Assembly (NCBI GenBank): GCA_012064415.1
Contig: SSNU01000256.1
Span: forward strand, 300,336-364,335
Reading direction: 5' to 3'
Length of the DNA stretch: 64,000 nt
From: Gyrodactylus bullatarudis
Taxonomy: Eukaryota; Platyhelminthes; Monogenea; Gyrodactylidea; Gyrodactylidae
Part shown: positions 1-64,000 of the stretch, piece by piece
How positions within the stretch are numbered: position 1 is the first letter of the stretch
Layout: each line of letters begins with the position of its first letter
Translations under genes and position numbers: made by a program
Notes under the pieces: model-generated
Databases searched by the model: none
What the model was told of the DNA's origin: nothing
The model's input: only the letters and a program-made list of their open reading frames with translations

Positions 1-1691
1 CTGGAGAACGCAAAGATCTTGGCTGTATCATTCGTCAAACTCGCGGTATACTAATTTAAAGAGAATTGATTTTTTCAAAAAATTAATTTTTTTTTAAACG
101 TTTTTCTAAAAACCTACTTCCCAGGGTCATAGAACTTTTATCGAGAAATCATACCTCTAGAATTCAAATATGCATTCGCTTGTACTCTATATCTGCTGAA
201 GCTACAGAGATAACCTGTTTTTGGATTAAAAAATGATCCATTTATCGATCGATAACTTATGAACCAAAAATAATTGCGTTGAAACAACTGTAGATTCCTA
301 ATCAGCGTATTCACAAATCATAGGATGGACAAAAGATTGAATGCGAGTTATGAAAAAAAATTCTCTGAGACTTTAAGGGTTAAATATATTTTGAACACAC
401 CCGGGGAAAATCCGCTTGATTTGGGAAAAATTAACAACATTAAGTGAAAAGGGATTCATCTCAACATTTTTATTGACTCATCTCACGATTTGAGCTTTTT
501 GTAAAAATAGCAAATTCTCATGTCGACAATGGAAATCGCAAACACATCAACTCTATCTATTTTCTGGAGGGTCTGAATTAATTAAATATATTACATATAA
601 TTCATATGTCTTCTTTTAAGTAAAGTTTTTTAATAATTTTTACTTAAAATCGTCTTGTCATTAGTCCTCTTATTAAAGCATGCCTCAAGAATAAAATCAA
701 TAAAAAATTTCAAACTGAGAGTGTATTTTTTCGACTACTATTTCCTTTATGATAAAATTTTGAATGACACAAAATTCAAAAAAAAACAAATAACTCACAT
801 TGTAGGCCGCGATAATATTTACTGTCATTGTGCTATGGTCGAACTCCCTAAGGAAGGAACCTCTAAATGTACAGTTTTATAATCTAAGTTCTGTTCGTTA
901 GATTTTGTCATGTCAACAACTTACTTTGAAAGGAAAATTTTACTTAATGGAATATTCGCAAAGTTGTCTCTGGTTTTTCTCCACACATTTTCACGTGACC
1001 TCTTAGTTTTTTTTCTCGCCATTATGGCCTAAATAATTTTCCTCTTTCTCTCATCTAGTGCATAATATGAAAATAAAACAAATAGTATTTGTTCATTCTT
1101 GCAGTTATCTTTCCATGTTTAGACCAAGGAAAGTTTAAGTTTAACTTCTAGTCTCTAAATACTATTAATAGTAGTCTATCCAAAATACCCTAGGATTTAT
1201 CAATCTATCATAGTGATTGCTCATAAAGTTCATAATTCCTTTCGTTTGTACACGCCACACAGACACACAGGCAAATTGAAAAACGTCTTGAAAATCTTTT
1301 TTGATATAAATCCTAGTCGATAGGAGAATTTAAACTTAACTCACGTGATTTTCAATAAAATAAAGTACAATAGCTAAAGTTTGAGTTTGAAAAGCAAAAC
1401 AGGGTCTACCTATGAATAATTCGATATCATTTCGTTTAAAGATCTACATCATAAAATCTTGGTTGCAAGAAGACGAGCATGTCAGAGACAGATTAAATTT
1501 CAACAAGCCAAATTCAATTCCAATACGAAATATAAACACACATTTGTGTAGTATCGAAGGTCTTTCCATCGATAATATTATCCTCAGAGTCTTTGACTGC
1601 TGAGGTGCTTGCGACTGAGACTTTGTCTGCAATAACTATCAGAGCTGATCCTTGCGGAATCATATCCTCAAAATAACTCAGTCTATCTGGA
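1..1691 (-). CDS. Partial unidentified gene, three candidate exons, runs off left edge
   Basis: I do not recognise this protein. Three minus-strand segments have codon-like composition, splice sites and matching phases: 1542-1691 (after a pyrimidine-rich acceptor; 150 bases, starts with one base of a split codon, ends phase 2 at a GTGTGT donor), 799-862 (64 bases, one base plus 21 codons, strong GTGAGT donor) and 1-50 (16 codons plus two bases, cut by the window edge). Readable parts are PDRLSYFEDMIPQGSALIVI in the first, FLREFDHSTMTVNIIAAYN in the second and YTASLTNDTAKIFAFS in the third. The pattern of hydrophobic alternation and a possible N-glycosylation site (NDT) would suit an extracellular beta domain, but that is a guess. 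The first exon needs an upstream partner ending in phase 2, which I did not find in 1692-3088. The model rests on phase agreement and coding look only. Confidence 0.42.
120..379. mobile_element. Degenerate TTAA-type (piggyBac-like) miniature element
   Basis: The right end reads GACTTTAAGGG followed by TTAA (380-383), the same terminus as the clearer elements at 30003-30582 and 33121-33294. The internal stretch around 300-379 (ACAAAAGATTGAATGC and following) is shared with 33250-33294. The left boundary is not clear. This is a non-coding relic. Confidence 0.45.
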
Positions 1692-3088
1692 CTAGCAAGA
1701 GAAGACTTAATCATAGTAAGAAATATTTATTCTAGTCTATGAACACTAAGAGTAGATCTCTGCCTTACTGCCCTGTCCTTGGACATTTTATAGTTTATTA
1801 ACGACATCCAATTCAGCTTTCACATATTAAGCATTCACTTGATGCATGGGATTGTGGACAGGCATGTACATTGTAATTTTGCAACCAGGCTACTATTTAC
1901 GTATTACGTAAACAGCTAATCTTTACACATTTAGGTCTAAAATGTCTTCCTCGTAATAAGATTTTATAAGTAATATATTCCAAAGGAACGTCTTAGATGG
2001 TAATGGATTAGCCCATGTCGCTGAATGTTACAGGTTACTAATTAGTAATGGATCCCGCCGTGACTAATACCAAAGAAACTCACAAAGCATTTCAAAATAA
2101 TCCAAGACTAGTATAGTATAGGTATTGCGGATTTATAAAAATTTTCAAAAATAAAATTAAAATTTATAAAAAATGAGAACAATCCAAAGGACTGAATTGT
2201 AAGAATAATATGAATTTTTTTCAATCATTTATATAAGATTCATTAAAAGAATTTTTTACTTCAAACAGTAAAAGGGAGCTTGATTTCAAGAAACCTTCAG
2301 ATTATCATAGCTTCATTCAGATGGCTACATTTTTTTATGGTCCAAGCGTATGAGTATACAAAAGTTTTTAACTGGTGTTTTCTAGTGAGAAGATAGAAAG
2401 GATGAGAAATTCGCCTAATTTCAAAGTAGATTTATTTCACCTTTGATAAAAATTTTGGACTTTGATTTACTCTAGGCTTTCATAGGGGTTGAGTAGGAAA
2501 AGATTTTGCTTTAAATCAAGAAACTAATCTATCTAGAGTCCTTGTTCCAGGTAAAAGCTCAAATAATATTTCATTTCCGTTATGCTCACAAGTGTGTTTA
2601 GGGCTCAGCATTGACAAAATTTTTCTAAACATGTGAATATTCTCTATATGTATATATTTATATATTAAAACATTCAGAAAAATACAATGAGAAAGCTATT
2701 CATATGATTTTGAAAAATATTTCAGATGACATTTATATGGATAAATCATCGGCGTACTTGAAAGTAGAAGTGTGATTATTTTTTGCATAGTTTTTGGTTT
2801 CTACTAAGTGTGGAATAAACAAACTTAAGCAGACCTTAAACTGTTAAATTTTCTGACAAATTAATGAGTATAGAACTCAATGAGTGGAACTACTGAGATT
2901 CTCAAAAGAAACTATCCCAATTGATTAAAACAATTCAAATTTTATTTCGCAGCAGAGTTATTTTTGTTTTGTTGTACAAATTGGTGGCAGTTTACTTTCA
3001 ATCATCTCTCTCAGGGACCAACCTATCTCCCAATGTTGTATGAATTGAAGAATTACGAAGGACTTTCTTGTAAATAATTGTAAAATTA
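1692..3088. other. Intergenic, nothing supported
   Basis: A+T-rich sequence with no exon, repeat or RNA gene that I can support. Short open frames on either strand lack splice sites or protein-like composition. Confidence 0.5.
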
Positions 3089-3657
3089 ATGAAAATTTCA
3101 TTTAAAGTGAAATCCATAATGAACAAAAAGAAAATCGAACATAATTTGGATATGCTAGATTACATTGAGGAGAGACTCAGGAAGGAAAGAGTCATCCTGC
3201 CCGAATCCGTCATGGAACGATTGCATGCAGTCTACTCAAACTTCTTAGATGAGCTCGTTCTCACCCTGAATAGTCATGTTCAAGTTGAGGAGCCACGTAA
3301 GGAGCCAGTTTTGACTCAACAATTTCCACCAAAGCCAACTGGTGAACAAGAAAAAGTCTATAACGAAATTTACGAAAAGTTGACAAACATTGAAAATTGG
3401 CTGGTGAAAAAAGAAGAAACAAAAATTTCATATCTACCGAAATCCGAGGCTATGAGGTGTGTCTCGTTACATTAATGATTCTTTAGAAGAATCTTTAACG
3501 CACGGAATTCTAATAATAATTATTTTTCATTTCAGAAAATTGCAGGATTCCTACCTTTTTGTAAGAATTTTTTTTCATTTCAATCTGAATTAGGTCATCA
3601 ATTTTATTTGAATCATTAATATGAGAAAAAAATATTTTATTATAGGTCCATAAATGA
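3089..3657 (+). CDS. Small three-exon gene, charged helical protein of unknown function
   Basis: Not recognised. Proposed exons are 3089-3456, 3536-3560 and 3646-3657. The introns are 79 and 85 bases with GT-AG ends and the phases match (first intron splits an arginine codon, second is phase 0). The stop is a TGA at 3655-3657, and an AATAAA at 3733-3738 lies about 75 bases downstream. The product is about 134 residues from the ATG at 3089, or 124 from the in-frame ATG at 3119 (MNKKKIEHNLDMLDYIEERL). It is rich in Lys, Glu and Leu, with two amphipathic helical stretches separated by a proline-rich linker (QQFPPKPTGEQ), and has no signal peptide or membrane segment. That look suits a subunit of a coiled-coil complex, but I assign no function. 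If the second intron is retained the frame instead stops near 3593. An acceptor-like site just before 3110 could favour the 3119 start. Confidence 0.6.
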
Positions 3658-3732
3658 TTGATTCGGAGCAATGAAAGTACCACATGAGATCCAAATGTTT
3701 ACTTGAATCGATCAAACATTTTGAATGAAACC

Positions 3733-3738
3733 AATAAA
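3733..3738 (+). terminator. Candidate polyadenylation signal of the small gene
   Basis: AATAAA about 75 bases after the proposed stop codon at 3655-3657. It is supported only by motif and position in an A+T-rich background. Confidence 0.35.
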
Positions 3739-4420
3739 TGATTTTCAAAGAAACTAAAACTTGAATTTAACTTTGGATATTTTGAGAAAGGTACAAGCTT
3801 AATTGAATAACAAGTTGTTTTTTTTTGTTTCTAACAACCACAGTCTATTCAAAGGTTATCCATTGTAACCTTATATGACACTTGAGCCTGTAAATTTCAC
3901 GAATAACAGATTGCAGATAAGTGATTTGGATTGTTCTTGATAATTAGTTAATTTATCTGAATCCATTATAACTTGAGGGTTCGTATGTTAGAATTTTTAT
4001 TACGCTTGAATGAGAATAATATAATATTATTAAAATAATCTCAGATTAGAGAAATCAATAAGTTCTGAAAAAGGTTCAATAAAAGTTGTAATAAGTACTG
4101 TGATATTATCTCGGAAGATTTTTCCATTCATCAGATTATTCATGACCTTTGATCCTTGAAAATTTCACAAATGGAATTAATTATTGTTATCGGCATGGTT
4201 GTGGTTTAAAAAATATGAATTTTAGCTGGAGTGAATTCTCAAAGTCATAATTAAACATCTTATTATTACTAAACATCAATTAGATTTTCAGAACTAAAAT
4301 TCTATGAAAATTATGATAATTTTTGGATTCAAATTTAAAAATACGCCACAATTTTGTTGAAACCAATAAGTGATTTCAGTAATCAGGGTTTTGTTTAAAT
4401 ACACAAACAATTATCTTCAG
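3739..4420. other. Intergenic / EHD 5' leader intron
   Basis: No coding sequence seen. It ends in a good acceptor (TTATCTTCAG, 4411-4420), so at least its right part is probably an intron in the 5' untranslated region of the EHD gene. The EHD promoter and first non-coding exon must lie upstream, but I could not place them. Confidence 0.4.
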
Positions 4421-7400
4421 GCTTTATGCTACAATTTTAACGATTTCAAATGGTAAAGTTGTTTGCTAGCTCCTCTAAAACCACACAAAACGAAACATAT
4501 AAGAATGTGGTTCAAGAGTTATGGGAACTGTACGAAAAAAAGCTTCTTCCTCTAGAAAAAGCTTATAAATTCCATGATTTTCATTCTCCACCTTTGGAAT
4601 ATGCTGATTTCGACTCAAAGCCCATGGTTCTTTTAATCGGTCAATACTCTACCGGTAAAACAACCTTCATCAATTATCTGCTCAATGAAAAGTTTCCAGG
4701 AATGCACATTGGTCCTGAGCCAACCACAGACAGATTTATGGCAATCATGCATGATGAAAGACAGGGTGTTATACCAGGAAATGCACTCGTTGTCGACTCT
4801 AAGAAACAATATCGTCCTCTTGCAAAGTTTGGAAATGCATTCTTGAACAGATTCCAATGCTCTCATCTACCAAACAGTGTCCTTGAAAGTGTCACAATGA
4901 TCGATACACCAGGTATCCTTAGTGGTGAGAAACAACGCCTTGATCGTGGCTATGATTTTGCTGGAGTTATCGAATGGTTCGCTGAACGTGTAGATCGTAT
5001 AGTTCTCTTATTTGATGCTCATAAATTGGACATTTCGGATGAATTCAAACGTGTCATAGAAGTCTTGAAGGTAACTCATTTCTTGTCATATCCTAAACAG
5101 GCATTAATTTCCTCTTGGTTAATTCATAAATTTTTCATTCGAATCATGTTAATAACCTTATGAATCTTCTCATCATTAACAACAACCTATTTTATATATA
5201 CATTGTTCATATTATCATTTTCATACTGCTTTCTTGAAGGAAAAGGTTAGTCTCTTGCATCCTCATGCTAATCAAGTGACGTTAAACCACAAAAATACCC
5301 ATTATTTTAGGCTTATCATTGTATTACCTGAATAATTGAGCAAAAACACATCATTGCATGCATGCTGACATGTCTAAAGTATGCCAAAGTCTAAAGATTT
5401 ATTCGACATCTCCTCTCTTACCCCCCATCATTATATTCATGGCGATAATAATTTATCGTATTGAAGCAAAAATGTTGAATGACTCTTGCAAGATGATTTT
5501 TGTTCCAATTACCTCAAGTCAATACAATGAAATTTGTTTCTTTTTTTACTCATTTAAGACAGTTTGTGTGCATATTGGATAAATTCATCCTCTTTCAATT
5601 GTGACAACAGTCTCCCCTTTTGTATATAGAGATTCATCATCATTTGAAATTACAAACTTATATTCACTTGATAATTTATTGGCCAATTGAGTAACTGATA
5701 ACTATAATTTTCCCATCCATGTATACAAAATGTATTTTTATTATTATTTCAACGTCAATACTAAATTTTTTTTATAATTTTATCTCCCAAGAGTGCCCTT
5801 CTATATAATAATACTGTACATATATAAACAAATTTAAGAAAAATAAATATTTAATTTGCCCTGGGTAACTTTATAAATCCTTCTTAGGGGAACGAAGAAA
5901 AGATTCGCATTGTCCTCAATAAGGCAGACATGGTCGATTCGCAACAATTGATGAGAGTGTATGGCGCTTTAATGTGGAGTCTTGGCAAGATCCTCTACAC
6001 CCCGGAAGTGGCACGTGTCTACATTGGTACCTTTTGGGATAGACCCCTTCAATACGATACCAATAGGAGATTATTCGAATTAGAGGAAAATGATCTATTT
6101 CAAGATCTTCGCCTTCTTCCCTGTAATGCAGCCCTGAGAAAGTTGAATGATCTCATTCGCAGAGCTCGCCTCGCTAAGGTTAGTTATTCTTTTATGATTA
6201 TTAGAGAAAGACAAATATTTTTTTACCCGAACAATTTCTATCTAGTACTTCCAATAGATTCTTTAAGCTCCGTAATCGTAGTTTTCAAAAACTAAAATAA
6301 ATTGTTAATTTTTCCTAAATTGACCGGATATTTTCAGGATGTATTCAGAATATATTTAATATTAATTTGACGAGAAAAATTTTTAAAAATCATTTCTCTT
6401 AATAAATTTCATTGAAAATGGTGACGCGAATTTGAAAATTTGACTTCTTCAATTGAAATTATGCATATCTAAATAAAATTTAAAACATAAGGTTTAATAG
6501 GATTTTTTTCATCTTGTCTTATTTTCTATCAAATGAAAGCATAAACTCGAAAAGTTAAAAATTATCTCTCACCCTAATGATTATGATATATATATTTATC
6601 AAATGTCAAAAATTTCTCTCTTCAATCAAGTTAACATTTTAAACTCTGCTAATATAAATGAAGATTTCACCATTTGGATCTCGAGAATACTTTTTCATTT
6701 TTTGTAGCAAATTTGAAAAGTAATTGGGAAGAAACTTTGAATCAAAAAAATCATACAAAATCAAATTATTTTCGATCCAAAATACCGCCACATGAAGGAA
6801 TATCAGTCTTGATTACTATGTCATTTTTCATTCATTCAAATCATTCAGATAATTATGTAGTAAAAGCGATTAAGAAATTGATTCGTTCATTTCTCTCTTA
6901 GATCGATTGTTTGCTATTCTGTAATGATAATAATACACTTGGATCTCTGTCCGGAAACATTCATTAAGTTGCACTCTCAAGTCTGGTCTTTTTTCTCTCT
7001 TAATGAACCGTTCTTCTTTTCATATACACAGAGTGTGCCTTTGCTTATAATCCAACTCATTTAGATAAACTTTTCTCTAATTTCATAGACATTCTGATTG
7101 GGAATCTCATCATAAGTCTTGCACTGAATCCGTGGATATTTTCAATTTTCAGCAATCTTCTTTGAAAATGTCAAAAGAGTCTGTTCAGTATCAGATTCAA
7201 GGTCATTTAAACTTTTGACTCTGATGATTTTTAGTGCCTAAAACAAAGTCTCCTTTCAAAAGCTATATAATAACTCTTGAATTGAAAAAAATCATTCGAT
7301 CAAAACTATTGTTGTTCTGATCTTTTCAAAAAACGATTAGACTTTTCTCTCTTCTTCGCTAGTCACAAGTGTCATGTGAAAAAACCTGATCTTTTCTTTT

Positions 7401-10400
7401 GCGAACATTCTAATTTAGAAGCCTGTATGTAATGTAATTGCTTTTAAAAAGATTTCACTTATTAATACAATGACTCATTGGGATATTTATTGAAGAGCTG
7501 TCAAATTATGCCTTTTAGATCCTCTTTTCAATCTTTCAATTGTGCTCTCTCCTAATCCGATCAAGGAGAAAAAGAGAAGATTAAAATTTCGAATTTATTC
7601 TTCTATTCATCCATATATTATCATACTTTTATGATATATGCTTATTCACTCTGGTAATGCATCTTGATTGAGAGAAATCAACTACATTTTAGTTTTTGTT
7701 TATTATCTTTTGATAGTTTTGAATAAATTCTTCTTGAGGTAAAGCCTGTTTATAATTCCTTTTTGTGTCTATGTATATATATATCTATAGATATCAAATG
7801 ACTCATTTCAAATAAATTATGTATATTCGTTTGTCTTTTTAGCATATATAAAGCTAGTAATTTTTCTCTGATAAGTGCTAATTAATTTCCTGTTCTTTCG
7901 ATGGAGAATTTACATTCATTGTCAACAATTTAAAACCATTGGGTTAATTGCAACGAATTCGAAATTTTATTATAGACAAATAAATTTGCGTGTGATCGAG
8001 GCATGTCTAGATTCCACTTTGTTTATCATTCCGAAATGAAGACAAGCCTAGTCTATTTTCATCAAACTAATGGAATTTATTTCCGAATTAAACGATGGTT
8101 TTTTTCTTTAGTTGATGTCATACAATTTCCTCACAGACATTTTTGCACAAATACATTCGATTGACCTTTTGAAATAATAATGTAGAGATAAACACATCAT
8201 GTTTTTATTGATAACATGGAATAATCATTAGTTGTAAACTTCGAAAAAAAAATTACAGTAGTTTTTTTGTTTCTAATGAAATAATTCTATTCTATAGGTT
8301 CATTCTTATATAATATCTACGCTCAAGAGTGAAATGCCGTCTCTTATTGGAAAGGAGGCCAAGAAACGCGAGTTAATCATGCGCTTGCCCAAGATTTACG
8401 AACAAATCTCCACAACCCATCAAATTAGCTTGGGTGACTTCCCAAAGATCGAGAGAATGCAGGAAATTCTCCAGTCACAGGACTTTAGCAACTTTCAAAC
8501 GCTCAATCAGCGTCTCCTCAAGGTTGTCGATGACATGCTCAGCAATGATATTGCCAATCTTATGCAATTAATTCCAAAAGTAAGCTAATCCCATCTCTGA
8601 ATAGAAAGGAAAAACGAGTAGCTCTCCCGTGAGGATAAACTTGTTTGAAACTTAAACTGTCTGTCTGGATATTTTAATTTATTGCCCACATTTTGTTTTA
8701 TGAACAGAATGGCACCATAACATTGAATAGCCCACTCTGATCTAGACACAATGCAAATTCTCTGGAATCATCCATTTTTCAGTTCAAATTATTATTATTC
8801 AAAATTACCTTTTTCAATTTAAAGGAACAGCTTAGTGGTGAATCTATTTATGAGCCAATTTCCAAGGGCGGTGCATTCGATTCGAGTGATACTCCATTCG
8901 GTTTTAGTGCTGGCGAGGGAGTTAACCGTGGCAAATACGACTCTGGCTGGGTTGTCGACAAGGACCGCGAAGAGGCAGACAAGGTGAGTTGTTTCTGTCA
9001 AGATACGCCCATTTGTTTTTATAAAGTACTTTTTGATAGCTACTTTCGATTGTCTATAAAAACGAATTGATATTAATGAAAAATACGTAACAATTGATGT
9101 TTAATGTACAAACCATTTATTTTTTCACTGGACACTGTCCGTACGTTTGGTCTTTATTTTATGTACCACAGTGTATCTGAACTTTTTCACTTGCGAATCC
9201 ATCATTTTACTTTATGTTCTCTTTCTAGTTCAGTACAATAATAATCATTCAGACTTTTTTTTTTCTTCTTTGATCTAAAAATGTTGAAAAATTACACTCA
9301 TAACCAGAGCCTTAAAAACGACTATTTTTACTAAATTGCACAGGAAGTTGTATGGCTTTAAAAATGATAATAAATGGTTCTAAAGTTGCATAGTACCCAG
9401 GGTTCCGAAGTTATAACCTGCTAAAATTAACTATTTTTATACTACTTTTTATTCTTATACTATTTCAACTTTTAAATAACTATTTTTAGCAACTTAAATT
9501 CCAATGCCGTGTTTAGTTATAATCCCTAATTCTGATTGGTCCTTGAAATCTTGGCCGATCAGATTATGCTAAATTAATCGATACAATCGAAAATTGAGCG
9601 TGGTGAATCATTTTTCGATTATCTTATCAAAAAAGCTGAAAAGTTCAAAAAGCAATACCCTCATGAATTCACTGTAATATGCGATCGCATGTATCACCTT
9701 GTAGAAATTTCAAAACCGATGAAGATTTTTAATAAAAAATTTCAATAAAATGATTAATTAATAATTTTCAAATCCCATTACTTTTGAGTAGATCATATAA
9801 TATACTAAAAATAGTCGTTTATTCTATCGTTTATATACTATTTTGCGATTTTTAAGCTACTATTTTTGAGGCTCTGCTCATAACCAATCATATTATGAAC
9901 CTTTTTTTTGAGACTCCTTTAATCCTTTGAGGCCCGAGGATTCCTGTAGATCCAATAGCTAAAATTTACACACTATTGAATAGCTTTTTTATCAGTCTTT
10001 CTGAAAAAGGTTGGACTAAATTTAACTTGTTTAAAAATTCCTAAAATTTCTTCGATATCCGCATCAACTCTCTGAATAATGAGGTCATCTTTTTAAATAA
10101 AGAAATAATTTTACTACATTACCATTACTATGTATACTTGGGGGCTCATAAAAGAGAGGATGAGATGGAAGCCATTGCTTACACTTTTGGAAATTTTGAA
10201 TTAACATTATCTTTAGCATAATTATTGCAATTTTCAAGAATAACTGTACTATTATCAATGATAAATATCTCCTCTATCTGACCTCTAAATACACACACAC
10301 ACATATATTTTTATTATATTTTGTACTATTATCATCATCATCATCATATGTATGCATGATGTAATATGAATGCCTTTTCTTTGGATAGATGAACAATCAT

Positions 10401-13400
10401 TGAAAGGTTCAAAATAACAAGGCGGTGGTATTATCATTGCAACAAGACTTGAATTCTAATAATAATTATTATTATAAAGATACAACATGTATAAAATTTT
10501 ATCAATCTGGTTAATCTAAAAAGGTTATGATCCTATATAATATAATCCAACTACTACTTTTGCAAAAAGTACAACCACGAATTAATGATGAGGCAAATGA
10601 TTTATGCATCATAGTCATCTAAACAACAAATGGAAAACTATTCCATCTCATTTCAACAAGATGGATTAATGTGTGTGTGTTGGCATCCCGATAATGATTT
10701 ATAAACTGTCAGGAAATGAAATAATAGTCCTAAAAAGGCATCACACATTCTAGAGTGGGATGGAGTTTTTTTTCTCCAAAAAACTCACGAGAATAGAGAT
10801 AACGACTTGCATAAAGAATTTTAAGAGAAAGAATCGGTAGTCGCAACGATGAGGACCATTTCTCCGGGCGGACATCATGGACTAATGAATTCCATTTTAC
10901 TGACTTGGTTGTAAGAATTCATTGAAAATTTCAAGACTTTTAAACATGAGCACCAAAACCAGAGAAAAAATTCACATTCCGCTGTAGAAATTCCTCAAAA
11001 AACTTATTATTATTGGGTTAAATTTTGTAATTTAGATCCTTTATCTGACATTAATGGCCAAATTCGTTTCTTCTATCCATTACTCTATCGTCTAATTTGG
11101 TCATTTCATCGTGAGATTTGATATTAGTGTTTCTGAGTTTCTCTCTTCAATTCTTGGCTACATACCACATTGTTTATTTGTACAAAACCTATCCCTTGAA
11201 CTATACAAATGCACTCTAGGCATGAACCTGAACCCGACTCAAACAAATTTACGCATGATTCCGGTAGAAGTTAATATGAGAATTCAAATTTTTGTTCACA
11301 CCAACATGAAGAAGATTCGACAAAAGAGGGTAGAGAAAAAGAAAATCATACAAATCTCTCTATCACACACACAATGCGCGTGTAGAAATATGAATTTTAG
11401 TTTAACCTTTTTCGATTTCTATCTTTCAAACTACACGTGTATTAGCAAATTTTACTCCACATTACGATTACTACTATTGTTAACCACCAATACAACGACC
11501 TCTGTTGGTAAAGTACACAGAGAGAACAGAAACTTTTAGAGTACACACAGAAATCTTACAGGTTGTACATGCAAATAATAACCAAATCCATATGAATTTT
11601 TCTTCTTCAAACTTGTTTCCTCCCTCTTAATCCTTTTAAATCCACTACTGTTTACCTACAAATCTAGGCAAGCATTTGTGAAGGAGGATTTTAGCGCGAA
11701 AATTTCATTTGATTCTACCCTGTATCTTCTACCAACCAAGTGTAAACACACATACACTAATAATCCCTCTTAATTCTAATTCTAATTAGTTTTCAATTCA
11801 ATTTTGATCAAACCGAGAACTAATAATAGTAAATGATTCAGTATAGAAGATGAATGTGATGAATATTGATTTTATTTCTAAAATTAACAGATTTTTTCCA
11901 TAAGCCAAAAACATATTTCATCTCCCTACTTCTGGAGAAATGACTCATAAATGAATAAGAAAATAAAAAGTACAGAGTTGATCCAAGTTTTGAATTTCTA
12001 AAGAATGAAATCTGATTGGTTCCTCTTGCTCTAAAGATTCATATGATGAGGTTCAAATTCGAACCAGTAATGAAACTCCAATTTAAACAACCTTTTTACT
12101 TTTTCAAAACTGAAATAAATTCAAACAAATTTGCTACCATTAGAAAGATAATTAATCACTATTTTTGTCTGAACTTGTTAGATTGAAAAGCATCAATATT
12201 TCTGAGTATTTTGGTAGATTGTGTTTGATTGGGAACTGTGCGATCAGAAAACTTTCAAAATGCATGAATAATTTTTCGGAGATTCTCAAATAAAAATATC
12301 CGATATTTTGTAGATTCATATCTACACACCTCGGAAAAGGGATCAGAATTTTTTTTTTCAGCAGAAGAACTTTGATCTTCTAGGTCATCTCCTTTTTCAG
12401 TCCTTATCTTGAACCGTCTGATAATCACCATTTCAAAACTCTAGAATCTTTTAAAAAATACCAGATAAAATGATTAGTTTCGTCTTCTTTACGAGTATTG
12501 TCCTAATTTATAGCGAAGCTATTTCAATTCATCTTTCTCAAGTTTTTTGCAATAAAATAATTTTTTGTATTCATCAAAAGTACAAGGACTGTATCTAGAG
12601 GTTTGATATACTGTTTATTTACAATAGAATCCATCCAAATTTTGTCTATCCTTGATAGTTTTGATAAAGGAACACACACTCAAGATAAAACAATGTCATA
12701 AAGTTTATCTATAATAATCACTTGTATAGACTGGACAAGGTAATCTTATCTCATACTTTTCCAATGTCATTCATTGTAGAGGTTTCCAATTTCTGGACTG
12801 GAGAGAGATAACACCATCATTATAAATTTATTAACCCGATCAAATTGGTATTTTCTCAATTGGATAGAATCAAGCCAAAAGATTTGTCTCTTCACCGAGT
12901 GACCTATGTTGTAAAACGATGCACTTTTAAAATAATTATTCGCGAGGTTAAATAAATTTCAAATTCTGTTTTTTTATCATTTAAAGTCACGTGTCATCGT
13001 TTCCGAATACTAAACTATCAGAACTGATCTACGTGATTAATTTTCTTCCTGTAGGTGACTGGGCTAATTTTTCAATGCACCGATGAAATTTTATCTTATA
13101 ACAAAGAAAACAAGTGTTAATATCGATAAACTACCAGATGTTGTGCTCTAATTTATTTATTGATTCTTTTCTTTCTTTTCAACCTAGACTTTTCCAACTC
13201 TTAGTCCATTGGATGGCAAGATTAGTGGAAACAGTGCTCGTGACTACATGATAAAGTCACGACTTCCAAATGCTGCCCTTCGCAAAATCTGGATGTTGGC
13301 CGATGTTGACCAGGATGGTTGTCTGGATGAAGATGAATTCGCTCTAACTTGTTATCTCATCAAGTTGAAGTTGAATGGTGAAGAACTGCCTGGCACCTTG

Positions 13401-13490
13401 CCACCTCACCTTGTCCCACCATCCAAAAGAACCTCTGGCACCAACAACGAGGGTGAATACGAGGTTACTAACGGTACTGCCCTTTACTAA
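4421..13490 (+). CDS. EHD1: EH domain-containing protein (EHD1/EHD3-like, Past1/RME-1 family), complete
   Basis: Membrane-remodelling, dynamin-like ATPase of endocytic recycling. Five coding exons: 4450-5070, 5888-6178, 8298-8579, 8825-8983, 13188-13490. All introns are phase 0 with GT-AG ends, giving 551 residues; vertebrate EHDs are about 535. Domains in order: N-terminal helix, P-loop GQYSTGKT (64-71), switch motif DTPG (152-155), NKAD nucleotide-specificity motif (218-221), second helical domain (about 280-395), linker with a TPF motif where EHDs usually have KPF/GPF/NPF-type tripeptides, and a C-terminal EH domain (about 452-532) with an EF-hand loop [12 protein letters not shown] and the conserved Trp (486) that contacts NPF ligands. 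After [10 protein letters not shown] there is a 19-residue tail absent from vertebrate EHD1. The ATG at 4450 is the first in frame after a 3' splice site and gives the usual family N-terminus. The symbol denotes the family; arthropods usually have one copy. Confidence 0.96.
4450..5070 (+). CDS. EHD1: EHD coding exon 1 (dynamin-type nucleotide-binding domain)
   Basis: 207 codons, phase 0 donor GTAACT. Encodes the start methionine, the P-loop and the DTPGILSG switch region, ending in the [14 protein letters not shown] block that is nearly invariant in EHDs. Confidence 0.95.
5888..6178 (+). CDS. EHD1: EHD coding exon 2 (NKAD motif)
   Basis: 97 codons, acceptor TTCTTAG, donor GTTAGT. It carries NKAD at its 11th to 14th codons and the [15 protein letters not shown] block. 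The in-frame ATG at 5930 is internal and is not a start. Confidence 0.94.
6179..8297 (+). other. EHD intron 2
   Basis: 2119 bases, A+T-rich, with a few ATATAT tracts. I see no repeat family member or nested gene. Confidence 0.7.
8298..8579 (+). CDS. EHD1: EHD coding exon 3 (helical domain)
   Basis: 94 codons beginning with the family block [14 protein letters not shown] and including HQISLGDFP and [12 protein letters not shown]. Acceptor TCTATAG, donor GTAAGC. Confidence 0.94.
8825..8983 (+). CDS. EHD1: EHD coding exon 4 (linker to EH domain)
   Basis: 53 codons. Contains the KGGAFD and PFGFSAGEG segments that match the linker of vertebrate EHDs, then WVVDKD. Donor GTGAGT. It must be joined to exon 3 across a 245-base intron. 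Confidence 0.92.
9305..9876. mobile_element. Non-autonomous hAT element with 8-bp target duplication
   Basis: 572 bp. Ends CAGAGCCTTAAAAA and (inverted) CAGAGCCTCAAAAA. It is flanked on both sides by an exact 8-base direct repeat CTCATAAC (9297-9304 and 9877-9884), the size typical of hAT transposons. Inside, the arms carry further inverted similarity (ACGACTATTTTTA on one side, its complement on the other). No coding sequence. It sits in EHD intron 4. Confidence 0.85.
10292..10346 (+). repeat. Simple repeats (AC)n and (ATC)n
   Basis: A short ACACACAC tract running into ATATAT, then ATCATCATCATCATC about 25 bases later. Ordinary microsatellites inside EHD intron 4. Confidence 0.8.
13188..13490 (+). 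CDS. EHD1: EHD coding exon 5 (EH domain and C-terminus)
   Basis: 100 codons plus TAA. Encodes the EH domain: [18 protein letters not shown], and the calcium-loop [13 protein letters not shown], ending [11 protein letters not shown] followed by a 19-residue polar tail. Acceptor AACCTAG. Confidence 0.95.
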   Translation, partial: TFPTLSPLDGKISGNSARDYMIKSRLPNAALRKIWMLADVDQDGCLDEDEFALTCYLIKLKLNGEELPGTLPPHLVPPSKRTSGTNNEGEYEVTNGTALY

Positions 13491-13878
13491 CTTTTTTGTT
13501 TTTTTATTTATTTTTCATTCGGATACTATATATATATATATATTGGAGAATTATTCATATAAATCTGTATTGATGACCGTGTTCCTTCTTTTGAGAATCC
13601 CTAATCCTTACATATTTTCCTCCTATATATATCTCTACACTTTTCGTTTATATCCCTTATCCATTTAAACATATATTTTTCTGCATCAGAAGAAAAAAAA
13701 ACAACTCCCTCAAGGTTGCACAAACAAATATATCGTTTACTCACTTTGTTGAGAGATGGTAAACTAATTTACTCCATTTTTTCTTTCACCTTTTTTTGGA
13801 AACTGTCAAGGATTCTACCAAGAGGACATTTACTACATTGACTGTGACAAGGTCTCATTATAACGAACAAAAAAAGCC

Positions 13879-13884
13879 AATAAA
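13879..13884 (+). terminator. Candidate polyadenylation signal of EHD
   Basis: AATAAA about 390 bases after the EHD stop, followed by a T-rich stretch. Other A+T-rich candidates exist, so this is the best guess. Confidence 0.4.
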
Positions 13885-15424
13885 ACTTTGTTTTTTCCAA
13901 ATTTTGGTAATTTGATTAACAATCATTTGATTTTTGATATGTACCATGTAATCGGATTCATGATTTGAAAATTATTTTTTTCTTGTTTCTCTTTATTGTC
14001 TCTTTTTGAAAACTAATTTATCTAATGATGATGATACAATAGCAAAAAAATGTTTTTTATTTGTTTGTGTATAGCCGAGAGATGCTCATGTTTGAGTAGG
14101 GCATTCTCGGTCACATGTTGTCACAAAGATGTCACAATAATTTCATACAAAACTAAAGAAAAATGTAAAGGAATAAATTATTTTACAAGAACAATCCCTT
14201 GACTTTTCAAAATCATGTTTTTTGCAGATGCTGTTCACTACTTAGACAAATCCAAATTGGACTGTTCAATAGCAAAAGATACTGAATTCAACATTTTTCT
14301 GATAGATTTTGTTCTATTGAATTGTAATGGGTTTTCGAATGGCATACCTCTTTGATCATGATTTAATTCCCTTTCTTTGATCTGATTCATGATCTAAGCC
14401 AATAGTACACAAATATTTTGTATTGCTTGTATTATTCTTATTAATAATGTATAACAGAGATAATAAAATAATACGATAAGTCTCATCTATTCCACAGAAG
14501 TACATTGTACACTAAAAGGCAAATGGTTATACATGCTTTTAAAACATGGTATATTTCCAGGTCAAGAATCTTTCCTCCCCATTCTTTATAATCATCATCG
14601 TGATAAGGGTTATTTTTTAGTTTTGAAGAAATCCTAATCCTGATAAAATAATAATTCTTTCAGTAACAATAAAGATTATTTATGCCAAATGGACTGAAAT
14701 CATACATCTCAAAATGCTAATAAGAATACACTTAGCATTAAGATATCACTATAGAATAAATTAATAAAAACAATATGTTCACACGTTAAGGTTGTAGGGG
14801 TAATGAATAATTATTATACTACTGTACTATTGTACAGTTAAATGTCAACATGAAACTTGAAAGAATTCGAAATTTTTAGGCTCAAGCCCTACGTACCCTT
14901 GGTTCTTGTCTTGAATACTAATTATAATCGAAATTGAGTGTCAAATAGAGATCAAGTTCGAGAAATAGGAATTTCAGGAACTTGAGATCGACTCAAAAGT
15001 GAGTATACCTTTTCAAGAATTTCTTTTAAATTCTTAATTTTGTTTATTTATTGTGTTCAACAGTAGAAATCCCGCATATTGGTTTATCAAAGTGCCGATT
15101 TTTTGTATCTTTATTATTAATTAACATGCCTACTTTAGAGTATATAGAGAAATATTTAAAATTATAATTAGAAATAATATTAAATATCATTAAGGTGAGG
15201 TAAAAAATACTTTTTATATCTCTCTAGAAAATCTCATAACTCCCGTGTTTCCAGTCTAAAATATCAACTGATTTTACAGTTTTATAGAAGTCAAACAAAT
15301 TCTTTGTGAATATAATTCAAATTTATTCTTTCATACATACATATATGTATCAGTAATAACAATGTGAGCTATATAGATTTATATTGGTAAATTATTGTAC
15401 TTCTTGGATTGTTATGTAGATCAA
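13885..15424. other. Intergenic between convergent EHD and nAChR genes
   Basis: No coding exon, tRNA or clear transposon seen. Probably holds the 3' ends of both convergent transcripts. Confidence 0.5.
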
Positions 15425-15430
15425 TTTATT
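15425..15430 (-). terminator. Candidate polyadenylation signal of the nAChR gene
   Basis: AATAAA on the minus strand about 290 bases beyond the receptor stop codon. Motif and position only. Confidence 0.3.
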
Positions 15431-15716
15431 TTTTCTTTCTGCATTCAACTATACATGTTTTCTTTTATTAAAATTAACCCGTGGAAATATATGAGTAGGG
15501 GGAATGGGCTTGACAATATATTTATATATACCTAAGGGGTTTTTTACAAAATTTTCACAAATGATTGTCACATTGAAACAGAAATCAAATTATTATTGCC
15601 TACAATGCTTCTGAGTTGTTTAATTTTACTTCAAAACTACGTCACTTTCAAAAGGGTTTAGATTGGAGGCAGAGAAAGGAGGTCGAGATGCTCAAAAGAA
15701 ATGATCTAGAAAGAAA

Positions 15717-16618
15717 CTAATTATAGGTTTTCATGATACTTTGATTGTCCTCCAAATTTGGATGAACATTTTCAATATTAACAGGGTATGACTGTTTAAA
15801 TAGGGGCATTATACATAAAATGATTATCGTAGCTGCTGAAGCTAACGTTAGAAATATCCAAAACAATAATCTATCGAGAACATAAGCAACCATCTTCCAT
15901 TCTGCGACAACAGTCTGTATTCTTTCAGTTTCTTTTTGCTTCTCAATCAACCGATAGAGGTGCCTTGATATCTGGTCGTAATGTTCTCTGGTCTTGTGGA
16001 CCAACTCAATGAGCACTTGTATGTTGGGCATGAAAATGTCGTTAAAGTTTTCTCTGATCGAGTCCTCATCGTCCAAATCATCATAGTTCATTTTCATTGT
16101 GTATGAGGCAATCTCCTTGAGTTTACTCTCGTGATAACTCTTCAAGAGAGGTAATGGACTAGACTGGCGTTCATCATCGGTGTCTTTATACTCTTGGTAA
16201 TCATCAGAGCCGCCAACCGTCGGCCTGAGAAGACTCCTTGTCGGGCTGAAATTTAATCTAAATATTCCACGATGTTTTCTACTCGACAACTCAGAGCAGA
16301 TCGTGGACTTTGTGGTACTGGTTGGCTTTTGTTGAAGATAGCTTAATGGGGATATACCATCTGGATGATAGGCTGGCGCTGAGAATGCTTGGTTGGATTT
16401 ATGATGTTGTTGTGAGTCTGTTCGAGTTGTACTTTTAAGTTTGGCATCAAGGTTTTCTATATTCATGCGTAGAAACTTTGCAACGTAGTTGAAGAGGAAA
16501 CGTTTAACTCTCCTTGGTACAGGTGCATGATTCGGTCCTGTATGATGAATGTGGAGAACACCAACTGTTAAAACTATCGAAAGTGAAGTCATTGCCATGG
16601 TAACGGTGAGAAAAATTC
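15717..16618 (-). CDS. nAChR last exon (M3, cytoplasmic loop, M4)
   Basis: 902 bases. The first two bases complete a glycine codon. Encodes M3 ([17 protein letters not shown]), a Ser/Thr- and acid-rich intracellular loop of about 200 residues, the amphipathic MA helix region before M4, M4 itself, and a 29-residue extracellular tail ending at TAG. Acceptor TTTCTTTAG at 16619 onward. The internal ATG at 16598 is not a start. Confidence 0.94.
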
Positions 16619-19600
16619 CTAAAGAAACACAAAGAAATTAATTCACTCCTTCATCATGATTTCAATTAATTAGCAATGAGTAGAGCCTCAAAAAATAATA
16701 AAAAGTTTTTTCCAAGATCTTAAAAATTCCAAGAAAAATAGTTTTCGATTACTTTATGGCGGATTTACAAAAATAATCTTTCTTAAACTACTTATGAGTA
16801 AACCAAAAATGAGTATATTGAAAATCAATTAATGTTGAAATTTATCTAAAAATATTATTCAAATTACCATCTCCAAGGTTATTTTTGAGCTTATTGAATT
16901 CTTAGACAATGAAAATCATCTGTCTGCCTCAAAAAATGTGGATTTTTATCATTGATATGAATGAAATGCTATGCTATAATTATAATTATACAGGTAAAAG
17001 TCCTGTAAAGTGAGAAGAGATAAATTAAAACCGGATAGATCCTCGTATATATAGGGTTAATTCGGGTTGAATATTATTGGTAGATTGCATGGACCAATGA
17101 GAATCGATAATTTACAATTTTAGTACCTTATTTTCAAAATAATACATTTTAAGACCTTGTGACTTTGAGCCTTGAGGCCTTTATTTCAGGCACTGCTCAT
17201 CTAAAAGAACCCCGAAGAAGCCATAGGACCAATGTCCATGGTATTAACCCTTTCAGGGTCCGAGTCTATTTAATGACTTCAAACATTGAATATAAATACA
17301 TATTCGGAATCAGAATGAATTATAGATGAATAATAAAACCTTAAATCATCTGAAAACCTTTAAATAAAAAATTCTTTTTCGACACTTTTCAATAAATTTT
17401 TCCTATCTACTTTCAAGCGACCACACAAGTAGTTGTAGGATTGTGAATTTTGTCCATCCCAATGAAATACCTTATGGTTCAACTTTTTTCGGGAAGATTG
17501 ATAAAAAAGTTATTAAATGGTGTGTATCTTTTATTCATAGGATTTTTATTTCTACAAAAAATTTTAGGTTTGATATTTTGGCCCACATATGGGCCATGGA
17601 CCTGAAAGGGTTAAGCAGATATAGATAAAAGTATATTTGGCAAATTCTTTTTAAAAAATTTCTTTTACTGAGGTCACAACTTTGGTCTCTCGTCTACTAA
17701 AATTTCCATTTTGAAAAGTCACTTCATCAATAAAGATGACATCTCTCCAGAAACACATTGGATGATTCTTATAGTTTGTTAAAATGATGTGTGATAGAGC
17801 TGTCAATGTGGGTTAAGATTCTATTAATAGTTGTCTTGGAGATACCAGTTTCTCTAACTATTTCAGAAACTTAAAGTCCTCTAGATTTTAGAAGTCTTAT
17901 CCAACGATGTTTTCCAGCGGATAACCACATGATTATTTATAGTTTAAATTTATGAATAAAAAATAACCATGCTTTTAAATAATTAAATTTGTTGGAAAAA
18001 GAAACTCCCGAATTTTCAAAATGAAAATTTTGATGGAAAATGACAGAATCCCAAAATCATGAGATAATGGTAAATTGAGCTTCAATTACAAATAGTATAA
18101 TTTTAAGAGTTCAAACATTATTTTAAGACAAAATATAACGCTCGAAAGTGTCCTTGGCGGTCTGTGAATCTAAAGGCTGATTTTCTTTAGCCAATGCTCT
18201 TCGATGATTTAACAAGGAATAAGAAAACCTATGTTAAACGATTTTTTGGTGTCCAGATAAACCACGGGCGGGGGGTTGGCCATTTACTAAGAATTTGTCG
18301 CAAAAAATTTTGTGAGTACATTCCCAACTTTATTAACTAGCTTTAGATCTACGCTGAGTGTGGAAAGATGTGTGACTTTTCCGCATCGAATTAGAGAAAA
18401 TATAAAACAGTTGTTTAATTTTCAATCAAATCTTATCTAGTTCGTAAGTATTCAGGGAAGTTAAACATTTCTGAATCACGATTTACAGAAATGAGGGTAC
18501 AAGAGAGCAGGAAGAGGAATCTTGACATGATTTTCCTTTTAAACTTGATGAAAGTGTTTATTTACAAATAGTAAATAAATCTAGAATTTTCCCTCGTTTG
18601 TAAAATGAAATCTTAGCCAAGCTTACAGCTCAACATTTTTACTATAAACTCCGATTTGATTGATTTTATCACACTGCCTAAAGTTCAGAAGAAATCTGAT
18701 TGGTTCAAAGTTTTGATTGAACATACGAGCTTTTTTAAGAAGACCTTTCTATAATGGTAATCTAAAAGGTTTCGTTTCTAAATATAATGACCAATTCTTT
18801 TCTTCGAACAACTCACGAGAGTACTTTCTTTTTTGATAAAATTTATTACTCAGACGATGTTTTGCATATTTTTGAAAGTCATCCTCCGTTATGTTATTGC
18901 CCATTTTTCCCACAATATCCCACGGAAATGATAAAACAATGAAATTAACCATGAAGATCCTCTTGATGATAAGATTACTATTTTTCAAAATGATAACTTG
19001 ATAAACTCATTAAATTGCCAAGAAATTCCGGTTCTAGTTAGTTCTATCAGAAAAGTTGGTACTAATATGAAGATGAAAATTTCACGTTACCCTAAATATG
19101 ACCAACATATTACTTATTTTTAGAGAAATACTAAAATTTCAAAGTTCTAGGAGTTCAACTTACCAATTAATGGTACAAATTCACTTGTTGCTGGCATATT
19201 CTCAGCGATGAGCAGCATAAAAACTGAAAAGGCAAGTAATACAGTAATGCCAAGAGTGATTTTCTCCCCAGAATCTGGAGGCAACCAGAAGCCCAACAGA
19301 CTCAGGACTGTTAACCACAAGCACGGGAAGATTATATTGAATAGATAGTAGACTGTCCTTCTACGCATACGAAATATGAAACACAGATCTGAGTAATTAA
19401 ATGGGCAGCATGGATATTGTGTCTGAAATAATTGTACGATTAAATAGAAATCACTGTATTGAAAATTTTAACAATTGAATATTATTCATCAACCCTTTCT
19501 ATACCAGAAGTCATATATGACCTCTATGTTTATACTGACTTTTTCCAATGATTTTGAGACATTTTTTCATGATTATTTTTTGATAGTATATCACAAACTA

Positions 19601-22600
19601 TCTTAGTTTGCTATCATGCTAGATTTTTGCTAGCCAGGCATAAGAATCCCATAGATATTTGAAATTTTACCGAAGGAAGTAGAATTCCTTAATTCATGAT
19701 TCTTTTTGATCGAAATTATTAAACTTATCAATGTTCAGAGATAATAAGATTAATTTCCGTAGAAGCTAAATAATTAATCCAAAACAAGGTATTTTTTATG
19801 CATGAAATCAATGAGCCCTTCCATCAATAGTCTCGTGAAAATGGGGCAATTTTCAACCCCATTTTTACTTTAGATCTTCAATATCTAGGTTATTTTGTAA
19901 TAAGATTGAATGAAATTTAAAAGATATCCTTTTGACATTAGTTGAATCTTTGAAACAATTAACTTTCAAATAAATCCCTTCATTGGCTAAGTTTCACTCT
20001 AAATTACTCACCAGTAGATGGGATTTTCAATATAAATCAGACCCTGATGAAATTATGTGTAAGAAAAAATTTTCATAAAATTTTGTCCTAGTAAATGTTT
20101 TTTATCATAAAATTTTAGGTAATTCTGTGAGAGAATTAAGCCTGAAATTTTATTCGTTCAGCTATGGTATCGAAAGGGTTAAAGGGGTATTCATTATACA
20201 ACTACTCATAAATATTTTTCACAAACTTGGGCTATTTGCTCATTCGATAGAAATTCAATTTTGAGAAAATTATTTTGAAGCAAGTTTTGATGTACAAAAT
20301 CTCATTTGAAAATTAATTTACAATTTTTAAATCTGCGCTAACAAATGCATGGGAATGTATCATGATTTTTAGTTGTAGTTCGCAAACTCCATATGGGTAA
20401 CTGTAGAATATTATTTAAGTTAGATGAAATCGAGACAAAAAAATTTTTCGCGCGAATTTCAAAATGCACGAAACGTTTTTATTTTCAATTTTCAACCATT
20501 GCATTCTTTGCGCAATATAATAACTGAAAAAATACAGAAGAGAGAAATAAATTAATTTGATTAATCAGCTGGTCCAACGATAAAAAATGAATTGAAGGCC
20601 TCGAGCTATTCTTGAGATTCAAATTGTTTTTTCATCTCTTCTAATCATGCTCAGGATTTAAAAAATTGTAGAAATATTTTTCCGTCAAATTTTTGCCCTG
20701 TAAAATTTGATTAGAAAGACTGCGGTCAAAATGTCAAAATAATTGTAACTTTTCAAGGCTATATCAAATTTTTATGCAGTCTGGTAAAATGGTACCAGGA
20801 CTTCGAGGGTCATTATCATACATTTACAACTACTGGTGGTCGTATGATGTCACTTGCCGAAGAAAGCTATTCAAACATAAAAAAATTCTAAAAAATGGAA
20901 TTAGGCATCTCTGACCAATACTAAATAGAAGAAAGGCAGATGAATCTGAGAGATCTCTTGAAAATTGCAATGTTGATGATGCAGTTATGAAGAAGAATTT
21001 ATTATTATTTTTTATTCAACTAGCTGTAGGAAATTTCCTCTTTTCCTGTTGGAAATTTCTCCCTTTTCTCAAATCATTATCCATACTCATTGAGTGGAGT
21101 AAAAAAAAGATTGAAGGAAGAATTGAATTCAAGTGAAAAATTTTCTTCCCTTTTATCACACCTTGTGGTGTGGATACCAAATGGGGAAGATGATTGATCA
21201 GATTCTTCTGAAATAAGAAAAATGACCGTCATCACTTGATAATATGATTAATTTGCTATCTCATCAAGAGAATCATTTGAAATGTAATGAGAATTGATAG
21301 AGGGAACAACTCAAACTTTTAAAAGTAATTCCAAGAGAGATTCCAATCGTGATTTTTAAAAATGGTATAAAATTGAGGAAAATAAAATATAATTGATGCA
21401 AAACCGATTAGTGAATCAAAAGAGCAAGTAGTTGAAACTAAATCTCAATGCAATCAACCCTATGGTTCTGCCTCAGCAACAATTACAATTTGATTCGTTG
21501 AAAAACTTCTCAAGCTTGATTTATTTATATTTTGATTTTGAACTCTATCAAGTCTTTTTAGAAATTAATCCAGCCTTAGTTAAAATATACAAATGAAATT
21601 CAAAAATTAAATAAGAGGTAGTGTAGGCATTCAAAAAGTGAAATTGTATAATGTTTTAAATTGGAATTAATTGTAATAAAGGTTTGATGTTTTCATCTAC
21701 TGTACTTGCTAGTAGATGGAATATTCAATAGAAAATCTTAGATGGGATCAAAAGAATCCTAATTGAATGGAATTCCCAATAGAATCTCATTTAGAATCGT
21801 TCTATATCGATAAATTTTCTCGATTGGTTTACTTATCGTCTTGATGGGATTAAAAATTTTAAATTGTATGTTGACTCATTGCATAATGTTTGAAATTAAT
21901 TGTAATATTAATATATGATTGATTCGTTTTTATAATGTATTAACAGGTTAAATAAGTCAAAAAATTCAATATACCTCTCCCTCCTATTTAATACTTGAAT
22001 ATAGGTATGAATACATACGAGTATCATTGATTCATTTTGATTGGCCCATTTCGACGCTGAAAATAGATTAGACAAAGGGGATTTTCGCTGTAACTGATTT
22101 AGACCATTACCGATAACTTAATCAACCCTGGAGACCTTTACATTTTTAACTTACTTAACTACCCTCACCCCCCCCTAAAAACTATTTGAATCAATAAGAG
22201 GAATTTGCACATTCTCATAAATTTAATATAAATATCGAGCCGGTGTAATAGTCTGATGAGATCCGGTGTAATATATAAGCTTAATCATTAAATATTCACT
22301 CGACTTTTAATTCTTCATGAAGATTCCTTCGTCATCAGGAAATATTTTCGAAGAAGCTCAGCATTATCTTCCACAAAATATAATTACTAAATCCACATTT
22401 TAGATTATTAGAGAATGTGACAATCTTAATGATCTCAAAGCTGTAATTGCACATATAAAATTTAAAATAGGCTATTCGTTATCCCTACCTTCATTGATCG
22501 AATATTTGATTGAAAATATCATTGAATTTCAGCATCTGACTAACTCGACTGCTTCTAACTGTAGTGTGTCAGGATCAGAGACTCGTTAATAAAAGTAGAC

Positions 22601-25600
22601 ACACTCAAAATATATATGTTACACTGAATCTGGAAACTAATGTTAGTCTTAAGACTCCCTAGTTAGCTAGGAAATCTAGAAACTCGGAAAGTCTTAAGAA
22701 TCCCTAGGGAATTTAGAAACTTTTGAGAATAAAAAATCGAGCTATTGATAGCTGAAAATTTTGATATGCAAAATTTGAAAAATCTATTCGCACAATATAA
22801 ACTGTAATGACATCTTGAGTTACATAAAACGCTATTTCTTTTGCATTTGCACTAATAAAATTCATCGGGCACATTCTCTAGTTGAATGAAATTTCTTCGA
22901 CTGGTATCAGATGACTCAGGAAGACCATTTATTCTCCCATTTGGCGTCCCGATTTTATAGAAACCATCATGTTCCTCTAGTAATTTTCAACGCGAGGAAT
23001 TGAAATCATAACATTAGTACCCACCCATTTGTTCTTTCATTCGTTTTATTTTTTTCATGACCCATGTAATTAAAATTGACAAGTTTTTCAAATCAATCTA
23101 GCTAATTTTCAATGTTCTAGATTCCCTAGGGATTCCTAAGACTCTCCGAGTTTCTATATTCCCTAAAAAAAGGGATTCTTAGGACTTCCTTGAGTTTCTA
23201 GATTCCCTGTAACAATGAATAACTCGAGTAGGGATTCTAGAAACCGAGTTTCCAGATTCCCTAGCTAACTAGGGAGTCTCAAGACTATCAAGGAGTCTTT
23301 AGAATAACATTAGTCTAGATATATTCAATTTAATAAATCTCAAGTTCTTTTAAATTCGTGAGCAACGTGAAATTTTTCATCAAGATTCTATTCTAGAAAT
23401 CAACCTCCTGATCCCACCCGTGTCAATGGTTATTGATCATATATTATGAACATATCAAATGTATCAGATTTGTCACATGAATTCAACCAATCAGAGAAAA
23501 GTGAACTTCCTACCTCAAGGTCTATGTGATTATGCATTGAAGAGAAAGAAGCTGATTCTTTATAACAAATTCCAAGAATTTATTAAAAAATATGAAGAAT
23601 ATGTTTGATGAAACTACCATGTTAAAGAACAAGATTGTAATGAAATGGAAAAAAATAAATCCTTCTCAATACCATACTACTTTTGATTATAAGACTGATA
23701 GAGAAGAGACTTAAGTAGAAGAAATATTGAATTTTCACTTTAATGAGCCACAATGCCAATTTTCTATACAGGAAGATTTTTGATGATACCCAAATTTTTC
23801 TATTTTTGAATTTAAGGATTTTTCTCAATTTTGAAAATTCGAAGCAATTAAATGCGTTTTTTGAAATTGAAAAATCTATCCCTAATGCATTTGGTAAAAA
23901 TAGACCTTATAATCCAGATTTCAGAAAAAAAACAGTATACGAATATTAAATTGAACATATTCAAGTTCTAAATGAGAATAAGATAAATAGTAGACTTTTC
24001 CGAAAAACGCCCATTGATATGATAATTTTGTACTTCAGGCATTATCCCATCAAAATATCTTTCTCGAATAAAATGAACAAAATTGTGAAATTTTTCAAAT
24101 TAAAAACGTTTTAACTGATCAGAATTGTAATAAAAAAATGGGAGAAATTTCATTATAACTATTAGAATAAAAACAACAGGATTCAAGTCATCATTTTTGT
24201 AAGAAATAATGTGAATTCAAGTTGAAATTATGAATATAAAACATTATAAAACGTTTTTAATTTTAAAAATATCACAATTTTATTCCAGAAAGATATTTTG
24301 AAGCGATATATTTGGTGAGATAATATTGAAATATATAATATTGAAAATATAATACTTGAAGATTAAATTTATCATATCGATGGACGATTTTAGTAATTTT
24401 GGAAAGTCTGATAAATAGTGGTGCTTTGTGACAATAATCAATATTTAAAGATTTTTTTATAAAAGTGAAAAAGAAATTAGCTAATGAAAGAACCCCCATA
24501 TTCTTGAAGAGAGGCAAATTTCTTAGGCTCTAACTAAAAAGAGAGAAAATTGTAATGATTGGCAACTTGTTACTTGTTGTTATAGAGATGCTATCAACAA
24601 GAATTTAACTCGAACGAAACCTTGATGAAATCCTTTTGTTTGTTTGAGAAAAAAGATTTACATTCCCAAATTAGAAGACAAGAAGAAAGCCACAGTAATT
24701 TACTTTTTCTCTCTTAATATCCTAAAGCTAGTTGACATGAAGATGAGAATTTAAAGTTGGTTGATATGAAGTTGGGAATCTATGATTTTTACAGAAATCT
24801 TGATTTATTCATCAAGAATTCGAATTTGTTGAAGATTTTCTAGAATCCTACTCATGCTGCCCACTTTTACCATTTGAAGAAAAAAAATCTGAAAAAAAAA
24901 TTTTTATGAAAAATATGGACATCTTTCAAATTCCCATTCGGCACCAAAATCACATTTTTTCGAACTTTGAGCTGAAAATATTTGTTGATTTGAAAGAGGG
25001 AGAGGGATCAAAAATTGATTTTCAGGATCAAGATTAGACAAGAAAGCTGACTAGCACCGTCAAGTTATCGACGGTCCCCCCATTTTCGAGAGATTTTGAA
25101 TTATCGAAATTTCATTGATTTTCAAGTAGTGAAAATTATCAAAAAAACGAAATTCCGCTCCCAAACGATAATGAGGTTATTCATCGGATAAGATTCAGTT
25201 GAATTGATTCTCGTGTCTAATCTTGATCCTGAAAATCAATTTTTGATCCCTCTCCCACTTTCGAATCAACAAATATTTTCAGCTCAAAGTTCGAAAAAAT
25301 GGGATTTTGGCGCCAAATGGGAATTTGAAAGATGTCCATATTTTTCATAAAAATAATTTTTTTCAGATTTTTTTTCTTCAAATGGTAAGAGTGGACAGCA
25401 TGAGTAGGATTCCAGAAAATCTTCAACAAATTCGAATTCTCGATGAAAATATCGAGATTTCGTTTTAAAATACAAAAAAATTCTCATCTTCATGTCAACT
25501 AGCTTCAGTTCTTTTAACGAAAAAGTTCATGTTCTTCAAGAAAATTGATTCTCAACTTATTTAGTCTTCCTTCCGCTAAAAAAGAGAACTGCAAAAGGAA

Positions 25601-28600
25601 CTTGATGTACAAACGATTCTGTAGATATTTTCAAAATTTTTCTATCATTAGAATGCTATGCTTCCACAATGAATGTACAATGCTACATTAAGAAGAGACT
25701 TTTACTAATACATTTTTTGAAAATTTGCTTCATAAACTATCTCTTTCCTGAAACAACAATTGCTGAATGGGGTCAAAATATGAAAAAAATATTTCCTCTC
25801 ATTTGAAAAGAAAGAAATATTGGAAAGGGCATAAATTTCATTTCGGTGAGCAGAGTGAAAAATAAGGAAAAGAAACCTATAATTAAACTTGGACAGGAGG
25901 GCATTGCAATTTCTCATGTTAGCTCACATCTCCTTCTTGTACTGGATTTTTTCTTTTTTCTTCTTTTTAATTTTGAACAAAAGCAAAGAGATATCTCATC
26001 TATGGTTTATTGAGATTACATTATTTTTCTATAGAGAAACCAGGACTATTTCTGTTCAAATATTTCAAAATGTTAACTTTATATGAACTTTGATGTCTCA
26101 CGTTCTGACTAGAACGACGGTTTCAAGTTGTGAGCTTATGAAGTCCTAGAACGAAATTTCGTGTTACTTTTCAACCCATTTATACTGAAAGCTCTATAAG
26201 AAAAATAAATATTTCAGACAAGAGTTAAGATTTTATTAATGTTACAATCTATTCTCAGAGTTATCTGAGAACAAAGGTAGAAATTCTCAAAAAAAATTCA
26301 AGGGAGCAGTTACTTGAACTCGTTAATATTATTGAGGTGGGCAAACTATCCAATACGCCATACCTAAAAAACCTAATCAATTTATTTTCTGTTTTATAAT
26401 ATCATTGGTTAGTTGTGCAAACGTTGCGAGCATAATGAATAATCAATTTTAATTTTCTTTGTATTTTTTTAGTATATATCTGGCATGTAAGAGAAAAATT
26501 TTGCAAATTATTGATTTTTAGCTAAGGTGATTTTCTGATCAAGCTTGAATAGACGATTCTAATGATATATAGAACGTATGCCGTACGGTCTTACTGATAT
26601 TTTAGATTCAGACACTAAAGTGATGAAAATATTGTACTAACTTTAACGCAAGGTAAAATATACTCGATTTTTATTTGCACAATTTTCCACGTGGTAGTCA
26701 AAGATTTCATTGAAAACAAGCCTACTGTTAATTTTGATCAGAATAAAGCTTAAAAATCAAAATTTCAAGCTCAAGGGAATTAATAAAGTCAAAGTTGCTT
26801 AACAGTAGTCTCATCAACTTTTGTTGTTGAATGAGAAAAAATTGAAACTCTAAATTTCTGAAAAAGAAAATCCAAAATCTACTCCTAATGAGTATGCCTG
26901 AAATAAGGCGCTTATTCCTCACACTTTCAGCATCCTTTATAACTTACAATTTATTTTCATTATATTATTCTTATTATTTGTATATGCAAATACGCTTTTC
27001 AAACTTAGTTTTTAATGCTTAAAATGATTTTCAGGATCACAATAAAACAAGAACGCCAAATATCGCCGACAAATTTTCAAAAGATCCACCATTTTTCGAA
27101 ATTTCATTAATATTCAAGTATTGAAAATGATTAAAAAATCGAAATTCGACTCCCATTAGAACAGATTCAGCATATTCCGTTTTCTTTTCTTATTTTGGTT
27201 CTGAAAATCAACTCTTGATTACTCTCTCACTTCAAAAATATGGGATTTTGGCGCCAAATTTTTCTTAAAAATATTTTTTCCAGAATTTTTTTGTTCAAAT
27301 CGTAAAAGTGAGCAGCATGAGTGTAATTCCAACAAATATTTAATATATTCAAGTTTTCGTAATAATCATAGATTGCCAACTTCATATCAATTGTAGTTTT
27401 ATTTTCAATCAAATATATTCGACCAATAAGTTAAGTTTACTGAAGGTGGGGATAAAAATGTGATTGGAATAGTCTATTCTAAAATTGTCAAGTGAAAGTT
27501 TTTCTCTAAAAGTCTAAAATTAGGAGCCAGGAAAAAACATGTTTGTTATCAGTGTATCCTTGATTTACAATCGCATCTGGTCTTCACAGAATTAATTAAT
27601 AGGGTTAATCACAAAGATAATTTTTAGGGGTTTCAGTAATTTCCTTAATATTCACGCAAATCTGTTTTTATTGTTCTTTTCAAACTGTATGAACGATATG
27701 AAACTTTTAGTGATAAAATAATTTTATAACGATTTAATGAAATAGAAAAAGAATACTTCCAGTCCATTTATTTTTTTCATACTCCGAGTCTATTTAGTGT
27801 TTTTTTATTTGGATTTCCCCTGAGATCTACTTCCCCTTTAGTTACTAATAGTTAAAATTTGGTTGATCAATGCAGCAATTATAATCATTTTCCTTGATTT
27901 TTGATTCTCCTAAACGAGCAGTAGCAGTAGTGCTAATGTTGCCTTTGTTTTTAAACATATAATTTATCATTTAGAATTGAACTTGAGACTTTTAATCTAT
28001 TAGTTTACCTGTTGAGTCTTTCAGTATAGGGTTATTGTTATTCATAAGACTAGTTTGATTCGTAAAAAATACATGAACGCGAGTAAATAATTAAGAATAA
28101 ATATTTTTCAAATTAATGTAAATGCATTTTATAGACGTTAATTTTCATGTCTGAAATACATTCTTTCTCAATTATTTTTCTTGTGAATTCTATCATACTA
28201 CTCGTTGTTATGATAATTATGGTTTTGGTGACCTGCTTAAGCCTTTTATTATCTCTAATTGGATGCGGAGAAGTCACACATCTGGCCATTAGAGATATAA
28301 GATCTAATTTATAAGCTAGTAAAGAAACATTCCAAACATGTATGTCAGGTATGGACGCGTTTCGTCCTTGTTGAGACTCCTTATTATACAGTAGCCGATT
28401 ATTATCAATTCTAATCGAACCAGGGTCATGAGCATTACACTACTGAACCAACTCCCCATGTCTACCATAGAACTTTACAGATTTATAGATTAGATACTCC
28501 CTTTGCACCTTTTGGGGTATGTTTTTTTTGTTTTTAAGTATTTTAGATACTTAGTGCAATTACATCATTTATTACAGGATTTATCATCCTCAATTTTATA

Positions 28601-31600
28601 ATATTCAAATACATATTCGCTTAAAATTGAGCTTGTACTTACTCACTAGTTTCTGACTATCCAGAGATAAATATTGAGTATTTAAAAAAAATAGTGATCT
28701 CTCATCTTCATGCCAACTATCTTTAGCATAGAAAGGTATGAAATTTCGTAAAACTAATAGAAACCGCCTGTAATTTTCCGAAAATTTTGTTTATTTAATA
28801 CCAGAAGCAGTAAAAGAGTTGACTCAGTCAGGTATAGTGGAATGATTTCGAAATAGCTCAAAGATTATTATTTAGACAAATTTACAGGCGGTTTGAATAT
28901 ACAGTCCTTAAATATAAAAAAGTCATTTTTAGAATTTTCAAGGCCTTAGTGTAATTATAAAAAGAAATCACAAAATTTACTAATTAAGAATAAAGTTCAA
29001 GACTTACAGTGTGATTCTCTATGGTGACATTGCTCAACTGCCATTCCCCATTGATGACGTAAAATTTTCGATCAATATGCGGTCGTCTATCAAATTAAAA
29101 AATATAGCTCCTTGAGTATTTGATTTTCAACAAGAAAATAATTATAATGATGGTAACTTTTGTCTTATCAAATTAACCTCGCCAAATATTATGTCACATC
29201 CATATTAACCCTTTCGTTGCCGAGACTATTTCACAATTTTTATAAAAACCAAAATTTAGCTATGAAGATACCAAGTTATTTGGCTAAAAATATTACCAAT
29301 GCAAGTTAACATTGTGGGCTTCAATTTAAACTTTAATTGATCCAGAAACCTATCAAGTTGGCAGAGTTATGAAGGTTCAAAAAATTGGAAAATGGTTATA
29401 TATATCCATCGGCACCGAAAGGGTTAAGACTTGTTAATAAACAATAACCAAAATTGTATCTTCAACCTTATCAGTCAACAATTCTGGATACAGTGTATTG
29501 AGGCGAAATAAATCTATAGAATCTTTTGTGTAATTTGTTTACATCGCTTTATAACCGATTTATAACAGTTTAATCTGTAACAAAGTTTATATCTATGCGA
29601 ATTAATATCGGGTAGCTATGAGAATAACATAAAAAAGATTGCTTAAAACGACTTTTGGAGATATTCAACAATCTAACTGATGATCCTTAAGGAATTTATA
29701 TTTAGTGACTTGATATATTCTCATTGAAACTTTGAATTAGGAACTTATGAGGTTCCTTGGACGTTTATGAAAAATTTAACTCGTTATAGAGTTGTTTTTA
29801 TGATCGACTGGAAATTGATAATTTCAACCGTTTTTTTAATTTTCATTATAGGAACTCTCTTTCGTTCAATAAATTTTAATTCTTAGAATAAAACCTGCAA
29901 AAATTATCTAATTCTAATATGACGAAATTTTCAAAAAAGACTAAAAATCACCTATCGACATGATAAAATTACCCTCAAATATTTTAAGCATCATTAAATT
30001 AACTCTTAAAGTCCCACAGTGATATTTCTATCATTGTCGTGAAATGACCTTGGTCCCAATTCGAAGAAGGAATTTCCTTCTCAATATTACTCAAGCAATG
30101 ATGAAAGGAATTTTCGAAGAAAGAAAAAGGGGAAGACCTCTACTCGAAGATATGTCATTTGAGGAGCCTGCATCAAAGCGCCACAAAGTCTTGTTACCTA
30201 ATGAAAGCGTTCGTTTCGATGAAATTGGCCATATATCTGCTGTTTCAACCCATAAAAGATGCCAGAATTACAAAAATCACTGCTCTTATGAATGTATCAA
30301 GTGTTGTGTTAACTTATTTTTGACTAAAGAACGTAATTGTTTCATAAATTTTCATAAAAATAATGAATAAACATCTGTAATAAACAAATGAATAAGTGTG
30401 TTGCTTTCAAGTAGTCAAACGTCAGGAGTCCCAGTGGACTATTTGTATCACGTATCATAACTTCGCCATCTTAAAAGATAGTCAAAAAATTCTTTCACTA
30501 CTTTAATCTAAACACAAAATACAGTTAGTAAACAAAATTTCAGATTTTTCCTGAGGAAAAAATGTGCCTGGGACTTAAAGGGTTAAATTTCGCTCCAAAA
30601 TATCTTTTTATGCTTTTGTAATAAGATTAAAAAATTTATGAGAACTTCCATATATAAAACTTTTTTAATGGGCCAAAAAACTGTTTTTTGAAATATAATT
30701 TGCATAAAAAGATATTTTGGAGCGAGATTTGATTGAATGATGTTTAAAATATTTGAGATTAATTTTGCAAAATTTCTTTCAAGTCTTTAACATGTATGGT
30801 ACATTTACTTACATCATTTTTATAATAACCTGACTATCATCATAGGCCCAAGATCCGAATTTCAGTACACATGACTGATCATCAAAGGGAAAATACGTTA
30901 TGTCAATTTTACATGTTGATCGAAGTTTTGCCGGCGGTGACCAAAATATCGTACCGTTATTTTCAATCATTGCATTTATCTTCATATATCCACTTTTAAA
31001 ATCATCAGCACTAGATTCGAAATGTGATATGATTTATTGTGAAAAAAAAATTTTCATAAAACCCACCTGTTATAGAGGACAATGTCTGGAAGCCACAACT
31101 TCTCACTGGGTATGCGAAGAGTTTTCAGGTTGTTGTAATCACCCGGATTCCAAACTAATCTTTCATCTGCCCATTGCTGTGTGAAATGAAATTCAACATT
31201 GTAAGAACACATTATTAGACTTTTTTGATAATCTCATTTTTTTTCATCAGGATATTTTTAAAAATCGATTGAGAAGGGACTGTTTTCACAGTTTCGGGAA
31301 AAATTGGAAACATTTAAAATTCTGATTTGTCAGGAATTTGAGATAAATCGTTGATGAAAAGTACTTATTCTAGAAGCATGGAAAGGTATTTTGACGTGAA
31401 TTTTTGGTGTGATAATATTAAAATACTTGAAGATTAAATGACTATTCTGGAAAATTTCGTTCAAGTAACCTATATAAACTAGGGTTCTTGAGATAATACA
31501 GATTCGAATTCGTCTGAAAAAATCCGAAAAGGTACTAAAAGTAAAATTATTAAAACAAGTATTAATTCAAGAGCTTATACCTTCTTCTTCTTCGCAAGAC

Positions 31601-34600
31601 CCATCTCTAAGGATTCCTAGGATCTTAATTGGACCTATCTATCATTCTTCAAGCTTTGATAACAATAGATCAAGAATTAATGATATCAACCTTTCAGAGA
31701 GATAGCTTGCTAAGACATTATAAATTTTAACTCTAGAGGAGAATTGTTATTTGATTAAAAATGTGTAGGATTCCTATACCATAAAACAAATTATTTTTTT
31801 AGACATTAAACCCGCTAGCTAAGTGTGGTCACTGGTTATTACTATATCCTTGTGAATCTAACTTGATGGAGATTGTCTTCTCACACCTAGATGTTAGAGT
31901 TCGGATAAGCAAGTGTCAATTCCATAAGAGAGTCAATTAATACTCAAATCACGGTGGCAGATGTATACGCGTTTCGTCCCTTTTAGGACTAGTCAGTACA
32001 CCATAGCCTGGATTCGAACCAAGGTCTTCAACGTTATGAGGCAACGCCTCTAACCTCTAGGCCAGAACCCCCGTTCGTCTCCTATTTCTGGTTCTCAACA
32101 CTCCCATAGTATTGACACCACCAGTATTGACACAAAGTAGAAATTACATTGTTTTTAGACATTAAACCTACTAGCTAAGAAGACCCGGGTTCGAATCCAG
32201 GCTATGGTGTACTGACGAGTCCTAATAAGGACGAAACGCGTATACATCTGCCACCGTGATTTGAGTATTATTTGACTCTCTTATGTAATTGACACTTGCT
32301 TATCCGAACTCTAACATCTAGGTGTGAGAAGACAATCTCCATCAAGTTAGATTCACAAGGATATAGTAATAACCAGTGACCACACTTAGCTAGCGGGTTT
32401 AATGTCTAAAAACAATGTAATTTCTACTTTGTGCTTATTCAAAAAAATTATTTTTTTGTTTATATCAAAAGTAAAATTCTGGGGATTCGGAAATTTTCGG
32501 AATATTTCTGAATCTGAAGAACGCTACTATAAACAATTAGAATCGTTTGATTTTTCCAAAATTTCTGGTTGAGCGGTGCTCTAATCAACATTAGACTCAG
32601 TAAAACAAATTCATTATTCAATTTTTATAGGAGGACCGTGATAAGAGTGCCTTTTTATGATTCGATATCCAAAATATTTTCAGACAATCTTGAGACCTTG
32701 ATAAAAAATGAGATTTTCGTAAAATTCATAATTTTGAGCCTAGTAGAAGTTGAGTAGTGCAGTTCACAAAGATCTAAAGATTTTGATGAACTATTATTCT
32801 AAATTGTAATAACCAACTGTATTATCGATTAGATTATTCAGTTCCATCAGGGGATACATACATATCTTAAACATTTATTCATGTCAGAATTAATTTTCCT
32901 CAGTTTATACATGTTCCCTTTTTTTGCTGTGTGTATAAAATTCAAAATCATCTGCTGAATGTTGAATGACTGAATTATCTCTGCTCAGCATGGATCTTCA
33001 ATTCCTCATAGGAATGTCTGAATATAAATCCCTAAATACTGATAATTATTCATGATCTGATTTAATGCTGTTTCCCACTAAATTCAACTAGAAATGACTA
33101 AATTCAGATATAGATGTTAACCCTTATAGTCCTAATTCGAAGAGAGTTTATTAATTTCAGGATCATAAATGAAAAAGAAGATAACTCTTATCGAGTAATC
33201 ATTGATTACTAATCAATAAAATAGAATAAATTCACAAACCATTTGGTAGACAAAAGATTGAATGCATGAAAATAAATTCTCTTGGACTTAAGGGTATGGT
33301 TCTGAGCCCATTGAACCCTTTTATACGAAGAATTGTTGAACCAATTAAAGTTATAAAATTTAAGTAATCTGATTGGTTAACATGTAATAATCCAATAGAA
33401 TTTCAGTAAAATGCAAAATTTTCTTCATTCCTATTTGCTATATATGAATGAGTGAGTGTTAACTAAAAAATGCCTTTAGAATGGCGACTATTTCATCATG
33501 AAAAATAGTAATTTTCATTAATAGTGTATTAAAACCTCTTTCTGATTGGTAAATGTACCCATAATATATGTTATGTTTTCGTTTTACAACCAAAATCACA
33601 TATTCTTTGTAAGTAGATGTCTGATAAATACAGCTCATCATTTGATAAATTATAAAAAAAGCTAAAAAATTCTGAACAAGAATTGAATTTAGAACTTACC
33701 TGTTCTATCCATACATTGATAGTAAGAACTTGGTTTACTTCATCCTGAAATGATAACAAAATTAATGAGGTAAATTAAAAAGTGAGATTTTAACATTTCT
33801 TTTTACCGTTCTATTTCTATTTACGATGTGATACAGGTGAAAGGGAGTGTATCTAAATGAGAATAGATTTCAAAAACTTTTCTAATCTTGAAATTGTCAA
33901 AACCTTCATTAGAGTACACCTCAATTTTTAAAAATATCAACACTCCTATATTCTGGGTTAGATTTTAGTAATAATTAGATACAGAGGATTTTATTATATA
34001 TCTATTCTCAGAAAATTGATAGGTGTAAATACTTGAACTGTATTCCGCCAAAAACATTGCGCGGTTGGACAGTTTTCTAACCTACATATGCTCAAATTCG
34101 TGGAAGCTTTCTTCATTCTTAAAGAAAAACCCATGTCTATGTCTATGGAATCCGATAATTAACATAATTTTATAGAGGTACAACTGTATAAGTTTTTCCG
34201 CTCAGTTTCCAGGAACTTGATAAATCGAAAATTGACTAAATTTCTAACAGTAAAATTTATTAAGAAATTGAAGCTCGATTCCTTCTCAATCCTAAGGTCA
34301 ATTAAACCAATTTGACCGCCTTCTCATTTTTAAATCAATAAAAATTTTGAAAATATGGGAATTTGGCGTCCACAATTTTCTCAAAAACTTTTATTTCCAA
34401 ACTCTTTTTCTTTTTTAACTGGTAAGAGTGAGTCGAATTATATAGCTGCAAGTTATCAGAAGCATCAACAAATACAATAAAATCAACCCCTTGTTTCCCA
34501 AGCGATGTATAAAATCATTTCAACCAATGGAAGTGCTGCAAAATTCGTATTGTGATATATCTAACCCAGCGAAAGAAAACTTATATCACTAAAATGTTTG

Positions 34601-37600
34601 TTTGTTTTCTCTAAACCTCTTTATGAGTTCAGAATCAAATATTATTCTTGATGAAGTTCGAAAATATTATCGTTCAAATAATAAAATCAGATTTCATACG
34701 ACATAGCTTAATAATTTAATTTATTCTATCGCCCATTATAATCACGATTAGATATTATAACACAATTAGAGCTTGCAAAAAGTTCTAATGAGGCAAATTC
34801 CTTATTCACTCTCTCAATGTATTATAGTATAATAAGAAAGACTGAATTGGCCTTCCTCACCTCTACAAATGGAGACTGAAAAGATTAAATACGTTTTATT
34901 CATAAAAATATATGTATGCATGTATAGTTTAAATGGTATATGTACTACTCATTGTCAGTCATCATGAGAATAGTCTGTTGATAAGAATATATAGATGGAG
35001 AAAGATTATATAATTTACTGGTCGAAATCCTCCAATAATTCCTCCGTTGGAACAATAACAATGAGGAATAAGAAGAATTGTCGATAATAACAATAATAAT
35101 AATACGTGATGAACACATAACTCCCTCATTTATAGCTAAATAATTCTCAATACAATACTACTACTTGTCCGACTGTAAAAACAGAGAGAGAGAGAGAATA
35201 AGATGAAAGACGAAAGAGACGTGATATAACGATGAGTAGTAGACTTTATCAATTCAAGGGTGGGATTCCTTCATTGATTAGGTTAAAGATTTCAAACTCG
35301 ATTATATTATCACAATCAAGTTTACACATAATGATATGATAATACTGTTTGTGCGATAAGTAATGGGACTGAATACAAAAAATGATTTCATTGAAAAAAA
35401 ACTTGAGAAAGATCAATTGGATATCAGTGAAAATAGTTTCGTGATGAATAAAGACATGTCCCGTAAAGAATTTGTTCTTTTCTAATTCCATAAGCAAAGA
35501 ATTCATCAAATTTAGAGTTGAGAAAGGGGATTTAATCCATTTTCTGCCACATCTTTTGATTTGCGAATTTCGACTTTAGGAAAAGGTTCTAGAGATTTGA
35601 AATGGGGATTATCAGACGGCGCAAGGTAAAGACCTATGTAATCACAGTGTTCCTTCTAAAATAATTTTAAATCTTTAACCTACTAGCAAAGTGTGGTCAC
35701 TGGTAATTGCTATATCCATATGAACTCTAACTCGATGGAGATTTTCTTCTCACACCTTGATGTTAGAAATTCGGATAAGCAAGTGTCAATAATAAATTAT
35801 TATTAAAATGTCACGACAAGCACAAATATTATAGAAAAGCCCTGAAGTACCGCATAAAGTTCTTTGATGAATTTGACTAAAGATGGAAAATTCTTCTGAA
35901 AACTGTCTTAAAATCATCAATGAATCTTGACTGGATTTACTTATAAGTAGTATAATTTTAATGGAAAAACTATAATAGGCTACTTTAGGCTTTTAAAGAA
36001 GCAGACTATTTTCGTAGGCGCCTATAATCTAATTTTAGTGGACTTTTTTTTGGGGCCCTAATAATAATCATAAGAGAGTCAAATAATATTCAACTCACGT
36101 TCCGTCCTTATTAGGACTCGTCACTACACCATAGCCAGGATTCGAACCCAGGTCTTCAACGCTTCTAACCAATTGGCCACAACCCCCATTCATCTCCTAT
36201 TTCTGGTTCTGGCCCACTGGTTAGAAGCGTTGCCTCACAACGTTGAAGACCTGGGTTCGAATCCTGGCTATGGTGTACTGACGAGTCCTAATAAGGACGG
36301 AACGTGAGTTGAATATTATTTGACTCTCTTATGATTATTATTGACACTTGCTTATCCGAATTTCTAACATCAAGGTGTGAGAAGAAAATCTCCATTGAGT
36401 TAGAGTTCATATGGATATAGCAATTACCAGTGACCACACTTTGCTAGTAGGTTAATTGTCTGAAAACACTGTAATTTCTACATGTTGCTAATTTTAAATC
36501 TCTTTTCCGAAATGGGGTTTCCAGTTGTTCTGAAGAGAAATGAGTCTACAGAATCTCGGATATTTTTATCCAAGAGTAAATGGATACTCTGAATACTCAT
36601 TTCTATTAACATCTAATAAGTTCAAACAAATAGCGTGATTACTTATCTTTATAATGGTACCAAATTTGTTCATATTAGTTTTGGAGAATAAAATTTTTGT
36701 TCAAGTTGTAGTCCCATTACTTATTGAACAACCTAATATATTAGGGGGATACGAATTCTTACAACTTTTTTCGGATATTTGCTAATTCGGTAGAGAATTT
36801 TGAGAAAAAATCCTTTTGATTTGAATATTTTGAAGCAAGTTTTGATATACAAAATCTCATTTGAAAATTACTTTTTTTAAATCTTCGCCAAAAAATTTTC
36901 AATGAATTTTACTACGAGAAGATGAAATTGAGGTTTATAGGGTTTATAGTAAAAAATGAGTCTTGACCACTAAATTCAATTTCCAGCTAAGCAAAAATAG
37001 ACCTATTTTATCTAACTTCTTCAGACATTTTCAAGCTTAACTTAAAGTACTGATAATATTTCTGGATCAGATTAAATGTCTTAATCGTTTCGTGAGATTC
37101 GCCCTAAATTATTCTAAGTCGAAATCCTCAGTTATTACGCAGGTCTGAACAATATTCTATAATCTATTTTATAATTCGCGCTAAAATAATCTCAAGAATA
37201 CCAAGAGATATCTAAACTTGGATAAAATAATCAAGATTAGTAAAATTTTGTTTTCATCTACTTAATAGTAGATGGGAAATTCAATAGAAAATCGACTTGC
37301 TTAAATGGGATCAAAAGAATCCCTATTGAATAGAATGTTGAGTATTTTCCTATCGTCTCAATAGGGTTAAAAGATGTAGAGCAGTTCTCTATTGTTTTTA
37401 AAAATCATAATATTTTTCAAATTGCCGCCCGATTTCAAATGTAATTTTTACTACATGATCAATTTTATATTGAATGTAGTTAATGGACCTTAGAATGCCC
37501 AAAATCGATTTCATATGATTTCTCTTTCTAGTCCAGATAAATCGAGTTACTTTAGGGAGTATAGAAGATGAATTATGATTCTGGACCCTCGATGAAGGAT

Positions 37601-40600
37601 GTCCTGAGTAAATCAGTGATTTTTTTCATAACACTAACATGAAAAGTGTTCAACACTTGTAGTTTCTTTTGAATAAAACTTCAATGGAAAAAATCTAGTC
37701 TATTATATAATAATCAATCTTTAGAATTTCTATTTGTATAGAGGAGTTATCTCCTGTCATGCCTGAGAAATAATTCATCCTCTGTCGTGTACACGGAACG
37801 AATCTCAATTTTACATTGGAAAAAAAGAAATACAGTATTTGAACTCAGATGAAATAATCATGAAGAATATCATAGTATCCTTATCTCCTTCTTGATAAAT
37901 GTTTATTTGATTTAATACTACTGTTAAATCGACACCTTTGATGTAGGGATTTGCTCAAAATGAGAAACTATATTCCTTGAATCTATTGGGAATTCGAAAA
38001 TAACATTTAAATTTGAATTTATTCAATGAATACTATTCATATATGGATAAACATGTTCTTAAAGATCCTACAAGCTTTTTAAGTTGAGTTTTGGTCTCAC
38101 AGATTTCCAACTACATTCTACATGTAATTCATTGTTCTTACTTTTGACAGCTATCCATTATTTACACATCATTCCATTGATCTCAAGATTTCACCATGAA
38201 TGACAAATATTCTCAATTTATACAGTTTTTACAAAAATCTTATTTTTTCGAATTTTTCTGGCATGAGTTTTTCAGACTTTGAGGTGAAATATTCTGTTGA
38301 ATCAACTGTATTTTTCAGTACCAATAGACAAAGGAACCAATTATCGTTATTCAATTTTTAGAAAACTATCTCGGCTCATCCTTATTCCTAAATTCATATG
38401 CAATAAAAATGGTCGAAAACAACGACCAGTTTCGTTTTCCTTGTGTGTGTCTAACGAATCTTTCGAAAAAATCTTGACACTTTGATGAATAAAGGGAGTG
38501 TTTGTAAATTCTCAAATTCAACAAGAGTATAGCTGAATAAAGGGGTAAATTAACTTGAGGCCACTTCATAATGCACAATTTATTGATAGCTTCACTAATC
38601 TAATCCTTGCCAGCTAAAGAGATGATATTTGATCAAACAACAGAAAAAAATTTTAGTAAACTTTTTTCTCTCTCAACGATTAAGATACAAGCATGACTAT
38701 GATAAACGTCAAATTCTTCTTTTCCAATAATAACAGACTAACATGAATGAGAAAATTTGTTCGCTTCAGAGAAATGATGATCGTTCCTTTGATAATTATA
38801 ACTGTTTGGTTATATCAACACTGCTAATTCTCTCTAACCATGTTAGTAAGTTGATCCTTTTAAAGTTCATTAAAAATTATCCCTGCAAACTAGAGATTAA
38901 TAATCTTCAAGGGGAAGAAAATAAGCCAGTAATGCAACCCTGTTTTAATAACCTTTTTGAATGGATAAAGAAAACAAGACTTGTTCTCTCGATCAAAATA
39001 TCATAAGAGCAAGTGAAATACGAGAAATTGTATTCTTGAGGGTCAAAGAAAACAATTCTTTATCAGCATTTTATTATAAGATCTTATCTTGATTTCCTGA
39101 AAAAATACTTGAAAAATAATACCCTGTTAAATATCAATTTGAAAATACTGATTTTTCTTTCACATCAAAAACCTTGAATAGTGTTATGTCAGCAGAATCC
39201 CTATTTATTGAAGAAATTACTAACTCTATATTTTTTAAAACTATTTATCAATTCTAAGCATTTTTTTGTATTGACGCATGTGTCGAAAATGCTTCATCAT
39301 TCAGTTTTAAAAGTCCAGAATTTTTCAAATCGCCGCACAATTTTCAATGAATTCTTACTATGCATTCACTAAAATCCGGAATATCTTGGTCATTTAATGA
39401 ATTTCTTTCACGCTTTATAAATATGCAAAACATGATCCGAGTACTAAATTTAATCGTGAGTTGCTCGGAGAAAAAATTAATTTCACCCTAAAGTCTTTAG
39501 GGCATCAAGTTTAAGAGTGTTTGACCGGATTCAAACTAACCGTGATTATGTCGAATCGAAATTTCGACTCGAAATAATTTTTACTTGTACAAAGAAAAGT
39601 TGATTATTTAGAAAATATTCCTTATCATCTTCTATATTTTCCTTTAAAATTGAAAGCAATGATAATTCCAAAATGAAATTCTAGCATCTATTGAGAATTC
39701 AGTGTAATTCAATCATCACGCAACCAGAATTATCTGAGAAACGTCGTAACTAATAGAGGATCATTTATATTTCTTATGGGAAGATCTTATGCAGAATATA
39801 ATGAACTTGTAGCAAGAATTAAGCAAATAATTGAACAGGAAGCTTGGGAAAAGGCTACCGTAGCTTATCCCTATTATCACTCAAAAGCGTATTAACCCTT
39901 TCGGTGCCGATGGAAATATATATCCATTTTCCAATTTTTTGAACCTTCATAACTCTGCCAACTTGATAGGTTTCTGGATCAATTAAAGTTTAAATTGAAG
40001 CCCACAATGTTAACTTGCATTGGTAATATTTTTAGCCAAATAACTTGGTATCTTCATAGCTAAATTTTGGTTTTTATAAAAATTGTGAAATAGTCTCGGC
40101 ACCGAAAGGTTTAATGGCAACAAACATTTGGACACTTTAAATTTCTATTTTCTGAACTTTGAGTTGAAAAATTTTGCTGATTTGAGAAATGAGAAAATGA
40201 TCAAAAGTTGATTTTTGAAATCACGATCAGACAAAGAAATCAAATATGCTGATATTATTTAATCTTAAACATTGTCGAATCCTTCTTCAAATTCACATTA
40301 ACGAGGGACGAGAAACTTTTAACAAATAAAAGACCCTGTAATAACTTAGAGTCTATAATACAGCTATTCTCGATGATTTTTAAATTTTTGGACACATTTT
40401 AAATTTCGAGTTTGAACTTTGATCTTCTTTCAAATAAATGGCAGAGGTCATATTTGCTTGCGTTAGTAGTAGCTGTAATTTTTGCTAAAATTTCAATTTT
40501 CTGGGATATATAATATATCTTATCATGGCCTTGGTGTTCTGTTCATATAAGAACATTTTCGAAAAAGGTCTCTAAAGATGAGTTCAACTGAGTTATTAAA

Positions 40601-43600
40601 ACATGAAATAATCAATAGGTTGGTGGACTGGAGTTCTTTGTTTTTACTGAGAATAATCATTATTATTTCGTGATCTATTGCTTTCCTTCTTTCTATTACT
40701 GTTTTGTATGGATCCAGGAAAAATTTAAATTAATGATTCATTTGATATATTCTTTTTCTTTTCATTCTTTAGATTTTATATTATTATTCAAGATCATATT
40801 TTTATGAATTTCTTTTAGAGGAATCGATGATTTAAAATTGATCCTTCTTATAAAAAATGAGTCAGAAATAAAAATCATGAAAAGTTCATTTCTAATTTGA
40901 CTAATTTCAGTGATGAGAAGGTTTTTTTCACTAGAGAGTACTTAATGCCCATCATTCCTAGCATCTATGAATTTTACCATTGTTATTGATTCTATTTGGT
41001 CTCGATGGATACGAGAGGATTAAAGGTGATAAAATAGCAATAGAAAGGATCCCGATCTAGATTATGATCTTGAATGGTGGTGGTCTAATTCAGAAGTCAT
41101 TTCAGAAAGAGCGGGAAATTTTCATTGATTTTAATCATCATAATTTCAATGTCTTATTGAATCATTTGTATATTTCTATTTAAATATGAGGATATATATA
41201 TTTAAATCCACCTTTAAAACAACAGAAACATTCATGTACTTTAGTGAAAAAAGATGAATAAACACGGGTAAGATTTCAAGTCAGGAAAAAAATGAAAATA
41301 ATCTCTTTTCAACTAACTACTACATATAAATAACTTGTTAAGTTAAGGGAGGAGGGAAGAATAATATAATATTCTAGTAAATACGTAAATTGGTCCCTTG
41401 AATAAAAATAGTAGACTTTAGTGTAATATATAACATATTTCCTTTGCAACATTCGAGAAAAGCATTCTGATACAATTTGAAAATTTTCCAATATGCTTTT
41501 TAAATAATGAAACAAAACATTTGCTTCATAAATAATTCAAATTTTATCGAATTTATATATTCAAGTAGATATGTATTACTGAGCTCTTGAGAAATTCTAA
41601 AAGAAAGAATTTAAAAAGTCCAACGAAAAACATGATTTTTAACTTCTTCCGTATATTCTATTGAGTCATGACTCATGACTAAACCATGATTTGATTTCTA
41701 TGACGAAAAAATTTTCCTTTTTAACTCATTTTGAATTTTTTTCGATGTTCTGCGTGTTCATTTTCCTAGGGCGTTGTGAAATATTTTTGATTTTATATCT
41801 CAGACCACGTCTCATTGTAACAATTAGTTCTTTACCTGTAAATACCAACTACAGTAGTAAAGAGAGGGCAGACAACGTTAGACAGATATGTTAGAAGAAA
41901 GCAATGATTATGTTGAAAACCAACTAGGTCCCTGCTCACTTCTCTTGATGATCCAAATTGATAGAACCAATCAGAAATTTGTATATCTGCTAGATATTAT
42001 CTAGCCGGGGAAATGAAGTCTCCTTGCTATTAGGAAGTTACGAAGAAAACTCTTAATTTATCTTCAAATTAATAAGAAATTCAAGGATCAAATGGAATGA
42101 AGAACACATTGGATCTGGGAAAAATTTTGATCCGCACATGTAAGTTTAATAAGAAAGATTTTTTTTAGAAACTTGCTTACTTTTCGTTCAGTAATCCAAG
42201 TGTTAGTTCAAAAAAATACATGTTTTTAGATACAAAGATTAATAATCTTGAAGATGTTGTGAGTGATTTCTTTGTGTAATTTCCTTTCATCTAATTAGAT
42301 TTTGTTATGATGAAAAATGAAATGATTTCCCTTGTTAGTTGAAACCTCAATTTAACGGCAATGATGGAATATTTCTCTAACCATTAAAGACCCAGAGAAA
42401 ATTTTTTCAAGGTACATTTAAAATCTCCTAGGGTTTCAGAATACGCTGATAAGGAATTTATTTCAAAAACCAATCTTTTAGCTTAGGAGTTATTTGCCCA
42501 AATATGGCCAAGAGATGAATTCACATTTTCATGGTTAAAGTTTCTTCCTTTTTTCTCTTCGATCTCTGGAAGTGGTTTTCAAAAAAAAAGGGCTTTATAT
42601 TTTCTAGGCAATTTTAATATTTTTAAATTGTAATAACTCCTCAATGAAATATTGAAGCTTGAAAAGTCATAGCTCATTCAAAAGAATATAAATTCTTCTT
42701 TCTGGAAAGTGATCAATGAATAACACAGTCTAGCAAAAAAAGTAGGTAACGATAAAATTTGGAGGAATGGTATAGTTTGATTTGAAAGTAAAAAATATCA
42801 ACCAAAAAAATTTTTCAACGTGTAGTTTTCGAGTAATTTGACATTTAGTACGAAAAAAATTGAGTCAAATTTTATCCTATAGAATTTTTATTTCTCAATC
42901 AATATTCATAAAAAACATACCATTTTGAAGAGGAGAAAATTTGCTACAATCCCTTGCCTGACCACTTTGAGCTTCGACGTATAAATTCCAAGATATTTCC
43001 AATAACAGTGAAATTTGTTCAAAAATTGAAAAAAAATGAAAAATTTCAAAAGCTTTTTTCAGTCCTTTACCGATGGCCTAGAAAATTTTCCTTCCAATCC
43101 TAGATAGGGAGATAGTTGAAATTTATTTTGTTGCTTTTAAATTTCCAAAAAAGTTAATTATATGGCGTGTATTCGTGAAAATGTATACAATTTTACGGTT
43201 TTTCAAAATTTACAATTTCTGATGTGAATGAACTTAGAAAAAATTTTGAGAAGAATATTTCTACTTTCATAGCAAAAAATAAAATTTAGAAGGATTCTGT
43301 TTTAAAACTGATCAGGTTTCCATTTAAAAAGAATATTAGGTTTTTGAAAATAATATTTTATTTTTAAAAAATTATACTTTTAGGAAATCTGCCAGCAATA
43401 ATCAGCTAGCATATTGATATCCTTCTTTCCAAAATATCTTTCTTCTATTTTCTTCATCAATTTATGAAAATGCTCGCCCTGTTCATCTGAATTTTTTGAT
43501 AGGGGTCCACTAGGAAATGCGTCCAAATGACATTTCAAATAGTGGGTTTTTAATGTCATATTGCATCCCAAGTACTCATAGATTGATAAAAATTCTTTAA

Positions 43601-46600
43601 TATATCTTTTATAATTTCTAGACTTTCTCTTTCCAAAAAATCCTCCCATTAATTTCTTGAAGCTTTCAATAGCCCATTTTTCAAATGGATTCAGAAAATT
43701 TGAAAATCTTTCATCCTTAATTAATTGCCTTATTTTCGGCCCAACTAGAATACCATTTTTGATTTTAACTTCTGATACTTTTGGGTATTTACGTTTTATA
43801 AACATCAATGCGTCGATTGAAAGGTTTTTAGAGATTTGTTGAAATAAACCAAGCATTATGTGCAAAGGAGGAGGCAACAAAAGGTGGCTTTTTACCAAAG
43901 GTCTTCTGATTTGGTTATATTCCTCAATCAATTGGTTCCTTTTAGGCCATTTGTTATTTTTGAAATTATTTGATTTCGAATCAAACAAACATCTATGGCA
44001 TGGAAACTTTGAATTTCCAGAACTGGATAAACCACTTAATATATTGCACATTTTAAAATCTGAAATTATTTTCCATAAATATTCCTTATAGTTAGTTAGT
44101 TCCAGAATCTCTTTAATGGTTTCGTAATCTTCAATACATGATCTTGAATATGCGATTGGTACCGGCTTAAGTTTATTCCCATTAGACAATAAAACGAATT
44201 TCAAACTGTTCACTGATTTATCAATGAATAGTCTCCATAAAACTGGATTAATTTGGTATGTTAAACTTTTTAATCGATTTGAAAATTATATCCTTAAGAT
44301 TACATTCATTTTGACTTTCTTCTTTATCTTCTTGCTTAGGTAGTATAGGTTCGCTATCAGAATATGATACGTATAAATGATGTTTTTGTTTTTGAAAAGG
44401 AATCTTTATGGAGTTACAAAAGAAACAGTTTTCATCATGATTAATAGGGTTTCTCCAATTTTTCGGTTTTATTTTAAGATTTCTATTTGAAAATACTTTT
44501 GCATGACAACACTTGCAAATCTTGTCAGGAGTATAGGGTTTAACTTCAAGTTTAATAGAATATCTAACAAAAGCTTTTTCAATTGTTTTATCAGATAATT
44601 CAAGGAGAGGATTTTTCTTTGAGCCAAATAATCCGCAGATGATGCAGAATTTAGATCTATTAAAAGAGCACTGGTTTCTGGAAGAAACGTTCAAAGGTTC
44701 CATTTCATGAAAAAATTTGATGCGAATGAATTTTACAAATATTTCAATGGAAGAATTTACAATTAGAGTAAATATTCTTCTCAAAATTTTTTCTAAGTTC
44801 ATTCACATCAATTTTCTCCTCTTCAAAATGGTATGTTTTTTATGAATATTGATTGAGGAATAAAAATTCTATAGGATAAAATTTGACTCAATTTTTTTCG
44901 TACTAAATGTCAAATTACTCGAAAACTACACGTTGAAAAATTTTTTTGGTTGATATTTTTTACTTTCACATCAAACTATACCATTCCTCCAAATTTTATC
45001 GTTACCTACTTTTTTTGCTAGACTGTGTTATTTCAAGTTTCTTTCAGTCAGAATTATGGCTTGAGAAAGTCACCTTCCCGTATACGACACACTGGGACTA
45101 GAAGGGTTAAATCTTGAAATAATTCGAGAAAAAAGTATTTTTATAAGAAAGCGGGATAGATTCTGAAGAGACCTAGTGTGTTTGTCACTCGAATATTCGC
45201 TTGTTCTTAGCTAAGCTTTCATGCAATTAGACGTTGACAAGCTAATTTTTGAATCTTCAATTATTAAATTGAATTAATTTTTAAGCGGTAAATATATGAC
45301 CGGCATAAAGAAATACGACTTTCACACGAGATACTCAAAAAATCTCATTGAACATAACTAGTTCGCTCCTCTGTTGAGTAATAAATCTTGATCACACTGT
45401 TACATTAAAATATTTCACTCTCGAATTTGCAAAAATTATTATCTACTTGAATTTAGAGTGTGGAATAGGCTAAGGTGAAATTATATTTTTCCCGAACAAT
45501 TCACGAGAGTACTTACTTTTCTGTAAAATTTAGTAGATTTTTTGCATATTTTTAAAGCGTGCCATTCCCTATTTACCCACAATGTCCCACGGAAATGATA
45601 AAACAACGAAATCCACCATAAGATTACTATTTTTGAAAATTAAACTTAAGAAATTCATTTAACGGCCAAAAAATAATGCTTAGAACTGATATTTCTATCA
45701 GGAAAATCAGTACAACTATGAGTTTAAAAATATCAACCCTACCCTAGTGTCGAATGTAAAATTCCTATAATATAAGCCTAATTGACATGAAAATGTGAAT
45801 TTACCATTTTTATAAAATACTCAATATTTTTCTCCGGATTCACAGAAAAAAATTATTTTTTGAATTCCAAAACGGAATGAGCTAATAAGATATGGATATT
45901 CGAAAAAATTCCGAAAAAAATTCAATCTGACCAAAATTAAGCCGTTTGTTGAATTTCAAAAATTCACCGAATTTCCACTTTTTCAACTTCTGAACCCAAA
46001 ATTTTCATCGATTTCGATGATTCGAAGCAGTTAAGTGATGATATTTGGGATCAAAATTGAACGAAGAATTCAAATTCACCTGCAGAAGTTCCTCAATGCT
46101 GTGGGAAATCGAACCATTTGAATTTTTCGATCATCACGAAGGCAAATTATCCAAAATCTGGAAGTTTAACTTTTTCTCTAAAACAGTAATATCTTCGCTA
46201 TCACTATGGCCAAATCCAATTTCTTCGGAGAAAAATATCGTGTTTTTTGTAAAAATGGCAAATTCTCATCTTCGTGTCAATTAGGTTTACTTGGTGAGAT
46301 TTTGCAAAATTATCGTTTTTATGATTTTTTTTTCAGGAGCTTTAATACTTCCTACCGAGTGAGTGGTTAACAGCACTGAGTTTATTAAATTATTACTCTT
46401 GAAAATTTTCTGATTTTGATACCAAACGACATGCAATATCGAATACATCTGATTAGATAACACTTAAAGATAAAATACATGGCATAAGCACGTAGGAATA
46501 TTGAAAAACATAGAGTATTTCTCATGAAATTAATCCCTTACTCACACATTGTGATGAAATTGGAAAATGTTTGCTCAAAAATTTAGATCGTTTCTCTCCT

Positions 46601-49600
46601 TTTTCTTACAAACAGATCAGGCAAAATGTAGGATTTATTTATCTGATCATCGATATCACCTGTCAGAATATAAAACTTTGAAGTTTCACTCTATTGCAAA
46701 AGATTTTATCGATACAGAGTTTAAGAAGAAATTTCTACTATTTTGATTATAATTATAGTTATCAGTAGGGCCTCAAAAAAGTACTATTAGGTCTATTTTT
46801 ACTCTAGACAAAGGACTGGCTGATTTTTAATAATCTGAAGAAAAAAATCTGTTTATCTAATCCTATTTAAAAGATAGCTGGTACTATTTCTGTACTAAAT
46901 TGTTGCTCAGGTACTTTATTGTACTATTTTTCAAATTTAATCTCAGAATATAGTATCCCTCAACTAGTTACCAATCAAAATTTTCGATGAATTGGCAGCT
47001 ATATTCCTGATATCGAGCCTTCATCATGTAGGAAAATAGCATCTAGATCGTAGCTTTTTGTTGGATGATATTTCTTCATGAATTTTAAATTTCAACTAAA
47101 AGGATATACAAGTATGTACTTTGTAAAATATGCACAAGAACGGTTCAAGGGTTATTTTCTATCATGAAAAAAATTTGAACAAAAATCAGAAATTTTTTTG
47201 ACACAAGATTGACTAAAAATTCTGACAAAAATAGTAGAAGACTATTTTTTTACTCATAATCTCTTAAATTTTCTTGAAAGTACTTTTTTCTACTTATTTT
47301 TGAGTTTATGAGAAACTATTTTTCATCTTTTTTGGTGCTATTGATGATCAGTGATAACTTATCAGACATTAGAACACCACTCTTTTTAAAACAATTAGCA
47401 AAAAAAGCTAATTTCAAAACAAAATGTTATTCGAACTCTGTACGTAAAAATTTGGTTTGTTGAGCACCATACCAACTGTTCGAAACTGACAGATACCAAT
47501 TTTATCTTTTTAATCTGACTTGGAATCAAAAAATATTGAAGCCTTTTAAAATAAAGATTTCAGTTCATCTATAAATCTTGAAAACACTACTGCTAGTTAA
47601 AAGTCTATTGGTCATGCTCTCCAGCTGCTCAAGGACATGGTGAATTCAAAAATATAAATTTCCGTAACTGAAACTTAATTCTAAAATTTCAGTAAAAGTT
47701 TTAAAAATTATAGTCATTTATTTTGAAGTCGCTCCCTCTATAGTTACCAATCTTGCTCAGACTTTAAAAATGATATAAGTTAAGAATTCATTAAAGATAA
47801 TAATTTACAAATTATAAAAGAAAGTCATGAAGCTTCAATTTCTAACTTTTCAATTCTATACAAAAATGCAGGTGATGACAGAATATTTGAATCATATGAA
47901 TCCAATACTTCGCGGGCTTCCATTGATCCCAAAAAACTTACAACTTTTTTTAACATGAAGAGTGGATTCTATTCTGTAAATTTTAAGATTTCATTTTTAC
48001 TCACGTTCCAATATCATGCCAGAATAAATTTCACAGAACCCCTGTGAGTCAATCAAATTTTAACCAATGAGAGATTGGTGTATAATTTAAGAGATAAAAA
48101 TGATGTATCTGTTCGTAGAGATTCCTTCGTATTTTGCATGGGAATTTGGAATACTGTAATGAATTTTATCAATAGTCTGAGAATTCATTTTGTTTATAAA
48201 CTTCCATCTATTTAATGAAATTTCAAGTTTAAATGTAGAAAAATTACCGAAATCAATCAAGGCACAGTTTGTTTACATATTTTTAGGAATTACATCGTCT
48301 ATCATGAAAAGAGTTTATCAGTGAATTTCAATCATTATTCCAAACTGAATTTATTACATAGATAAATACTCTGAAAAACTGATGTGTGTAAAACAGGGGC
48401 TAAATTTTTTAGAACTAAAGTTAATAAGGAAGATGGGAATTTATTATTTACACAAAACTCAATATTTTTCTACAGCAAGATAGGAGCAAAATTATCCTAT
48501 GAATCAGAAGATAAAATTCAAAGATATTTCGAAAAAGAATTCAATCAGATAAATAATACATTAGGTCATTTTTCAACTTTAAACTCTGATGTTTTGGATC
48601 AACAATCTCAAATTTTTGACCAAAAAAAGGACACAGAAATTCGTCATTTTCAAGAAAAAGTTAAAAGTTTTGGGTGATTGGAAGTTTAGATGCTTTGATT
48701 TCCCAAAAATTCAGTGGTCGAATTCGATGAAAATGTTCAACAAAAAAATTAGATTTTTTTACCGCATTAACGAGATTCAAAGGATAGCCCAATATTTGTC
48801 AGATCGCATTGTTTTTGTTCTTTTTTAATTTATCATATCATCACGGGATTCAAAAGATAATTTTGTTCCCTACTATAGAGAAAAAATTGAGTTTTTCAGC
48901 TTTAATACAAATATCATTCTAATAGTGAGTCAATATTATTGAATAAAATTTTTGTAATTATTTATTGAGAAGGGTTTAATTCTGCGTGAAATAGAAATTT
49001 TTAATTTTTAAAAACTGCCAATGAAACGAAAAAATAGTGAAAATTTAAAAGATGTTCCGTTTGTTATATTTATAAATACAGATATTAAATAAGAAAGTTA
49101 TGCCTAAAAATGAAAATTAGAATTGTAATTGTTGATCAGTTATCACTAGAGTAGGGTTGACATTTTTAACCTGATATTAGGACCAACTTTTCTGATAGAA
49201 CTATAAAATCTAAGCATTAATTTGTATTAAAGAATGTGTCAAAAATGATTCTCAATTATGTGATTCGCTATTAAAAATCCAAAAATTTTCAAATCGCCGC
49301 TCAATTTTCAATGAATTTTTACTACGCAATCACTGAAATCCGGAATATCTTTAATGAGTCTCTTATCTTCAAAAATAGTAATCTTGTCATCAAGAGGTTG
49401 TCATTAATGGTTAATTTCGTTATTTTGTCATGTCCGTGTGATATTGTGGGAAAAATGGGCATAATGACTTTCACGCTTTAAAAATATGCATAACAACTAC
49501 TAAATTTTTACCAGAAAAGTAAGTCCTGTGGTGAGTTGTTCGGAGAAAAAAAATTTCACTCTGGCCTAGTGATCAGTGATCACTAGGATAGGGTTGATAT

Positions 49601-52012
49601 TTTCAAATTAAGTTTTTGATTTTTACCTATCACACATGAGTAGAAACCCGACATGAATAATTTGAGTGATTAATATATAACCCAAACAGCTCTCTCAGAA
49701 ACTACTTTTTCCGATGCTTTTTGATTTTCTAGAAACGTCCTATTTAAACTCATTTCATCATGTTCAGATACAGTATTTTTTTCAAAGAATTCCCCTCAAT
49801 ATTATTATTATTCATTTTATAGAGTCGGAAATAACTACGCAAAATGAACTGATGATATAGGTTGAAGCCTCTCCACTCTAATGTGTGCAAGGCGCAAGCT
49901 TATTTTAGGATTTGGTATCAGACAAAAGTGTCATAACCTTATGCCAAACTCTGAAGTGCGCATCATAATGCTTTCATGTTAATCTTGTGTTAATTTATGA
50001 CAGTAGGAAAATATCATTAATTTCTTTGTAGATTAATTTTCTTTTCATTACTTAGTAAGGAATGTCGGTGATCTCTTAGATTTACACATTGGCTCCACTC
50101 TGTGACGATTGAGAGATCCCTATGCCAGATAAGCAATTTCAAGGATAAAAACGGAAAGATAACAATTCTATTACCACATAAATGACAGAATAAACGATAA
50201 TAAAAACTTTAGTTTGAATAATCATTGATAACGATTGGCAGAGTCGATAGATAAATACATCGGGTTTCATCTCCTACATATGATTTTATGAGCTTGAATT
50301 CCCAAGTAGAGTTGAAATTGCAAAACTAGCCGCAATAGAGTTTCATTTTAAAGTTTACCCTTTCGGTGCCATTTTCCAATTTTTTTGAACCTTCATAACT
50401 CTACCAGTTTGATAGGTTTCTGGATCAATTCAAGTTTAAATTGAAGCCCACAATGTTAACTTGTATTGGTAATATTTTTAGCCAAATAACTTGGTATTTT
50501 CATAGCTAAATTTTGGTTTTTATAAAAATTGTGAAATAGTCTCGGCACCGAAAGGGTTAAGAAATACATTTTTAAATAAAAATTTGATATTTTTACCGGA
50601 TAGTCAGGAAAAACTTTTGAGTCCCACGATGAAATCAGCGCATGAGTTGTTGAAATAAAAATTGAATTTGGCCAAAATTAGGACATTTTTGGAATTTCGA
50701 GGATGCACCAAATTTGGCCATGGGAATTGAGAAAATCTCGCAATTTTTTTTAGAGTTAGACCTCTAAATTTTCGACCATTGTCTTTTGTGATTATCGCAA
50801 AATTCAAACGGTTCAATTTTCAACGGTAATGACGAATTTCTGTGAAATTCTGCTGGCGACTTCGAATTCTTTGTCACAGTTATCAAAATTTTCTTAAATA
50901 TAAATCGACGAAAAAATTGTGTAATTTTGACCAAATTCAGTTTCTTCAGAATTTTTCTCATTTCATCATGGAATTCAAAACTCTAAGCCTGCCAAATTCT
51001 CATAATAAATTGCTTTTTAATAAATTATGAGATCCGGTGAAATATAAGCTTAATCACTAAATATTCCCTCGACTTCTAATTTCTCATCAGAAAATATTTT
51101 AGAAGAAGCTCGGCATTATTTTCCACAGAAAATAAAAAGTTTGAATTTCAAAAATGAAGATGAATTCTACAAAAAACTCATGTGAAGAAAGCAAAAGATT
51201 TTTAAGAAAAAATGGCATATTTCCAGATTTCCATTTTTTGCGACGCAGAAGTTTTGTTGATTCATCAGTTTAAATTTTAGAATTCCGAAAATTGATATTC
51301 AGAAAATCTTTCATTGTACTTATATTTTTTCAGGGTCGAAATCTGATTCAATAGTTTAAAATATATAAGCTCAAAAGGGATTTTTTCTTATCCTCATATT
51401 AATAAAAACGCAAAAAATGACCAATTTATTTATTTAAAGTATTTTTAAGGGTCTACTAATAAGTATATAATTTTCATTATTGCAAGACATAATTTAAAGC
51501 TTAAAACAACATAAACCTGTAAGCAGGTATAGAATACATTTTGAAATCTATTCTCATGTTAAATATTTCTAAATGGACATCATATCATTTCAATAACATA
51601 CCATATCGTAGATAAGGATAAGAGTTAATCCAAATTCAACTTCAACAACATGTGAGGCATTATAGACCGGCCTACTATGTCGATCGTAATTGTGAAAGAT
51701 GTGATTTATCAGCCTTTGCTCATCGGCTAGTTAGTTTTTAATCACACAGTGTAGTTGAAGATTGAGAGAGAAAAAGAAACAAATTTTAATATTTCGTAAA
51801 GCACTCACAAGCTGTGATATTTGTATGAGAGTTAATCCAAATTCTATAGTAACAGCATGAGATGCATTGAATACAGGACGTGAATGACTCTCATAGTTCA
51901 TGAATAATTTCTTAACCAGGACTTGTTCATCGGTTTTGACAATGTTACTCGCCATAACCATATTGAGGTATATTGGAAATATGAGAGTGAGAATGTGATA
52001 GTAGACAATCAT
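15717..52012 (-). CDS. Nicotinic acetylcholine receptor alpha subunit, alpha7-like, complete
   Basis: Ligand-gated cation channel subunit of the Cys-loop family, acting at the plasma membrane of neurons or muscle. Coding exons in transcript order: 51809-52012, 33700-33744, 31067-31176, 30813-31010, 29008-29086, 19164-19422, 15717-16618; phases agree at every junction, giving 598 residues. Visible features: signal peptide (1-21), NAS glycosylation site (49-51), loop D NVWIEQQW, loop [10 protein letters not shown], Cys-loop with 13 residues between C153 and C167, loop B GSWAYDD, loop C YPCCPFNY with vicinal cysteines 217-218 (alpha hallmark) and both flanking tyrosines, M1 (236-259), the GEK glutamate of cation channels, M2 (267-285), M3 (300-320), a long cytoplasmic loop and M4 (about 545-569). 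The 45- and 110-base exons match the ancient nAChR exon pattern. M1-M2 resemble the alpha7 group more than insect alpha1-4. Introns reach 18 kb and are full of transposons. Confidence 0.93.
17248..17610. mobile_element. TTAA-flanked piggyBac-like miniature element
   Basis: 363 bp bounded by TTAA on both sides (17244-17247, 17611-17614), with ends CCCTTTCAGGGTCC and GGACCTGAAAGGG forming imperfect terminal inverted repeats. TTAA duplication and CCC/GGG ends are the piggyBac signature. The 61-codon open frame inside is not recognisable. Confidence 0.72.
17655..17935 (-). pseudogene. Tc1/mariner-like transposase remnant
   Basis: On the minus strand, a helix-turn-helix segment readable as [19 protein letters not shown] is followed, after a frame change and stops, by [18 protein letters not shown]. 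The latter resembles the block around the second catalytic acidic residue of Tc1/mariner (DDE_3) transposases, which commonly read W..VIFSDE..F. In-frame TAA codons and the frame change mean it is dead. Ends and inverted repeats were not found. Confidence 0.6.
18330..18420 (+). mobile_element. Tail fragment of a hammerhead-SINE-related repeat
   Basis: Shares ACTAGCTT, AGATCT and GATGTGTGACTT(T/C)TCCGCATC with the reverse complement of 28250-28320, which lies directly downstream of a degenerate tRNA-like head and hammerhead. Here only the 3' part is recognisable. Confidence 0.5.
18760..19095. repeat. Dispersed A+T-rich repeat (family R4)
   Basis: The block with CGAACAACTCACGAGAGTAC, CCCACAATATCCCACGGAAA and CAGAAAAGTTGGTACTA recurs at 45470-45775 in the same orientation and at 39195-39505 and 49145-49585 inverted. 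Copies are 300-440 bp. The 49145 copy starts TCACTAGAGTAGGGTTGA and ends near CCTAGTGA, suggesting terminal inverted repeats. Non-coding. Confidence 0.65.
19164..19422 (-). CDS. nAChR exon with loop C, M1 and M2
   Basis: 259 bases, starts phase 0, ends phase 1 at a GTAAGT donor. Encodes [12 protein letters not shown] (vicinal cysteines of an alpha subunit), MRRRTVYY, M1, the PPDSGEK turn and M2 ([19 protein letters not shown]). The acceptor ATTTCAG lies just above 19422. Confidence 0.95.
19493..20178. mobile_element. TTAA-type element, 686 bp
   Basis: Left end CCCTTTCTATACCA preceded by TCAA; right end TGGTATCGAAAGGG followed by TTAA. Imperfect terminal inverted repeats and the same CCCTTTC start as the other TTAA elements. 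No coding capacity seen. Confidence 0.6.
20183..22235. other. nAChR intron, mostly unassigned
   Basis: Apart from a stretch at 20205-20340 shared with 36780-36900 (GAAGCAAGTTTTGAT and following), I see no gene or clear element here. Confidence 0.5.
22249..22375 (+). mobile_element. Degenerate second-type hammerhead repeat (copy beta-1)
   Basis: CTGATGA (22253-22259), then GATCCGGT, then GTAA where a hammerhead needs GAAA, then the near-palindrome around AAGCTT. The following 100 bases match 51055-51130 closely (CTCGACTT..TAATT, GAAGAAGCTC.GCATTAT), so the repeat extends beyond the ribozyme-like part. Core mutated, presumably inactive. Confidence 0.5.
22625..23315. mobile_element. Inverted-repeat element with internal motif array
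   Basis: Outer arms AGACTCCCTAGTTAGCTAGG (near 22650) and its complement CTAACTAGGGAGTCTCAAGA (near 23265), then CTAATGTTAGTC versus its complement at the outer ends. The right arm repeats variants of GATTCCCTAGGGATTCCTAA and GAGTTTCTAGATTCCCT several times, giving a tandem, partly palindromic block. About 690 bp, non-coding. Confidence 0.6.
24725..25512. mobile_element. Long foldback element (family R2), arms about 310 bp
   Basis: 24725-25045 is closely inverted at 25207-25512, with a unique centre of about 160 bp. Outer ends are AGCTAGTTGACATGAAGATG and its complement. Arm sequence (CCTACTCATGCTGCCCACTT; GATCAAAAATTGATTTTCAG) recurs in single or partial form at 27030-27400, 34255-34440, 52855-52945 and 56595-56880. 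Small open frames within the arms are by-products of the repeat. This looks like a non-autonomous foldback transposon. Confidence 0.75.
27030..27400 (-). repeat. Single-arm copy of family R2
   Basis: Matches one arm of the 24.7-25.5 kb foldback in the orientation of its right arm: GGGATTTTGGCGCCAAAT, AGCAGCATGAGTGTAATTCC, ATAGATTGCCAACTTCATAT. More diverged than the palindromic copy. Confidence 0.6.
28250..28470 (-). mobile_element. Degenerate tRNA-hammerhead SINE, second subfamily
   Basis: Read on the minus strand: a tRNA-like head with A-box-like TGGTTCAGTAGTG and B-box-like GGTTCGATT, then a stretch in which the hammerhead CUGANGA is eroded to AATAAGGA while GTC-loop-GGAC, GAAA and ACGCGT are kept. 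The tail (ACTAGCTT, GATGTGTGACTTCTCCGCAT) is different from the 31.8 and 35.7 kb units but shared with 18330-18420. So at least two tail types share one tRNA-hammerhead head. Confidence 0.6.
29008..29086 (-). CDS. nAChR exon between loops B and C
   Basis: 79 bases: one base plus 26 codons. Encodes [19 protein letters not shown] and then VTIENHT. NGEW is the conserved loop F-region block of alpha7-type subunits. Acceptor TTGATAG, donor GTAAGT. Confidence 0.92.
29209..29423 (-). mobile_element. piggyBac-like MITE, copy 1 (215 bp)
   Basis: Flanked by TTAA (29205-29208, 29424-29427). Ends CCCTTTCGTTGCCGA and TCGGCACCGAAAGGG. Nearly identical, in the opposite orientation, to 39896-40110 and 50358-50556. 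Confidence 0.82.
30003..30582 (+). mobile_element. piggyBac deletion derivative, 580 bp
   Basis: Exact TTAA on both sides (29999-30002, 30583-30586). Ends CTCTTAAAGTCCCACAG and CTGGGACTTAAAGGG are inverted. It keeps only the 3' end of a transposase frame (30044-30370). This identifies the TTAA miniature elements in the window as piggyBac relatives, since they share the CCCTT/AAGGG ends. Confidence 0.82.
30044..30370 (+). pseudogene. piggyBac transposase C-terminal fragment
   Basis: 108 codons. The end carries the cysteine-rich domain typical of piggyBac transposases: [20 protein letters not shown] followed by RNCFINFH, preceded by a basic linker and a VRFDEIGH block (family members have a comparable D.. 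.H block before the cysteines). The catalytic DDD domain is missing: the frame opens with an ATG only 40 bases inside the element, so the rest was deleted. The cysteine frame is undisrupted to its stop. Confidence 0.8.
30813..31010 (-). CDS. nAChR exon with the Cys-loop and loop B
   Basis: 198 bases, entered in phase 2 and left in phase 2. Encodes [19 protein letters not shown], the [11 protein letters not shown] start and C-to-C Cys-loop ([13 protein letters not shown] between the cysteines), then GSWAYDD with the loop B tryptophan. Acceptor AATCTAG, donor GTAAGT. Confidence 0.95.
31067..31176 (-). CDS. nAChR 110-base exon (loops D/A)
   Basis: Encodes [20 protein letters not shown] and then [16 protein letters not shown]. 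Length 110 equals the ancestral nAChR exon 4. Acceptor TTCACACAG, donor GTGGGT. Separated from the next exon by a 56-base intron. Confidence 0.95.
31800..32095 (-). mobile_element. tRNA-hammerhead SINE, left (minus) unit of inverted pair A
   Basis: Read on the minus strand: tRNA-like head starting near GGGGGTTCTGGCC, with D-arm GGTTAGAGGC, CCTCATA anticodon-loop-like segment and B box GGTTCGAATCC; then the hammerhead segment (31960-32002); then a tail of about 180 bases ending GGGTTTAATGTCTAAAAA. In this copy the core reads CUGACUA, i.e. the essential G8 is U, so cleavage should be lost. Nearly identical to the right unit over the tail. Confidence 0.85.
32140..32183 (-). mobile_element. 3'-end fragment of a third SINE unit
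   Basis: The reverse complement reads TTAGCTAGTAGGTTTAATG then TCTAAAAACAATGTAATTTC, which is the 3' end of the SINE. It abuts the truncated right unit directly, so pair A contains remains of at least three insertions or a complex rearrangement. Confidence 0.7.
32183..32443 (+). mobile_element. tRNA-hammerhead SINE, right (plus) unit of inverted pair A, intact ribozyme
   Basis: Begins within the tRNA-like head (the A box is missing; B box GGTTCGAATCC at 32188-32198), then the full hammerhead (32206-32248), then the tail GCCACCGTG...GACACTTGCTTATCCG...CTAGCGGGTTTAATG, ending near CTACTTTGTG. There is no poly(A) tail. It lies in the 2.5-kb intron between the 45-base and 110-base nAChR exons, antisense to the gene. 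Confidence 0.85.
32206..32248 (+). ncRNA. Type I hammerhead ribozyme, all core bases intact
   Basis: Stem I GGUGUA (32206-32211) pairs with UACAUC (32243-32248), six pairs with one G-U. Core CUGACGA (32212-32218). Stem II GUCC/GGAC closed by a UAAUAA loop (32219-32232). Core GAA plus A15.1 (32233-32236). Stem III is the self-complementary ACGCGU (32236-32241), too short for a stable hairpin loop but able to form six pairs between two molecules. Cleavage is predicted after A32242 (UA^U). This matches the minimal stem III hammerheads reported from Penelope-like retroelements and retrozymes, which act as dimers. Adjacent on the 5' side is the tRNA-like head. Confidence 0.85.
33121..33294. mobile_element. 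Short TTAA-type miniature element
   Basis: 174 bp. TTAA before (33117-33120), ends CCCTTATAGTCC and GGACTTAAGGG; the right TTAA has decayed to TATG. Related to 120-379 and, by its ends, to the piggyBac derivative at 30003. Confidence 0.6.
33700..33744 (-). CDS. nAChR 45-base exon (loop D start)
   Basis: Exactly 15 codons, [15 protein letters not shown], phase 0 on both sides; 45 bases is the ancestral nAChR exon 3 length. Acceptor TCATTTCAG, donor GTAAGT. Confidence 0.95.
35661..36195 (-). mobile_element. tRNA-hammerhead SINE, left (minus) unit of inverted pair B, with insertion
   Basis: Read on the minus strand: GGGGGTTGTGGCC head with TTGGTTAGAAGCG, a deletion of the anticodon-arm region, B box GGTTCGAATCC, then GGTGTAGTGACGAG with the first two core bases altered, stem II, GGAAC in place of GAAAC, and no stem III or stem I 3' strand. 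The tail is interrupted by a 264-bp insertion (35796-36059). The ribozyme is dead. Confidence 0.8.
35796..36059. mobile_element. 264-bp insertion inside the SINE tail
   Basis: The uninterrupted sequence is present in the partner unit (around 36340), so the junction can be read directly. The insert is flanked by the 8-base direct repeat AATAATAA (35788-35795 and 36060-36067). The right end AGGGCCCC (inverted) recalls the GGGCCTC-type ends at 46765. An 8-base duplication suggests hAT, but A+T-rich duplication bases make its length uncertain. Non-coding. Confidence 0.65.
36205..36485 (+). mobile_element. tRNA-hammerhead SINE, right (plus) unit of inverted pair B
   Basis: The best tRNA-like head in the window: TGGCCCACTGGTTAGAAGCG (D arm / A box), TTGCCTCACAACG (anticodon arm with CAC in loop position), GACCTGGGTTCGAATCCTGG (T arm / B box, 36254-36264). 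It continues into CUGACGA, GUCC-UAAUAA-GGAC, then GGAAC where GAAAC is needed, and lacks the stem III/stem I 3' strand (about 17 bases deleted compared with 32232-32262). The tail ends near TTTCTACATG. The head suggests origin from a tRNA, possibly tRNA-Val(CAC), by eye only. Confidence 0.82.
39195..39505 (-). repeat. Dispersed repeat R4, inverted copy
   Basis: Shares TTTCACGCTTTA.AAATATGCA, GTGAGTTG.TCGGAGAAAA and CAAATCGCCGC.CAATTTTC with 49145-49585. Non-coding. Confidence 0.55.
39896..40110 (+). mobile_element. piggyBac-like MITE, copy 2 (215 bp)
   Basis: TTAA before (39892-39895) and after (40111-40114), ends CCCTTTCGGTGCCGA and TCGGCACCGAAAGG(T). Same length as copy 1 and nearly identical throughout, which implies recent spread. 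Confidence 0.82.
43380..44240 (-). pseudogene. Transposon protein, C-terminal part (broken by frameshift)
   Basis: Frame from about 44240 to the TAG at 43380 reads [17 protein letters not shown], a zinc-ligand-like CHRCLFDSK with a following [70 protein letters not shown] and MLADYCW. This set of blocks marks a repeated protein found in many insect, other arthropod and cnidarian genomes (members have FIDSSKRSLKAVLLHNGN.., PPLHIKLGLMK.., SDE.GERFHQDI.. and MLADYCW). It is thought to be transposon-encoded; its biochemical role is not established to my knowledge. The family similarity continues upstream of the nearest ATG-like codon, so this is a downstream piece rather than a separate gene. Confidence 0.78.
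44248..44802 (-). pseudogene. Transposon protein, N-terminal part with CxxC zinc motifs
   Basis: 184 codons starting inside the inner inverted-repeat block. Contains [14 protein letters not shown] and [10 protein letters not shown] (two CxxC pairs about 45 residues apart, likely one zinc site), then a second C.FC pair, an acidic linker and a stop just before the C-terminal frame. The two frames lie in the same orientation, are offset by one base and together have the usual domain order, so a single-base change near 44255 probably broke one gene. Confidence 0.7.
45470..45775. repeat. Dispersed repeat R4, direct copy
   Basis: Same block order as 18760-19095 (CACGAGAGTACTTACTTT, CCCACAATGTCCCACGGAAA, ATTTCTATCAGGAAAATC) ending CCCTACCCTAGTG. 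Confidence 0.6.
45780..46292. repeat. Dispersed repeat R3, about 510 bp
   Basis: Ends TTGACATGAAAATGTGAATT and (inverted) TAATTGACACGAAGATGAGA. Internal blocks (AATCTGACCAAAATTAAG; AAATTCACCTGCAGAAGTTC; TCTGGAAGTTTAACTTTTTC) recur at 60455-60955 and in part at 50575-51000, 57505-57735 and 62090-62560. It shares its end sequence with the R2 foldback. Non-coding; short open frames inside are incidental. Confidence 0.65.
46765..47335. mobile_element. Possible hAT-like miniature element
   Basis: Starts TAGGGCCTCAAAAAAGTACTA and ends TTTTTTGGTGCTA, an imperfect inverted match. The start resembles the hAT element at 9305 (AGAGCCTCAAAAA) and 16684. No clear target duplication. Confidence 0.4.
49145..49585 (-). 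repeat. Dispersed repeat R4, longest copy
   Basis: Starts TCACTAGAGTAGGGTTGACA and ends near TCACTCTGGCCTAGTGA; blocks CCGTGTGATATTGTGGGAAA and GTGAGTTGTTCGGAGAAAAA match the other copies in inverse orientation. Confidence 0.6.
50358..50556 (+). mobile_element. piggyBac-like MITE, copy 3 (199 bp)
   Basis: Right TTAA at 50557-50560; left flank mutated to TTTA. Ends CCCTTTCGGTGCC and TCGGCACCGAAAGGG. Same interior as copies 1 and 2 with a short deletion near its left end. Confidence 0.8.
51023..51130 (+). mobile_element. Degenerate second-type hammerhead repeat (copy beta-2)
   Basis: Reads TTATGA where the core needs CUGANGA, then GATCCGGT, an intact GAAA, and the palindromic stem III region ATATAAGCTTAAT followed by CACT. 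The downstream sequence matches beta-1. Confidence 0.5.
51602..51726 (-). CDS. Duplicate, probably alternative, nAChR N-terminal exon
   Basis: 125 bases: two bases plus 41 codons, acceptor AACTAG, donor GTATGT in phase 0. Encodes [20 protein letters not shown] followed by [20 protein letters not shown] and M. It aligns without gaps to residues 28-68 of the first exon (DEQ.L....[21 protein letters not shown]), 25 of 41 identical. Its C-terminal IYDM joined to DEVNQVL resembles the usual alpha7 pattern better than the first copy does. It enters in phase 1, whereas the first exon leaves in phase 0, so including both would break the frame; they must be alternatives. A phase-1 donor-like site exists inside the first exon at 51949/51948, just after the signal peptide. 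No stop codon interrupts it, so it is likely functional. Confidence 0.82.
51809..52012 (-). CDS. nAChR first coding exon (signal peptide and N-terminal helix)
   Basis: 68 codons: hydrophobic signal peptide [20 protein letters not shown] (cleavage predicted after A21), then the N-terminal helix and first strands, ending [11 protein letters not shown] at a GTGAGT donor in phase 0. The ATG at 52012 is the only in-frame start with a signal sequence. An 82-base intron separates it from the duplicate exon. Confidence 0.92.
51948..51949 (-). promoter_or_regulatory. Candidate internal 5' splice site after the signal peptide
   Basis: The sequence GCGA/GTAACA would cut the first exon after base 64 (phase 1), exactly after the signal peptide, and would join in frame to the duplicate exon at 51726. 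The site is weak (C at position +5), so this is a hypothesis; a separate upstream signal-peptide exon is the alternative. Confidence 0.3.
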
Positions 52013-53343
52013 CCACTTTACTCCTCACCTCCTCGGTCATGAATGAATCTTGAGAGGTAGGGAAAAGGGATGTCTTGTTTACTATCTACAATCTGATTGG
52101 TTAATGGTAATCCTAATTTAAACACTTAGTAACTACAATTATTAATTTTTGATTCGTCCAACTACTTTAAAGTATATACATTAAATATATTTTTATTAAT
52201 AAATATTACTTACTTAATTTGTCATGATATCGTTTTGATTCTGAAAGACTTGGTTTATACGTGGCACATTGAATTAGTAAAGCAAGCTGGATCGTTAAAG
52301 CAAAGTGGAATCTCTAAAAAATAATAAACTCCTCATTAGTCAAAGGCTTGAAATTATTCTCTTATATGGATAAATACATCAGCTACATTAAACATTTGCC
52401 GATTAAAGTTTCAGTTAGAATTCAGTTCAATTCCCTTGACAATGAAATTTACTCCAATAATCCACAAATACTCCAGGTAACATGTCCTCCACCCATTCGA
52501 TCAAACTTGAAACATGAAAGGCCATGAGAAAGGCATACTATTAATTTATGATATGAAATAAATTATCTTTTTTCCCCTTAAAGACTATTCATAAATTTCC
52601 AATAAACATACACTTTTCTGTTATCCTAGATGTTTAGAACATTACATTTCAATCAAATTCATATTACTTTCTCTTGGGTATCAGGAGTATGAATGTCAAG
52701 TGTACCAGAAGCCAGGGAAAATTGATATGATATAAAAATACTTGTGGTCATAAAAACTAACGCACATAATTGGTGAGGCTATACTTGACAGAAAAAGTAT
52801 ACATCTATTACTACCACTACTCATGATTATACAACAATGAGGAGAATAGATAGAAGTTGATATAAAGTTGGGAATCCTTGATTTTTACGAAAATCTCAAT
52901 TTTTCATCAAGAAGACGAAGTATGAGGCACACTTTTACCATTCCAAGATAAAGAAAAGGGGTATTTGCAAAATTGGTGATTCGGGCCTTCCCATTTACAG
53001 ATATGGTGACAGTGGTAGGCCAGATTACATTTTTGGTTACTTTTATACATTGGATTTGAGGACCCCTAAAATTTAATTTACTTTTGTTTCCTTTTTGCAA
53101 TTGAAATTTCTAAATATTGCATTTATGGTCCCTTTTTCCTGTGTTGAAATATAATATAATAATTACAGTCATGGTTAGTCCTCCCTATGCTGAATGATAT
53201 TTATTTTGCAATTATGGTTAAAATCTTGTAAAATCTGTTAATGGTAGCGGATCAAGTTTTTTCATGAGTATTTTTATTTATGACTCCACTCTATTTGTAC
53301 TTGTCACTTCGGAATCAAAATTTGTAAGCTGCTGGTATTGTAA

Positions 53344-53502
53344 GAAGTATTTACGGGAAAAAACCCTACCAGTTTTGCATACGAAAGAGTGTTTAGTGTA
53401 GCTAGACGAACAATTCCATGGAACAGAGAATCAGTGGACTCTTCCACGGTTGAGAAAATATTATTTTCCAAGCTCAATGTGAATAAAATAACCGATTGGT
53501 AA
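53344..53502 (+). pseudogene. hAT transposase C-terminal remnant
   Basis: 53 in-frame codons ending in TAA: NPTSFAYERVFSVARRTIPW, then ESVDSSTVEKILFSKLN. This matches the dimerisation region of hAT transposases, whose members read P.TS...ERVFS.AG..........L....VEKL.FL. The frame is closed by a stop upstream and no further hAT domains are visible nearby, so it is a fragment. Confidence 0.68.
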
Positions 53503-54726
53503 TACACTTTTTATACTTGAACTCAATATCATGAAGATTGAACAATGAACATTATATAAATTTAAGCCTCAAAATTTGGATTTTTTAGATATTAAAAGAT
53601 TAAAAATAAAATAAACGTGTTAAAACTTGTACTAAGAGGGTAGTATTTCTCTGCCCCAAATATCGAGATGATATTGAAGAAACTCAATAATGATGAAACT
53701 CAATAAACCATCGGTATATTGATGGGGGCTCGGTATAGATTCGATGTATCGTCGTATCGAAAAATATCGAATATCGAAAGACCTGTATGGACACTGTCTA
53801 GCTCAAATTTAACCTAGTTCATCCCAAAAACTCTATATATAAACTCTTATGAAATTTGAAAAATACACTTGTAAAAATAGTAAATTCTCTAGCTTTTACC
53901 TGATGCTTTAATGTTTCGATATTCTGGCTAAATTTCGATAAGCTTATGATTCTAAATAATGTGGGATATAATTACAGTTCTCATCAGGAAGGGGAAATTA
54001 ATGTTGCAAAGTTGAACAAAAACTTGTGATATTACATACGAATTTTTTGTATAGAAAAAGTATTAGTTTGATCACAAACCAGGATGGGAATCAGAGTATA
54101 AATCTAACTTTACAATTCATACACCCACCTAATGGTTATTTTAGGATAATCTTTTATCTATACATGATTACAGCAATACAGTAGTCCTTGTATGTATCAT
54201 ACATATTATGTGGAAATGATTAACATTCCAATTACATACCCATACGTATATTAAATGACTCAAATACACAACTAATGATATATTAGACTTATATTGATAA
54301 TTTAAAATTAATCTTCAAGTATTTTAACCAAACATCGCTCCAAAATATGCTTCTATAATGAATTGAAATTATGAAAATTTTCAAATAAACGTTTTTTTAT
54401 CGAGAAGAGAAATTTTATTCTCAAATTTAAAATCTCAAAACAATTTTAAGTCATTTTGTTGAAAGAAATAATGTGAATTCAAAATAAAATCATGAAAAGA
54501 AACATTATAAAACGTTTTTTATTTAACAGTTTTATAATTTTTTAAATCTTATTACAGAAGCATAAATTTAGAGCGAAATTTGACGCGATGATGACTTAAA
54601 GATGAATTTTATCATCTCGATAGGCGATTTTAGTAATTTTGTAAAATTTCATCCAATCTTTCGGATAAACAGTAAAATTTTCGAAAATATATCATTATGA
54701 GCTACTTGTAACCAGATCTCTTAATT

Positions 54727-55433
54727 TTTAGGGAAATTTACTCTTATTTATCTCAGTTACAGTATAATAGACCAATGTTTTTTACACTTATACTGTAAGT
54801 CTTACAGTATCATTATTTATATTATTTTCTTCATCAGTATCAAAAGATGAAATAATTTCAGAAACAGTATACAATAGACCAACATATCCTTTCACTTTCA
54901 GTATCAATGATTATGAAAATTTACTGACACAGTATCATTTCACGTTATTTTTTTCCAATCTTAACTTGTCAATATCTTGAAATTTTACCATTAGTCATAT
55001 TAACTCCAGCTAACCAACTCAATAAAATTTGAAGCCATATTTTATTTGATAGATTTAAAAAAATTATATTCCTTTATACATTGTTTTAATACGAAATATT
55101 GTTTTGCTGCTTGAATTTCTGATTATCCATAAAGCTTTGTACGACTTTCTACAAAAGATTTTAATGTTAAAATTGCAAAATATTGTCAGGTTAAGATTTG
55201 AAAAATATTAGTAGTATGGTGAAAATCTTTTGAAAAAAATAACGTGAAATGATGCTGAAAGTGGAAGGATATATTGGTCTATTGTATACTGTTTCTGAAA
55301 TTATTTCATCTTTTGATACTGATGAAGAAAATAATATAAATAATGATACTGTAAGTGTAAAAAAACATTTATTATATTGAAATAAACGAAAATATACGAT
55401 ACTGCAAGAGTAAATTTCCCTAAAAATTTTAAC
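54727..55433. mobile_element. Long inverted-repeat element, arms about 210-260 bp
   Basis: 54727-54990 and 55220-55433 are inverted copies: outer end TTTTTAGGGAAATTTACTCT, inner blocks ACAGTATACAATAGACCAA and GATGAAATAATTTCAGAAAC. Arms are rich in ACAGTAT/ATACTGT words. The centre (54990-55220) is unique. Non-coding; candidate foldback or MITE. Confidence 0.75.
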
Positions 55434-56594
55434 ATGGGATAAGGAAATCGTTCATAATTATGAAAGAAATAAACAATATCAAAAAAGGCTAGAACATTTA
55501 TTCGTAAAAACCAATGTGTCTAAATGGCTTAAAAGTATTCACTTGTTTGTACACTAGTTATTGGTGAAAAGTTATTATAGAATAGATCTTAGTAACTGAT
55601 TCTTCAATCCTCCCTATGGATCTGTTAGTTAAAAAAGTTTTAGACACTGAAATTTGATATGATCGAATTAGGCAAATTATTGAATTCTTGGAATTCTTTG
55701 AGACAAGTTAATGACTCAAAACAAAAATGTTTATAGGGAATTCAATAGAATTCAACTTGAAAAAGTGTTTCTCACAAATTATTAAATGAATCATTTCTTA
55801 ATTGATTCTCTTTCCAGTGTGATCAGTACTGGTGACATTTAGGAAAAAATGGTAAGCTTGTTTACACACTTATTATTGAAAGTTTAAAATTCCTAAGAAA
55901 ATGTAAAATTATTCTAATCAATAATTAATATATAAATCTTTGAAAACATAGAAAATAATTTGATCTAACCTTACAAGAGTGAGAAAAATTTAGAGTATAT
56001 TCCATTTTGAATAATTTTGAATCTCCTAAATTATATCAGATCCTTTTCAAAGATTTATCAATAACGCACTAATAATCTCTAGAAATGAATTCAAACCTCG
56101 TACGAAATTAGTCAAAAAAATCTTTCATGATTCAAATCTAGTATGGATTTAAGAAATAAACTGCACTACAAAAAATTGGCTCAAAGATTAACGATTACTC
56201 GCCCGCATCAATTGTTGCTCAAAAGCTTTTAACGTTGCGAACATCGAAAAATTTAAATGTATTCAATGTTGATTCAGAGGCCAATTCAGATATCATTCGG
56301 GTTGTGAATCTTGAAAAAGTATGGTGCTCCTGGATAGTATCCATGTATTCATCTACTTGCAGTCATATTTAATTAGAACTTAGATTTCGAATCATACGTT
56401 CATACTGCTTTTCTAATAGAATCGCTTAGAACTGCTTATTCAATGAACATTTATACTTGTGATATTGAATACATTATGCCCTCTAAATTATTGGAATATT
56501 CTATCAGACGTAAAAGAGGAAGGCCTTTCCTCAAACAAGGATCAGATTTTTATATTTAAACAATTTTAGAAAACCAAACGATAATAAGGTTAAT

Positions 56595-56880
56595 CATAAG
56601 AGCAGATTCAGTTAAATTGATTTTCTTGTCTAATCCTGATCGTGAAAAAACTCTTTCGATCAGCCTCCCACATTCAAATCAACAAAATTTTCATGGGAAT
56701 TTGAAAATTGATATTTTTCATAAAAATAATTTTTTTTCAGATTTTTTTTCTTTAAATGGTAAAAGTGGGCAGCATGAGTAGGATTCCAGAAAATCTTTAA
56801 CAGATTCGAATTCTTGATGAAAATATCGAGATTTTTGTAAAAATCATAGATTCCCAACTTCATCTCAATTAGCTTTAGAT
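56595..56880 (-). repeat. Single-arm copy of family R2
   Basis: Matches the right arm of the 24.7-25.5 kb foldback over almost its whole length (GTGGGCAGCATGAGTAGGAT; GATTCGAATTCTTGATGAAA), with a short deletion near 56690. Confidence 0.68.
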
Positions 56881-58688
56881 TTGAACCATGAAAGATTTTT
56901 TTGGCCAAATTCTAAATACTCTAAATAAATGTTAACAAACGTAGACTAGTTCTGAGCAAAAAAAGTTAAAAATAGACTAAATGTGAAAATTAAATGCACG
57001 CAGGTATGGTAAAGTATTGACTAAATCTGGTTAAATGCATGTACTATGGACTAATTTTCCAAATACCTCGGACACATTTGGGGCTATTAATAAATCTATT
57101 ACAAAATGAATGAGGTCTTTTTAAAATTTGATGCTTGAAATTTTGGAAAACTCATAAAATAACTTTTATAGTTGAAGAGAAATTACAAAGATGAAAATCT
57201 TTTGTTTATAAGAAACAAAATAAAACATTTACTACTGTAATTCTGAAATGAGATTCAGAACCCTGCCATCTACCTTGTACCTTGATCGAGGAATTATGAT
57301 TTCTTCTTTTTTCTACGTATAATATGAATAACAAAACCTCTTGAAATTCAATAGCAGAAGTTACTCTCACTCTTTCTTCCCTTTCTGCCTATTAATCTGA
57401 ATAATTTCGTGATATTTACAAAAAAAATTCATGATTGAGAGTATAATTCCCATCAGTTTTAATGCTATGTACATCGTACAGTTGGAAACTATGATGATAT
57501 AAAATTGATATATGAATGAAGATGAGAATTCACTATTTTTACAAATAAATAATCAATATTTCTCCCCTCATGGTCGAGATCAACAAAAAATATATTTTTA
57601 GTACAGAAAAAGAACAGAAAATTTTTAAGAAAAATTCTGACGGAAATTTGGCCTTCTTTCGAATTTCAAAAATGTGCCCAAATTCCACTTTTTGATGAGA
57701 ATTTTTACGGATTCTGAAATTTTAATTCTCTTTTTTTTGGATCTCACGAATCATGAGTTATGAATCTGTTCATAAAAGGTTTATAAATGCTAATTTGATT
57801 ATAATTCCTTGCTAAATAGAAAAATTCGAGACAAAAAGACTAGATTCAGAATTTGCAACTAATCGCCAGATTGAAATAAAAGTGATACGCCGTCTTATCT
57901 TCATGAATAGTTAAGCCAACTTGTATTTACAAGTACAAATACTTATTTTCATTTCACCACACACCCTAGGGGAATGTAGATTCTCGAATCAGTTCTAAAT
58001 TCGATCAATAATTATTGGGAAATTTTCTAAATGAATTTCCTAAAACTGGTTGAGTAACATCAGGCTATTCTCTATTATTTCGTGGGAAATATTGCCGAAA
58101 ATCTTCGAATATCTTTAATTCTGGTTTTAATGAAAAATTCATTATTAGGATTTTAAGTCCGGTCAGACTCTTACACCGGCTATATAAGATTATTAACAAA
58201 ATTTAGATTGTACCTCTGATAGGTTTAATCAGTGATTAATAATCACTTCTAGAATTTAATAAAGAACATTTTTATGATGTGGCGGGGGTATTAGTGGTGG
58301 CTTTTTTCTGCTGAAAATTAAGTGAATACAGAGAGAAAACCAAATTCCCATAAAAATAAACCTTTCTGACAGTTATATTGATAAATGAATCAAACGTTTG
58401 TATGAACATTTGTATGAAATGAGGGATTGAAATATAGCTGGGTCTAACTCAATCAAGATCAGTGAGAATAAAGTGGAATAAGTTTCTAAAACCCTGATCA
58501 GTATTTCATAATCAGATGTAGATGTAACAAATATAGTGAGCAGTACAGATTGACACTTTTCCAAAAAGATACCGATGTTTCCAACTAGCCCTACCCCATT
58601 CAAAAGGGTCAATTCTCAATACAGTGATGAACCAATGGAAGGTATCCAATTTATTATTGTAATTTGTATTTTTATGTTACCTGGGATA

Positions 58689-58729
58689 GAGTCTGAAGAG
58701 ATCCGGCGAAATATAACGTTTTATCACTC
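58689..58729 (+). ncRNA. Candidate hammerhead ribozyme of second type (copy beta-3)
   Basis: Stem I GAGU (58689-58692) with ACUC (58726-58729); core CUGAAGA (58693-58699); an eight-base stem II region GAUCCGGC (58700-58707) with only its outer G-C pair canonical but with a self-complementary CCGG; GAA plus A15.1 (58708-58711); stem III AUAUAACGUUUUAU, nearly self-complementary around AACGUU; cleavage base C58725. All essential core bases are present; the weak stem II is the doubt. Confidence 0.55.
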
Positions 58730-58854
58730 AAATATAACATTCTATGTGAGTTTAGAATCTAACTCAAAAATGAATATAGCTTTAGATCTACCTCAATAAA
58801 ATCATGATAAGAATTTTATTTAGATACAGAAAACATAACTCATTACAGTACCAT

Positions 58855-58975
58855 TGAAATCTAACCTGATGAAGATTAGCTTCTCACATCTAGATGTTAG
58901 AAATAGAACAAGCAATTTTCGATTCTATGCGATTCGTCTCTATTGGGACTCGTCAGTATAATAGGTTGAAGATCC
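58855..58975 (-). mobile_element. Old tRNA-hammerhead SINE, left (minus) unit of inverted pair C
   Basis: On the minus strand: CTGACGA, GTCCCAATAGAGAC as a stem II region, then GAATC where GAAAC is expected, and the shared tail TTCTAACATCTAGATGTGAG. More diverged than pairs A and B; the tRNA-like head is not readable. Confidence 0.6.
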
Positions 58976-59035
58976 GAGTTAGAATAAGTCCTAATAAGTA
59001 TGGAACGCGTCTACATCCACCACCGTCTGCTTTCT
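58976..59035 (+). mobile_element. Old tRNA-hammerhead SINE, right (plus) unit of inverted pair C
   Basis: AATAAGTCCTAATAAGTATG, then GAACGCGTCTACATCC and CACCGTCTGC: the stem II, GAA, ACGCGT and stem I 3' parts of the hammerhead segment at 32206-32260 are visible, with the CUGANGA eroded. Head-to-head with the left unit. Confidence 0.55.
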
Positions 59036-59999
59036 ACATAAAAAGTTTATCGAGTTTCTTGTATGATTTGGAAATTAGGGAGACTATTTCCCCAAGTATC
59101 ACTGAGTATCATCATTCTTGGCTCATACATGTAGAAATATTTTCCTGTCGGAGACAAAAAGAATACAAAGTTACACACTTGAATAAAAGTGTAAAACTGC
59201 CTGGAGAAATTTTCACTATTCACGCCTCTTTCAACAAGACGATTAAACGAAGAAGATAAAACACTGGGCATTGAATCAATTTGAGGAGGAAAGTGTCTAT
59301 CTTCATTCTCGAATAACGGCAATTCTCGATAGAAATGAAAATTAGACATTTAACCCTTAATGGGTCAAATGTTTTTTTTTCATCAAAAGAATTAGAAAAT
59401 TTGAACCTCACCAGAATAATTAGGCAGATTCCGAATCTGAATATCGTTTTAAAAGCCGACTTTAAACGATAAAAGAGGTTAAAATTTACATTTTTTGGAT
59501 TCAAAGCTAGTTATCTTTTAAACTATGTGAGATATCGAGCGTGTGATTACATATTTAAAACTCAGCAATATGGTTAGACCGTCCATCCTTAAGTAACTTT
59601 TTTAGCATCAGTTAAATGCTATCTTTATAAATTATACATAATTTTGTAGCTTAAATAAATTTTCTTCCTAATGAGGGGTAAACAAAGTATTTCAACCATC
59701 TTTCAGCTGAAACAATCGCTTGAGAAAGTGTTGTGCTCCCCTGGGGCAACAATTGGAGACAAAGGGTTTAAAGACCCTATGTAATAAAATTTAATCTTTC
59801 ATTGTCCACAATTATTATTCTCTTACATAATAATTATGGTGATTCCGCATTTGGATAGTTCAAAAGATAATTCCATATTTCGCTTCAAAAAAGAGTTATC
59901 TTCTCAGCTATAAGAGAACAGACCATATAAAGCTATTCTCGATAAAATTTGGGAAAATCTTTTTTTTTCATCAAAGATTCAAAATTATCTGTGAATTTT

Positions 60000-60460
60000 T
60001 CGGTAACTGATTTAAAATTTCACTTTCACTGAATTAAAAAAATTATTTTGAACAAACTCAGAGACATTTTAATTTCCGAGCTGGCGCGATTTTTTGCATT
60101 TTTTGAAAATTTTTGTTGTTTTTCATAATCATCATCAGACAGGGAAAATAATCTTACTCATTTAAAAAAACGTAATTTTGCATCATAACTATTTCTATGC
60201 AGTAAAAAATGGATCGTAAAATAGAAAGTAGACTTTTACACGTAAATGGAGTGTTTTCTACGATTTCTACGACCATTTTCGGTCTTCTTTACTATTGATA
60301 GTCCACAGAAAACATTTTGATTCCTCTCACGCGTTGAAATCAACAAAAAATTTCAAAAAAATGAAAAAATCGTGCCAGCTCGAAAAAATTAAATTGTCTC
60401 CAAATTTGTCAAAAAGTTTTTTTTAAATCAGTGAAAGTGTACATTTTGAACTAATCCTAA
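60000..60460. mobile_element. Inverted-repeat element, arms about 120 bp
   Basis: 60005-60130 and 60330-60455 are inverted: CACTTTCACTGA, GAGACA.TTTAATTT, CGAGCTGGC(G/A)CGATTTTTT, GAAATTTTTTGTTG. The centre is unique. Non-coding. Confidence 0.6.
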
Positions 60461-60955
60461 TTGAAATGTAGATGAGAACTCACTTAAAAAAAAAACTGAA
60501 TATTTTTGTTCGGAAAATCAGGAAAAAATTTAATTTTTGAAATAAGCTAATTCCTTGTGAAAATTTAAGAAAATATTCAGTCTGACCAGTTAAATCCAGA
60601 TATTTGAGATAAACATTAGACAAATAATTCGAATTGGGCTGCAGAAATTAGTCATTATTGTGGTAAATTGAAAAATTTTAATTTATTGATTATCACGATG
60701 GGGGATGATCCAAAATTTAAAAGTTTAACTTTTTCTTGAAAACAGTAGATTCCTTTCTTCGAATTATTTGTTTAATGGTGATCTCAAATATCTGCATTTA
60801 ACTGGTTCAAACCTTTGAAATCGATAAACAATGTGAGCTCAAAAGTTGAAAAATTTTCACAAGATTTTCCTGACTTTTTGAACAAAAATATTGAGTTCTT
60901 CGTAAAAAAAGCGAATTCTCATTTTCATGTCAATTACATTTGGTTACTAAAAAGT
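60455..60955. repeat. Dispersed repeat R3, second copy
   Basis: Ends AATTGAAATGTAGATGAGAA and (inverted) TAATTGACATGAAAATGAGA; shares GGGCTGCAGAAATTAGTCAT and AAAAGTTTAACTTTTTCTTG with 45780-46292. Confidence 0.62.
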
Positions 60956-63455
60956 CTACAGATAATTTTGAATCTTCGATTAAAATTGAGATTTTTTTTA
61001 AATTACCAAATGTATGTTTTTCCTTGTCTTAAATTTATAAAGCTTTTTCACTGAATTTTAATTTACTTAAATCTGATTGGTTCACTAAATGAAAAACTTA
61101 GAAACCAATTAGCTTCATAATATTAATTAATTTGAAATAAAGTAAGAAGATGCCAGATTGTTTCATAAAAAAAGATCTCCATTTCGGGCACACTCATATG
61201 AATACAGGTTAAAAAAATCGAGATAGCCTTATTGGTCCAAATTTTTATATAGTTTCACAATTGGCTCCTATCTGTGACTAGGTAAGAAAGGTTTATGTAA
61301 GAAATGTCGTATCTGTGATGCAATCCGGCATCTTCTTTCGTCATTTAAAATTCCTGCCATCAGTAGTTTAGCTCAAAACCAATGTTACAGAACACTTAAT
61401 TAATTTCAATACTTCACAAGTATTTTAATTTTCGGTTTCATGTAAAAAACAGATTTACATGTAAATTATTTTGAAAATCGATGCTTGAATTAAAATACAT
61501 TCAAGCATATAAAAGTGGGATATGGTGAGGCATTTATCTACCTATTAGGGCTATATATTCTTTTCAATTTATTTCAATAAATAAGTTTCAAGTGAAGAGA
61601 AATACAGAGATGTAAAGATTTAAAAGGAGGAAATAGGATAGAGCCCGAATAAAATTGTCAATTGTATTTCAGCTATAATTAAAAATATTAAAAGTCTATC
61701 CTACTAGTTTTGTTACACAAATGTGGGGTACACATTTAGATCAATAGCCAATCGATAACTAGAATTAAATATATATGATTCAGGAAACCTGTTCTTGGGA
61801 CTATATTATACATACATTTAAATAATCACCTCCGATGGTGCACTGCTCTTCTTCAAAAAAGCTAGGAAAATTAATTTGAGAGATTAACTCATGCTAGAAT
61901 CTTTGACGGGATCTCTTTAATTTAAGACTTGGCAATCTTATCTCGGAATCCACATGGCCCTAATCTTTAAACACACATCTGCGAGGTAGAAATTAAGAAA
62001 TAATCTCAATTTGATAGTTCGGATAGCCAGTAACTAAGTTATTATTTGATATAACTAATAAGTTATTTTAAAAAATTTAATTAAATCTGATGAAAATCGT
62101 GTCCCAATTTTTTCACATTTTTAAATGAGCTCAAAATTTAAAGCGATTAAATGCTGACATGTGTGATATAAAATAAACAAAATATTCAAATTTAGCCGCA
62201 TCACCTCGTCATTATTATTGTGGCAAAATTTAATTTTCTAATTATCAAGAATGAAATAATACAAAAATTAGAAAGTAGAAATTTTTACTCGATAACGGCA
62301 TATTTTTCCCAACTTCTATGATCAAACTCGAAATTTCTGTCTATTTTTGATCCCAAATGTCAGGATTTAGTTGCTTCAAATATCTAGAAGCGTCAAAATT
62401 TTTGAAATCAAACCTTGAAAAGTGGAAATTGGACACATTTATAAAATCTAAAAACGATTTTTTTCGATATTATTGGTCTATTTTAACCCGGAGAAAAAAT
62501 ATTGTGCTCTATGTAAAAATAATAAATTCTCCCCTTCTTATATTAGAGAAGCAAAAGTAATTTTATTTTTTTACCTTGCCTCCTTTAGCAATGTTAGAAA
62601 CTGATCAGAAAGTTGTGATGGAAACTAAACATGGTCAGTGAATATTTAAGAATTTATCATCATCTCGAGTCATATCATGGAAAGTAATGATTTATGATAA
62701 TCTTATAAAACTTTATCATCCTCGCCAACAGATTATTAATTTTCTTCACCTGATTAATCCTCAATAAATCTATTTCTTATTGATTATAGATTTAGGAATT
62801 TCTGTTTTCCACAAGAAAGATCAATTAGAAAAAAGTGAGAATAACATATTGAATTCTAAGAAGAATCAAGATTTGATTTTTGTAAAGAAGGGAAAAGAAT
62901 TAAAATCACAGAGATTTAAATTTTCTAATCTAATGTATCAGAGCTTGGCCATTTTTCATTGGACAACATTCTTAATTTATCTTATTGTACCAATTGTAAA
63001 GTTAAAAATAGGTAGAGGCTAAAATGTCAGTATTTAAACGCTTTAAATCTTTAACTACTAGAGTAGGCCAAATTTTTCAAATTTTCCCAGCCTTAATCTC
63101 ATTTTGAAGTTAAATGAAAACTATGCACTTTTTCCTATAAAACCATACGTTTTCGAGTTATTTCTGATATACAAATTTTCGATTGAAAATGAAAATTTTT
63201 GAACACGCGCCAAGATTTTTCCAATGAATTCTACTACAAGAAAGGACAAAATTAAGATTTTTGAATAGTTTTTGAAACATTCTGAATAAAAATTGGGCCT
63301 ATAGTAAAAATTAAGTCTTTTTTCCCATTTTGAATGAAATTCTTAGGAAACTAGGTAAATTTTGATGTTTTTAGAGAAAATGGGATTTTTGTATATCAGA
63401 ACATGAACAATTTTCATTTTTCAATTAAAATTATAACAAAAGAATTATATTCAAA

Positions 63456-63490
63456 GAGATATGTACATTTCGCCAGGTCTCGTCAGTCTC
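63456..63490 (-). ncRNA. Hammerhead-like motif, left arm (copy beta-4)
   Basis: Minus strand: GAGA, CUGACGA, GACCUGGC, GAAA, the self-complementary AUGUACAU, A, UCUC. Stem I GAGA/UCUC closes the motif. Core complete; stem II has an outer G-C pair and a mismatch. Confidence 0.5.
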
Positions 63491-63603
63491 AATTCCTGGT
63501 TCAATATTTAATAAAATTTTGAAATAAGAAATTTTTTATTTTTTACAATTTTCATTCAAAACAATTCATTAAAACAATTTTATTAAATATTGAACCAGGA
63601 ATT

Positions 63604-63638
63604 GAGACTGACGAAACCTGGCGAAATGTACATATCTC
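63604..63638 (+). ncRNA. Hammerhead-like motif, right arm (copy beta-5)
   Basis: Plus strand: GAGA (63604-63607), CUGACGA (63608-63614), AACCUGGC, GAA (63623-63625), AUGUACAU (63626-63633), A63634, UCUC (63635-63638). Differs from the left arm by G to A at the first stem II base, which removes the outer stem II pair. Confidence 0.45.
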
Positions 63639-64000
63639 TTTGAATATAATTCTTTTGTTATAATTTTAATTGATGAATATTTCTAACTATCCGGACGTAT
63701 CTGAAAATGTACGTATATTTTTATCTAATAATAATCTTTTGAGCCGGTTTGAGGAACAATAGAGTATTTTTCAGAGTATAGCAGGTTTGAATTAAAAGAT
63801 TAGTAAAGCAATGGGCCAGTTGCAGTTCTACAAATTGTGTTTGTAGATTTCCGAAGAAAGAATGGGATGAGGCTCCACAACAGTTCGCTAACAACAAATA
63901 TGAATACATAAAGCTTTCATTCACTACCAAAGTAGAAACACAGGAGTTAAAAATAGCAGGATTTTATGAGAATTTATTCGCCATTAAAATGAATTTTATT

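Follow-up and report, generated by a model that had tools for sequence, protein, structure and literature searches.

tRNA-headed hammerhead SINEs of a gyrodactylid flatworm and their probable copying by a Penelope-like reverse transcriptase

What kind of element places an intact hammerhead ribozyme directly behind a tRNA-type promoter box, and by which machinery could such an element be spread through its host genome? This question is raised by a locus in the middle of the window, i.e., the whole stretch of 64,000 nucleotides of Gyrodactylus bullatarudis DNA that was analysed. A sequence-only reading had proposed a SINE-like retroelement at 32183..32443 of what it took for an arthropod-type genome. 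The host assignment was mistaken, because the COX1 of the same assembly (C13) places the host among gyrodactylid flatworms, being 85% identical to that of Gyrodactylus albolacustris and 80-81% identical to those of Macrogyrodactylus, Cichlidarus, and Paragyrodactylus. The element itself is real but represents only one arm, the right one, of an insertion spanning 31796-32447, which consists of two head-to-head pieces of a unit of ca. 366 nt within a 13-bp target duplication. As developed below, we think that this insertion belongs to a group of short, non-coding, tRNA-headed hammerhead SINEs that are probably copied in trans by the reverse transcriptase of Penelope-like elements (PLEs). The parts of the insertion and of its unit are as follows:

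31788..31800, no strand: left target-site duplication AAATTATTTTTTT, of low complexity and with a microhomology overlap with the element end
31796..32122, minus strand: left arm, unit positions 331-11, 91% identical to the natural unit L012:1403-1768
31960..32002, minus strand: left-arm hammerhead with a damaged core (CTGACTA)
32003..32072, minus strand: left-arm tRNA-like head with its A box at 32054-32064 and its B box at 32010-32020
32131..32179, minus strand: left-arm remnant of the 3' part of an upstream unit, unit positions 304-352, 100% identity
32179..32447, plus strand: right arm, unit positions 98-366, 97% identical to L012:1403-1768
32188-32198, plus strand: right-arm B box GGTTCGAATCC; the head is truncated and the right arm has no A box
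32206..32248, plus strand: hammerhead of type I, core intact and stem III palindromic; cleavage is predicted to follow 32242
32413..32447, plus strand: "tail" between the short and long end sites, present outward in the right arm only
32445..32457, no strand: right target-site duplication AAATTATTTTTTT, matching the left copy
Unit map (unit positions): head from 55; A box at 63; B box at 107; hammerhead at 125-167; short end at ca. 331; long end at ca. 366

The unit length of ca. 366 nt follows from tandem junctions in L012, L016, L018, L027, L034, L037, L041, and L043, and the natural copy in the first of these loci starts with CCAGTGTG. In the window copy, the outer end of the left arm is the short (S) site GTCTAAAAA and that of the right arm the long (L) site TTCAAAAAAA, while the piece at 32131..32179 comes from an upstream unit and is thus evidence for a tandem template. 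Rfam matches to MIR869 at 31935-32273 were discarded since they appear only to mirror the inverted repeat. With inverted arms of 234 bp and 49 bp (97% complementary over 234 nt) and a target duplication, the window copy could pass for a MITE, i.e., a DNA transposon bounded by long terminal inverted repeats, with a hammerhead that it carries by chance. However, arm lengths and inner junctions vary between copies, some insertions with duplications have a single arm, two kinds of outer ends occur, and junctions between tandem units lie inside the arms; the variable junctions and tandem units rule this reading out for all practical purposes. The window also holds an older second insertion of the same family (family A) at 36069-36493, which is likewise head-to-head, has a right arm ending at the long site, and carries a broken hammerhead (GGAA for GAAA). 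Blastn found more family A fragments at 35665-35790 and 58860-59026 and a fragment of a second family (family B) at 1967-2106.

Base-by-base reading and a script check both recovered the intact hammerhead behind a tRNA-type B box at 32206-32248. The B box precedes it as had been claimed, but the gap to stem I is seven bases and not eight. CTGACGA (32212-32218) is followed by a 4-bp stem II (GTCC/GGAC, 32219-32222 / 32229-32232) with the 6-base loop TAATAA, by GAA (32233-32235), by the palindrome ACGCGT (32236-32241), and by A17 at 32242, and stem I comprises six pairs, one of them G-U, between GGTGTA (32206-32211) and TACATC (32243-32248). With 20.2 bits in the Rfam type I model, this copy falls below the gathering score of 34, which no match in the window reaches, and even the best family A hammerhead tested (L075) scores 26.6 bits. 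Some family B copies lie above the cut-off (39.4 bits in L058, 37.4 in L063, and 36.8 in L047) and others below it (26.5-29.2 bits for L087, L089, and the two of L086). Assignment to type I is thus given by the model for these family B copies, whereas the family A copies tested stay below the cut-off with their core intact. Genome-wide, 29 hammerheads exceed the cut-off among the 57 Rfam matches listed (73 of 11180 candidates scored). The core pattern CTGANGANNCCN{3,8}GGNNGAAA has 177+191 = 368 matches in 77.3 Mb, and a B box stands 11-16 bases ahead of CTGANGA in 167 places, compared to none for the reversed control of either pattern. Family B shares its stem III (ACGCGCGU) with the Rfam type I consensus, which is drawn mainly from schistosome sequences.

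Compensatory base changes, which had been put forward as a check on the ribozyme, are indeed seen among the copies: two stem I pairs differ between families A and B on both sides of the stem (GGUGUA/UACAUC versus GGCAUA/UAUGUC), a pairing judged by eye as MAFFT had put the difference in stem III length inside stem I. Stem III is a loop-less palindrome in both families, ACGCGT (ACGCGU) in A and ACGCGCGT (ACGCGCGU as RNA) in B. It is also palindromic in the family C copy L091 (ACTATAGT; ACUAUAGU as RNA) and in a hammerhead-like motif of the PLE L092 (ATGTACAT; AUGUACAU as RNA), imperfect in the two other family C copies that were read, and near-palindromic in the PLEs L093 and L094. Because a monomer could not form stem III from the ACGCGU palindrome without a loop, the ribozyme would need two copies. 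Two-strand folding of family B indeed predicts a dimer hammerhead (-30.1 versus -16.0 for two monomers), and for the L092 motif it predicts a dimer that lacks stem II and is held together by stem I and by a palindromic helix exceeding stem III by two pairs (-16.0 versus -12.0). The minimum-energy folds of family A, both as monomer and as dimer, are other than a hammerhead, which we count against our explanation. In a subfamily of family A (e.g., L014:1301-1343), C replaces A at the cleavage-site base (CGCGTC|TACATC), where hammerheads allow both A and C. The third hammerhead family, C (L091:2439-2483 on the minus strand, L065, and L081), has a stem II near CCC/GGG.

Dimeric action of minimal PLE hammerheads has been described by Lunse et al. 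2017, as cited in a passage of PMC7761336. The hammerhead could also be a mere passenger of a moving unit, no longer working or no longer needed. Hammerhead mutants left PLE insertion in vitro unaffected according to an excerpt of PMC11167929, and the left-arm hammerhead of the window copy is broken. Set against this are the retention of the core pattern across its 368 matches and the maintained pairing of stems I and III despite sequence differences between the families, and we therefore consider a passenger role unlikely.

A 261-bp query with the element gives at least 70 genome matches (40 of 925 candidates scored), as befits a dispersed short non-coding repeat. The claim that sister copies carry an A box and an anticodon-like arm was borne out by 34 matches to a combined A box, B box, and CTGANGA pattern, compared to none for the reversed control. 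The fusion of a tRNA-like head to a hammerhead in a dispersed repeat is thus supported by core, B-box, and A-box pattern counts as well as by tRNA alignments. When six heads were aligned to 14 of the host's own tRNA genes, with 300 dinucleotide shuffles per head, the five from families A and B scored above all 300 shuffles. Family A heads are nearest to tRNA-Arg-CCT (scores of 54, 52, and, for a diverged copy, 40; shuffle maxima of 37, 36, and 35) and family B heads to tRNA-Ser (43 and 40; maxima of 37 and 35), so that the two families have heads like different tRNAs. The family C head is weak, its score of 34 being matched by three of 300 shuffles. As this comparison covers only 14 tRNA genes, the true parent tRNA may be another in each case.

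General tRNA models are not passed by these heads, which comes close to one of the refuting outcomes named in the sequence-only reading (no tRNA-model hit for the head), although the alignments above speak for a tRNA origin. The best Rfam score is 17.4 bits against a cut-off of 29 (at 32007-32064, in the left-arm head of the window copy, the fuller of its two), Rfam found no tRNA at E<=5 in 20 loci, and ARAGORN found none in 25 loci. Decayed SINE heads commonly fail general tRNA models. By eye, no hammerhead core was seen in C24, C465, and C252, the oddest of 20 read among the 33 tRNA matches listed. The units of families A and B have no TTTT on the sense strand, which is not significant given that 262 and 387 of 1000 shuffles likewise lack it; the idea of selection against TTTT was dropped on account of these shares (26% for A and 39% for B).

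How these units enter the genome can be read from their ends; the sequence-only reading had missed the head-to-head arrangement, the two classes of ends, and the connection to Penelope. The family A set comprises 53 rows after removal of the duplicate loci L057, L067, and L068, and 23 of these have two classed outer ends, 26 have one, and four have none. Exact duplications of at least 10 bp (10-15 bp) flank 14 of the 23 two-arm insertions, compared to three of 506 mismatched flanks in which left and right flanks had been paired from different insertions, and the corresponding counts for at least 12 bp are 12/23 and 0/506. This excess indicates that both arms enter in one event. The other nine two-arm insertions have no exact duplication of at least 10 bp, and only four of the 26 insertions with one classed end do.

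The outer ends of family A form two clusters, L at 357-366 and S at 315-342, with a median gap of 34.5 nt. One S end is combined with one L end in 18 of the 23 two-arm insertions (p=0.004 given the class frequencies, with class limits that were fixed after a first look at the ends), and the five cases of equal classes comprise four short-short and one long-long insertion (L019). From 17 family B loci we dropped those that were single-arm, complex, cut off, or without a match, and the arms of L059 and of L086, which lie 67-68 bp apart, were each joined as one two-arm insertion. Judged by eye, end classes are opposite in seven of the eight resulting two-arm insertions (L059, L063, and L086-L090), the sole exception being L073 as short-short or unclear. 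Opposite ends are thus found in 25 of 31 insertions across both families (p=0.0004 against one half).

An ordinary LINE-dependent SINE, with inverted arms that result from LINE twin priming, would fit the single-arm, 5'-shortened insertions with 12-13 bp duplications (L021, L024, and L029), and SINEs typically have tRNA heads and A-rich ends. However, twin priming on one RNA yields non-overlapping arms and one 3' end, whereas both arms seen here usually represent one and the same part of the unit, and their 3' ends point outward, at two sites ca. 35 nt apart. Moreover, the A-runs at the insertion ends are internal to the tandem unit and not a tail. The overlapping arms in particular disfavour LINE twin priming, and we regard this explanation as quite improbable.

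The anatomy has close counterparts among PLEs. In bdelloid rotifers, as described in passages of PMC3846280, an inverted pLTR completes the Penelope insert, most often head-to-head, target-site duplications (TSDs) are 8-10 bp or missing, and one inverted pLTR can bear an optional 31-bp "tail". A section of PMC11167929 reports that an anole PLE protein cuts and extends both strands, starting at two internal RNA sites, and that the 30-40 bp "tail" is the stretch between these two start sites. Both features of PLE-mobilised elements recur in our insertions, i.e., the head-to-head arrangement with target duplications (14/23 versus 3/506) and two sites 30-40 nt apart with a "tail" on one end (gap of 34.5 nt). 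Because the two-arm ends and duplications match these published hallmarks of endonuclease-bearing PLEs, we consider PLE mobilisation the best reading.

From the DNA sequence, we infer Pol III transcription, self-cleavage, and trans-mobilisation of these tRNA-hammerhead SINEs along the following route. In the unit, a tRNA-derived head of Pol III type precedes a dimer-type hammerhead and a region of ca. 200 nt that would end in the reverse-transcription start zone, and Pol III would read from the head through a partial tandem. The resulting RNA with two hammerheads could, judging from its structure, cut itself as a dimer through pairing of its palindromic stems III. A PLE protein would then nick both strands of an AT-rich target ca. 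12-15 bp apart, leaving the duplications that we observe, and cDNA would be primed at two internal RNA sites ca. 35 nt apart, usually one per strand, as the end classes indicate. The two cDNAs would extend over variable distances, often past the unit junction, before being joined into the head-to-head product found in the genome.

A retrozyme proper, in which two hammerhead cuts and ligation produce a circular RNA that is copied by a PLE or a LINE, overlaps with this route on the enzyme and differs from it on the RNA. Partial tandems (L010, L016, L018, L027, L034, L041, L043, and others, with a second unit often too short for its own hammerhead), small size, a type I hammerhead, low G+C, and longer target duplications all fit retrozymes as characterised in parts of PMC7229834. 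The hammerhead cleavage site is crossed by 40 of the 46 arms of family A two-arm insertions, which argues that cut linear RNA did not usually serve as the template and would suit one that was uncut or re-ligated there; cDNA 5' ends of family A show no obvious clustering at the cut (unit position 162). Conversely, the longest arm of 637 nt (L010) covers ca. 1.7 units where a circle could give longer runs, and our elements have a tRNA-like head while retrozymes seem to lack promoters according to a passage of PMC7761336. We thus view the circular template as a possible but rather doubtful alternative.

PLEs are abundant in the host, with at least 107 matches. Stop-to-stop frames of 820, 859, and 763 aa were found, and the two PLE frames tested both contain reverse transcriptase and GIY-YIG domains. 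Of the three PLEs that were read over a long stretch, L093 shows arms in head-to-head orientation whose outer ends lie ca. 50 nt apart, and the lack of such arms from the examined stretches of L092 and L094 counts against the PLE reading. By eye, a duplication of 14-16 bp can be recognised on either side of L092, and pLTR-like matches occur in both orientations in L047 and L049. Minimal hammerhead-like motifs with (near-)palindromic stem III are found in PLEs at L092:969 and 3633, L093:833, 3666, and 3600 (minus strand, counted from the far end), and L094:3784, where they sit either beside the start of the ORF or within the 3' terminal repeat; the fully palindromic stem III of the L092 motif, a trait also of families A and B and of L091, speaks for the PLE reading. 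By eye, the terminal repeats of L092-L094 contain no tRNA heads. No start-zone sequence common to SINEs and PLEs was detected in 15 loci with PLE pieces, not all of which reach the PLE 3' zone, which counts against the PLE reading; the strong matches in this comparison were SINE copies or nearby hammerhead stretches. One family C copy lies ca. 1.2 kb upstream of a PLE reverse transcriptase frame at C145. We considered family C as the PLEs' own hammerhead but rejected this, since the copy and the frame are not connected by an open frame and a narrower pattern for the family has only four matches.

Three loci join both kinds of elements, which we count in favour of the PLE reading. In L013:1236-1540, a SINE arm breaks off at unit position 87 and gives way to the pLTR and hammerhead of a PLE of the L094 type, and in L019:1080-1610 and L075:1300-1713 no more than 45 bp separate a shortened PLE from a SINE arm. 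These junctions look like template switches. Nested insertions are possible instead, since no duplication spanning the composite was found (none of at least 7 bp in L019 and none seen in L013 and L075), and chance neighbours have to be reckoned with because Penelope fragments are common farther out in SINE flanks. L048 and L051 contain, beside Penelope fragments, open frames that by eye resemble DNA-transposon transposases.

The sequence-only reading had held that a tRNA-headed hammerhead SINE with an unrelated 180-base tail in an arthropod-type genome may be new. Newness of the fusion is not supported: a passage of PMC2770079 already describes Sm-alpha of Schistosoma mansoni as a tRNA-Gln-TTG-derived SINE with a hammerhead. 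Like our elements, Sm-alpha and Sj-alpha are SINE-like repeats of flatworms that carry a type I hammerhead, and the Sm-alpha head as described (tRNA-Gln-TTG) differs from the Gyrodactylus heads (like tRNA-Arg-CCT and tRNA-Ser). With metazoan non-LTR retrozymes, the elements share short length, low G+C, partial tandems, a type I hammerhead, and longer target duplications (parts of PMC7229834). Unlike these, they have a tRNA-like head, head-to-head two-site insertions, and a palindromic, loop-less stem III. Penelope, Poseidon, and Adineta vaga Pen2a resemble them in head-to-head arms, a "tail" at one end, short TSDs, and partial tandems (sections of PMC3846280, PMC11167929, and PMC7761336), and endonuclease-bearing PLEs likewise carry minimal hammerheads that may act as dimers (a section of PMC7761336). 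The flatworm SINEs differ from PLEs in having no ORF, a unit of ca. 366 nt, a tRNA-like head, and somewhat longer TSDs, and they share no start-zone sequence with the PLE pieces read in the host genome. LINE-dependent tRNA SINEs are similarly non-coding with a tRNA-like head bearing A and B boxes, but have another insertion anatomy and neither ribozyme nor tandem units. The basic kind of element, a flatworm tRNA-derived hammerhead SINE, is therefore already known, while its insertion anatomy looks new; our searches of open-access literature turned up no statement of a SINE that has Penelope-type insertion ends or is moved by PLEs.

PLEs have been named as likely candidates for moving hammerhead retroelements based on co-occurrence and shared ribozymes (passages of PMC7229834 and PMC7761336), and insertion scars in about two dozen copies provide a more specific link. 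The same scars further suggest that LINEs are not the only retroelement class on which a SINE can depend, and the elements place a promoter-like head on a class said to lack promoters in the consulted part of PMC7761336. We lean, by a narrow measure, towards the wider view that SINEs need not depend on LINEs. At least two tRNA-like heads would be spread by PLE reverse transcriptase from two RNA sites, with cDNAs joined head-to-head, a dimer hammerhead in the pathway, and PLE and SINE RNAs that sometimes undergo template switching (L013, L019, and L075). The insertion scars make a sharp prediction here: an RNA of ca. 366 nt should have two start sites, with each strand usually receiving one of them.

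Elsewhere in the window, two overlapping open frames of 301 and 184 aa at 43380-44802 may belong to a mobile element, with no Pfam match for the 301-aa frame. Parts of an EHD/dynamin-type gene lie at 4441-5163, and parts of a neurotransmitter-gated ion channel gene at 15717-16637.
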